Source: a virus. Taken from it: a stretch of 35,391 nt of DNA. Shown piece by piece: positions 1-35,391 of the stretch. The translations under genes were made by a program, and so were the position numbers. The stretch spans positions 1-35,391 of IMG/VR virus record IMGVR_UViG_3300032322_001594; one strand, given 5' to 3'. Below the pieces are notes generated by a model. That model had not been told where the DNA came from. It made no database searches and saw nothing but the letters and a program-made list of their open reading frames with translations. Position 1 is the stretch's first letter. Each line of letters starts with the position of its first letter.

Positions 1-73
1 AGAAGCGGCCAAAGCCGACATCGCGCGACAGGAAGCGGAGGCGGGGCTATGACTTCTGAAGGGGGAAACCTAC
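1..73. repeat. terminal direct repeat, left copy (circular assembly overlap)
   Basis: Bases 1-73 are identical to 35319-35391. The repeat lies inside coding sequence: it holds the end of a coiled-coil gene and the first codons of the gene starting at 49. Both genes read through without a break when the ends are joined. This is what assembly of a circular or circularly permuted genome gives. A true phage terminal repeat is less likely, because the copy is short and sits within an operon. Confidence 0.9.
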
Positions 74-354
74 AGAAAGCCGGGGCGGGCACCTTTGGGG
101 GGTGCACTCAAACCGCCTCGGCAAAATTTACGGTTGGCGAGATCGGCTTCGGGCCTTCGTGGTCTGCGGAGGACTCGATGGCGGCGTCGATCATTCGGTT
201 GGAGTGCGAAAAGTCGGAGCTAGAGGCCGAGGTGGCTTTGTTGCGGGAGGAGCAGCGAATATTGCGCGGCACGATTGAAGGGCTGCGCGACACGCTTTGC
301 AGCTACAAGTGCGCCGACAAGGCTGCGGCAGACGGAGGCTGGAGCAACATATGA
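49..354 (+). CDS. early small protein with C-terminal coiled coil, unknown function
   Basis: A 101-residue protein that I do not recognise. The first ~45 residues are Gly/Thr-rich and probably disordered. Residues ~48-85 (RLECEKSELEAEVALLREEQ and onward) have the charge and leucine spacing of a coiled coil. Two cysteines lie near the end. The ATG overlaps the stop of the preceding coiled-coil gene by ATGA across the circle join, so the two are probably translationally coupled and may form a pair. A later in-frame ATG at codon 43 would leave just the coiled coil. The stop overlaps the resolvase start in the same ATGA manner, placing it in the early operon. Confidence 0.6.
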   Translation: MTSEGGNLQKAGAGTFGGCTQTASAKFTVGEIGFGPSWSAEDSMAASIIRLECEKSELEAEVALLREEQRILRGTIEGLRDTLCSYKCADKAAADGGWSNI

Positions 355-938
355 GCCGCGAAATCCATTACTGCCGCTGCGGGCAAAGCATTTTCCACGA
401 CATGACCGACTGCGGCGACTGCGCGGAGAGCATGGACAACGTAGTGGTCGGCGTTGACCCCGGCACGGACAAGTCGGCGTTTGCGATTTTCGACGGGCGC
501 GAAGTCATTAGCCACGGCATCTATGAGAACGAGCATTTTCTGAGTCACGGCCTGTGGGCTCGCCGCCATGTGTTTTGCGAGATGATCGCCAGCTACGGCA
601 TGGCCGTTGGTGCATCAGTGTTTGAGACGTGTGTGTGGATCGGTCGCTTTGTCCAGACCGCCAGCGTGAGCGGCGGCAGCGTCACGCGAGTTTTTCGCAA
701 AGATGTAAAGCTGCATCTTTGCAATTCTCCACGCGCCAAAGACGGCAACGTGCGGCAGGCGCTTATTGACCGACTCGGCCCGCAGGGAACTAAGAAAGCG
801 CCGGGGCCGACGTATGGCGTGAAGTCGCACGAGTGGGCCGCGCTCGCGGTGGCCGTGTATGGCTGGGATCAACTTTTCGGACGGGCGAGTGGCCTGTCCA
901 AAACAAACAGCGAAACGCCTGGTGCGCCGGATCGCTGA
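351..938 (+). CDS. RuvC-like Holliday junction resolvase
   Basis: A 195-residue protein with an RNase H-fold resolvase pattern: VVVGVDPGTDKSAFAIFDG (residues 31-49, first catalytic Asp at 36), an acidic residue in VFETCVW (Glu92), and a C-terminal helix SHEWAALAVAVYGW (160-172). RKDVKLHLCNSPRAKDGNVR (117-136) is the segment typical of phage resolvases of this family. Role by family: cutting branched DNA made in replication and recombination, clearing DNA for packaging. The N-terminus carries CRC and CGDC (residues 8-24), which could bind zinc; this is unusual for RuvC. The ATG at 351 overlaps the previous stop and has GGAGG-like sequence upstream. Earlier in-frame starts would only add sequence inside the previous gene. 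Confidence 0.85.
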   Translation: MSREIHYCRCGQSIFHDMTDCGDCAESMDNVVVGVDPGTDKSAFAIFDGREVISHGIYENEHFLSHGLWARRHVFCEMIASYGMAVGASVFETCVWIGRFVQTASVSGGSVTRVFRKDVKLHLCNSPRAKDGNVRQALIDRLGPQGTKKAPGPTYGVKSHEWAALAVAVYGWDQLFGRASGLSKTNSETPGAPDR

Positions 939-972
939 ACAACTAAGCACCATAAGGAGAAGAAGAACACAC

Positions 973-1503
973 ATGGCTAAGATACCACAATCAACGGGCA
1001 GCGGCATCGGCGCGCTGGGGGAACCGCCACCGGCAGGAACATACCTCGCGGTGTGCGTGGACGTGATCGACAGCTACGGCGTCGATCGTCCGAAATTCCA
1101 AAGCGAGGAGATGGAGAAGGTGGACGTGACGCGCTTTGTCTTTGGCGTGCGGACGAAGGGCGGCGCGTTGCACAAGATCGCCACCCGGGAAATGAAGATC
1201 ACGGGCGGGCCCAAAGCCAACCTGACCAAGTTCCTCAAAGCCTGGACGGGCGAGAACCCGAAGCCCGGCATGGACACCGAGGAGCTGAAGGGCAAGGGCG
1301 CTCAGATCACGGTGACGGCCGAGGAATCCCGCAACGGGAAGACCTACAACAACATCACCGGCATCGCGCCGGTCATGGATGGCCTCGAGGACAAGGTGCC
1401 GAAGGCGGAGGCGTTTGCCTCGGTCGGCGGATCGTCGGCCAAGTCGGATGATTCGGACTTGGAGTTTCTCGGGCCGGTCAAAGACAGCAACGATCCGTTC
1501 TGA
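973..1503 (+). CDS. single-stranded DNA-binding-like protein with acidic SNDPF tail
   Basis: A 176-residue protein preceded by a good Shine-Dalgarno sequence (AAGGAGAAG). The centre (NLTKFLKAWTGE to SRNGKTYNNITGI) matches the look of phage proteins annotated as SSB-like: a helix, then a beta segment ending in NGKTYxNI. The last ~35 residues are acidic and Ser-rich and end in DSNDPF, like the acidic C-terminal tip of bacterial SSB (DDIPF). The role would be to coat ssDNA in replication and recombination and recruit partners by the tail. It sits between the resolvase and the exonuclease, which supports this. The fold is inferred, not proven. The helicase at 4540-5769 ends in the same five residues. 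Confidence 0.65.
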   Translation: MAKIPQSTGSGIGALGEPPPAGTYLAVCVDVIDSYGVDRPKFQSEEMEKVDVTRFVFGVRTKGGALHKIATREMKITGGPKANLTKFLKAWTGENPKPGMDTEELKGKGAQITVTAEESRNGKTYNNITGIAPVMDGLEDKVPKAEAFASVGGSSAKSDDSDLEFLGPVKDSNDPF

Positions 1504-1584
1504 GGAATTGGGGCGGGAGCGCAATCGAGGACAACTTTCGACGGGAATCCTCAAGCGCCCCGCCCCGCAACCCTTGCGATTGCG
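1504..1584 (+). promoter_or_regulatory. possible RNA pseudoknot leader of the nuclease gene
   Basis: This 81-base gap holds three complementary pairs: GGGGCGGG (1510-1517) with CCCGCCCC (1559-1566), CGCAATCG (1520-1527) with CGATTGCG (1577-1584), and GAGGA (1527-1531) with TCCTC (1548-1552). The first two pairs interlock in the order A-B-A'-B', which is a pseudoknot arrangement. B' ends on the base before the ATG at 1585, and the gene has no Shine-Dalgarno sequence, so folding could control initiation. This is an inference from base pairing only. Confidence 0.4.
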
Positions 1585-2427
1585 ATGGCTATCATAACGA
1601 AGCCCAGCCTGGGCTCAAGTCACTGGTATTCTTTGGACGGCAAGCCGTGCCACACGGTGCCGAACAAGGACGGAGATGGAACTCGCGCCACGACTATTCG
1701 TGATGCGCGCAAGATGGGGCTGCTGCCGTCGGTCACGACGATCATCGGCATCCTCGACAAACCGCAACTGACCAAATGGAAAATGAGGGAAGCGGCCAAG
1801 GCGGCGCTGAACGTGCCGCCGCCGCAGGGCGAGGAGCCGCTCGATCGGTTTGCCGATCGCGCCATCGAACACGCCATGAGCCAAGTGGGCGAGGCGGCCG
1901 ATCTGGGCAGCCGGATTCACACGGCCATCGAGAATCTGATGCGAGGAAGCGCGGAGGAAGCGCCGGCCGATCTCATCCCCTACGTCAAGCCGGTCATCAC
2001 TTGGATGCGGGAGAAGGGCATCCGTGTGACGCACTCGGAGATTGTCCTGGTCAATCCGATCCACGGCTTTGCCGGGCGGGTGGACAGTCTTTTCACCTGG
2101 GGGCCGGTGGATGCGCCGAATATGGGCATCCTCGACTTCAAGACCAAGAAGACCAAGGAGGGCGAGAAGGTCGAAGCCTACGACGAGCACACGTTGCAGT
2201 TGGCGGCCTACGCGGCCACGCATTTCGGGGCCGAGTATCTCAACCGCGTGCTGGCGGCGAATCTCTTCATCTCGAGCACCGAACCCGGGCGCCTCGAGGT
2301 GGTGAAGCACGACAAGGCGCGGCTGGTGGAGGCTTACCACGCTTTCACGCAGATGTGCGCGGTGTGGCGCTTCCGTAAGGGCTACGACCCACGCCCGGAG
2401 CAATACAGGGAGAGGAGGGCGGCGTGA
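1585..2427 (+). CDS. PD-(D/E)XK nuclease (RecB/Cas4-like phage exonuclease)
   Basis: A 280-residue protein with the PD-(D/E)XK order: SVTTIIGILDKPQL (residues ~48-61), a helix with GSRIHTAIE (His in the RecB-type motif), GFAGRVDSLF with the first Asp, then GILDFKTKK with the D-x-K core, and a final QLAAYA helix. This matches phage exonucleases of the RecB/Cas4 type that resect double-strand ends for recombination. It sits downstream of the SSB-like gene, giving a nuclease plus SSB pair, but no recombinase of the Beta/Erf/RecT type is recognised nearby. The ATG directly follows a possible pseudoknot. The next gene starts inside its stop codon. Confidence 0.8.
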   Translation: MAIITKPSLGSSHWYSLDGKPCHTVPNKDGDGTRATTIRDARKMGLLPSVTTIIGILDKPQLTKWKMREAAKAALNVPPPQGEEPLDRFADRAIEHAMSQVGEAADLGSRIHTAIENLMRGSAEEAPADLIPYVKPVITWMREKGIRVTHSEIVLVNPIHGFAGRVDSLFTWGPVDAPNMGILDFKTKKTKEGEKVEAYDEHTLQLAAYAATHFGAEYLNRVLAANLFISSTEPGRLEVVKHDKARLVEAYHAFTQMCAVWRFRKGYDPRPEQYRERRAA

Positions 2428-2621
2428 TTGCGGCACAAACCACCATCGACAGCGCCATCCTGCGCCTGGCTAAAGAACGCAACGAGGCGCGCAATCTCGC
2501 CAAGCAGTTGTTCTGGGCCTTGCCGGCCGGCGGCGGGCACATGGACGAGCAATCGGTCAACGCGGCTTACTACTCGTTTATCAAGGCGAGCCGGGAATGG
2601 AAGGAGGGCGGCGATGAGTGA
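2424..2621 (+). CDS. small helical early protein, unknown function
   Basis: A 65-residue protein starting with GTG at 2424, which overlaps the nuclease stop (GTGA) and follows a strong GAGGAGGG Shine-Dalgarno sequence. Predicted mostly helical (SAILRLAKERNEARNLAKQL), with no recognised motif. It overlaps the start of the DUF551-like gene by 8 bases. The tight overlaps on both sides indicate a translationally coupled early operon. Function unknown. Confidence 0.6.
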   Translation: MIAAQTTIDSAILRLAKERNEARNLAKQLFWALPAGGGHMDEQSVNAAYYSFIKASREWKEGGDE

Positions 2622-2832
2622 GTGGATACCCGCCGACAAGGAACTGCCGGGAAACCCGCGTTGCGTGCTGGCGACCGATGGCGAGGCGCATTTTATCGCA
2701 GTCTACGACCACGAAGGCGAGATGGCGAACCGAACCATTTTGATGGGCCGCAAGTGGTATGAGGCATTCACGGGCGAAGAAACCGACAGCGTCATCACGC
2801 ATTGGATGGAACTGCCGGAGGTGCCGGAATGA
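2614..2832 (+). CDS. DUF551-like small phage protein
   Basis: A 72-residue protein that begins MSEWIPADKELPGNPRCVLA and ends VITHWMELPEVPE. This is the pattern of DUF551 proteins (start like SEWIsv.drLP, end like ITHWmpLPepP), which are common in phage early regions and of unknown biochemical role. ATG at 2614 has GGAGGG nine bases upstream. The stop overlaps the next start by ATGA. Confidence 0.75.
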   Translation: MSEWIPADKELPGNPRCVLATDGEAHFIAVYDHEGEMANRTILMGRKWYEAFTGEETDSVITHWMELPEVPE

Positions 2833-3020
2833 ATGGTTGGAGCAACAATCCGAACCGCTACCTATGGCAAAACGGCAAGGGCTGGTGGATGCGCGTGCAG
2901 CCATACGATCCAGTCAAGACCGAACGCTTGGCATTCAACCTCAAGACCCGCGACCTCGAGGAGGCCCGCAAGCGTCGGGATGAAATGATTGCCAGCAATG
3001 GTTGGAGGTTTGCGCGATGA
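2829..3020 (+). CDS. stand-alone integrase-arm-like DNA-binding domain (candidate)
   Basis: A 63-residue protein: a short polar N-terminus, then WWMRVQPYDPVKTERLAFNL and a helix beginning KTRDLEEARKRRDEM. This strand-strand-strand-helix pattern, with the phrase 'T.dleEA..r.de', resembles the arm-binding (AP2-like) N-terminal domain of tyrosine integrases, but here there is no core-binding or catalytic domain. If real it might bind arm-type sites or other DNA on its own. The full integrase of this phage is elsewhere (31746-32750). Start is supported by GGAGG upstream and by the ATGA overlap with the previous gene. The assignment rests on pattern only. Confidence 0.5.
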   Translation: MNGWSNNPNRYLWQNGKGWWMRVQPYDPVKTERLAFNLKTRDLEEARKRRDEMIASNGWRFAR

Positions 3021-3406
3021 CTGCCGAACTACCAGGGATCTCGGACCATTTGGCCGTTGAGAAGGCCGCCGCCCAAGATCGGTGGCGCGACAAACTGGAC
3101 GAAGACAATCTGCGCTCAATGCGGACGTGTTGGCCCGAGTGGGACGGCCCGAAGGTTGGCATGACGGCACAAGTTAAGTCGCCGGTTGTCTTTAGCATTA
3201 CCGATGGCGGAATGCGCTACCACGGCGGCGCTCCTGTGGTGCTGGAGTCGCATGACGGCTTATATTGGACGGCGCGCGTCGAATACGGCGACCACTGCCC
3301 GATTGCGCCGATATACAATGGCCACCGGCTGCGGTTGCGAATGATGGACATTTGGCCGCCGGTGTATGAGTTGCGCGAACAGCGATTCGGGGAGGGCTCG
3401 CGATGA
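3017..3406 (+). CDS. early protein of unknown function, 129 aa
   Basis: A 129-residue protein that I do not recognise. The N-terminal third is helical and charged (HLAVEKAAAQDRWRDKLDED). The rest looks beta-rich, with aromatic residues (YHGGAPVVLESHDGLYWTAR) and a WPPVY segment near the end. No catalytic motif is evident. The ATG overlaps the previous stop (ATGA) and has TTGGAGG 9 bases upstream. It lies in the run of coupled small genes before the primase. Confidence 0.6.
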   Translation: MTAELPGISDHLAVEKAAAQDRWRDKLDEDNLRSMRTCWPEWDGPKVGMTAQVKSPVVFSITDGGMRYHGGAPVVLESHDGLYWTARVEYGDHCPIAPIYNGHRLRLRMMDIWPPVYELREQRFGEGSR

Positions 3407-3654
3407 CCGAGCAACTTCAACTACTGCCGGCGCACCCCGACGATCACCTGTTTCCTTACTGGCGCAAGCAGTTAGCCGCGTGGCCGTGCGACGTGTTCAC
3501 CTATCGCAATATGCGCGACACGAGCGGCTGGTCGATGGCCTGCCAGGGAATGTGCTTTGCGCGGTGGCTTTTTGAGGCCGGACAGATGGCCCGCTCGGAG
3601 TATCGGCGTTGGTGGCGGTTGGAGCGGGCGGTGATTAGGAGGGACGCGCTATGA
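3403..3654 (+). CDS. early protein of unknown function, 83 aa
   Basis: An 83-residue protein, rich in Trp, Arg and Met, with no recognised domain. The second half (GMCFARWLFEAGQMARSEYRRWWRLERA) would form amphipathic helices. The ATG overlaps the previous stop (ATGA) and has GGGGAGGG upstream. Its own stop overlaps the primase start, suggesting coupled translation with replication genes. Confidence 0.6.
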   Translation: MTEQLQLLPAHPDDHLFPYWRKQLAAWPCDVFTYRNMRDTSGWSMACQGMCFARWLFEAGQMARSEYRRWWRLERAVIRRDAL

Positions 3655-4547
3655 CCGACAGCAAATTCCTCGCTTGGTGCCGCAACCCGAACAAGCGCAA
3701 GCGGCAGGCGTCCAGCTTGCACGGCCAGATCTATGCCTGGGCGTGTATGCTGCGCGATGACGACATCGGCCACGCCCGCGCTTATCACATCATCCGGCGG
3801 ATGGTGGATGCGGTGCGGGAGGACAATGGTGGGCGGTTCACGCCTGACCGCGAGATCCTGTCGGCTATCCAATACGCCTACGAGGTGACGCCGAGCACGG
3901 GCACCGCCCGGGTGAGGCCGTGGCCGGTGCCGAATAAGACGCTTCAAGCGGAGTGCCGCCGGCTGTCGAAGCGGCGGGAGTGGTCGCTGGAGAAGTTGCG
4001 CGAGGCGTCGGCGCTGGATGCTGCGGAAATGGAAAAGACCGCGCCTGAGTGGTTCCTTGGCTCATTGCTGGGCGGCAGCGAGGTGCTTGCCTGCGTGGGG
4101 CTCGGGGTGGCGAAGTTTGAGACGGCGGCGATGTCGGCTTTTGCCGGGCAGTTGCGGATGTGGGAGTTCGTCGTGCCGAACGCGATGTCGGCCCTCGAGG
4201 GCAAGCGCAAGAGCGACGGCGAGCTTTCCGCGCACACCCTGGACAACACGGGCCCGCGTCAGAACATCGTGGTGGAGTTCGATGACGGTGCGAATTTGGA
4301 CGAGCAGGCGGCGCGGCACATCTGGCTCTCGGAGTTCCGCGATCTGCGGATGGTGGTCTTCAGCGGCAGCAAGTCGCTGCATGGCTGGTATCGGGCGACG
4401 GACGAGGCCAGTGACCGGAAATTTATGGAGGAGGCCGTCCGCCTAGGCGGCGACCCGAAGACATGGCTGAAGTCGCAGTTCGTGCGGATGCCGAACGGGC
4501 AGCGGGAGAACGGGACAATTCAACGAGTGGAATTTTTCGATGCGTAA
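3651..4547 (+). CDS. compact AEP-type DNA primase (candidate)
   Basis: A 298-residue protein. The C-terminal half carries motifs of the archaeo-eukaryotic primase superfamily: NIVVEFDDG (205-213, acidic motif I with Glu209/Asp211), VVFSGSKSLHGWY (235-247, S-x-H motif II with His244), and VRMPNGQRENG (278-288), seen in phage AEP primases. The N-terminal half is helical and basic and may bind DNA. Role: making primers for phage DNA replication with the helicase that follows. It is shorter than primase-polymerase-helicase fusions, because the ATPase is a separate gene overlapping by 8 bases. ATG at 3651 has a strong AGGAGGG. The third acidic residue of the AEP site is not certain. Confidence 0.7.
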   Translation: MTDSKFLAWCRNPNKRKRQASSLHGQIYAWACMLRDDDIGHARAYHIIRRMVDAVREDNGGRFTPDREILSAIQYAYEVTPSTGTARVRPWPVPNKTLQAECRRLSKRREWSLEKLREASALDAAEMEKTAPEWFLGSLLGGSEVLACVGLGVAKFETAAMSAFAGQLRMWEFVVPNAMSALEGKRKSDGELSAHTLDNTGPRQNIVVEFDDGANLDEQAARHIWLSEFRDLRMVVFSGSKSLHGWYRATDEASDRKFMEEAVRLGGDPKTWLKSQFVRMPNGQRENGTIQRVEFFDA

Positions 4548-5769
4548 TGTTCACAAAGCACAACCGGCGGGCTTTCAAGCCTTCAAGGAAACCGAACACA
4601 TGGACGCGGCGGGCGAGCCGACTAACGTCCACAAGCTCGAGGTGGCCGATGACGCGCCGGATTCGGATGCGTTGCCGCCTTGGCTGAAGGGCAACGAGCT
4701 TTTCGCGCTGAAGGCGCAGACCCCGGGGCTGCTCATCTGCGGGCCGGATGGCGGCGAGGATGGGGCCATTCTGCGGCAACGGCGGAAGCTGGTGATCGGC
4801 GGTTCGTCCAAGATGGGTAAGACGTGGACGCTGCTCGATCTGGCGTTGGCCGTGGCGTCGGGGGGCTATTGGCTTGGCAAGTTCAAGTGCGAGCAGGGGG
4901 CGGTGCTCTATGTGAACCTCGAGCTCGATGGCTCGACGGCCGCGCGCCGCGCCGAGTGGATCGCCACGTTTCGCGGGATCGCGGATGATGACCGGCTGCC
5001 GGCCGAGGTGCATGAGCGGTTCCTGACGTGGAATCTGCGGGGCAAGTGCTACGACCTGACCATCATGCTGTCGGCGGCGCGCAAACGCCTGGCAGAAGTG
5101 CCGGGCGGTCTGCGGCTGATCGTGCTCGACCCGATCTACAAGACCTACGGCGGGCGGGACGAGAACGCGGCTGGCGACATGGCCGGGCTAATGCTCGAGC
5201 TCGAGCAGTTTGCCGACGAGTGCGGGGCGGCGATTGCCTTTGCCGCGCACTTCAGCAAGGGCAACCAAGCGGGCAAGGAGGCAATGGACCGCATTTCGGG
5301 CAGTGGGGTCATGGCGCGCGACCCGGATGCCATCGTGACCTTCACGCCGCACGAGGAGGAGAATTGCTTTGTGTTGGAGGCGAGCTTGAGGGAGTTCGCG
5401 CCGATACCGTCCACGGTCTTTGAGTGGGCCGCCCCGGTGCTTAACCCGCGCGATGAGCTCGACCCGGGCAAGCTGCGGCAGGCGGGCAAGGCGGCGATCA
5501 GCAAGGCGCCTGAGCGGGCCGATGCGGTGCGGGCGGCGCTGGTGGCTAATGGGGGCAGTCTGCCGAGCCGGTCGGCGCTGACGGCGGCAATCAAGTCGGG
5601 GGGCAAATTTCCCGACAACAACGCAATCGCGGCATGGCGCAAATGCCTCAAAGACCACCCGCAGGCTTTGGCCGAGGTGGGCGTGGAAATGGTGCCAACG
5701 GACAACGGAAAAGACCCGGTTTGGCGCCTTAAAAAAGCCGATAGAAAGGCATCAAATGACCCCTTCTGA
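4540..5769 (+). CDS. RepA-like replicative helicase ATPase (AAA_25 type) with SNDPF tail
   Basis: A 409-residue protein with a RecA-fold ATPase core: Walker A GGSSKMGKTW (residues 87-96), LYVNLELDG with a candidate catalytic Glu128, Walker B LRLIVLDPIY (191-200), and a sensor-like AAHFSKG (235-241). This is the arrangement of RepA/RSF1010-type hexameric helicases encoded by plasmids and phages. The C-terminal ~90 residues (EDRADAVRAAL-like helices, then VPTDNGKDPVWRLKK) resemble a winged-helix region. It ends in ASNDPF, matching the last five residues of the SSB-like protein. The start at 4540 overlaps the primase. A second possible start is ATG 4600, which has AAGGA upstream. Works with the primase at the fork. 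Confidence 0.75.
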   Translation: MRNVHKAQPAGFQAFKETEHMDAAGEPTNVHKLEVADDAPDSDALPPWLKGNELFALKAQTPGLLICGPDGGEDGAILRQRRKLVIGGSSKMGKTWTLLDLALAVASGGYWLGKFKCEQGAVLYVNLELDGSTAARRAEWIATFRGIADDDRLPAEVHERFLTWNLRGKCYDLTIMLSAARKRLAEVPGGLRLIVLDPIYKTYGGRDENAAGDMAGLMLELEQFADECGAAIAFAAHFSKGNQAGKEAMDRISGSGVMARDPDAIVTFTPHEEENCFVLEASLREFAPIPSTVFEWAAPVLNPRDELDPGKLRQAGKAAISKAPERADAVRAALVANGGSLPSRSALTAAIKSGGKFPDNNAIAAWRKCLKDHPQALAEVGVEMVPTDNGKDPVWRLKKADRKASNDPF

Positions 5770-5907
5770 CCTCCTCCAACCCCCCCCCTACGACCCTTAT
5801 AGTATTAAGTATGGGGTAGGGGGTTCCCGTAAGACCAAGGACGGCCGGAGCCTACCGGCCCGTCCGCCCATGGTCTGTAGGGCTGAACCCAATGAGCCAA
5901 TAGACCA
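5770..5907. other. structured intergenic region after the helicase; candidate origin or terminator
   Basis: No gene is seen in these 138 bases. A run of nine C (5787 region) pairs with TAGGGGG about 30 bases on, with an AT-rich centre (TTATAGTATTAAGTAT) between them. A second hairpin follows at about 5833-5877: AGACCA pairs with TGGTCT outside, and GGACGGCCGG pairs with CCGGCCCGTCC inside, with one bulge. There is no T-run, so it is not a classic intrinsic terminator. An AT-rich core between G/C tracts next to helicase and primase genes is the kind of place where an origin could lie, but this is an inference. Confidence 0.4.
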
Positions 5908-6111
5908 ATGAAAAAAAGACGCAAAGCCAGACTGGCCGAATTACGAGAAGGCAGGCCAACCCTCAACAACGGCCACCCGGCCGAATGGCTGATCGCGGCC
6001 GTGGGCCAAGAGGCGGCTGATGCGGCTGTATTGTTCGACGCGTGGGCCGTCGAGCTGGTCACCGAAGGGGTGACGGTGAGGTTGGCTGAGACGTTAAGGA
6101 GGCCGGCATGA
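5908..6111 (+). CDS. small early protein of unknown function, 67 aa
   Basis: A 67-residue protein with a very basic start (MKKRRKARLAELREGR) followed by an acidic, helical part (QEAADAAVLFDAWAVELVTEG). No family recognised. There is no clear Shine-Dalgarno sequence; the start follows the structured intergenic region. The stop overlaps the next ATG by four bases after a strong AAGGAGG, so the next two genes are coupled to it. Confidence 0.5.
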   Translation: MKKRRKARLAELREGRPTLNNGHPAEWLIAAVGQEAADAAVLFDAWAVELVTEGVTVRLAETLRRPA

Positions 6112-6293
6112 CCGAATCCAAACACTACCTGCCCAATGGGGCCAAAGCGATTTACCCAACGCTGGCAAAAGCCATCGCGGCCCGATGCAAGGTGGCGCGG
6201 CAACGAGGGGATCGGTGGCGATCACAGTTACGCATTTACCGGGTGGCGAAGGGTTGGTGCTTAACCAAAATGACGAAGGGACAACTGCTATGA
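6108..6293 (+). CDS. small basic early protein, 61 aa
   Basis: A 61-residue, strongly basic protein (many Arg/Lys) starting MTESKHYLPNGAKAIYPTLA. AAGGAGG lies 6 bases before the ATG, and ATGA overlaps join it to both neighbours. No family recognised. The charge suggests nucleic acid contact, but nothing more can be said. Confidence 0.55.
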   Translation: MTESKHYLPNGAKAIYPTLAKAIAARCKVARQRGDRWRSQLRIYRVAKGWCLTKMTKGQLL

Positions 6294-6868
6294 TTGACAC
6301 GAAACGCGCGCAAATGCTTGGAGGAGATCCAGCCGATAGAAAAGAGGCGTCCTATTGGCCGGAATACAAAGATTCGCCACAGGACATCTTCCTCGACCGC
6401 CTGGCCGAACTATTCCGAGCCAGTGGGGAGTCAATGCCGGCCCTCGTCGCCAAATTGGCTGGCGTGGCCTTTATCGAAACCGTCAAAGAAACGGACAACG
6501 ACGCCATACGCATTTCCCAGCGCGATGCCATTGTTCGCTTCATGCAGCAAGCGAGGGAGGCGTCGGCCTGTCCCGATCTGCAATACTTCGTGGCGTGTTG
6601 GATGGCGGCTTTCGAGCTCGAGGACAAAGACGAGGACAGGACTCAGACTAGCATTGCCAAGCAGTTTGGCGTCACACGGGCGGCAGTATCCAAGCGGGTG
6701 GTGGAGATCCGCAAGGCGGCGAACCCGGCGACGATTGGGCGCGGCCAGAAGAGTATCGAGGCGCGCAAGACCTATGCTTTCCGACAGTTAATCCAGGCGC
6801 AGACCAGGATAAAACTAGACCTAAACAACCAACAGAAAGAGACGAACGAACTATGGGTAACGAACTAA
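6290..6868 (+). CDS. helix-turn-helix protein, sigma-70 region 4-like or regulator
   Basis: A 192-residue protein. Residues ~120-150 contain TQTSIAKQFGVTRAAVSKRV, a clear helix-turn-helix (turn at FGV, recognition helix TRAAVSKRV). The N-terminal part is helical with FLDRLAELFRASGESMPALV. The C-terminus is polar and Gln-rich. It may regulate the switch to the late genes that start just downstream, or act in DNA packaging or replication; the sequence does not decide. The ATG at 6290 overlaps the previous stop. A second in-frame ATG at 6314 has TTGACA 20 bases upstream, the spacing seen for many late genes, so the shorter form is possible. Confidence 0.6.
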   Translation: MIDTKRAQMLGGDPADRKEASYWPEYKDSPQDIFLDRLAELFRASGESMPALVAKLAGVAFIETVKETDNDAIRISQRDAIVRFMQQAREASACPDLQYFVACWMAAFELEDKDEDRTQTSIAKQFGVTRAAVSKRVVEIRKAANPATIGRGQKSIEARKTYAFRQLIQAQTRIKLDLNNQQKETNELWVTN

Positions 6869-7338
6869 CAGCAGTGAGCGTCGAGCAGCTGCGGGCGCTG
6901 GCAGATAAGATCCGCGAGGCTAAGGCCGGCGCGGTGAAGGAAATGAAGACAGCCATCGAGGCCATGCACGAGCAGGGTAGCCTTCTAGTCCAGGCAGAGA
7001 TGGAGCTTGGCGCCGCCTTTGATACATGGGTGGACGGGCTGGCCGATCATGGCGTTGACCCGATGGCGGCGCGCTACTCGATGAAGGTGGCCAAGAAGCA
7101 CAAGGACATCAAATCGCTGTTCAGTAATCCCAGCGCGGCCAAGCAGATGGTCTTGCAGAACTTTGCGCCGAGCGCGCCGCCCAAGCCTGAGAGCGAGGGG
7201 CAGGGAAGTGTGGCGCCTTACAGCATCAGCGTCCGCTTTAACGTCGACCCGATGGACCCGGCGTTTCCCCGTGCGCGTTTCTTGGCTGAACCTCAGGTGC
7301 GCTCGCTGATACAAACGGTGCAGGAGCTTGAGGGGTAG
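6853..7338 (+). CDS. DUF3102-like phage protein
   Basis: A 161-residue protein. Residues ~20-85 follow the DUF3102 pattern: a helix with an AVKEMKTAIEAMHEQGSLL stretch (role like 'Al.aGelL.eAK'), then FDTWVDGL and a second helical part MAARYSMKVAKKH (like 'RtAqrYM.lA'). DUF3102 proteins occur in phages and plasmids next to regulators and replication genes; their biochemical role is not settled. The C-terminus is Pro-rich, then beta-like. It overlaps the HTH gene by 16 bases and is the last gene before the packaging block. Confidence 0.6.
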   Translation: MGNELTAVSVEQLRALADKIREAKAGAVKEMKTAIEAMHEQGSLLVQAEMELGAAFDTWVDGLADHGVDPMAARYSMKVAKKHKDIKSLFSNPSAAKQMVLQNFAPSAPPKPESEGQGSVAPYSISVRFNVDPMDPAFPRARFLAEPQVRSLIQTVQELEG

Positions 7339-7379
7339 TGTGCGTTTGACTCTTGCTTTGACCTATTCAGCATAACGGC

Positions 7380-8126
7380 ATGAGAGTCACGCGACAGCGT
7401 TATGAGGCGCTTGAGCCGTGCCTGATGTGCCACTTTTCCATTGGCCTGCCTAACGCATGGGCAGCAAGGCTATTGGCAACACAGAAGACTTGGCCGGGCA
7501 GGATAAGGCGCAGGCGGGGATTGCCCGTGCCGAGTAGGGCGGAAGCTAACAGACGAACGGCGGTTAGGTCGGGCATTGCTCAACCGCAGACGTGGGGCAA
7601 GAGACGATGTGTAACGCCACAGGATTGGCAGGCTTGGGCTTTTGAACTAGAGCGCAAGCAAGTGGTTAGATACGAGCGCGCAACAGATTGGTCAAAGGGC
7701 TTGTCTGCTTATTATCTCAAGCATTCGTTAAGCAAAAAGCTGTCTGCAATGCGCGCGCGTATGCATTACGAGAAATACAAAGACGCGCCAGAGCTACGCT
7801 TCAAGCGCGCAATGCGTAATGCAGTCAAGCGAATCACACGCATTGCTAAGGTAAAGAAGGAGGGAAGAACCATTGAGTTCATTGGATGCACTATGCTTCA
7901 TGCGCGCAAGCACATCGAGAAACAGTTTAAGAAGGGAATGCATTGGAACAACCACGGAACGGTGTGGCACATCGACCACATCATTCCGATTTCCAAGTTT
8001 GATTTAACAGATCCGATGCAACGCAAGCGCGCCAATCACTTCACAAACTTACAGCCGCTTTATGTTCACGAGAATATGAAGAAGCGCGACAGAATCACGC
8101 AGGCGCATCAGCTTGCGTTGCTGTGA
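7380..8126 (+). CDS. HNH endonuclease
   Basis: The C-terminal part (residues ~165-239 of 248) carries a full HNH signature: HIEKQFKKGMHWNNHG, then WHIDHIIPISKFDL (His197, Asp199, His200), NLQPL (Asn224) and ENMKKRD. It is a metal-dependent DNA-nicking or cutting domain. The place just before the terminase genes fits both a homing endonuclease and the HNH partner of cos-type terminases. The first ~80 residues are Arg-rich and look less like a folded domain, so the true start may be later (for instance ATG codons near residue 124). The chosen ATG 7380 has TTGACC 22 bases upstream. Codon use (many gcgcgc, more A/T) differs from its neighbours, which suggests a mobile gene. Confidence 0.75.
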   Translation: MRVTRQRYEALEPCLMCHFSIGLPNAWAARLLATQKTWPGRIRRRRGLPVPSRAEANRRTAVRSGIAQPQTWGKRRCVTPQDWQAWAFELERKQVVRYERATDWSKGLSAYYLKHSLSKKLSAMRARMHYEKYKDAPELRFKRAMRNAVKRITRIAKVKKEGRTIEFIGCTMLHARKHIEKQFKKGMHWNNHGTVWHIDHIIPISKFDLTDPMQRKRANHFTNLQPLYVHENMKKRDRITQAHQLALL

Positions 8127-8201
8127 CCCACCCCCAGACTACCAGTTGTCTTACTTTCATTAGCCGCAAGTGCCCGAACCAGACCGATAAATTCCTGCGA
8201 T

Positions 8202-8227
8202 CTATAAGCTGACAACAATGCTTATAG
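8202..8227. promoter_or_regulatory. inverted repeat before terminase small subunit; candidate cos/TerS-binding or operator site
   Basis: CTATAAGC (8202-8209) and GCTTATAG (8220-8227) form a perfect 8-bp inverted repeat with a 10-bp AT-rich spacer, ending 3 bases before the TerS start. It lies in the 104-base gap 8127-8230 between the HNH gene and TerS, the place where cos sites lie in lambda-like phages. It could be a binding site of the TerS helix-turn-helix, an operator, or a hairpin hiding the TerS start, which has no Shine-Dalgarno sequence. The sequence does not choose between these. Confidence 0.45.
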
Positions 8228-8230
8228 CTT

Positions 8231-8800
8231 ATGAGTCAGACAGAGCTTGCAAAGGCGCTTGGCATCACTCAGCCAGCGGTGGCGCAGCGCGTGAAGCGCG
8301 GAATGCCTACCGACAGCATTGAAGCGGCAAAGCAATGGAGCGATAGCCACATCGGCCAACGGCGCGGGAAGCGCCCAAGTCAGGTGCTTGCGCCTGTCGG
8401 CATCGTGCCGACCAATCAGCTTTGTGACGAGCTAACAGTCACCGACCAGTTGCGGCAAATTGCCGTGGCGGCGTTTCACAATGCTAAGACAGTGCAAGAC
8501 CTGTCGGCGGCATCGCGCACAGTCAAAGACACCGAGGAAGCCCACGAGATCCGCAAGCGCGACCTCGTGCGCTCCGAACAAGAGTCGCAAAACCTCATGC
8601 ACCGCGACCAAGTGCAGACCGTGATCGCCGAAGAAGTCGGCAAGCTCCGCGCGCTGCTTGAAGCCATGCCCGGCGCTATCGCAATGGCCGCAAACCCTCA
8701 CGACCCCGAACTGGCCCGCGACGCCGTGGCCGACTATCTGGAGCAAGTCTTCTCGACGTTAAGCAATACAGGCAATGCGCTGCGAGTGGATACCAGATAG
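8231..8800 (+). CDS. terminase small subunit (Nu1-like)
   Basis: A 189-residue protein whose first ~25 residues form a helix-turn-helix (MSQTELAKALGITQPAVAQRVKRG). A linker, a long charged helical region and an acidic C-terminus follow. This is the plan of lambda Nu1-type small terminases: a DNA-binding N-terminus and a C-terminus that assembles and contacts the large subunit. It directly precedes and overlaps TerL by 26 bases. It would bind the packaging start site and start DNA translocation into the prohead. No Shine-Dalgarno sequence is visible, and an inverted repeat ends just before the ATG. Confidence 0.75.
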   Translation: MSQTELAKALGITQPAVAQRVKRGMPTDSIEAAKQWSDSHIGQRRGKRPSQVLAPVGIVPTNQLCDELTVTDQLRQIAVAAFHNAKTVQDLSAASRTVKDTEEAHEIRKRDLVRSEQESQNLMHRDQVQTVIAEEVGKLRALLEAMPGAIAMAANPHDPELARDAVADYLEQVFSTLSNTGNALRVDTR

Positions 8801-10547
8801 CCGCGAGAAGGCGCTGGCAATGTGGCGGGCCCAATGGGTGCCGCACCCGCGCCAAAGCGTGACCGAGTGGGCAGAGGCCAACTTGTCTTTCTCGTCCCGC
8901 TTCACCTCGTCGCCGGGGCCGTTCCGCGTCCGCAATTATCCGTATATGCGCGAGTGGCTTGACTGCTTCCACCCTGCGAGCGGCGTCCGCTCAATGGCGC
9001 TGCTCTGCGGGGCGCAAGTGGCGAAGAGCACGGCCATCCAAGTAGGCATGGCCTACCGCCTCGTCCGCGCCCCGGCTCCCGCGCTGTGGGTGCTTGATAC
9101 CCAAACCAACGCGCAGAGTTTCAGCGAGTCGCGCTGGCAAGTGATGATTGATGACAACGAGGTTTTGCGCGCTCAACTCCCGCGCAACAAAGACAAGTTC
9201 AAGAACCTCGACCAAGCATTTGCGCGGATGCATCTCTGGTTCATCGGCAGCAACAGCCCCGGCAACCTCGCGGGCCGCTCCATCTCGCTTCTCTGCTTGG
9301 ACGAGGTGGACAAATACAAGACCAAGACCAAGCAGGAAGCCGCCGCTGTGCAGCTTGCCGTGCAGCGCGTGGCGTCTTTCCCGATGCATCTGATCGTGAT
9401 GACCAGCACCCCCACGACTCAGGAAGGCTCAATCTGGAAGGCGTGGCTGGAGGGCGACCAACGCCGCTTTTGGTTGCCGTGCCCGCATTGCGGCGAGATG
9501 ACGCTGTTGTCCTGGCCGATGATGAAATGGGACGATGACGCCCGCATTGACCAAAACCAATGGGATCTGAAGCGCGTCCGCGAAACCGCGCGGCTGGAGT
9601 GCCCGCATTGCAACGGCCACATCACCGACGCGCTCAAGACCAAGATGCTGCGGGGAGGGGAATGGCGCGCGGAGAACGCCAACGCATTGCCGGGCCATCG
9701 CAGCTACCACTTGTCCGCGCTTTACTCGGTTCGTCGCAGCTTCGGCGCGCTGGCCGTCAAATTCCTGCAAGACAAGTCCTCGCTTATGGGCCTGCAAGAT
9801 TTTGTGAACAGCATTCTCGCCGAGCCGTGGGAAGATGCCATGACCGACGAATCCCGCCCGCTTACCGTTGGCGAATACGCGCTGCGCGCCGAACCAGAGG
9901 AAGGCACCGCCCGCATCATGGCCGTGGACGTTCAACAGGATTGCCTTTATTTCGTCTGCCGCTCCTTCGCCAAAGACGGCAGCAGCAAACTGGTGGACGA
10001 GGGCCGACTCACCACCTGGGCCGACTTGGAATTCAAGGTGCAGGAGCTTGGCCTCGACCAGCAACGCAACATCGGCGGCACGATGGCAAAGCTCGTCGTG
10101 GTGGACTCAGGTTTCCGAACCGACGAGGTGCTTGATGTCTGCCTCCGCAATCGCTACATCCCGGCCAAGGGCGAAGACCGCGCGGACGGCTACGGCGTGA
10201 AATTCGGCAAGACGCTTCGCAAGGCCATTAGTGTCCTCAAGCCGTATCGTCGCGGATATTTCCTTATGCTGTTCTCTTCACCCGCCGCGCAAGACGTTCT
10301 TGAATGGCTACGCGGCGGCAAGGGGCCGGCGTGGACGGTGGCCGCTGATGCCTCGGAAGAATACAAAGCGCACCTTGATTCGCACCGCAAAGTGGTCAAA
10401 CGCTCGCCGCTCACGGGGCGAGAGAACTACATCTGGAAGCAAGTCGGGCGCCGTCCTGACCATATGCTCGATTGCGAACTGATGATTCTGGCGCTGGCTG
10501 AATACGGGAACATTATCAAGCCGAAGCTGGACGATTCTACAGAGTAA
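8775..10547 (+). CDS. terminase large subunit, GpA family
   Basis: A 590-residue protein of lambda GpA type. The ATPase part has a Walker A-like segment CGAQVAKST (78-86), DTQ and SESRW motifs, and Walker B SLLCLDEVDK (171-180, Asp176-Glu177), followed by the coupling segment MTSTPTT. A zinc-finger-like pair CPHC (about 234) and CPHC (about 277) lies between the ATPase and nuclease parts, as in this family. The RNase H-like nuclease includes IMAVDVQQD and VVVDSGFRTDEV. It powers DNA packaging and cuts concatemers. The Walker A has Ala where Gly is usual before Lys84. GpA-type terminases usually go with cos packaging. Confidence 0.92.
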   Translation: MRCEWIPDSREKALAMWRAQWVPHPRQSVTEWAEANLSFSSRFTSSPGPFRVRNYPYMREWLDCFHPASGVRSMALLCGAQVAKSTAIQVGMAYRLVRAPAPALWVLDTQTNAQSFSESRWQVMIDDNEVLRAQLPRNKDKFKNLDQAFARMHLWFIGSNSPGNLAGRSISLLCLDEVDKYKTKTKQEAAAVQLAVQRVASFPMHLIVMTSTPTTQEGSIWKAWLEGDQRRFWLPCPHCGEMTLLSWPMMKWDDDARIDQNQWDLKRVRETARLECPHCNGHITDALKTKMLRGGEWRAENANALPGHRSYHLSALYSVRRSFGALAVKFLQDKSSLMGLQDFVNSILAEPWEDAMTDESRPLTVGEYALRAEPEEGTARIMAVDVQQDCLYFVCRSFAKDGSSKLVDEGRLTTWADLEFKVQELGLDQQRNIGGTMAKLVVVDSGFRTDEVLDVCLRNRYIPAKGEDRADGYGVKFGKTLRKAISVLKPYRRGYFLMLFSSPAAQDVLEWLRGGKGPAWTVAADASEEYKAHLDSHRKVVKRSPLTGRENYIWKQVGRRPDHMLDCELMILALAEYGNIIKPKLDDSTE

Positions 10548-10566
10548 AACCCACTTTTTCCTTGCC

Positions 10567-10585
10567 TACGCAAGCAGCTTGCGTA
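10567..10585. repeat. perfect inverted repeat before the first head gene
   Basis: TACGCAAGC-A-GCTTGCGTA is a perfect 9-bp inverted repeat with a single central base. It lies in the 50-base gap between TerL and the small gene at 10598. It may be an operator or an RNA hairpin; there is no T-run after it. Its AAGC/GCTT core recalls the inverted repeat before TerS. Confidence 0.5.
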
Positions 10586-10597
10586 TGTTGGTGACGT

Positions 10598-10783
10598 ATG
10601 AGCAAAGTCAACATTCTAGAGATTGCCGCCAATTTTAATGCGGCAACCGACTACGACATCGAAACGGCCCTTAGTTTGACCTCAATCATCCTTCGCCACG
10701 CGCACACGGTGCAGCTTGCCCGGATAAAATCCGCCGATCCTCAACTAGAGCTTCCCATTGAGATCGGCAACGATGCGCCGTAG
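10598..10783 (+). CDS. small protein between terminase and portal, 61 aa
   Basis: A 61-residue helical protein (YDIETALSLTSIILRHAHTVQ) that is slightly acidic at the end. No family recognised. It sits where lambda has the head-tail joining gene gpW, but has no clear gpW pattern. The start has no strong Shine-Dalgarno sequence, and an inverted repeat lies just upstream. It overlaps the zinc-ribbon gene by 11 bases. Confidence 0.5.
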   Translation: MSKVNILEIAANFNAATDYDIETALSLTSIILRHAHTVQLARIKSADPQLELPIEIGNDAP

Positions 10784-10976
10784 TATCGCGGACGTGAAAT
10801 GCCCGAACTGTAACAGGCCTTTGCCGCCGAGTTTTGTGGATACGCGGGCTGTGGGCGGCAAGGGCGGCAAGGCTTCGGGACCGCGCAAGGCGAGAACAAA
10901 GGCGCAGGCCACAGCCGCAGTCGAAGCCCGGTGGGCCAAGTATCGCGCCAAGCAAAAGGCCAAGCGCGCCGATTGA
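10773..10976 (+). CDS. small zinc-knuckle, Lys/Ala-rich protein
   Basis: A 67-residue protein with one CPNC pair near the start (VKCPNCNRPLPPSF) and a long Lys/Arg/Ala tail (ARTKAQATAAVEARWAKYRA). Only one Cys pair is present, so zinc binding would need a dimer or partner. The basic tail suggests nucleic acid binding. An upstream in-frame TTG (10758) is possible but the ATG is preferred. Function unknown. Confidence 0.5.
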   Translation: MRRSIADVKCPNCNRPLPPSFVDTRAVGGKGGKASGPRKARTKAQATAAVEARWAKYRAKQKAKRAD

Positions 10977-10994
10977 CACCGCCGCGCGTGAGCA

Positions 10995-11315
10995 ATGTCT
11001 CCGCGCTCCTTTGTTTTCTCAGTCTGGGTAGCCAACAACAAAGACGCGACAAAGACAGTCGCGGCGCTTGAGGCCATCGCCTCCAACAACTTCACCGTCG
11101 CCAAGGAGGGCGGGCGCGTTCTTGTCAGCGCCAGCATGGGGGGCAAGAGCTACTCCTATTCGCTCCCCCCAGACCAGACCGCAGGCACCGTTGCGGATCT
11201 GGCGTTCTATTGCTGGAAAGAGATTAAGGATCTCGGCGCCGCCAACTTGGAACTCTGGCTGACACGCAAGACCTCCAAGACCGCCATCATGGCCCTTAAC
11301 TATCCGCTCGTATGA
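10995..11315 (+). CDS. head protein of unknown function between terminase and portal, 106 aa
   Basis: A 106-residue protein that looks alpha/beta. The N-terminus is helical (KDATKTVAALEAIASNN), then beta (GRVLVSASMGGKSYSYSL), then a helix and LELWLTRKTSK. By place (TerL - this gene - portal) it corresponds to lambda gpW, a head-tail joining protein, but it is longer and the likeness is only positional. There is no Shine-Dalgarno sequence. TTGACA lies at 10974-10979, 21 bases before the ATG. The stop overlaps the portal ATG. Confidence 0.5.
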   Translation: MSPRSFVFSVWVANNKDATKTVAALEAIASNNFTVAKEGGRVLVSASMGGKSYSYSLPPDQTAGTVADLAFYCWKEIKDLGAANLELWLTRKTSKTAIMALNYPLV

Positions 11316-12805
11316 AATTAGCCGACCGCTGGAAACTCGTCACCCGCGCCTTCAGCCCCAAGGCCCAGAGCTACGACGCCGCGCGTCCCTCCATCCAGCG
11401 CCGATTCCCTTACAACGCCAGCGCCGTCGATTCACACATCGACGTATCCGGCGCCGACCGCGAGCGACTGATGAAGTTAAGCCGCTGGGTCTACAACAAT
11501 ATGCCTTTTGTGCGCGGCCTCGTCAGCGAGAAAGCCCGCTACGCCACCGGCACGGGCATCCGCCCGCAGGCCCGCTCTGGCGATGAAGCCTGGGACACCG
11601 CCGCCGAAACTTTCTTTGAGCAATGGTCCCGCGTGGCCGACATCCAAGGCCGCTACACTTGGAGGGAAATGCAGCGGGTGGCGTCCATCGCCATTGATAG
11701 GGACGGCGAAGTTTTCTTCCGCGCCACCGCGCAGAGCACCGGCTATCCCGCCCTGCAACTCATTTTGGCCCACCGCATCGGTGACGCCCGCTCCTCGATC
11801 TACGAGCCGAGCAACCCTGTCGCCCGCGAGGGCGCGCAGAACGTGATCGACGGCGTGGTTGTTAATGACCAGATGCGCCCGATCTTCTACCGCCACTTGA
11901 TCGGTGACGGCATTGACCCCGCGCAGCGTTTTGAGGACATCCCCGCGCAGCAACTCATCCACGTCGGCGAGGCCAGCCAGGGCGACGAACTGCGCTACGT
12001 CACGCCGCTCGCCCCGTCCATCAACCACCTCCGTGATGTGTCCGACGCCATCTCGTTCGAGAAAATGGCGCTCAAAATTTCCTCCTATATCGCCCTGGCC
12101 ATTAAGTCATCGAACCCGCAAGGCGCCGACTTCTTCGGCGAATCCACCGCCAGCGTCAACGCCCAGGACAACAGCGAAGTCACCGTTGAATCCCTCGGCA
12201 ACGCAGGCGGCGCCATCCCGCGCCTCGGCATGGGCGAAGACCTGATCTCGTGGACCTCGAACCGCCCGACGCAAAACTTCCGCGAGTTCTGCGACCTTCT
12301 CCTCCGCGAAGTCTGCCTCAACATCGGCGTGCCCTGGGAATTTGCCGCGCGTCCCGCCGATGCCGGCGGCGCAGCCCTCCGCGCCGTGCTCGTTCGAGCG
12401 CAACGCACTTTCGAGCAACGCCAAGCCCTGCTCATCGACCGCCTCTGCTCTCGCGTCTGGGCGCACGTCATCACGCTCGGAATGCAGCGCGGCCTCATCC
12501 CGCAGAATGAAAATTGGTGGCGCGTCGAATGGCAGCGCCCGGCGGCTGCGTCCGTGGACTACGGACGCGAAGCACAAGCCAACCTCAACGATGTCCGCGC
12601 CGGCCTCCGAACTTACTCCGAGGACTACAGCGAGCGCGGCCTTGAGTGGAAAGACCAACTTCGCCAGCGCGCCGTCGAGGCCAAGTATCTGGCCGACTTG
12701 TCCGCAGAGTTTGGCATCAACGCCGACAGCATCGCCACTTTCAATCCCAACCCTGCACCGCCGACAAACACCGGCAGCGCATTGACACCGCAGCAAGCGC
12801 AATGA
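11312..12805 (+). CDS. portal protein, lambda family
   Basis: A 497-residue protein of the lambda gpB portal family. Typical parts are the N-terminal RERLMKLSRWVYNNMPFVRG (residues ~50-69), YTWREMQRVASIAIDRDGEVFFR, the AFEKMALKI-like stem helix, GMGEDLISWTSNRPTQNFREF, and IGVPWEFAARPADAGGAALRA, which is a hallmark of this family. It forms the dodecameric ring at one capsid vertex through which DNA enters and to which the tail joins. The length is near the family norm. It overlaps the genes on both sides by four bases. No Shine-Dalgarno sequence is visible. Confidence 0.92.
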   Translation: MKLADRWKLVTRAFSPKAQSYDAARPSIQRRFPYNASAVDSHIDVSGADRERLMKLSRWVYNNMPFVRGLVSEKARYATGTGIRPQARSGDEAWDTAAETFFEQWSRVADIQGRYTWREMQRVASIAIDRDGEVFFRATAQSTGYPALQLILAHRIGDARSSIYEPSNPVAREGAQNVIDGVVVNDQMRPIFYRHLIGDGIDPAQRFEDIPAQQLIHVGEASQGDELRYVTPLAPSINHLRDVSDAISFEKMALKISSYIALAIKSSNPQGADFFGESTASVNAQDNSEVTVESLGNAGGAIPRLGMGEDLISWTSNRPTQNFREFCDLLLREVCLNIGVPWEFAARPADAGGAALRAVLVRAQRTFEQRQALLIDRLCSRVWAHVITLGMQRGLIPQNENWWRVEWQRPAAASVDYGREAQANLNDVRAGLRTYSEDYSERGLEWKDQLRQRAVEAKYLADLSAEFGINADSIATFNPNPAPPTNTGSALTPQQAQ

Positions 12806-13890
12806 GTCGCAACTGGTATGCAATTCAATCGACCGAAGACGGCGAAGCCGAAGTGTCCATTTATGATGAGATCGGTTTTGGTGGCGTCACCGCAAAATCC
12901 TTTCTTGCCGAACTCAAAAAACTTTCCGGCCAGCGTGTTCACCTCCGCATCAATTCAGTCGGAGGATCAGTTGTCGAAGGCGCCGCAATCTACAACGCGC
13001 TACGTCGGCACAAAGGCGGCTTAGTCGTTCACATCGATGCACTTGCAGCCTCGATGGCCTCGGTCATCGCTATGGCCGGCGACGAGACACTGATCGCCGA
13101 CAACGCGCTTGTCATGATCCACAACCCGTGGGGCATGACGATGGGCGATGCCGACGAACTCCGCAAAGAAGCCGACATCCTCGACAAGCTCAAGGCCACC
13201 CTGGTCAACGCTTACGTCCGCAAGACCGGGATGGAAGCCGAGCAAGTCGCGCAAATGATGGATGACGAAACGTGGCTCGATGCCACCGAAGCCGTGGCCC
13301 TCGGTTTTGCCGACGCCATCGAAGACGGCATCGAAGCCGCCGCATCCATCACACCCGAAGCCGCCCGTGCGCGCTTTGACACTTTCCAGAACTCTATGGC
13401 CCGCAAAACGACCAAAACCATCAAAGCCGAAGAGGCCGCACCCGCCGAAGTTGTTGCGGAGCCGGTTGTCGAAGCCCCCGTCACGGACGGCGCGGTTGAC
13501 ACTTCCTCCGAGGATAACATGAACGCCGAACTTCAAGCGAAGGTGGACGCCCTCCAGGCCGACCTCGCCGCCAAAGTCGAAGCCGAAGCCGCGCAGGCGC
13601 AAGCCAGCGAGGACATCGCCAAGGAACTCGAAACGCTCAAAGGCGAGATCGACCGCCTCAGCAGTGAAGTCGCCGCCCGCGACGAGGAGATCAACGCCCT
13701 GCGCGCGGCCTCCAAAAGTGCTGGCGAGCAAGCTGCGGCGATCGTCGCTTCTGTTGGCCTTGAGCCCGTGGTTGTCCAGCCTGCCGAGCAGGAACTGACC
13801 GCCGCGCAAATCTTCAACTCACTCACCGGCGCCGAAGCCGTTGAGTATTTCCGCAACAACAAGCGCCAGATCATGGCCTCCGTTTACTAA
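12802..13890 (+). CDS. prohead protease (ClpP/S14-like) with C-terminal scaffold region
   Basis: A 362-residue fusion. Residues 1-175 are a ClpP-fold serine protease: RINSVGGSV (49-57, oxyanion region), AASMASVIAMAG (82-93, nucleophile Ser84), MIHNPWG (105-111, His107), and GFAD (168-171, Asp171). Residues ~200-330 are Glu/Ala/Lys-rich coiled coil like scaffold proteins, followed by a conserved-looking AAQIFNSLTGAEAVEYF end. This is the lambda C/Nu3 plan: protease joined to scaffold, cut during maturation. The start at 12802 overlaps the portal stop and has TTGACA 20 bases upstream. Two internal in-frame ATGs (13396, 13519) carry the same box. Confidence 0.88.
   Translation: MSRNWYAIQSTEDGEAEVSIYDEIGFGGVTAKSFLAELKKLSGQRVHLRINSVGGSVVEGAAIYNALRRHKGGLVVHIDALAASMASVIAMAGDETLIADNALVMIHNPWGMTMGDADELRKEADILDKLKATLVNAYVRKTGMEAEQVAQMMDDETWLDATEAVALGFADAIEDGIEAAASITPEAARARFDTFQNSMARKTTKTIKAEEAAPAEVVAEPVVEAPVTDGAVDTSSEDNMNAELQAKVDALQADLAAKVEAEAAQAQASEDIAKELETLKGEIDRLSSEVAARDEEINALRAASKSAGEQAAAIVASVGLEPVVVQPAEQELTAAQIFNSLTGAEAVEYFRNNKRQIMASVY
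13519..13890 (+). CDS. possible internal scaffold protein (Nu3-like) from an in-frame start
   Basis: The ATG at 13519 lies in frame inside the protease/scaffold gene and would give a 123-residue coiled-coil protein starting MNAELQAKVDALQADLAAKV. It is preceded by GAGGA four bases away and by TTGACA at 13496-13501, 23 bases away. In lambda, Nu3 is made in this way inside gene C. Another in-frame ATG at 13396 (MARKTTKTIK) has TTGACA at 13376-13381, 20 bases away, and would give 164 residues. That a separate scaffold is made is an inference from these signals. Confidence 0.5.
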   Translation: MNAELQAKVDALQADLAAKVEAEAAQAQASEDIAKELETLKGEIDRLSSEVAARDEEINALRAASKSAGEQAAAIVASVGLEPVVVQPAEQELTAAQIFNSLTGAEAVEYFRNNKRQIMASVY

Positions 13891-13894
13891 TTTT

Positions 13895-14791
13895 ATGGCT
13901 ACCATCAACTCAGCCCTCAACGACAAGCTCCTCGCGCAGACCGCGCTGGAAGCCTTCACTGCGGATCTCCTGCCGCTGTCCGTGTTTACAACCTCGTATT
14001 CGAACGAGGTCGTTCGCCGCGGCGCAACGGTTGAAGTCCCGCTCATCGCAAACCTCACCGCGACCACGTTCAACGACTCCTACGAGTCGACCGGCGGCAC
14101 GATGAATAACGTCTCCATCTCGGTGGACAAACACCAGATCGTCACCGTCAGCCTCAGCGACACCGAATACTCCAAGTCCTCGGTCGCCGAGATCACCAAG
14201 TTCGCCACCCAGCAGGGCCGCGCTTTGGCGCAAGCCGTGTTGACCAGCGTCTTCAACCTTTTCGTCACCACAGCGTCCTCGGCCACGCAGTTCAGCGCCA
14301 CGGTTACCGGAGCCAGCGCGTTCACTATCACGAACGCCCGCGCGCTCCGCAAGGCTCTCAGCGACGACAAAGTGCCGCTCACTGACCGCAGCCTCATCCT
14401 CGACAGCGCCCTCTACGACAGCCTCCTGTCCCAGAGCAACCTGCTGGATGCCTCGCAGTTCGGCATCCGCGACACCATCGCCGAGGCCCGCGTCCCGCGC
14501 CTGCTCGGCATGAACGTCTACGAGTCGATCATCCTGCCCTCCAACAGCATCACGCTGAAGGGCATGGCTGTTCACCCGAGCGCCGTTGCCGTCGCCGTCC
14601 GCGCCCTCGAGCCCCAGGCTCCCAGCGAATACCTCGCTGCCACCGTGGTCAACGATCCGCAGAGCGGCCTGACGCTCGGCTACCGCCGCCACTACTCGGC
14701 TGCGACCGGACGCCACTTCGTTTCCTTCGAGTGCGTCTTCGGCCACAGCCGCGCCATCACGGCCGCCGCAGAACTCATCACGGGAGCCTAA
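13895..14791 (+). CDS. major capsid protein
   Basis: A 298-residue protein right after the protease/scaffold gene. It begins MATINSALNDKLLAQTALEAF. Features of HK97-fold capsid proteins of the P22-coat-like type are the N-terminal LPLSVFTTSYSNEVVRRGATVEVPL and the later LPLTDRSLILDSALYDSLL segment, followed by IRDTIAEARVPRLLGMNVYES and an ending with beta strands (GLTLGYRRHY). It would form the icosahedral shell. No decoration gene lies beside it. Unexpectedly for the most abundant virion protein, there is no Shine-Dalgarno sequence and no TGACA box before the ATG. A strong terminator follows. Confidence 0.85.
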   Translation: MATINSALNDKLLAQTALEAFTADLLPLSVFTTSYSNEVVRRGATVEVPLIANLTATTFNDSYESTGGTMNNVSISVDKHQIVTVSLSDTEYSKSSVAEITKFATQQGRALAQAVLTSVFNLFVTTASSATQFSATVTGASAFTITNARALRKALSDDKVPLTDRSLILDSALYDSLLSQSNLLDASQFGIRDTIAEARVPRLLGMNVYESIILPSNSITLKGMAVHPSAVAVAVRALEPQAPSEYLAATVVNDPQSGLTLGYRRHYSAATGRHFVSFECVFGHSRAITAAAELITGA

Positions 14792-14817
14792 GCCTCCATC
14801 TCATACGCAACACGGAG

Positions 14818-14846
14818 CCCCCGGCCAACGCCGGGGGTTTTCGTTT
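14818..14846 (+). terminator. rho-independent terminator after the capsid gene
   Basis: CCCCCGGC (14818-14825), loop CAAC, GCCGGGGG (14830-14837), followed by TTTTCGTTT. An 8-bp GC stem with a tetraloop and a T-rich tail is a textbook intrinsic terminator. It lies between capsid and glycosyltransferase genes and would raise capsid mRNA over the downstream genes if it is leaky. Confidence 0.9.
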
Positions 14847-14870
14847 GTTGACAAACCATCTCCGCGCGAG

Positions 14871-16634
14871 ATGGAGAAACAAAGCCCGCGCGAGCAGATC
14901 GCGCTTTGCGTCATTGTGGGGAACGAGCCGAAGCGGCTCGACAAGTGCCTCACGCTATTCGGTCCCGCAGTCAGCGAAATGGTTGTGGTTCACGCGCCAG
15001 GCGGCGAGGCCAAGAGCATTATGGTCGCGGAAGTCTGCAAGAAGCATGGCGCGAAATACGATGTCTGGAACAACCCGCCAGAGTTTGAAAACTGGCCGCA
15101 CGTTTCGGACTTTGGCGCAGCCCGACAAAAGTCTTTTGACCTTGCCACAAAGCCCTGGGCGCTGTGGGTCGATGCCGACGATACGCCAGGGCCGAGCTTC
15201 GCATCGGCCTTGCACGAACTCTTAGAAAAGCACGGCGAGAACTTCGATGCCTTCGCCCTGTTTCACAATGTCGCCGGGCGCGGCATCGCCCACAACATCC
15301 GCGAGCGCCTCGTGCGCCGCGACAAGGGCAAGTGGGTCAATCGCATCCACGAGAACTTCCAACTCGGCGCCGACGCCCGCATTGCCAAGTGCGACGAGCC
15401 GACCGTGATCCATTTGCCCGACGATGAGCCCAAGCAGGGCAGCAACCGCAATCTCACCATCCTCGAAAGCATCCCCGAGGCCGAGCGCACCATCTCGGAG
15501 ATTTACCATCTGCACGGCGAATACATGGGTCACGGGCGCAAGACCGAAGCAATGGCCCTTGCCAAGCAAGCCTTGGCCCACCCGGACCTCAAAGCCACCG
15601 AACGCTACGAGCTTTGCCTTAACATTTGCGAACTGGCGCGGCCCGAAGTGCTGGAAACGGACTCGCCCGAATACAAAGCCATGATGACGGCCCTGCATTC
15701 GGCCTACAAAACGCAGCCCAACCGCCGCGAAGCCCTGGCCCTGCTCGGTGCTATGCACCTCGACCTCGGCGACCTTGTGACCGCCGAAGCCTATATCCGC
15801 GCCATGATGGCCCTGCCGCGCCCCGTCGATAAGCCGTGGACCCACCGCGACGGCCTCTACGGATGGGCGGGAGAAACCCTGTGGACGCAATGGCTCCGCA
15901 TGGCCGAGCAAGGCGACAAGGCCGACAACATCGAACGCGCCCGCATCAAGCGGCACAAAGTTAGCATTTCCATCGTCCACCCGACTCGCGGACGCCCCGA
16001 GCAAGCCGCCCGCGTCCGCAAGGCGTGGCTCGATGCCGCCGCCGATCCTGAACGCATCGAATACATTTTTGCCTTTTCCGAGGATGACGATGATACGCGC
16101 GGAATACTGCAACGCTTCCGCCATGCCCTTTCGCCTGCGGGCAAGCTAGATCAAGTGGGCGGCACGCTCGTCGAGAACTACAATGCCGGCGTCCGCGCCA
16201 GCGCAGGGCAAATCATCCTAACCATCCAAGACGATCTGCATTGTCCGCTTCATTGGGACAAGCAGATCGAGGAGGCACTGGCCGACAAGCTGCACAAGCC
16301 CGCTGCCTTGCAAATCCGCGACGGCTACCGCCAGGACGATCTGCTCATCACCTTCTGCGTCACGCGGCCCACGCTCAAGCTCTTCGGTTTCAACGGCGGC
16401 ATCGTCTGCCCAGAATACCGAGGCGTTTTCTGCGACAACGATTACACCCGCCTCGTGCAGAAACACGGCATCCTCGTTCCGTCCGACATCACCTTTCGCC
16501 ACGAGCATCCGTTTTTCAATCCCGCCGTCCCGACCGACGCCACTTACGCCATCGAGAACAGCGAGCCGGGCTATGCCTACGGCAACGAAGTCTACTGCCG
16601 CCGCTGGCCCGCTGACACCACCCCCAGCGCATGA
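14871..16634 (+). CDS. two-domain family-2-like glycosyltransferase in the virion operon
   Basis: A 587-residue protein. Domain 1 (residues ~9-200) is a GT-A family-2 type: IALCVIVGNEPKRLDKCL, DFGAARQKSFDLA, and WALWVDADDTP with the metal-binding DADD at 101-104. The middle (~205-345) is helical and TPR-like (LHGEYMGHGRKTEAMALAKQ; RREALALLGAMHLDLGDL). Domain 2 (~360-560) looks like a second GT-A domain (VSISIVHPTRGRP, then ILTIQDDLHCPLHWD). It would transfer sugars to a protein or another target. Its place between capsid and connectors suggests the virion is glycosylated, but DNA or the host surface are other targets. No Shine-Dalgarno sequence; TTGACA 14848-14853 is 23 bases before the ATG. 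Confidence 0.8.
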   Translation: MEKQSPREQIALCVIVGNEPKRLDKCLTLFGPAVSEMVVVHAPGGEAKSIMVAEVCKKHGAKYDVWNNPPEFENWPHVSDFGAARQKSFDLATKPWALWVDADDTPGPSFASALHELLEKHGENFDAFALFHNVAGRGIAHNIRERLVRRDKGKWVNRIHENFQLGADARIAKCDEPTVIHLPDDEPKQGSNRNLTILESIPEAERTISEIYHLHGEYMGHGRKTEAMALAKQALAHPDLKATERYELCLNICELARPEVLETDSPEYKAMMTALHSAYKTQPNRREALALLGAMHLDLGDLVTAEAYIRAMMALPRPVDKPWTHRDGLYGWAGETLWTQWLRMAEQGDKADNIERARIKRHKVSISIVHPTRGRPEQAARVRKAWLDAAADPERIEYIFAFSEDDDDTRGILQRFRHALSPAGKLDQVGGTLVENYNAGVRASAGQIILTIQDDLHCPLHWDKQIEEALADKLHKPAALQIRDGYRQDDLLITFCVTRPTLKLFGFNGGIVCPEYRGVFCDNDYTRLVQKHGILVPSDITFRHEHPFFNPAVPTDATYAIENSEPGYAYGNEVYCRRWPADTTPSA

Positions 16635-16936
16635 GTCAGTTCGCGCAAGCCTACACTGCCGCCAGCACCGAGGCCGTCGGCACGATCCGCGACCAGATCG
16701 AGTATAGGGAGCGCACCTATCTCGCCGTGGTCGGCGAGGAAAGCTATGGCAACTCTCTGGGCGAAGGCGGCTTTGAGCCCCAGCGCGGCCTGACCGCCAC
16801 CGTGCTCAAAGCCGGCGCACCGACCTACCGCCTCGGCGGCATCGTCAAATTTCAAGACCGACGCTACCGCATCACCGGCATCGACACCGACACCGCCACG
16901 ATCGACCTCACCCTGCAAAGCCCCGACAGCAAATGA
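16631..16936 (+). CDS. head-tail connector / head closure protein (candidate)
   Basis: A 101-residue protein with an N-terminal helix (ASTEAVGTIRDQIEYRERTYLA) and a beta-rich C-terminus ending in RLGGIVKFQDRRYRITGIDT, the kind of beta-barrel seen in head-closure and lambda gpFII-like proteins. The assignment rests on size, fold pattern and place between the head and tail genes. The ATG overlaps the glycosyltransferase stop, and CTGACA lies 19 bases upstream (16612-16617). Confidence 0.55.
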   Translation: MSQFAQAYTAASTEAVGTIRDQIEYRERTYLAVVGEESYGNSLGEGGFEPQRGLTATVLKAGAPTYRLGGIVKFQDRRYRITGIDTDTATIDLTLQSPDSK

Positions 16937-17427
16937 GCGCCCCCGCTTACAGCTTAGAAGAGTGCCTCGAACGCGCCGTGGATACAGTGTTAAGCGCCGA
17001 CGCCAACCTTGCCGGCTGCCGCATCACATCGGCCGACGAGTCTGACGAAGACAGCCTGCCCATGATTGCCATCCGAGCCGAGAAATTGGACGAAATTGTC
17101 CTCGGAATGCAGACCTGGAACACCCGTATTTCCATCACCCTGACCACAGCCGCCGACGAAACGCCCGACGAAGAGCGCAACGAGCGCCGCCTGCCCGACC
17201 CCGCCGACGATGACGAAGGCGCGGCCGGCTTCAAAGAGCTTTGGCACGACCTCTGGGCCAACGTGGACGGCCCAAACTTTCTGACCAACCTCAACGCCAC
17301 CGACCTGGTGAAAGTCTGGGGAATCGAGTTCGACCCTGTATCCTATGAAAACGAAACCCGCAGCTTCCGCCGCACCCTTAACCTCCGAGCCTGGTGCAAC
17401 GAAGCCTACCCAACTCCCGCACCTTGA
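16933..17427 (+). CDS. tail terminator / minor tail protein (candidate)
   Basis: A 164-residue acidic protein. The N-terminus is helical (YSLEECLERAVDTVLSAD), followed by alternating beta strands (PMIAIRAEKLD; TRISITLTTAAD), a Glu/Asp-rich loop (ETPDEERNERRLPDPADDDE) and a helical WHDLWANV segment. This pattern (helix, strands, acidic insertion, WGIEFD end) fits the gpU/gpZ-like tail completion proteins that follow the connector in siphophages. Overlaps the previous gene by 4 bases and the next start by 83. Confidence 0.5.
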   Translation: MSAPAYSLEECLERAVDTVLSADANLAGCRITSADESDEDSLPMIAIRAEKLDEIVLGMQTWNTRISITLTTAADETPDEERNERRLPDPADDDEGAAGFKELWHDLWANVDGPNFLTNLNATDLVKVWGIEFDPVSYENETRSFRRTLNLRAWCNEAYPTPAP

Positions 17428-17569
17428 TCCCGTTGACGGCGTGATCCGCCTGCCAAATTGGCCCGATTGCCTAGCCGACAAAGCCGTCGCCGCGTCCATT
17501 GAAGGCGCTGCGTTCGAGGGCTACGAGCAGAAAAACGGCAAGCGCACGGCGATCTTCCGGGTGCTGTAG
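17345..17569 (+). CDS. small tail-region protein, 74 aa; start uncertain
   Basis: A 74-residue reading frame whose Ser/Pro/Thr-rich first part overlaps the previous gene by 83 bases. The part outside the overlap (DGVIRLPNWPDCLADKAVAA and on) looks like ordinary coding sequence. A later start at GTG 17441 would give 42 residues and remove the overlap. No family recognised. It fills the gap between the tail completion gene and the tail tube candidate. Confidence 0.45.
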   Translation: MKTKPAASAAPLTSEPGATKPTQLPHLDPVDGVIRLPNWPDCLADKAVAASIEGAAFEGYEQKNGKRTAIFRVL

Positions 17570-17583
17570 GTTGACATCGTGCC

Positions 17584-17940
17584 ATGTCTATCATGGCAAG
17601 CACGATTATCGGCCTTTCTTCTATCACCTTCGGCGGCTCGGCGGAAACCGTTGCCGTTTTCACCTCTTTCTCGCAGACCTCTGACAGCGACAAAACCATC
17701 GTCGTTGACGAAGACGGGGACCATGTGGCCGTTGCCTACCACGGCAAAAAGTCTGTCGCTTCGATGACGGGCTTCCTCAAGTCGACCACTCCGACCATCG
17801 GCGCGTCGATCGCCTTGGCTAACGCCACGGCTAGCTTGGGCGGCGTCACTGGAACATTCTTTGTTGATTCGGTCGCCATCAACCGCGCCCCGAACGATTT
17901 CCAGCAAGTCACCATCGGCGCTTCCAACCACGGCTTCTAA
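17584..17940 (+). CDS. tail tube-like structural protein (candidate), 118 aa
   Basis: A 118-residue Thr/Ser/Gly-rich beta protein (SSITFGGSAETVAVFTSFSQ; GVTGTFFVDSVAINRAPNDF). Small beta-barrel proteins of this look at this place build the siphophage tail tube, but no diagnostic motif is present. A second ATG lies four codons in. TTGACA is 13 bases before the ATG, closer than at other genes. The 275-residue protein at 18384 is the other candidate for the tube. Confidence 0.45.
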   Translation: MSIMASTIIGLSSITFGGSAETVAVFTSFSQTSDSDKTIVVDEDGDHVAVAYHGKKSVASMTGFLKSTTPTIGASIALANATASLGGVTGTFFVDSVAINRAPNDFQQVTIGASNHGF

Positions 17941-17974
17941 GCCGCGCCGCTAGGCGCAAGCAGAGATACAGATT

Positions 17975-18376
17975 ATGCAGACAGCTTACTACGCCACTAC
18001 AGACACCAAGGTTGCTTCTATTCTTTGCACGGTTGGCGTGCAGCTACGGCAAGAAGATCCGATTTCCCGCGTTGTCCAAAAAGGCCGCGAGACCTGTCAT
18101 TACTGGATGAGTTGCGACGGCGCAGGCGGCATCCCGACAGGCAAGATTGTGGAAGCTATCATTGACGGCCAAGACGCCTGCGAGGCCTTGCGCGACCAGC
18201 TGCCCGACCTACCAGGAGCCCGCGCCGCCCTTTACAACCGCGAGATCCTCCTCGACGTGATTTTCAAAAAGACCCGCCGCCTTGTTATGGTAAACCTTCC
18301 AAGCGGCGGCGTCATGTTGGCCGACGAGAAACTGTCTCCAGAAGTGAAGCGTCAAGTGGCGCAGATGGTGATGTAG
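17975..18376 (+). CDS. tail-region protein of unknown function, 133 aa
   Basis: A 133-residue alpha/beta protein with three of its four Cys in the first third (ILCTVG, RETCHYWMSCDG) and a helical end (SPEVKRQVAQMVM). I do not recognise the family. It lies between two candidate tail tube genes, so a structural or assembly role is likely by context. The only possible ribosome site is a weak AGAGA. Confidence 0.5.
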   Translation: MQTAYYATTDTKVASILCTVGVQLRQEDPISRVVQKGRETCHYWMSCDGAGGIPTGKIVEAIIDGQDACEALRDQLPDLPGARAALYNREILLDVIFKKTRRLVMVNLPSGGVMLADEKLSPEVKRQVAQMVM

Positions 18377-18383
18377 CCACGAC

Positions 18384-19211
18384 ATGGCTACGGTCAGACA
18401 TCTGGGGCTGTTTCCGTTTTGCGTTTCGGAATTTCCCCCTACAGGAACCGGAAATAACAACGAGCTTATCGACAGGGGGGTTGGCCCACTGACTGAATAC
18501 CCATTCAAATTGCCAATCCGCCTTTGCACGCGGATGTGGTGGACGGTGAAACATTGGCGCGTAAGTTTTGACTATTACCAATACCAAGACTTGTCTGACC
18601 AATTCGATGAAGGAGACTATACGCTTATTGATCAATCGGTTTCAGTAACCACAAGCAGCAATACTTTGTCTGGCGGTGGCCCGGATTACGTCAAAGCCAT
18701 AGAGAATCAACTGTTTAGCTTAGACACATCAGAGCGGCAGCTTGTTTGCGTCACAAACGGCACAGCTTACGAAGAAGCGTCCCGCATGAATGCTTGGAGC
18801 GTTGAGCTTTCAAGAGAGTTTTTGGTAGAAGGTTCAAGCGGCACAAGCAACATTCAAGGCGGTTTGACCTTTTACACAAATTGGGACAATCAGCAGTTTG
18901 GTTTTTCCGCGCCATTTTCAAAATCAGAATTAGAAAATGATCCAAATTTTTGGACGGCTGTTGCTTTTGGATTTCGTTCTTGGCGCAGCGATTTTGACGC
19001 AGAAGGCGAAACTGGTTCTGGCACTTTTAAGCTGCTTAATGTTGAACGGCAGTTTGCTATTTCGCGCAATTCTATTGGAGAAGGTGACACAGAAACCATC
19101 AGCAACTTGGTCATTGAGCCTTCTGAATTTTGGGAATACGACCCCGACGACGGCCTCGGTCCCATCTACGACAAAGACACAGGCGCGCAACTCCGCGCCT
19201 TCCCTGCATAG
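18384..19211 (+). CDS. tail structural protein (major tail protein candidate), AT-richer than neighbours
   Basis: A 275-residue protein rich in aromatic residues, Ser, Asn and Glu, beta-rich in look (FDYYQYQDLSDQF; IQGGLTFYTNWDNQQFGFSA). It directly precedes the tail chaperone gene, the usual place of the major tail protein, but has no recognised motif. Base use is different from its neighbours: many codons end in A or T (about 18860-19120 is clearly AT-richer), which points to a different origin or relaxed adaptation. No Shine-Dalgarno sequence and no TGACA box precede the ATG. Confidence 0.5.
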   Translation: MATVRHLGLFPFCVSEFPPTGTGNNNELIDRGVGPLTEYPFKLPIRLCTRMWWTVKHWRVSFDYYQYQDLSDQFDEGDYTLIDQSVSVTTSSNTLSGGGPDYVKAIENQLFSLDTSERQLVCVTNGTAYEEASRMNAWSVELSREFLVEGSSGTSNIQGGLTFYTNWDNQQFGFSAPFSKSELENDPNFWTAVAFGFRSWRSDFDAEGETGSGTFKLLNVERQFAISRNSIGEGDTETISNLVIEPSEFWEYDPDDGLGPIYDKDTGAQLRAFPA

Positions 19212-19234
19212 TTTGACAGCGGCAGCGGGTCGAT

Positions 19235-19636
19235 ATGGATATCGACCCAGAAAAGAGAGAAGGGCTGCTTGAGACAGCGGCGTGCGAAGGACAGCAAACC
19301 ATCAGCGACCTCAAGCTGCGCCCCATGACGCTCGGAACGTGGAGCCTCCACAGGCGCATCCGTTCCGCCGCCAACGACCACCTTGGCGACGATTGGAGCT
19401 TTGATCTCATGTCGTTCGTGTATTTGCACCAAGCGCCAGAAGACCGTCTGCGCGGATACTTTGGACGCCCCGAGGCTTTGCTGCCCGAAATCTACGATTT
19501 CATGGCAAGCCGCCCGCCTAGCGATGTGCCGCTTTTCCAGCCCTGGGTCAAAGCGCAGATGGAACAATTCACGGCCACGCTAACAGCCAGCGAGCCGGGA
19601 GCTCCGTCCGCGCCTGTCAGCGACCCAAAAGCCTAG
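19235..19636 (+). CDS. tail assembly chaperone, short form (gpG-like)
   Basis: A 133-residue protein in the slot before the tape measure. It has RPMTLGTWSLHRRI, then DLMSFVYLHQAPEDRLRGYF and a helical end, typical of small chaperones that coat the tape measure during tail assembly. Its stop at 19634-19636 follows the slip site CCCAAAA by 3 bases, giving the short (gpG) form. TTGACA at 19213-19218 lies 22 bases before the ATG; no Shine-Dalgarno sequence. Confidence 0.75.
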   Translation: MDIDPEKREGLLETAACEGQQTISDLKLRPMTLGTWSLHRRIRSAANDHLGDDWSFDLMSFVYLHQAPEDRLRGYFGRPEALLPEIYDFMASRPPSDVPLFQPWVKAQMEQFTATLTASEPGAPSAPVSDPKA

Positions 19637-19854
19637 CGCGGCCCGCCTACCAGCTGGCGCTCGCCGCGCGCGTTAGCAAATACGGCATCAGCATCGAGGA
19701 CGCCATCTGGCGCACGCCCTTGGCTGTCATTAACCAACTGCTCATCTTTGACGATATACAGGCGGGCAGGCGTTGCCGCTGGAAAACTGACAGCGAACAG
19801 GCTGTTAAGACCTTGGATGAATACTTTGCCGACGCTCTGACATTGGAGGCGTAG
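19235..19854 (+). CDS. tail assembly chaperone, -1 frameshift product (gpGT-like)
   Basis: A -1 shift at CCCAAAA (19624-19630) would join the first 132 residues to a 74-residue extension starting SLARPAYQLALAARVSKYGI and ending at TAG 19852-19854. The extension frame has no start codon of its own, fills exactly the gap before the next gene, and looks like a true helical protein (EDAIWRTPLAVINQLLIF; TLDEYFADALTLEA). This is the lambda G/GT arrangement, in which the T part binds the tail tube and G binds the tape measure. The product would be 206 residues. Confidence 0.85.
19624..19630 (+). promoter_or_regulatory. programmed -1 frameshift slip site CCCAAAA
   Basis: The heptamer C-CCA-AAA fits X-XXY-YYZ in the frame of the chaperone gene, nine bases from the end of the frame. 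After the slip the ribosome reads CCC-AAA-AGC and goes on for 74 codons. The position and the open frame behind it match tail chaperone slip sites in siphophages. Confidence 0.85.
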
Positions 19855-19856
19855 TC

Positions 19857-20615
19857 ATGGGAATCAAAGTCGAGCCGAACTTTCGCGCCATGCGAAGGTT
19901 CCATGATGCCGTCACGCAGCTTCAGCGGATCAGCGGCAAAGACTTCGAGACGGTCATTAAAAACGAGATGGGCATCATGCTTTCGCAGGCAGTCAGAAAA
20001 ACAAAGAAAGCCAGCGCCAAATCAGTCAAAGCAAACCACGACGGGCAACCGGGGGCGCATTACGGTTTTGAGTATGCCGGCCCAGAATCCAGAACAGGAA
20101 AACAATACACGCCAGCCCAAATAAGCAGGGCGAGAAAACGCGCTGCCGAGGCGCGCAGTCGCGGCAAACGCGGGAAGGCGCTTTACTACCTCAAAGGAAG
20201 CAACAATCCGAACCGATACCCAAGCTGGGTGTGGAGGCAGATTGAGCAGGCGCGGGCAAATTCACTGCCCAAAAAACTTAAAGCGCGCGGCCTTGCCGCT
20301 AAGATGTGGGTGCATATTGGCAACCAGTTAAGCATTCCCGTTCAAGCCCCGGGCTATGTCCGCAATGCCGAGCATTACAAAAAAGGCGACATGGCTGGCA
20401 TGGTGCAAACCAGGCAAGCGGCGCGCGGCAAAGACTACCGCTTGGGATTCATCAACTCGCTCACCCATACAAACAAGTGGGCAGGCGCGGCCTACGCATG
20501 GCGAGATTCTTTGCAAAAGCGGGCCAATTACTTTTCGCAGGCCATGAAGCTCAAGTCTAAGGGCATCGTCAAAAACGTCTTGGATAGGTATCCCGGCTTG
20601 GCGCGGGTGTCTTGA
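19857..20615 (+). CDS. tail protein of unknown function before the tape measure, 252 aa
   Basis: A 252-residue, very basic protein (Lys/Arg/Ala-rich) with a conserved-looking centre (LKGSNNPNRYPSWVWRQIEQ) and an aromatic C-terminus. I do not recognise the family. It lies between the chaperone and the tape measure, an unusual insertion in the order. The basic charge may mean contact with DNA or an acidic partner. GGAGG lies 7 bases before the ATG, and CTGACA lies 20 bases before it (19837-19842). Confidence 0.55.
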   Translation: MGIKVEPNFRAMRRFHDAVTQLQRISGKDFETVIKNEMGIMLSQAVRKTKKASAKSVKANHDGQPGAHYGFEYAGPESRTGKQYTPAQISRARKRAAEARSRGKRGKALYYLKGSNNPNRYPSWVWRQIEQARANSLPKKLKARGLAAKMWVHIGNQLSIPVQAPGYVRNAEHYKKGDMAGMVQTRQAARGKDYRLGFINSLTHTNKWAGAAYAWRDSLQKRANYFSQAMKLKSKGIVKNVLDRYPGLARVS

Positions 20616-20617
20616 CA
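20612..20617 (+). promoter_or_regulatory. representative TTGACA box before a late gene start (recurrent signal)
   Basis: Boxes, with distance from first base to start codon: TTGACA 10974 (21), 12782 (20), 13376 (20, internal), 13496 (23, internal), 14848 (23), 19213 (22), 20612 (22), 23512 (22), 29086 (19), 17571 (13); CTGACA 16612 (19), 19837 (20), 24608 (24); GTGACA 22517 (21); TTGACC 7358 (22). On the minus strand TTGACA 31721 precedes GTG 31700 (21). The position is too close to the start to be the -35 element of that gene. Confidence 0.6.
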
Positions 20618-20633
20618 CTAGGAGGCAAGGCAA

Positions 20634-22520
20634 ATGGACGGCGGCATAAAATTTGACGTATCAGCCAACACGGCCAAGTTTGAGGCCGATATGGGGCGCG
20701 TCAAAAACAGCGCCTCAACAACGGCTGGAGCGATTGGCAAAGCCTTCAGCGGCCTTGGCGGTCTCTTTGCGGGCGGGGCGCTGGTTGCGGGTCTTACTGG
20801 CCTGCTCCGCAAGATGGACGATATTTCCGATGGCGCTCGCCGCATCGGAATCAGCAGCACAGAGTTTCAAAAAATAGGAAACGCCGCCAATCTTGTCGGC
20901 ACCAGCGTCGAGGCGGTCAACAAGGCAATGATTCGAGCCGGTGTGGCGGCGAACAAAGCCGCCCGCGAAGGTGGAACTATGGCCGATGCGTTTGCCCGCG
21001 CCAACCTTGACCCGGCCAAGTTTGCCGCTGCCGATCTCGAGGAACGGATTAAAATGGTTGCCAAAGCCCAACAGGCTGCCAACGGAGATTCTCAGAAAAT
21101 GGCAGATTTGTTTGAGGCCATCGGTGTCAAAGCGGCGGGCATCGACTTTTCCGCATTGGCCGAGGAAATGGGCAACGTCAATGCCGCCTCAAATGAAACC
21201 GTTGAAGCCTTGGCCCGCGCCAATGACGAATTGGATAAAGCCAAGCAAAACGCCACCATCTTTGGAGCCAATTTGGTCAAGGGCATTACGGACGCGGCAG
21301 AAAGATTTGGCAGTATGTTAGGCGGCGGATCGGCGCAAACATCCGCAGAAATGGACGAGCAAATTGCCCGCGACAACGCGATTGCAGCCCTGCGAAACAA
21401 AGGTGAGCTATTGCCCGACGATTCCACCCTTCGCAAGAAAGCGATACCGACTCCAGCCGGCCCCGTTTATGGAGCGGAGGAATTGATTGCTGGCCCCAAC
21501 GCTCAAGAAAACGCTCGCCGCATCAACGCCGAAATGGAAAAGATGCGCCAAGAAGCCGAGGCATCAAAAAAAGCCATGCAAGGCTTTGTTGATGAGCTTG
21601 AGCAAGCCGCGCCAGAGGCCGACAAAACCACCAAGCAACTAGAACGCCAGGCGAAACTTCTTGAAGAGTCAAACGCCAAGCGGCGCAAGGCTTACGAAAC
21701 TGAAGTGGCGCTGACTGAGGCGCGGTTGGCTGGAAACAAGGCGCTGGAAGAGTCCATCTTACAGGCGCAGGATTTTAACCAAGTATTAGAAGAGACAGAT
21801 TCGTTTGAGACAGCGGCAAACGTGACCGCGACAAGGTCCGCAGCAAGAAAGGCCGAAGAACAAGTTGTCAGCGTGCAGGGTGGCGGTGGCGGTGGTGGCG
21901 GCGGTGGACTTGGTCCGTCCGTTTCTGGCGCACCAATGTCCGAAAATATGCGCGTGGCCGATTTGCGCGGCTCGGCTCGTCAGTCTGTCCGCGACCAGCG
22001 CGCATCGCAACTGGCGGCTGCTGGAATGTTCCGTTCGGCCATCCGCGCCCAAGATGCTGGGCAGCGGGCCTATGACCGCGCAATGGAGAGCGCGCAGCTG
22101 CGCGATATTTATAGCAACATTGACGTTGATGGAAAAAGTGGCGGAGCAAGCAATATAGGCGAAGCCATGAAGGGTCTTATTGACCAAGCTGGCGGGAAAA
22201 TGCCCTTTCTTGATGAGTTGCGTAAATCTGAAAAAGATTCTGCTGGAAATGAAATTTACAAATACGACCCGAAAAAGTCTATAGAAGAAAATCTAAAGGG
22301 CGCGCTAAAAGACACCGACAAATTCAACCCAAAAGACCAAGCCAAAACCCCCGAAGAGCGCAAACAAGAAGAAGAAGAAGCCCGCAACCGCCACCGTCCA
22401 CCCGGGGGTGGCGGGGACCAAAAGCAAGGCAAGGAGCAACAAACCGAAGGCAAGCTGGACAAAATCATCAGCATCATGGAAGAGCGCCTTCCCATTCGCG
22501 TGATTGCCAAAGCGGCGTGA
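20634..22520 (+). CDS. tape measure protein
   Basis: A 628-residue, mainly helical protein. After MDGGIKFDVSANTAKFEADM, which is typical for tape measure N-termini, come a small-residue hydrophobic segment (AFSGLGGLFAGGALVAGLTG), long Ala/Glu/Lys helices, a run of ten glycines (near residue 420) and a charged end rich in Glu, Pro and Gly. It would set tail length and be released on infection. The rule of about 1.5 A per residue gives a tail near 90-95 nm. Both GGAGG and TTGACA (20612-20617) precede the ATG. Confidence 0.88.
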   Translation: MDGGIKFDVSANTAKFEADMGRVKNSASTTAGAIGKAFSGLGGLFAGGALVAGLTGLLRKMDDISDGARRIGISSTEFQKIGNAANLVGTSVEAVNKAMIRAGVAANKAAREGGTMADAFARANLDPAKFAAADLEERIKMVAKAQQAANGDSQKMADLFEAIGVKAAGIDFSALAEEMGNVNAASNETVEALARANDELDKAKQNATIFGANLVKGITDAAERFGSMLGGGSAQTSAEMDEQIARDNAIAALRNKGELLPDDSTLRKKAIPTPAGPVYGAEELIAGPNAQENARRINAEMEKMRQEAEASKKAMQGFVDELEQAAPEADKTTKQLERQAKLLEESNAKRRKAYETEVALTEARLAGNKALEESILQAQDFNQVLEETDSFETAANVTATRSAARKAEEQVVSVQGGGGGGGGGGLGPSVSGAPMSENMRVADLRGSARQSVRDQRASQLAAAGMFRSAIRAQDAGQRAYDRAMESAQLRDIYSNIDVDGKSGGASNIGEAMKGLIDQAGGKMPFLDELRKSEKDSAGNEIYKYDPKKSIEENLKGALKDTDKFNPKDQAKTPEERKQEEEEARNRHRPPGGGGDQKQGKEQQTEGKLDKIISIMEERLPIRVIAKAA

Positions 22521-22537
22521 CATCACATCTGTAAAAA

Positions 22538-23221
22538 ATGGCCTCAACCGTAGTCAGAAATCCTAACAAGACAGGGCTGGTTTTAATTTCCAGCAATGTC
22601 TCGGTTGCCGAGGACGGTTTCATCAACGTCACGGCACGATGGCTTGCCCCTGTTGCGGGGCTTTCGGCAACAGATTTTCTTTTGGACAGCGAGTGGCCGC
22701 GCAACGCCGCCCCGTTGCCGACCGGGATGCCGAACAATCAGGGCGGGCCGTATTTGGTCGGTCGCGCCATTGTAAAGCAAAACGGCCTGACTTTGGTCGA
22801 CACGAACTACACCACCGCAGTCGCGCCCGTTCGCATCGTTTCAAGCACATCGGCCTCGAGGGCTTCTTTTTCGGGCTACCAAGAGGACAAAAAAGGCAAC
22901 AGCGGGTCTTTGTCCTTTGATTACCACACGATCACTCGAACCTATTCTTACGCAACAGTCGGAAATGTTTCGATTGAGACGCCGCCCGTAGCCCCCGGCG
23001 GCTTTTACAACATCCGCAGAGAAGGAAAGGCGGATTTGGTCAGATATTCAATGAGTAAAACTGTCACCGCGACAAAAGAAACCGTTGGCCGAGTCAACAG
23101 ATTCCAAATCACAGCAACCGGAATTTACGAACAAGACGATCCTGATACCTTCACAGACAAAATTCACGATGCTTCTTCTTCTGTTTTGAACGAAGCCAAT
23201 CTGGTTTACGCATTCGGATAA
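22538..23221 (+). CDS. tail tip protein of unknown function, 227 aa
   Basis: A 227-residue beta-rich protein (TGLVLISSNVSVAEDGFINV; TRTYSYATVGNVSIETPPVA) with no known motif. Its place directly after the tape measure suggests a distal tail or tail tip part. GTGACA lies 21 bases before the ATG (22517-22522); no Shine-Dalgarno sequence is seen. Confidence 0.55.
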   Translation: MASTVVRNPNKTGLVLISSNVSVAEDGFINVTARWLAPVAGLSATDFLLDSEWPRNAAPLPTGMPNNQGGPYLVGRAIVKQNGLTLVDTNYTTAVAPVRIVSSTSASRASFSGYQEDKKGNSGSLSFDYHTITRTYSYATVGNVSIETPPVAPGGFYNIRREGKADLVRYSMSKTVTATKETVGRVNRFQITATGIYEQDDPDTFTDKIHDASSSVLNEANLVYAFG

Positions 23222-23222
23222 T

Positions 23223-23510
23223 ATGGCAAGCCTCCCAGAATATATGCACTCCTTTGAGGAAGATGCCGGCAAAGACAGCAAAGACCCGAACCAAGCGCCA
23301 AATTGCATCAGCGGGACCGATCTGGACAAAAACTTTGTCTCATGCCTGCCGATACAAGACGATGGCCCGAACGCGCCTTACAAGGTTGAGGCCGACGCGG
23401 ACGGATGGAAGCTCAAGGGGCAGCTTGTCTTGGACGTTTGCGAGAACGGCCAACCGCGCCGCATCAGAGTTTTCGGCCAGAAAATTGGAGCCGAGATACC
23501 AGAGGAGTAG
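23223..23510 (+). CDS. small tail tip protein, 95 aa
   Basis: A 95-residue acidic protein (MASLPEYMHSFEEDAGKDSK at the start; ENGQPRRIRVFGQKIGAEIP at the end). No family recognised. It begins two bases after the stop of the previous gene, so coupled translation is likely. Context suggests a tail tip part. Confidence 0.5.
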   Translation: MASLPEYMHSFEEDAGKDSKDPNQAPNCISGTDLDKNFVSCLPIQDDGPNAPYKVEADADGWKLKGQLVLDVCENGQPRRIRVFGQKIGAEIPEE

Positions 23511-23533
23511 TTTGACACCCTCGCTTGGCAAGG

Positions 23534-24628
23534 ATGCAGCCAAGGCGTTTCTATCTCGATACCCAAAGCAGGAGTTTTGTCGCCGGGCTGCAAAGTTCGT
23601 TTGCCACAAATGCACCCCTATTTTTTGGGGAGGACGTTGAGAGTATTGAGCTTTATTTCCTGCGCCCGACCGATACGCCCGCCTCTCCCTATACGGTTGA
23701 AGACTACTCGGCCAACACGGTCAAACTTGCCATCGGCCTGACCCAGCCCGCCGCGCTGCAAACCTCTTGGACGGCCACGGCTACGGCCATCACGCCGTCA
23801 ATCACAACCCTGACCAACGGCGGCGGCGGGTCAAACGAGGTGCAGAAGCTCACTTTCGCGGGCAATGCGCCAGGGGAGGGCGGCTACTCACTGACGATCC
23901 CAAGCCGCAACGTGACGGTCAGCAGCGTGGCGGCTGGCGTTTTTACAGCGGCAAACCACGGACTGCTCAACGGGCAGACGGTGACCCTTTCGGCCTTTAG
24001 CATTAGCGGCAGCACTTTCAGCAACACCACCTACATCGTGGTGCAGCGCACCAAAGACACATTCCGAATTTCGACAACCGCGGACGGGACGGCTATTAGC
24101 GCGGCGGTCACTTCTGGCGGCGGGATCGCAGCCCTGCCGGCCATAACAACGCCGCAGATTCCCTACAACGCCAACGCCTCGGATGTGCAAAACGCCTTTG
24201 TGCTGGCAGGCATTGCCGTTGCGAGCTCGCCGCAAATCATTGTCACGGGCAGCTATTCTCAGGGCTTTGTATTCACGTTTGCCAACACGCAAGCCAACAT
24301 CAATTTCGACCCGATGACGGTGAGCAGCACGCTGGCTGCTCCCAAAGGACTAAAAGCAAATCTGTCTTTCAACACCAACGAGATCGCCGCACTGATCGCG
24401 GCAGGCACGACTAGCAACCTCAAGTTTGAGGTTGAAGTGTCCGACGGCACACGCCGCCAGACTTATCAGACCACTTGCAATATTTCGGACGATATTATTG
24501 CCAGCACCTCTCCGCAGCCCGCGCCGACAGGAGCCAGCGTTAGCAGCCTGAACTTCACCGACGGGGCAGGCGGAACCTGGACCGTGAGCGTTGACCCGAA
24601 TGGTTTGCTGACAGCGACCAAAGCCTAA
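23534..24628 (+). CDS. tail fibre / tip protein, beta-rich, 364 aa
   Basis: A 364-residue protein with an N-terminal part resembling phage structural proteins (PRRFYLDTQSRSFVAGLQSS) and a long Thr/Ser/Ala/Asn-rich beta region. Around residues 135-200 is a repeat-type domain with FTAANHGLLNGQTVTL and TYIVVQRTKDTFRIST, similar to a segment of the long fibre (27414-27640). The ATG at 23534 is chosen over an upstream TTG (23525). TTGACA is 22 bases before it, right after the stop of the previous gene. It is likely a distal tail protein joining fibres. Confidence 0.6.
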   Translation: MQPRRFYLDTQSRSFVAGLQSSFATNAPLFFGEDVESIELYFLRPTDTPASPYTVEDYSANTVKLAIGLTQPAALQTSWTATATAITPSITTLTNGGGGSNEVQKLTFAGNAPGEGGYSLTIPSRNVTVSSVAAGVFTAANHGLLNGQTVTLSAFSISGSTFSNTTYIVVQRTKDTFRISTTADGTAISAAVTSGGGIAALPAITTPQIPYNANASDVQNAFVLAGIAVASSPQIIVTGSYSQGFVFTFANTQANINFDPMTVSSTLAAPKGLKANLSFNTNEIAALIAAGTTSNLKFEVEVSDGTRRQTYQTTCNISDDIIASTSPQPAPTGASVSSLNFTDGAGGTWTVSVDPNGLLTATKA

Positions 24629-24631
24629 AAC

Positions 24632-25135
24632 ATGAAAACCCTTCTCACCATCCTCCTCGCCACCCTCTGCGCGGCCACTGGCTACGGGCAGACGATCAAG
24701 ACGCTTGGCTACAACACCACCAACGGGCAGGTGGTTTATAGCGGGACGAACACTCTTAAATTTGAAAACGATGTCGTTTTCAATCAGGATGTCTCTGGCA
24801 CATATTTTGAAACAGTAAGCGGAGGCACAAACGGCGTTCAGATGACACCAGCAGGAATGCTGTTTTTAGGAACCGCAGCAGCCGTCACCCGCACCAACCT
24901 CGACCTCGGTGCCACATGGCTCACAAACGCCAACGTGACCAATTTCCGCTCGGCGATTGGCCTGTCGCTCCCGGCCCTCACCAACGCCAGCAACGTCACC
25001 ACCATGCGGGCTCTAGCGGGCAGCACAAATACAAATCAGCCGTATAGCGGAACGATTACTATAGAGTTTGACGGCAACGCTCCAATCGCGGTCGTGGTTT
25101 CAAATGGCATCATCTTGGAGGTGGGCACCTACTAA
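24632..25135 (+). CDS. fibre-like protein with a Sec signal peptide
   Basis: A 167-residue protein that begins MKTLLTILLATLCAATGYGQ: a Lys, a 13-residue hydrophobic core and a polar cleavage region, an ordinary Sec signal peptide. The rest is Asn/Thr/Gly-rich (TNLDLGATWLTNANVTNFRS), a pattern seen in tail fibre proteins. A secreted protein in the fibre cluster is odd, since virion parts assemble in the cytoplasm. It may be a cell-surface protein of lysogens, or the hydrophobic N-terminus may do another job. CTGACA is 24 bases before the ATG. Confidence 0.6.
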   Translation: MKTLLTILLATLCAATGYGQTIKTLGYNTTNGQVVYSGTNTLKFENDVVFNQDVSGTYFETVSGGTNGVQMTPAGMLFLGTAAAVTRTNLDLGATWLTNANVTNFRSAIGLSLPALTNASNVTTMRALAGSTNTNQPYSGTITIEFDGNAPIAVVVSNGIILEVGTY

Positions 25136-25320
25136 TGAGCATCCACGATCCAATCGACTTCCTTTCGCGTCCGCTTATCGGCGTCTCGACTTCGCTCGGC
25201 AGCGTGATCGTTAGCTTGCTGCCGCACCTTGAGACTGCTGCACGCTTAGGAGTCCTTGGGCTAGGCCTCATAGCGGGCCTTCTAACAGTTCGCAAGGCAT
25301 GGAGGGACCGCAACAAATGA
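25135..25320 (+). CDS. small membrane protein, holin-like candidate
   Basis: A 61-residue protein with one strong membrane segment (ARLGVLGLGLIAGLLTVRKA), a hydrophobic first half (GVSTSLGSVIVSLLP) and a basic end (KAWRDRNK). Small size, one or two membrane segments and a charged tail fit a holin, but it lies inside the fibre cluster rather than next to the amidase. The start overlaps the previous stop by one base. Confidence 0.55.
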   Translation: MSIHDPIDFLSRPLIGVSTSLGSVIVSLLPHLETAARLGVLGLGLIAGLLTVRKAWRDRNK

Positions 25321-25679
25321 GCGAGCTCTACGGTAAATGCCCCGCAGAGGTTGATCTCTGTCTTCCTCAGGGCCAAACATGGGACACCACCCTGCTCTGG
25401 GAGTCCGATGGCGACCCGGTAGATCTCACCGGCTGGACGGCGCGCATGATGCTCCGCACCACGGCAGAAGCCGCATCGCCCACGGTATCGCTCTCCACCG
25501 CAACCAGCACCATGACGGCGTTGAGCAGCGGCGTGATCGGTTTGTCCTATTCTGCCGTCTCCTCGGCCGCCATCACTGCCGCAACCTACCTTTACGACCT
25601 CGAAGTCGTAAACCCATCCGGCGCAGTGCGCAGGCTCATGGAAGGCCGCGCTGTCGTGAGCCGCGAGATTACCCGCTAA
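25317..25679 (+). CDS. fibre-associated phage protein (BppU-like N-terminal pattern)
   Basis: A 120-residue protein with PVDLTGWTARMMLRTT, then TYLYDLEVVNPSGAVRRLMEG and VSREITR at the end. This order (DLTG.TARM, YDLelv...G.v.RLl.G, eVTR) is common in a family of phage proteins encoded before tail fibres, resembling the N-terminal domain of BppU-type baseplate proteins. It is probably an adaptor between the tail tip and the fibres. The ATG overlaps the previous stop; GGAGGG lies upstream. Confidence 0.65.
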   Translation: MSELYGKCPAEVDLCLPQGQTWDTTLLWESDGDPVDLTGWTARMMLRTTAEAASPTVSLSTATSTMTALSSGVIGLSYSAVSSAAITAATYLYDLEVVNPSGAVRRLMEGRAVVSREITR

Positions 25680-25683
25680 TCAC

Positions 25684-26364
25684 ATGGGCGAGACGATCAC
25701 AATACGCACGGGTTCCTCAACCGATGTCATCAAGGTCATCGAGCGAGGCCCGCAGGGGCCGCAGGGCGCTGCCGGGGCAGGGCTGACTACGCTTACGCAA
25801 ACCGGCGATATGCTCTACCGAGACGCAACCGGCGGGCAGCGCCTCGGCATCGGCACCGCAGGCCAGATTTTGAAGGTCAACTCTGGCGGAACAGCACCCG
25901 AATGGGGTGCAGCCCCGGCGAGCGGTGTGTCTTCGGTTAATGGCGCAACGGGCGCGGTCACGATCCCGTCATTTTCGTATGGCTTTGGCGGCTCTGGCCT
26001 CGTGCCGCAGGCGTCTGGCGGTGACGCATACAAATTTCTGAAGGGAGATGGAACTTGGGCCGACACTCCAGACTACGTTAGCGCCTCCGAAGTCGAAACC
26101 GACTATTTTGACAGAGGCACGAGCGATGCCGCAACACGATCTGGAACGGGCGGTCAAAAACGATATCAAGTCGTATTAGCTAATGACTCGCGGCTAACCG
26201 ACAATCGCCGTCCGGCGACTATGTTTCCTGCTCCATCCAGCCCCACCGACCGGAATGATCAACCAGTCGGGACTCTCTCTTACGATGGTGCCTATCTGTA
26301 TTTTTTAATGAACATCACAAACGTGGGCCAAAGATGGCTTCGTGTTCCCGTGGCGGCTTGGTAA
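25684..26364 (+). CDS. tail fibre protein with short collagen-like segment
   Basis: A 226-residue protein. After an N-terminal ITIRTGSSTDVIKVIERG comes a short collagen-like repeat (GPQGPQGAAGAG, residues 22-33). Fibre repeats follow (LTQTGDMLYRDATGGQRLGI, then GTAGQILKVNSGGTAPEWGA), a common shaft motif of phage fibres. The C-terminus is aromatic (LSYDGAYLYFLMNI). It is probably a trimeric fibre that binds the host surface. Confidence 0.7.
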   Translation: MGETITIRTGSSTDVIKVIERGPQGPQGAAGAGLTTLTQTGDMLYRDATGGQRLGIGTAGQILKVNSGGTAPEWGAAPASGVSSVNGATGAVTIPSFSYGFGGSGLVPQASGGDAYKFLKGDGTWADTPDYVSASEVETDYFDRGTSDAATRSGTGGQKRYQVVLANDSRLTDNRRPATMFPAPSSPTDRNDQPVGTLSYDGAYLYFLMNITNVGQRWLRVPVAAW

Positions 26365-26369
26365 TTCTC

Positions 26370-28616
26370 ATGGCCCTCAACGACATCAAAGTCCCCAAAG
26401 AAAACGCGAGCGGCACGTTTGACGAAATTGCTCTTGCCGCGTCCGACCTCAAACTCGGCACCACCGCCAACCTCCCGCTCAAGACAGGCACAGGCGGCGT
26501 AGTCGAGGCGGGTTCATTCGGAACGGCGGCAGGGACGTTTTGCGAGGGTAATGATGCTCGGTTGAGTGATGCGAGGACGCCAAGCAGCACCCTCGCGCAC
26601 AAACAATCCCATTCTACAGGCGGCACGGATGCGCTGGACCCCAGCGATATTGGGGCACAGTCGATTTTTGCAGTTGAAAGCCTCGTCATTACGACAGCAT
26701 CTCAAGTTAATCTTACAGCAGCACGCGCTAAGATTTTTGATATAGTTCAGTATGCAGGGCAACAGGTCGACGTAAAATTGCCATCAACCAACGCAATGGC
26801 AGGTGATGTGTTTGTATTTCGATGGGGAACAGGCAATGATTCCATCAGAATTATTAATTCGTCCACGCCCGTGCCAATCACCATAGTTTCTGGCGGACAG
26901 CAAAAGCGACTTATTCGTGGATCAATGGACTCATGGAGTCTCATCCCCGTTGATACCCATACGCACGTTGTCGCAGACGTAACAGGCGCAGCCGCCAGCG
27001 GCTCCATCACCTCCAGCGGCCTCACCCAAGCCACCGCCCGCATCCTCGGAAGAACGACCGCCAGCACAGGTGCCATCGAAGAGATCACAATCGGATCGGG
27101 CCTTTCGCTTTCGGCGGGGGAGCTTTCGGCTACGGGTGCAGGCATCCCTGCTACGATTGTGGACGCCAAAGGCGACCTCATCGTGGCCTCGGCGGCAGAC
27201 GCCGTGGCGCGGCTCCCCGTGGGCGGGACGAACGGCCATGTGCTGACAGTCGATTCGGCTGAGACTTTGGGAGTGAAATGGGCGGCGGCGGCAGGTGGAG
27301 TTGGCGGCAGCACAGGCTCCACCGACAATTCTATTTTGCGGAGTGACGGCACGGGGGGTAGCACGTTGCAAGCCAGCGCCATCGTCATCGAAGACGCCGT
27401 TTCGCCATTCAATATTACAGGCGATGCAGGAACGGACATCATTACGGCAGTCGGCCACAACTACACAGCCAACCAAGGCGTCCGCTTCCCAACACTGACA
27501 GGCGGCAGCGGCCTAACCGCAGCAACCACCAACTACTTCGTCCGCGACATTTCTGGCAACACGTTCAAAGTCTCCACAGCGAGCGGCGGCTCGGCGGTCA
27601 ACTTCACGACCAACATCACGGCGGGGACGGTGATTGCCATGCAGGCAAATGTCGCCATCGTCAACAATTCGTCGGAAACAAATTCGGCATTGGTGCTGAC
27701 GCCGAAAGGCACTGGCGCATTCATTGTCGGCCCGAGGCCAGACGGCGCGGCCACGGTTGGCGGCAACCCACGGGGCGCAAGCGCCGTGGATCTGCAAACA
27801 ATACGCACAGCCGCGACACAAGTTGCCAGCGGCATCAATTCATTTGCCTGCGGCGCGAGCAACACAGCCAGCGGAGAAAATTCTTTTGTTGCCTGCGGCA
27901 CTGGCAACCTCGCCAGTGGGTCTCGGGCGGCGGTGCTTGGCGGATACAACAGCACGGCGTCAGGCAACAACGCAGTCGTTCTTGGCGCGCTAAATACGGC
28001 AGCAGGAGAGACTGCTGTTGTTTGTGGCGGTTATACCAACAGCGCAAGCGCAAGCGAGGCGGGCGTGTTTGGCGGCAATACCAACAGCGCAACCTCCGCA
28101 CGCGCTGTCGTAGTCGGCGGCAACGGGAACACAGCGTCTGCCGATTCAGCGATTTGCCTCGGCTCAAAAGAAGCGAGGGCTGACAGGTTCGCCATTCAAG
28201 CTCACTCCGCTGGAGCCTTTGCGGCGGGAGGTGATGCCCAGCGAATCCGCGCTGTCCTACGCTGCAAGACCACCACAAATGCAGCCGTGGAAATGGCTCT
28301 TAACGGCACTACGACCTATCTTACAATTCCCAGCGGCAAGGTTATATTCTGTAACATAAAAGTGGTCGGCGTAAAATCGGACGGCGCAGTAGTCGCAACC
28401 TACGAGCGGCAATATGCGGCCAAGAATGTGGCGGGGACGAGCAGTGAAGTGTTTGCCCCAGTAACTATCGGCACGGACAACGCCGCATCGACATCTCTGG
28501 AAGTCGCAACGGTGGACGCAGGCGACTACATCAGAATCCGCCCAACTGGAATCACATCTGAAATATGGCGCTGGGTCGCCAGCGTGGACGCCGTGGAGGT
28601 CGCATATGGAAGCTAA
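26370..28616 (+). CDS. long tail fibre with YadA-like head repeats
   Basis: A 748-residue protein. The N-terminus (LNDIKVPKENASGTFDEIAL) is a common fibre start. The middle has shaft motifs (IVDAKGDLIVASAADAVARL; HVLTVDSAETLGVKWAA). Residues ~490-600 hold about eight 14-16-residue repeats of the YadA-head type (NTASGENSFVACGTGN; STASGNNAVVLGALN; NTASADSAICLGS), known from trimeric autotransporter adhesins. The final ~150 residues form a separate domain. It is probably the main receptor-binding fibre. It overlaps the next gene by 11 bases. No Shine-Dalgarno sequence is visible. Confidence 0.75.
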   Translation: MALNDIKVPKENASGTFDEIALAASDLKLGTTANLPLKTGTGGVVEAGSFGTAAGTFCEGNDARLSDARTPSSTLAHKQSHSTGGTDALDPSDIGAQSIFAVESLVITTASQVNLTAARAKIFDIVQYAGQQVDVKLPSTNAMAGDVFVFRWGTGNDSIRIINSSTPVPITIVSGGQQKRLIRGSMDSWSLIPVDTHTHVVADVTGAAASGSITSSGLTQATARILGRTTASTGAIEEITIGSGLSLSAGELSATGAGIPATIVDAKGDLIVASAADAVARLPVGGTNGHVLTVDSAETLGVKWAAAAGGVGGSTGSTDNSILRSDGTGGSTLQASAIVIEDAVSPFNITGDAGTDIITAVGHNYTANQGVRFPTLTGGSGLTAATTNYFVRDISGNTFKVSTASGGSAVNFTTNITAGTVIAMQANVAIVNNSSETNSALVLTPKGTGAFIVGPRPDGAATVGGNPRGASAVDLQTIRTAATQVASGINSFACGASNTASGENSFVACGTGNLASGSRAAVLGGYNSTASGNNAVVLGALNTAAGETAVVCGGYTNSASASEAGVFGGNTNSATSARAVVVGGNGNTASADSAICLGSKEARADRFAIQAHSAGAFAAGGDAQRIRAVLRCKTTTNAAVEMALNGTTTYLTIPSGKVIFCNIKVVGVKSDGAVVATYERQYAAKNVAGTSSEVFAPVTIGTDNAASTSLEVATVDAGDYIRIRPTGITSEIWRWVASVDAVEVAYGS

Positions 28617-29082
28617 TCAAATGTTCACAGTCGGCCTTGTGCCGTCACAGCAACTCGTCAGTCTTCTCACCGATGACCAAGGCAACTGGCGCGATGTGCC
28701 AGAGGGCGAATCCGTAGTGCCGCTGGTCAAAATCCCGAAGCCCGAAGGAGCATGGGAGCCGAATGTGGTTTGGTTTGAGGATCGTGTGGAGCGGCAGTGG
28801 GTCGCGGCAACGCCTGCGCCTGTGCCGACCTTCACCGCAGAGCAAATCGTCAGCCAATACTTCTCGCCCTACCAAACGCTTGCCCTCCAGCGTTTTGAAA
28901 TGGCCCTCCTCCAAGCAGGCAAACCTCTCGGCGTGAAGATGACCGCCTGCAAGCAATGGTTGGAATCCGTGATGCTGGGCTGGGCGATGAATCCTGTCGC
29001 TGCACCTGCGGCCAGTTTCGGAATCCCTGCGGCATCGTTTGAACAGGCCAGTGCGGAGGCTGTCACCGATCTCGCAGGGTAG
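28606..29082 (+). CDS. fibre-associated or fibre assembly protein, 158 aa
   Basis: A 158-residue protein: a beta-like N-terminal half (FTVGLVPSQQLVSLLTDDQG) and a helical C-terminal half (FTAEQIVSQYFSPYQTLALQ). It lies directly after the long fibre, overlapping by 11 bases, with GGAGG six bases before the ATG. By place it could be a fibre assembly chaperone or a small fibre partner. No known motif. Confidence 0.55.
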   Translation: MEANQMFTVGLVPSQQLVSLLTDDQGNWRDVPEGESVVPLVKIPKPEGAWEPNVVWFEDRVERQWVAATPAPVPTFTAEQIVSQYFSPYQTLALQRFEMALLQAGKPLGVKMTACKQWLESVMLGWAMNPVAAPAASFGIPAASFEQASAEAVTDLAG

Positions 29083-29104
29083 GCTTTGACACCCCGCAAG
29101 GGGC

Positions 29105-29266
29105 ATGAACTGGAAGACCACCGCCACGGGCATTATCACGGCAGTTTGTGCCGCTCTCGGAATAGCGAAAGCACTTATCAACGGGCAACCGTTTGATCCG
29201 GCCTTGATCCCCGCCGCGCTGGCCGGGATCGGTCTCATCTTCGCCGCCGACGCAAAGAAGAAGTAG
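29105..29266 (+). CDS. small membrane protein, holin-like
   Basis: A 53-residue protein with two weak hydrophobic segments (TATGIITAVCAALGIAKALI; ALIPAALAGIGLIFAA) and a Lys-rich end (DAKKK). The start MNWKTTATG is the beginning seen in many small phage proteins next to lysis genes. Together with the lipoprotein and amidase genes it forms a lysis cassette, so a holin role is likely. TTGACA is 19 bases before the ATG (29086-29091). Confidence 0.6.
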   Translation: MNWKTTATGIITAVCAALGIAKALINGQPFDPALIPAALAGIGLIFAADAKKK

Positions 29267-29268
29267 CC

Positions 29269-29409
29269 ATGCGCCTCACTCTCCTGGCGCTGGCCGCGCT
29301 TTGCCTCACCGGCTGCGCGGGATGGAAACTTGGCGGCGGCTACCGCTTCGATACAAAAGAGTTTTTTCTGCAAATCGAGCGCCCGCTTGAGCCCTCGCTG
29401 AAAAAGTGA
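29269..29409 (+). CDS. small lipoprotein, possible outer spanin (Rz1-like)
   Basis: A 46-residue protein with a lipoprotein signal: MRLTLLALAALCLTGC, with lipobox LTGC. The mature part is only ~31 residues. Small lipoproteins in lysis cassettes often are outer-membrane spanins, which implies a host with an outer membrane. No inner-membrane spanin (Rz) partner is seen beside it, which weakens the assignment. It begins two bases after the holin-like stop and overlaps the amidase start. Confidence 0.65.
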   Translation: MRLTLLALAALCLTGCAGWKLGGGYRFDTKEFFLQIERPLEPSLKK

Positions 29410-30044
29410 ACTTCCTGCAATGGTTCCAAAAACTCTGGCGCAAGCCATCAAACGCTGGCCGACCGCCGACCTCGCAGAACTGTTCCTCCTCGTTAAGCTC
29501 CAACTTGACAAGCGAGCCGCGCACCACCGCAAAGGCGGCGGCATCGAAGCCGAAGTCGCCAAGCGCAACAAAGTATCCCGAAAAGATACTAAATAGCCCG
29601 AACGTCAGCAAGGGCAGGCGCATCACGCCGAAGGCCATCGTCCTGCACCACACCGCAGGCTCCTACCAAGGCAGTGTCGCATGGTGTATGAACCCGGCGA
29701 GCAAGGTCAGCTACCACTGCATCGTCGCCAAAGACGGCAGGCGCTCTACGCTGGCCGATCCAGACGAACGATGCTGGCACGCTGGCGTTTCGTTTTGGCG
29801 GGGCAAGCGCGACCTCAACTCGTGGAGCATCGGCGCGGCTTTTGAGGGCGATACCTATGACCGCGAGTTGGGCGAGACGGAGATGGAGAGCATGGCCGAA
29901 TACCTCGTGCCGCTCATGCGGAAATACGGACTCACGTTGGCCGATGTGACCGACCACCGCACCGTTTCGCCGGGGCGGAAGGATGATCTGGCTCCAATGG
30001 AGTTGGCGCGTTTTCGCCGTTATCTGATCGACCGACAGCTTTAA
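29406..30044 (+). CDS. N-acetylmuramoyl-L-alanine amidase (amidase_2/PGRP), endolysin
   Basis: A 212-residue protein. Residues ~75-212 are an amidase_2 domain: AIVLHHTAGS (zinc ligand His), VSYHCIVAKDGR, CWHAGVSFW, the SIGAAFEG strand and VTDHRTVSPGRKDD (second zinc His and the catalytic region). It cuts peptidoglycan stem peptides from the sugar chain at lysis. The first ~70 residues are Ser/Lys/Pro-rich and low in complexity, with no signal peptide. In this part another frame looks more like a real gene (29420-29596). The start GTG 29406 overlaps the lipoprotein stop; no later ATG exists before the domain. Confidence 0.85.
   Translation: MNFLQWFQKLWRKPSNAGRPPTSQNCSSSLSSNLTSEPRTTAKAAASKPKSPSATKYPEKILNSPNVSKGRRITPKAIVLHHTAGSYQGSVAWCMNPASKVSYHCIVAKDGRRSTLADPDERCWHAGVSFWRGKRDLNSWSIGAAFEGDTYDRELGETEMESMAEYLVPLMRKYGLTLADVTDHRTVSPGRKDDLAPMELARFRRYLIDRQL
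29420..29596 (+). CDS. possible overprinted small gene inside the amidase 5' part, 58 aa
   Basis: An ATG frame that starts MVPKTLAQAIKRWPTADLAE, continues LFLLVKLQLDKRAAHHRKGG and ends KRNKVSRKDTK. It is shifted relative to the amidase frame. Its codon use (many Gcc, Ctc, Aag) and its amphipathic helices look more natural than the low-complexity amidase frame over the same bases. It has no Shine-Dalgarno sequence. It could be a true overlapping gene, or the remnant of a separate gene into which the amidase start has extended. Confidence 0.4.
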   Translation: MVPKTLAQAIKRWPTADLAELFLLVKLQLDKRAAHHRKGGGIEAEVAKRNKVSRKDTK

Positions 30045-30075
30045 CCACTGCACAAAAAATGAAAGGAGGACACCT

Positions 30076-30216
30076 ATGCACCGATCAACCGAGCTTGGCC
30101 TTTTTTATGGGCCGTATGGCGGCGTCGGCTACGTCGAGCGCATCAGTCCGAATCGCCGTGCGCGGCGGTTCAGCCTGCGGCGTTTGTTCAGACGTTTGCT
30201 GACGCTGATGGCCTAA
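30076..30216 (+). CDS. small Arg-rich protein, 46 aa, with the strongest ribosome site in the window
   Basis: A 46-residue protein beginning MHRSTELGLFYGPYGGVGYV and ending in an Arg/Leu-rich segment (RRFSLRRLFRRLLTLMA). AAAGGAGG lies 7 bases before the ATG. Gly/Tyr in the first half and a basic amphipathic helix at the end suggest contact with membrane or nucleic acid. No family recognised. It comes after the amidase and overlaps the end of the minus-strand membrane gene by four bases. Confidence 0.55.
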   Translation: MHRSTELGLFYGPYGGVGYVERISPNRRARRFSLRRLFRRLLTLMA

Positions 30217-30365
30217 CGATAACCAGCCGCGATAGCTAAAAATCCGCCGTTGGCGCAGGCATAGAACAGGAAGCACGTTCCGAGGGCTGGCTGTCCTTGG
30301 CTCCAGAATCCGTAGGCCGTCCAAAGGTAGCAGACGGTGGTGATGACGAGGGGCCAGAAGGTCAT
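30213..30365 (-). CDS. small two-segment membrane protein, 50 aa
   Basis: A 50-residue, almost wholly hydrophobic protein with two membrane segments (FWPLVITTVCYLWTAYGFW; PALGTCFLFYACANGGFLAI). It is the last gene of the minus-strand group; its start overlaps the SprT-like stop (ATGA). Possible roles include superinfection exclusion or holin, but this is unproven. Confidence 0.55.
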   Translation of the reverse strand: MTFWPLVITTVCYLWTAYGFWSQGQPALGTCFLFYACANGGFLAIAAGYR

Positions 30366-30706
30366 GCTGCTTTGTGCCTGCCAATGCTGATCTTTCCGTC
30401 GTTGCAGCGCGTAGCCGCCCAGCGAACCACGCAGCACACCAGCCGCTCAAGATCGCGCACATGGGTTTCGTCCGTAGGCGCGATGCAAGCGTGCGTTAGT
30501 TCGTGCGTGACGATGCCCAGCAAGTCGCCCTCAACCGCTTTTGGAGATAGCCAAATCGTGCGCCGCTTGTAGTGGCAAAGCCCGTCGAGCTTTTCTTTAT
30601 CGGGCGGGCGCTCCACGCGCACTCTCCACCATTGGCCGTCGAGCTTAAAGCGCATCGTGGGCACGGGTTTCTTGCGCTTGCGTGATGCTGTGGCGCGCTT
30701 CTTCAT
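30362..30706 (-). CDS. SprT-like zinc metallopeptidase
   Basis: A 114-residue protein with a basic N-terminus (MKKRATASRKRKKPVP) and a HELTH zinc-protease motif (residues 68-72, in LGIVTHELTHACIAPTDETH). The short size and the motif in the helix are like SprT/WLM-type metallopeptidases and small phage peptidases. A third zinc ligand may be His82 or Glu87. Its targets are unknown. ATG 30706 overlaps the stop of the winged-helix gene (ATGA); GAGG is close upstream. It may be expressed in the lysogen with the neighbouring genes. Confidence 0.7.
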   Translation of the reverse strand: MKKRATASRKRKKPVPTMRFKLDGQWWRVRVERPPDKEKLDGLCHYKRRTIWLSPKAVEGDLLGIVTHELTHACIAPTDETHVRDLERLVCCVVRWAATRCNDGKISIGRHKAA

Positions 30707-30960
30707 TTGCTGAGGAGCCGATAGTGCGGGACGGGGTAAACTCCGCGCCCGGTCATCACGCGGAATCGCCGAGATTCGGCTTTGCCCTGGCGAACAAAGT
30801 CCGTCATCCGCTTGGAAATAGTTGCGCTCGCGCGGCCAGTTTTTTCGCAAAGCTGCGTCACGGTGAACCAGCCCGATGGCACTTGCTCGACGGCAATTGA
30901 AGGCTCGGCCAAGGCCGCGCACCAGGCGGCGAGGGATGGGTCGGGTTTGGTAGATTTCAT
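30703..30960 (-). CDS. helix-turn-helix / winged-helix DNA-binding protein, 85 aa
   Basis: An 85-residue protein. Residues ~34-65 (GWFTVTQLCEKTGRASATIS, then KRMTDFVRQGKAESRRF) form a helix-turn-helix with a following wing (RFRVMTGRGVYPVPHY). The start overlaps the metallophosphoesterase stop (ATGA). Being in the integrase-side operon, it is a candidate regulator of lysogeny or of its own operon, though it could also be a small accessory protein. Confidence 0.6.
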   Translation of the reverse strand: MKSTKPDPSLAAWCAALAEPSIAVEQVPSGWFTVTQLCEKTGRASATISKRMTDFVRQGKAESRRFRVMTGRGVYPVPHYRLLSK

Positions 30961-31700
30961 GGCAAGCGGTAATGCGGAGAAAGAATGGCGAGGTTTACCG
31001 TGCAGCCGATGCCGTCTGGCAAAAATTCTCCGAATGCTAGGCAATGCCTCCACGCCAAGGTTTGCCGACGAGCAGATGCATACTCGGCTTGAAGATTCAA
31101 AAGGCATCCGATGTTGTAGCCAACGGCATCAGCCAAGGTGCGGGCGCTTTCCACCGCGACGCGGTGTGTGTGCCCAAACACGCAATGCGTCCCAAGCGCC
31201 TCAGCGGTATCGCGGGCCGCGCTGACGTTGTAGAGAGCGCCATGCAGGAACGCCGTGCCGCCAAGGTAGCGAATGCATGAGCGTTGCAACCCTGCCCAGG
31301 GGATTATCTCGGTTTTGTAGGGCCGCAGATCGTCCTCGATGCGCCCCATGACCGAGGCGGCGGCGTGAGCGACAATGGCGTTGCCGCTATGGCAGAGGCT
31401 TGCCGCGCGGGCCTCATGGTTTCCGTGGAAGTATCGAGTAGGGCGAAGCTCGTGAAGGAAAGACAGCCCAGCCAGCAAATCGTCCATAATGGACTGCGCC
31501 CGGTCTGGCTCGTCAGGATCTCGGCGAGCTCCAGCGCGGAGACAAGATAAGTCTATAGCATCCCCAAGGTGAATGCGCTCGTGCGGCTTGTAGGCATCGA
31601 AAAACTTGAGCGCGGCTTCCCGGGCCTTGGGGTCGATGTCGGACCCGTGGCTGCAACTGACTGCTGCCCACTTCCGCCATTTACGGGTGATCGTCGCCAC
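30957..31700 (-). CDS. calcineurin-like metallophosphoesterase
   Basis: A 247-residue protein with metallophosphoesterase motifs: HLGDAIDL (GDxxD), YFHGNHEAR (GNHE) and CVFGHTHR (GHTH). The first motif, usually DxH, reads SCSHG, so the first metal-binding Asp is replaced by Cys. Such enzymes cut phosphoesters in nucleic acids, nucleotides or proteins; the target is unknown. The GTG start (31700) is chosen because upstream codons do not fit the family and TTGACA lies 21 bases upstream on this strand. It lies 45 bases behind the integrase. Confidence 0.8.
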   Translation of the reverse strand: MATITRKWRKWAAVSCSHGSDIDPKAREAALKFFDAYKPHERIHLGDAIDLSCLRAGARRDPDEPDRAQSIMDDLLAGLSFLHELRPTRYFHGNHEARAASLCHSGNAIVAHAAASVMGRIEDDLRPYKTEIIPWAGLQRSCIRYLGGTAFLHGALYNVSAARDTAEALGTHCVFGHTHRVAVESARTLADAVGYNIGCLLNLQAEYASARRQTLAWRHCLAFGEFLPDGIGCTVNLAILSPHYRLP

Positions 31701-31745
31701 GCATCCCGCAAAGGATGTCAAGGCCCATGACGCGAAGGATGCCCT

Positions 31746-32750
31746 CTAAATAGCCCACCAAGCCTTCCAATCCGCGAGCGCGGCGGGGACAGCATAGACG
31801 CGCTGAACCATCGCGGAGGACGTGTGGCCCATCTGGTATGCGGTCAGGCCGGCATTCTTGGCGCGGGCTAGGTGGTAGGTGGCAAAGGAATGTCGCAGAC
31901 AATTATCGGGCCATTCAGAGAGCACGGGCGCGCAGGCCCGGCGTCGGTGCGTGTGCAGCGTCTCGGAGGCCACGGGGATGATTTTGCCCGATTGCTTGGC
32001 GAGCCATGACCGTCGCCTACGAAGCGGCTCGGTAAAGTCCACGATGCGCTGGTCAAAGCCGCCCGAATCCTTCATCGCCCCAGGAGGCACGTGGATTTGC
32101 GCCGATTTAGTATTTACGTGGCTCCAATCCATTTGCTGCACCTCCTCAGTCCGCAGTCCGGCAAAGCCTCCAAGGAGCAGCAGCGCCCGCACATGATCGG
32201 GAAGCTCCAAGTCCAGCAGCGCCTTCATCTGGTCGGGCGCGAGGATGTTTCGCCCCGGCTTAGTCTTAGGTGCAGGAACCGCCGCGATCGGGTCGTGGGG
32301 GATGAGGCGATTGCTGGCGAGGTAGCCAAAGAACATCCGCGCATAGCGGTAATACATGGCCTGAGTGTTAGTGTTGTCCGAGCGGCCCTTGATCCATCGG
32401 CGCAGGGCCACAGCCTCGATGTCGCCCACTGCCCCGCTAAACGCCTTACCGAATGCCTTCTTAAAGATAGCCAGCTTCTGCTCGTGGCTAGAGCTTTTCG
32501 GATCGGCCTCGTTTACGAACATCCGCAGCGCCGCCTTGACCGTCAGGCCGTCAGGATTGTGCAGCGATTGCATCCCTTTCTCGGTCACGCGGGCCGTCAG
32601 CTTGGCCCCCTCCGCCCACGCCAATTCCTCGGACGGAAAGAAGTGCCGCACCCTTTGACCGTGGGCAAAAAAATCGCATAGCCACGGGTTAGCCTTGTTC
32701 CAATCGGCTCGGCGCACTCGGAATCTTACGGGGTTAATGTTGCTCCTCAT
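31746..32750 (-). CDS. int: tyrosine-recombinase integrase
   Basis: A 334-residue protein (from ATG 32750) of tyrosine integrase type. It has an arm-like N-terminal region, a core-binding domain (SSHEQKLAIFKKAFGKAF; YYRYARMFFGYLASN) and a catalytic domain with AGLRTEEVQQM (first Arg), KDSGGF (Lys), NCLRHSFATY (second Arg, with Asn in place of the first His), MGHTSSAM (His) and VQRVYAVP (nucleophile Tyr). It would integrate the phage at the tRNA-Ser gene. The frame stays open upstream to 32948, but that part is translation through the tRNA fragment (VKPTVGSNPTPS) and the hairpin, so it is not real. ATG 32780 is an alternative; both ATGs lie inside TTGGCAATGA repeats. Confidence 0.93.
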   Translation of the reverse strand: MRSNINPVRFRVRRADWNKANPWLCDFFAHGQRVRHFFPSEELAWAEGAKLTARVTEKGMQSLHNPDGLTVKAALRMFVNEADPKSSSHEQKLAIFKKAFGKAFSGAVGDIEAVALRRWIKGRSDNTNTQAMYYRYARMFFGYLASNRLIPHDPIAAVPAPKTKPGRNILAPDQMKALLDLELPDHVRALLLLGGFAGLRTEEVQQMDWSHVNTKSAQIHVPPGAMKDSGGFDQRIVDFTEPLRRRRSWLAKQSGKIIPVASETLHTHRRRACAPVLSEWPDNCLRHSFATYHLARAKNAGLTAYQMGHTSSAMVQRVYAVPAALADWKAWWAI

Positions 32751-32795
32751 TGCCAAGATTGCCAAAAACCTACGCTTCATTGCCAACATTAGCAA
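32750..32795. promoter_or_regulatory. integrase arm-type site candidates, integrase side (tandem TTGCCAA)
   Basis: TTGCCAA at 32750-32756 and 32759-32765, TTGCCAA at 32780-32786 and TTAGCAA at 32789-32795: two pairs, each with a 9-bp period. They overlap the two possible integrase start codons, so the integrase may also control its own synthesis by binding here. Confidence 0.55.
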
Positions 32796-32798
32796 ACG

Positions 32799-32858
32799 AA
32801 AAGCCGCGACAAGCAAAGACACTGGAGCGGCGTAAGTGTCTGAGCTTGTGCGGCTTTT
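32799..32858. terminator. large inverted repeat between attP core and integrase; bidirectional terminator-like
   Basis: AAAAGCCGC (32799-32807), ACAAGC (32809-32814) and AGACACT (32817-32823) pair with AGTGTCT (32835-32841), GCTTGT (32844-32849) and GCGGCTTTT (32850-32858): 22 base pairs with one bulge and one 2-base mismatch. The AAAA/TTTT ends fit a two-way terminator. In the prophage, the rebuilt tRNA-Ser gene reads toward the integrase, so the hairpin would end the tRNA transcript and shield int from read-through. Confidence 0.7.
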
Positions 32859-32872
32859 ACAGAGAAAAAAAA

Positions 32873-32927
32873 CGGAAGGGGTGGGATTCGAACCCACGGT
32901 TGGTTTAACCCAACGCTCGATTTCGAG
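32873..32927 (-). other. attP: attP core: 3' part of a tRNA-Ser(CGA) gene
   Basis: On the minus strand this holds the anticodon loop CTCGAAA (anticodon CGA), the 3' anticodon stem TCGAG, a long variable arm (TTGG/CCAA stem), the T arm GTGGG-TTCGAAT-CCCAC, the acceptor 3' strand and discriminator G; CCA is not encoded. The 5' half of the tRNA is absent: the sequence beyond the loop pairs at only three of five positions. This is a phage attachment site that restores the host tRNA on integration. The exact left end of the identity block needs the host sequence. Confidence 0.88.
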
Positions 32928-32967
32928 GGGAGCGTTCGTCTGTGGCAATCAAGGACTTACAAAGTCC

Positions 32968-33027
32968 CTGCCAACGATTGCCAGGCGCATCCGCATCATA
33001 GTCTGTAACATTGGCAAGTGTTGGCAA
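32968..33027. promoter_or_regulatory. integrase arm-type site candidates, early-gene side
   Basis: CTGCCAA (32968-32974) and TTGCCAG (32978-32984), then in reverse orientation TTGGCAA (33011-33017) and TTGGCAA (33021-33027), each pair with a 10-bp period. With the sites near 32750-32795 they flank the tRNA core on both sides, as arm sites flank lambda attP. The 15-base hairpin GGACTT-ACA-AAGTCC (32952-32966) lies next to them. Apart from these, 32860-33070 has no gene. Confidence 0.55.
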
Positions 33028-33048
33028 TGTGTGCGATTGTTTTATTGT
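33021..33048 (+). promoter_or_regulatory. possible sigma-70-type promoter for the RHH gene block
   Basis: TTGGCA (33021-33026), 16 bases, TATTGT (33043-33048), 23 bases before the ATG at 33071. Fair match to the -35 and -10 consensus. The -35 lies in an arm-site repeat, so integrase binding could block it. Prediction only. Confidence 0.35.
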
Positions 33049-33070
33049 GCCGAACCAGCGCGCGTCATCG

Positions 33071-33220
33071 ATGAGGAGAACCACCATCACAGTGGATCAG
33101 TCTCTTTACTTGTGGGCGATGGCAGAAGCTAGGCGCAGGGGCATGAATGATTTCAGCACGTTCGTCCGCACGCTGATTGCTGCCGAAAGGAAAAACAAGA
33201 GCCATGAAAAAGACGATTGA
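33071..33220 (+). CDS. ribbon-helix-helix (CopG/Arc-like) protein 1, 49 aa
   Basis: A 49-residue protein with the RHH plan: strand RRTTITVDQ, helix SLYLWAMAEARRRGM, turn, helix FSTFVRTLIAAERK. RHH proteins bind DNA as dimers through the strand and act as repressors (Arc, Mnt, CopG). First gene on the early side of attP, so a candidate lysogeny regulator. The stop overlaps the next start by 17 bases. A longer frame upstream (from 33011) runs into the arm sites and is not preferred. Confidence 0.65.
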   Translation: MRRTTITVDQSLYLWAMAEARRRGMNDFSTFVRTLIAAERKNKSHEKDD

Positions 33221-33377
33221 ACTCTCGCCGCAAGCCGCTGCCGAACTGGATGCCGCTCGCGGCTCGCTTTCTCGTAGCAAATATCTGGACAGGCTCTTAA
33301 AAAAGTATCAGGGTGTCACACGTTCTCACACGCCAGGCGCTGACTGCCCAAAAAGTCGGAAAAAATCTAAACCCTAG
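33204..33377 (+). CDS. ribbon-helix-helix protein 2, 57 aa
   Basis: A 57-residue protein: strand MKKTIELSP, helix QAAAELDAARG, turn, helix SRSKYLDRLLKKYQG, then a basic tail ending KSRKKSKP. The RHH pattern is clear. AAAGG lies 13 bases upstream. Probably a DNA-binding regulator acting as a dimer. Confidence 0.65.
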   Translation: MKKTIELSPQAAAELDAARGSLSRSKYLDRLLKKYQGVTRSHTPGADCPKSRKKSKP

Positions 33378-33402
33378 GACAGCCTTTGTCCTACCCCCTA
33401 GG
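33373..33402. promoter_or_regulatory. paired CCTAGG palindromes with inner hairpin, operator candidate
   Basis: CCTAGG occurs at 33373-33378 and 33397-33402, 24 bases apart. Between them TAGGAC (33375-33380) pairs with GTCCTA (33388-33393). The sites lie just before the ATG at 33416, where a small dimeric repressor such as an RHH protein could bind. Confidence 0.4.
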
Positions 33403-33415
33403 AAAGAATAGGCCA

Positions 33416-33622
33416 ATGAATGAAGAACTGGCTATCGCGTGCATATTACACGTTGCTCAAAAAGAGCAACTTACACCCGAACAAGTGCTATGGGCACTTG
33501 TCCCCATGGCAAACCGTCATATAGTGTCTGACACTTCGCAGTATGAAGAAGCAACAGAAACCGCGAGACAGAGCAGCCAACCGGATACGCAAGACCATCC
33601 CGTTTCCCGATGCGTTGGCTGA
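33416..33622 (+). CDS. small early protein of unknown function, 68 aa
   Basis: A 68-residue frame from ATG 33416 (MNEELAIACILHVAQKEQLT...). The first 40 residues look like a helical domain. The last part overlaps the next RHH gene by 80 bases and may not be conserved. No family recognised. An inner inverted repeat (ACAAGTGC/GCACTTGT, 33481-33501) lies in the gene. An upstream TTG start is not preferred because it includes the CCTAGG operator-like site. Confidence 0.4.
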   Translation: MNEELAIACILHVAQKEQLTPEQVLWALVPMANRHIVSDTSQYEEATETARQSSQPDTQDHPVSRCVG

Positions 33623-33761
33623 CGAGATCCAGGCCATCGCTGACGAGAAATACAAAGGCGACTTCACCCGCGCAGTGCTCGAAGAGATGGCGCGGCGATT
33701 CCCCACGGCGCGAGAGTTTTTGCGGACGAACACCACGTCCAAATTCTCGTCCAAAAAATAA
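33543..33761 (+). CDS. ribbon-helix-helix protein 3, 72 aa
   Basis: A 72-residue protein: a basic head (MKKQQKPRDRAANR), strand RKTIPFPDA, helix LADEIQAIADEKYK, then helix FTRAVLEEMARRF and a Ser/Lys-rich tail. The RHH pattern is clear. Upstream is the palindrome AGTGTCTGACACT (33524-33536), a possible operator. A T-rich stretch follows the stop. Confidence 0.65.
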   Translation: MKKQQKPRDRAANRIRKTIPFPDALADEIQAIADEKYKGDFTRAVLEEMARRFPTAREFLRTNTTSKFSSKK

Positions 33762-33777
33762 TTTATTTTTTTCCTTG

Positions 33778-33792
33778 AGCCGTCTGACGGCT
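33778..33792. repeat. 15-bp palindrome AGCCGTCTGACGGCT, copy 1
   Basis: Perfect palindrome around a central T, ending 21 bases before the ATG at 33814. Its reverse complement recurs at 33949-33963. A second hairpin, GGTGGT/ACCACC (33793-33810), follows at once. Candidate operator of an RHH protein; the preceding T-run also permits a terminator reading on the other strand. Confidence 0.55.
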
Positions 33793-33813
33793 GGTGGTAG
33801 AAACACCACCCAG

Positions 33814-33987
33814 ATGCAAGGAGTGACCCGCAAAACCATCTCGTTTCCCTCGCAGCTTGCGAAGGAGATTGCGGCATTGGCCGCAGACGAGCACCGCGAT
33901 TTTAGCAAGCAAGTCGTTGCAATTTGTGAGGCTCTTTTTTTTGACCCAAGCCGTCAGACGGCTCGCAGAAAGAAGGACAAAAAATGA
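33814..33987 (+). CDS. ribbon-helix-helix protein 4, 57 aa
   Basis: A 57-residue protein: strand TRKTISFPS, helix QLAKEIAALAADEH, helix FSKQVVAICEALF, then a basic tail ending RRKKDKK. Its strand and first helix resemble those of RHH protein 3 (RKTIPFP), so the two may be duplicates. The palindrome copy 2 lies in its last codons. The stop overlaps the next start (ATGA). Confidence 0.6.
   Translation: MQGVTRKTISFPSQLAKEIAALAADEHRDFSKQVVAICEALFFDPSRQTARRKKDKK
33949..33963. repeat. 15-bp palindrome AGCCGTCAGACGGCT, copy 2
   Basis: Exact reverse complement of copy 1. It ends 20 bases before the ATG at 33984, almost the same spacing as copy 1 to its downstream gene. Both copies follow a T-rich run. 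Confidence 0.55.
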
Positions 33988-34187
33988 GCACGACCGATTT
34001 CATTATCCGCCCCGAAGAAGCGTCCCGCATGACGGGATATTCGGTCTACATGATCCGCCGCTTTGCGCATCGCGGTGAGTTTTCTGCCTGTATGCCGCGC
34101 GGCAAACGCGGCGGTTGGGAAATCGTCAAACCATCTTTCGAGGCGTGGTGGAGCAGTAAGCGGGCCTCATCAGCAAACAGGAGATAA
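33984..34187 (+). CDS. AlpA/excisionase-like DNA-binding protein
   Basis: A 67-residue protein. IRPEEASRMTGYSVYMIRRF is a MerR/AlpA-type helix-turn-helix, followed by a wing-like AHRGEFSACMPRGKRGGWEI and a final helix (KPSFEAWWSSKR). Excisionases and AlpA-type regulators of integrative elements have this plan, and no other Xis candidate stands out. AAGGA lies 8 bases before the ATG. It could steer excision with the integrase. Confidence 0.65.
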   Translation: MSTTDFIIRPEEASRMTGYSVYMIRRFAHRGEFSACMPRGKRGGWEIVKPSFEAWWSSKRASSANRR

Positions 34188-34192
34188 ACAAC

Positions 34193-34456
34193 ATGGAAAC
34201 CACTGAACTAATCGGCATTGCCATCTTCGCCGTTGTGCTTTTGGCAATGACCTTCCAAACCGCCTTCGCCTACGGCGCACGCTGCGGACAAAACAAAGAG
34301 CGCCTTCTCGGGGACAAGCGCGTTCGCGGCGTCCTCGATTACGAGAACCAGCGCCCCCCCAAAAGCCAAAAAGCCAAACGCCAACGCGCGCGGAAAGCTG
34401 CGCGCCTTGCTGTCGGTTCGGTCGGCCTGGTCACTCTGCTCGGAGGTGTGCAGTGA
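34193..34456 (+). CDS. small membrane protein with basic middle, 87 aa
   Basis: An 87-residue protein with an N-terminal membrane segment (LIGIAIFAVVLLAMTFQTAF), a very basic middle (PPKSQKAKRQRARKAARLAV) and a short hydrophobic end (VGSVGLVTLLGGV). GGAGATAA lies upstream. No family recognised. The stop overlaps the next GTG start. Confidence 0.55.
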   Translation: METTELIGIAIFAVVLLAMTFQTAFAYGARCGQNKERLLGDKRVRGVLDYENQRPPKSQKAKRQRARKAARLAVGSVGLVTLLGGVQ

Positions 34457-34629
34457 GCATCGCACCAGCGCACCGCGACACCAACGGCAGCAACCCCTGC
34501 CTGCCGCCGCACATTCTGGGCCGCTTGCTCGACAAGCTACGCGAGAAGATTGGCAACGAGCAGAAGGTCACCCGCGAATCGTGCGCCGAAATTGACCGCG
34601 CCGCGCGCGACATGGAGGCCGCACCATGA
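34453..34629 (+). CDS. small early protein, 58 aa, GTG start
   Basis: GTG at 34453 is in the stop of the previous gene and has GGAGG seven bases upstream, a good site. The product (SIAPAHRDTNGSNPCLPPHI, then a charged helical part LGRLLDKLREKIGNEQK) is helical and not recognised. It ends in the ATGA of the next gene. Confidence 0.55.
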   Translation: MSIAPAHRDTNGSNPCLPPHILGRLLDKLREKIGNEQKVTRESCAEIDRAARDMEAAP

Positions 34630-34724
34630 ACCCGCACCTTCCACCCGACGAGGCTATCGTTGCCGGGCTTGTCCTAGTGCTGATCTTTTTTGCGGTAGTT
34701 TGGTGGGCGGAGTATTGGAAATGA
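34626..34724 (+). CDS. very small membrane protein, 32 aa
   Basis: A 32-residue protein with one membrane segment (AIVAGLVLVLIFFAVVWWAE). It is joined to both neighbours by ATGA overlaps, which supports translation despite the size. It is in the early operon, so it may act on the host membrane early in infection; unproven. Confidence 0.5.
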   Translation: MNPHLPPDEAIVAGLVLVLIFFAVVWWAEYWK

Positions 34725-35128
34725 TTGCCGACCTTTTCGAGCTTGGCATCGGTGCGCGTTCTCACAACGGACGCCACGGCGCGGCAACTGGCAGCAAGTC
34801 GCCCGTCCGGAACGGTTGGGAATTGGCGGGTTGGGCGCTGTTGGAGCTTGCCGTCGACGATACGAAGATTCTCTGCCGCTACGGACTTTTCACTGCGGAA
34901 GGCGAACTGCGCCCATGGCCGAAAGTGAAGAAGCGCGACGCGCGCAAGCCCGATACGTGGCAGTGGGAGCCGATGCGAATTGCGTGCATGAGCGACCCGC
35001 TTGACCACGCGCGGCTGCGGGAGTTTTGGCTGGACCCGATGCAGGGCCAGACATGGTGCGATTTGGTGGGCTGCAAGCTGCCGGCCACGGACATCTGGAA
35101 GGGCATCCTTAAACATCACGCAAAATGA
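34721..35128 (+). CDS. early protein of unknown function, 135 aa
   Basis: A 135-residue protein starting MIADLFELGIGARSHNGRHG. The second half has WPKVKKRDARKPDTWQWEPM and an aromatic, Pro-rich end. I do not recognise the family. The ATG overlaps the previous stop and has GGCGGAG upstream. The start inside the membrane gene's stop suggests coupled translation. Confidence 0.6.
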   Translation: MIADLFELGIGARSHNGRHGAATGSKSPVRNGWELAGWALLELAVDDTKILCRYGLFTAEGELRPWPKVKKRDARKPDTWQWEPMRIACMSDPLDHARLREFWLDPMQGQTWCDLVGCKLPATDIWKGILKHHAK

Positions 35129-35370
35129 GCGGGGCAATCATGGAACTCGAAGACTACTACAACCAAGCAAAGGCCGAGTCGGCAGCGAAGGACGAGCAGA
35201 TCGACCGCATGGTTGCCATCATCGTGGCGAAGGACAAGCAGATCGAAGAGCTTAAAGAGCAGCGCGCTCGCATGACTGCCGTTTTGGACGATGTGCTCGG
35301 CATTGCGCGCCGTCGTGAAGAAGCGGCCAAAGCCGACATCGCGCGACAGGAAGCGGAGGCGGGGCTATGA
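35125..35370 (+). CDS. coiled-coil early protein, 81 aa, across the join
   Basis: An 81-residue protein, almost wholly coiled coil (ELEDYYNQAKAESAAKDEQI, then MVAIIVAKDKQIEELKEQRA), rich in Ala, Glu, Lys and Arg. Its final codons lie in the terminal repeat, and its stop overlaps the ATG at 49 of the opened circle, so it continues into the gene at 49. No family recognised. A second Met at codon 6 is a possible start. Confidence 0.6.
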   Translation: MSGAIMELEDYYNQAKAESAAKDEQIDRMVAIIVAKDKQIEELKEQRARMTAVLDDVLGIARRREEAAKADIARQEAEAGL

Positions 35371-35391
35371 CTTCTGAAGGGGGAAACCTAC
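35319..35391. repeat. terminal direct repeat, right copy
   Basis: Exact copy of bases 1-73. Joining the two copies gives a 35,318-bp circle in which the gene ending at 35370 overlaps the next start by ATGA (35367-35370, equal to 49-52). Confidence 0.9.

Follow-up and report, generated by a model that had tools for sequence, protein, structure and literature searches.

Chemical documentation of phage virion glycosylation comes mainly from a few mycobacteriophages, in which the effect that has been studied is the shielding of the particle from antibodies. Glycosylation of the virions of Che8, Corndog and Myrna was reportedly described by Freeman et al. in 2023, as relayed in papers that cite that work. 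Two reports (PMC11256854, PMC12363180) describe Che8 capsids as glycosylated by phage-encoded transferases, and mycobacteriophages glycosylate tail tube proteins as well as capsid proteins (PMC12363180, PMC12619734). Among solved protein glycosyltransferases, GmaR acts on flagellin, with substrate recognition proposed for its TPR domain (PMC9638930), and SunS and ThuS act on bacteriocin precursors, ThuS with both O- and S-linkage (PMC6405829).

The window analysed here, i.e. all 35,391 nucleotides of the IMG/VR virus record IMGVR_UViG_3300032322_001594, encodes a two-domain glycosyltransferase (GT) of 587 amino acids (14871-16634, plus strand, as are the head-block genes and their features below, ATG start). 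Pfam recognises two Glycos_transf_2 (PF00535) stretches in the protein (E 2.9e-11), the best of them at residues 367-472, and the score of 44 bits against a curated cut-off of 23.3 assigns it to GT family 2. Each half matches its own PHROG glycosyltransferase family (13126 for residues 63-331, 14945 for residues 365-567). In an AlphaFold2 model made from 25 family sequences (mean pLDDT 90.3), a GT-A-like domain 1 (about residues 8-185; 14892-15425) is followed by helices (about residues 193-360; 15447-15950) and by a second GT-A-like domain (about residues 364-578; 15960-16604). The helical linker is TPR-like, judging from the modelled helices and from profile matches to TPR proteins, and weak Pfam TPR matches occur in L101; the linker could possibly serve as a grip on the substrate. 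Pfam, PHROG and AlphaFold2 together confirm the succession of a GT-A domain with DADD motif, a TPR-like middle and a second GT-A-like domain that the initial annotation had proposed.

Both domains carry DXD-type motifs for metal and nucleotide sugar, namely DADD in domain 1 (residues 101-104; 15171-15182) and a DD pair in domain 2 (D454 and D455; 16230-16235). D101, D103 and D104, together with H160 and E161 of an IHE motif (residues 159-161; 15345-15353) that aligns with IHE in GmaR, are invariant across 25 diverse relatives, and D454-D455 is invariant in the 25 aligned relatives that have a full domain 2. In close pairs, dN/dS is 0.03-0.13 in both halves, which indicates purifying selection and means that the open reading frame is not a chance one. 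We did not find any membrane segment in the protein, its highest 19-residue hydropathy being 1.2. Judged from these sequence features, the protein is predicted to be a working catalyst.

The closest solved relatives of the first half are transferases that act on proteins. A profile search of the PDB with domain 1 and the linker returned GmaR (E 2.3e-15), in an alignment that takes in the IHE motif, then SunS and 7msk (about 1e-9), as well as TPR proteins. Foldseek independently placed SunS and ThuS first (7msn, 7msp and 7msk, E 2.3e-14 to 4.8e-13), with a TM-score to the query of about 0.4 because the match spans domain 1 and the linker only; second in rank were teichoic-acid transferases such as TarP and TarS. 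Membership of the SunS family (TIGR04195) can be rejected, as domain 1 scores 18.4 bits against a curated cut-off of 350, so that a protein acceptor is suggested through remote kinship. Domain 2 gives no pointer to proteins, since Streptomyces phages carry its relatives amid genes for DNA metabolism, beside a nucleotidyltransferase.

The gene stands within a block of head genes whose order, portal-protease-capsid-GT-connector, is the same in relatives. The block begins with the portal protein gene (11312-12805; PF05136, E 1.2e-46) and continues with a ClpP-type head maturation protease (12802-13890; PF00574, E 4.5e-33, and the PHROG of that name), which likely starts at 12802 rather than at 12646, where the program-made ORF opens. 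The major capsid protein gene follows (13895-14791, 298 amino acids; PHROG 283/267, major head protein, and HK97-type fold matches); its start is likely the ATG at 13895 rather than 13841, as read from the sequence and in agreement with alignments. The capsid model matches mycobacteriophage capsids, with Che8 among the best, but HK97 folds match widely and this likeness therefore carries little weight. The GT gene opens 79 nt past the capsid stop, and the gap holds a terminator-like hairpin of 12 pairs with a T-rich tail (14814-14841). Of 96 relatives, 86 have a similar hairpin 3' of the capsid gene, whereas such hairpins occur in 1.8% of random stretches of 153 nt. High-level transcription of the capsid gene probably ends at this hairpin, in which case the enzyme would come from read-through.

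At its other end the GT gene shares 4 nt (16631-16634) with a likely head-tail connector gene (16631-16936, 101 amino acids), beyond which come the neck and tail genes. The connector protein of the window itself has no family match; its family profile matches the head-to-tail joining protein 8gtf (E 0.0064), and among 15 relatives one matches a head-closure PHROG, while three matches are to minor-tail-protein PHROGs. The place described in the initial annotation, between the capsid gene and the next head-tail gene, behind a terminator and with an overlap of 4 nt, thus holds, whereas its naming of that next gene as a connector stands less firmly. The tail genes further downstream are far more variable between relatives than the first half of the enzyme. 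The window also encodes a large tail protein (26334-28616) that scores below the threshold for a beta-roll ice-binding family (PF21300, 25.5 bits, cut-off 30), probably through a resemblance of repeats. Elsewhere in the window, an ORF at 7380-8126 appears HNH-like by eye and has no Pfam match; its relatives (L006 9274, L007 2800, L020 14011) occur on the opposite strand and at differing places, as expected of a mobile gene.

One striking feature of the enzyme is the constancy of its position. IMG/VR was scanned with the enzyme, portal and connector as separate queries, which yielded a close clade in which the enzyme lies between capsid and connector in every contig spanning both; as the portal and connector scans are independent of the enzyme, they represent a fair test of its presence. 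The sole insertion seen between capsid and GT genes in this clade is a DNA methylase (N6_N4_Mtase) at L078 10574-11815, the same contig as L120. A broader profile scan found 413 stretches encoding relatives. All 71 distant loci inspected have the capsid gene upstream of the enzyme, with two small ORFs in between in L201 and L203, and portal and protease precede the capsid gene wherever the contig reaches (the protease profile missed L224). The initial annotation had asked whether relatives would reveal a variable cargo gene at different places; the close-clade contigs, the 71 distant loci and the capsid survey described below rule this out. In a sister clade, further genes lie between GT and connector: those at L223 8925-9431, L261 8957-9688 and L235 8609-9625 resemble ATP-dependent DNA ligases by eye, and that at L270 8175-9023 resembles a DNA cytosine methyltransferase. 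A scan of bacterial genome contigs gave a single match, a relative with 24% identity from a Sericytochromatia bin (L026 1222-2025), and we found no cultured phage with near DNA identity to the window.

A non-redundant capsid survey comprised 97 genomes with the enzyme gene (96, plus L018 with a truncated capsid gene) and eight that lack it, namely verrucophage P8625, the four P8625-like contigs L136-L139, and L162, L166 and L169. On the capsid tree, a single change (SH-aLRT 94) accounts for presence and absence; the tree is unrooted, has long branches and does not by itself fix the direction as gain or loss. No empty site was found within the gene-bearing clade, the gene being absent in outgroups only. 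P8625, which infects a verrucomicrobial strain (PMC4642752) and is distant from the window phage, does without the gene, meaning that a related capsid assembles without the enzyme. Capsid residues T57 and T58 (14063-14068) and T289 (14759-14761) hardly vary among phages that have the gene and mostly differ in those that lack it; they are possible acceptor sites, in a comparison where the two capsid groups differ by a single branch only.

In contrast to the position of the gene, the second half of its product is exchanged between relatives. Compared with the enzyme of L004, the window enzyme has 92% identity over its first half and 58% over its second; for L013 the values are 63% and 89%. A 100-nt identity profile, tree tests and the trees themselves place an approximate recombination breakpoint at 15900-15970, on the border of linker and domain 2, before which the window resembles L004 and L002 and after which it resembles L013. 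In AU tests, the grouping of domain 2 is rejected for domain 1 (p 0.0057) and that of domain 1 for domain 2 (p 2e-8); the groups were picked after inspection of the data, which makes these p-values optimistic, but the identity profile does not depend on them.

A third type of domain 2 occurs in other relatives, where the slot also holds a gene for about 310 residues. The L101 version of this gene matches Glyco_trans_1_2, and the L012 version, which has no Pfam match, is called GT-B-like through a chain of 33-69% similarity to the others. L052 and others pair such a gene with a degenerate domain 2 of about 100 residues, and L101 carries an additional GT2 gene too. In the sister clade, a Methyltransf_24/TylF-like domain stands at the C-terminus, and there is also a GT2 gene of about 190 residues. 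The extra GT2 proteins resemble Che8 gp108, a GT2 fused to a TylF-like methyltransferase (36% identity over 195 residues in L189, 30% in L101, 31% in L270). With gp108 homologues and TylF-like domains found in relatives and absent from the window, the slot behind the capsid gene gathers, across the family, the two activities of the Che8 cassette. The window enzyme itself has no similarity to Che8 gp109 and gp110, the best scores being 16-19 bits.

The capsid-linked position, in itself indirect evidence, the protein-transferase kin of domain 1 and the gp108-like and TylF-like enzymes at related loci strengthen the reading that the enzyme glycosylates virion proteins. We predict with good confidence that its acceptor is a virion protein, whether capsid or other, and consider it likely, if with somewhat less assurance, that the enzyme is the core of a virion glycosylation module acting foremost on the capsid protein. 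This develops the suggestion of the initial annotation that capsid or tail proteins are glycosylated, and is based on the comparative data set out above. As part of the head operon, the gene would be transcribed only in so far as the terminator lets transcription through, which would suit catalytic amounts. Domain 1, with the TPR-like linker as a grip, would place a first sugar, drawn from a host nucleotide sugar, on a side chain of the newly made capsid protein, and domain 2 would add a second one. On this view, lineages would share the priming step and differ in the outer glycan. The benefit may be a changed surface chemistry of the particle that might, for instance, protect or stabilise it or help it attach weakly to host polysaccharide, although this is speculative.

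A larger proposal is that capsid glycosylation is built in across the family, with a constant primer and with second-step GT domains, GT-B-like genes and methyltransferase domains swapped as cassettes, so that related phages differ in sugar coat, as particle "serotypes", on a near-identical capsid. We put this forward tentatively, as an idea that may well prove wrong in its full extent. The gene's place behind the capsid gene and the exchange of its second half suggest that these phages coat their own shells with variable sugars.

Of the competing explanations, the one closest to our own, that a tail tube, neck or fibre protein is glycosylated instead of or besides the capsid protein, is rather unlikely. 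Mycobacteriophages do modify both capsid and tail tube, as mentioned above, and the GT gene overlaps the connector gene with neck and tail genes next; however, it is the capsid gene that constantly stands upstream, and the downstream tail genes vary far more than the enzyme's first half. On the same two observations, the Thr/Ser-rich fibres that the initial annotation had in mind as acceptors are not supported.

A role in serotype conversion or superinfection exclusion, in which the enzyme would modify lipopolysaccharide or another polysaccharide on the host surface, is improbable despite the rank of TarP and TarS among its fold neighbours. An integrase gene on the minus strand (31746-32948; Phage_integrase PF00589, E 2e-7) makes a temperate life possible, and the window phage may indeed be temperate, whereas the related phage P8625 is described as lytic. 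The enzyme, however, has no membrane segment, no gtrA/gtrB-like partner occurs among the window ORFs scanned, which sets the locus apart from Gtr systems, and in every relative the gene keeps its place within the late head block.

Phage DNA as the acceptor is more improbable still. Phage transferases that modify DNA with diverse glycans exist, according to work cited in PMC12619734, and the company that domain 2 relatives keep in Streptomyces phages would fit such a role. Yet there is no base-hydroxylation or hypermodification gene among the Pfam-scanned ORFs of the window, which may be an incomplete genome, the solved structures closest to domain 1 are of enzymes that modify proteins, and the linkage is to the capsid gene and not to replication genes. 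Finally, structural genes have a similarly fixed place in the head block, but a non-working transferase kept for its fold as a structural or assembly factor is scarcely credible given the invariant DADD, HE and DD residues, the swapping or replacement of domain 2 and the further sugar enzymes added in the slot, and the assembly of P8625 without the enzyme.

If capsid glycosylation by this family holds true, the presence of such a fixed module next to the capsid gene throughout a broad environmental lineage would mean that sugar coating is selected without an animal immune system. With domain 2 exchangeable, the role of the sugar becomes open to test by comparing natural swaps that occur beside near-identical capsids.

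Our search of the literature found no described capsid-adjacent glycosyltransferase of this kind, which is not proof of absence, and each of the known systems shares only part of the arrangement. SunS and ThuS, the closest solved fold for domain 1 and linker, have a GT-A domain followed by helices and act on protein, but the window enzyme has a second GT-A domain that they lack, and no bacteriocin precursor or transporter partner was recognised in the window block. GmaR, the GlcNAc transferase of Listeria flagellin, likewise has an N-terminal GT followed by TPR, and its acceptor is a self-assembling structural protein; it runs on into a linker and antirepressor domain, where the window enzyme has its second GT-A-like domain. 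Among phages, the unrelated Manatee Spring podovirus MW202524 encodes a GT2-TPR protein close behind its capsid gene, as in the window, then two more GT genes. Across domain 1 and a portion of the linker this protein is 25% identical to the window enzyme, but its second half is GT-B (Glycos_transf_1), and the podovirus capsid is not matched by the capsid profile of the window family. Relatives of the podovirus enzyme came from one further contig only. As for Che8, a phage-encoded set of transferases is proposed to act on the capsid, as we propose for the module of the window family. According to PMC11256854, Che8 genes 108-110 are separate single-domain or GT-methyltransferase genes near the genome end and far from the capsid gene, in contrast to the one fused GT-TPR-GT protein fixed behind the capsid gene here. 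The activity that we propose, phage virion glycosylation, is thus a known one; its form would be new, being capsid-fixed, fused, two-step, domain-shuffled and carried by an uncultured lineage.
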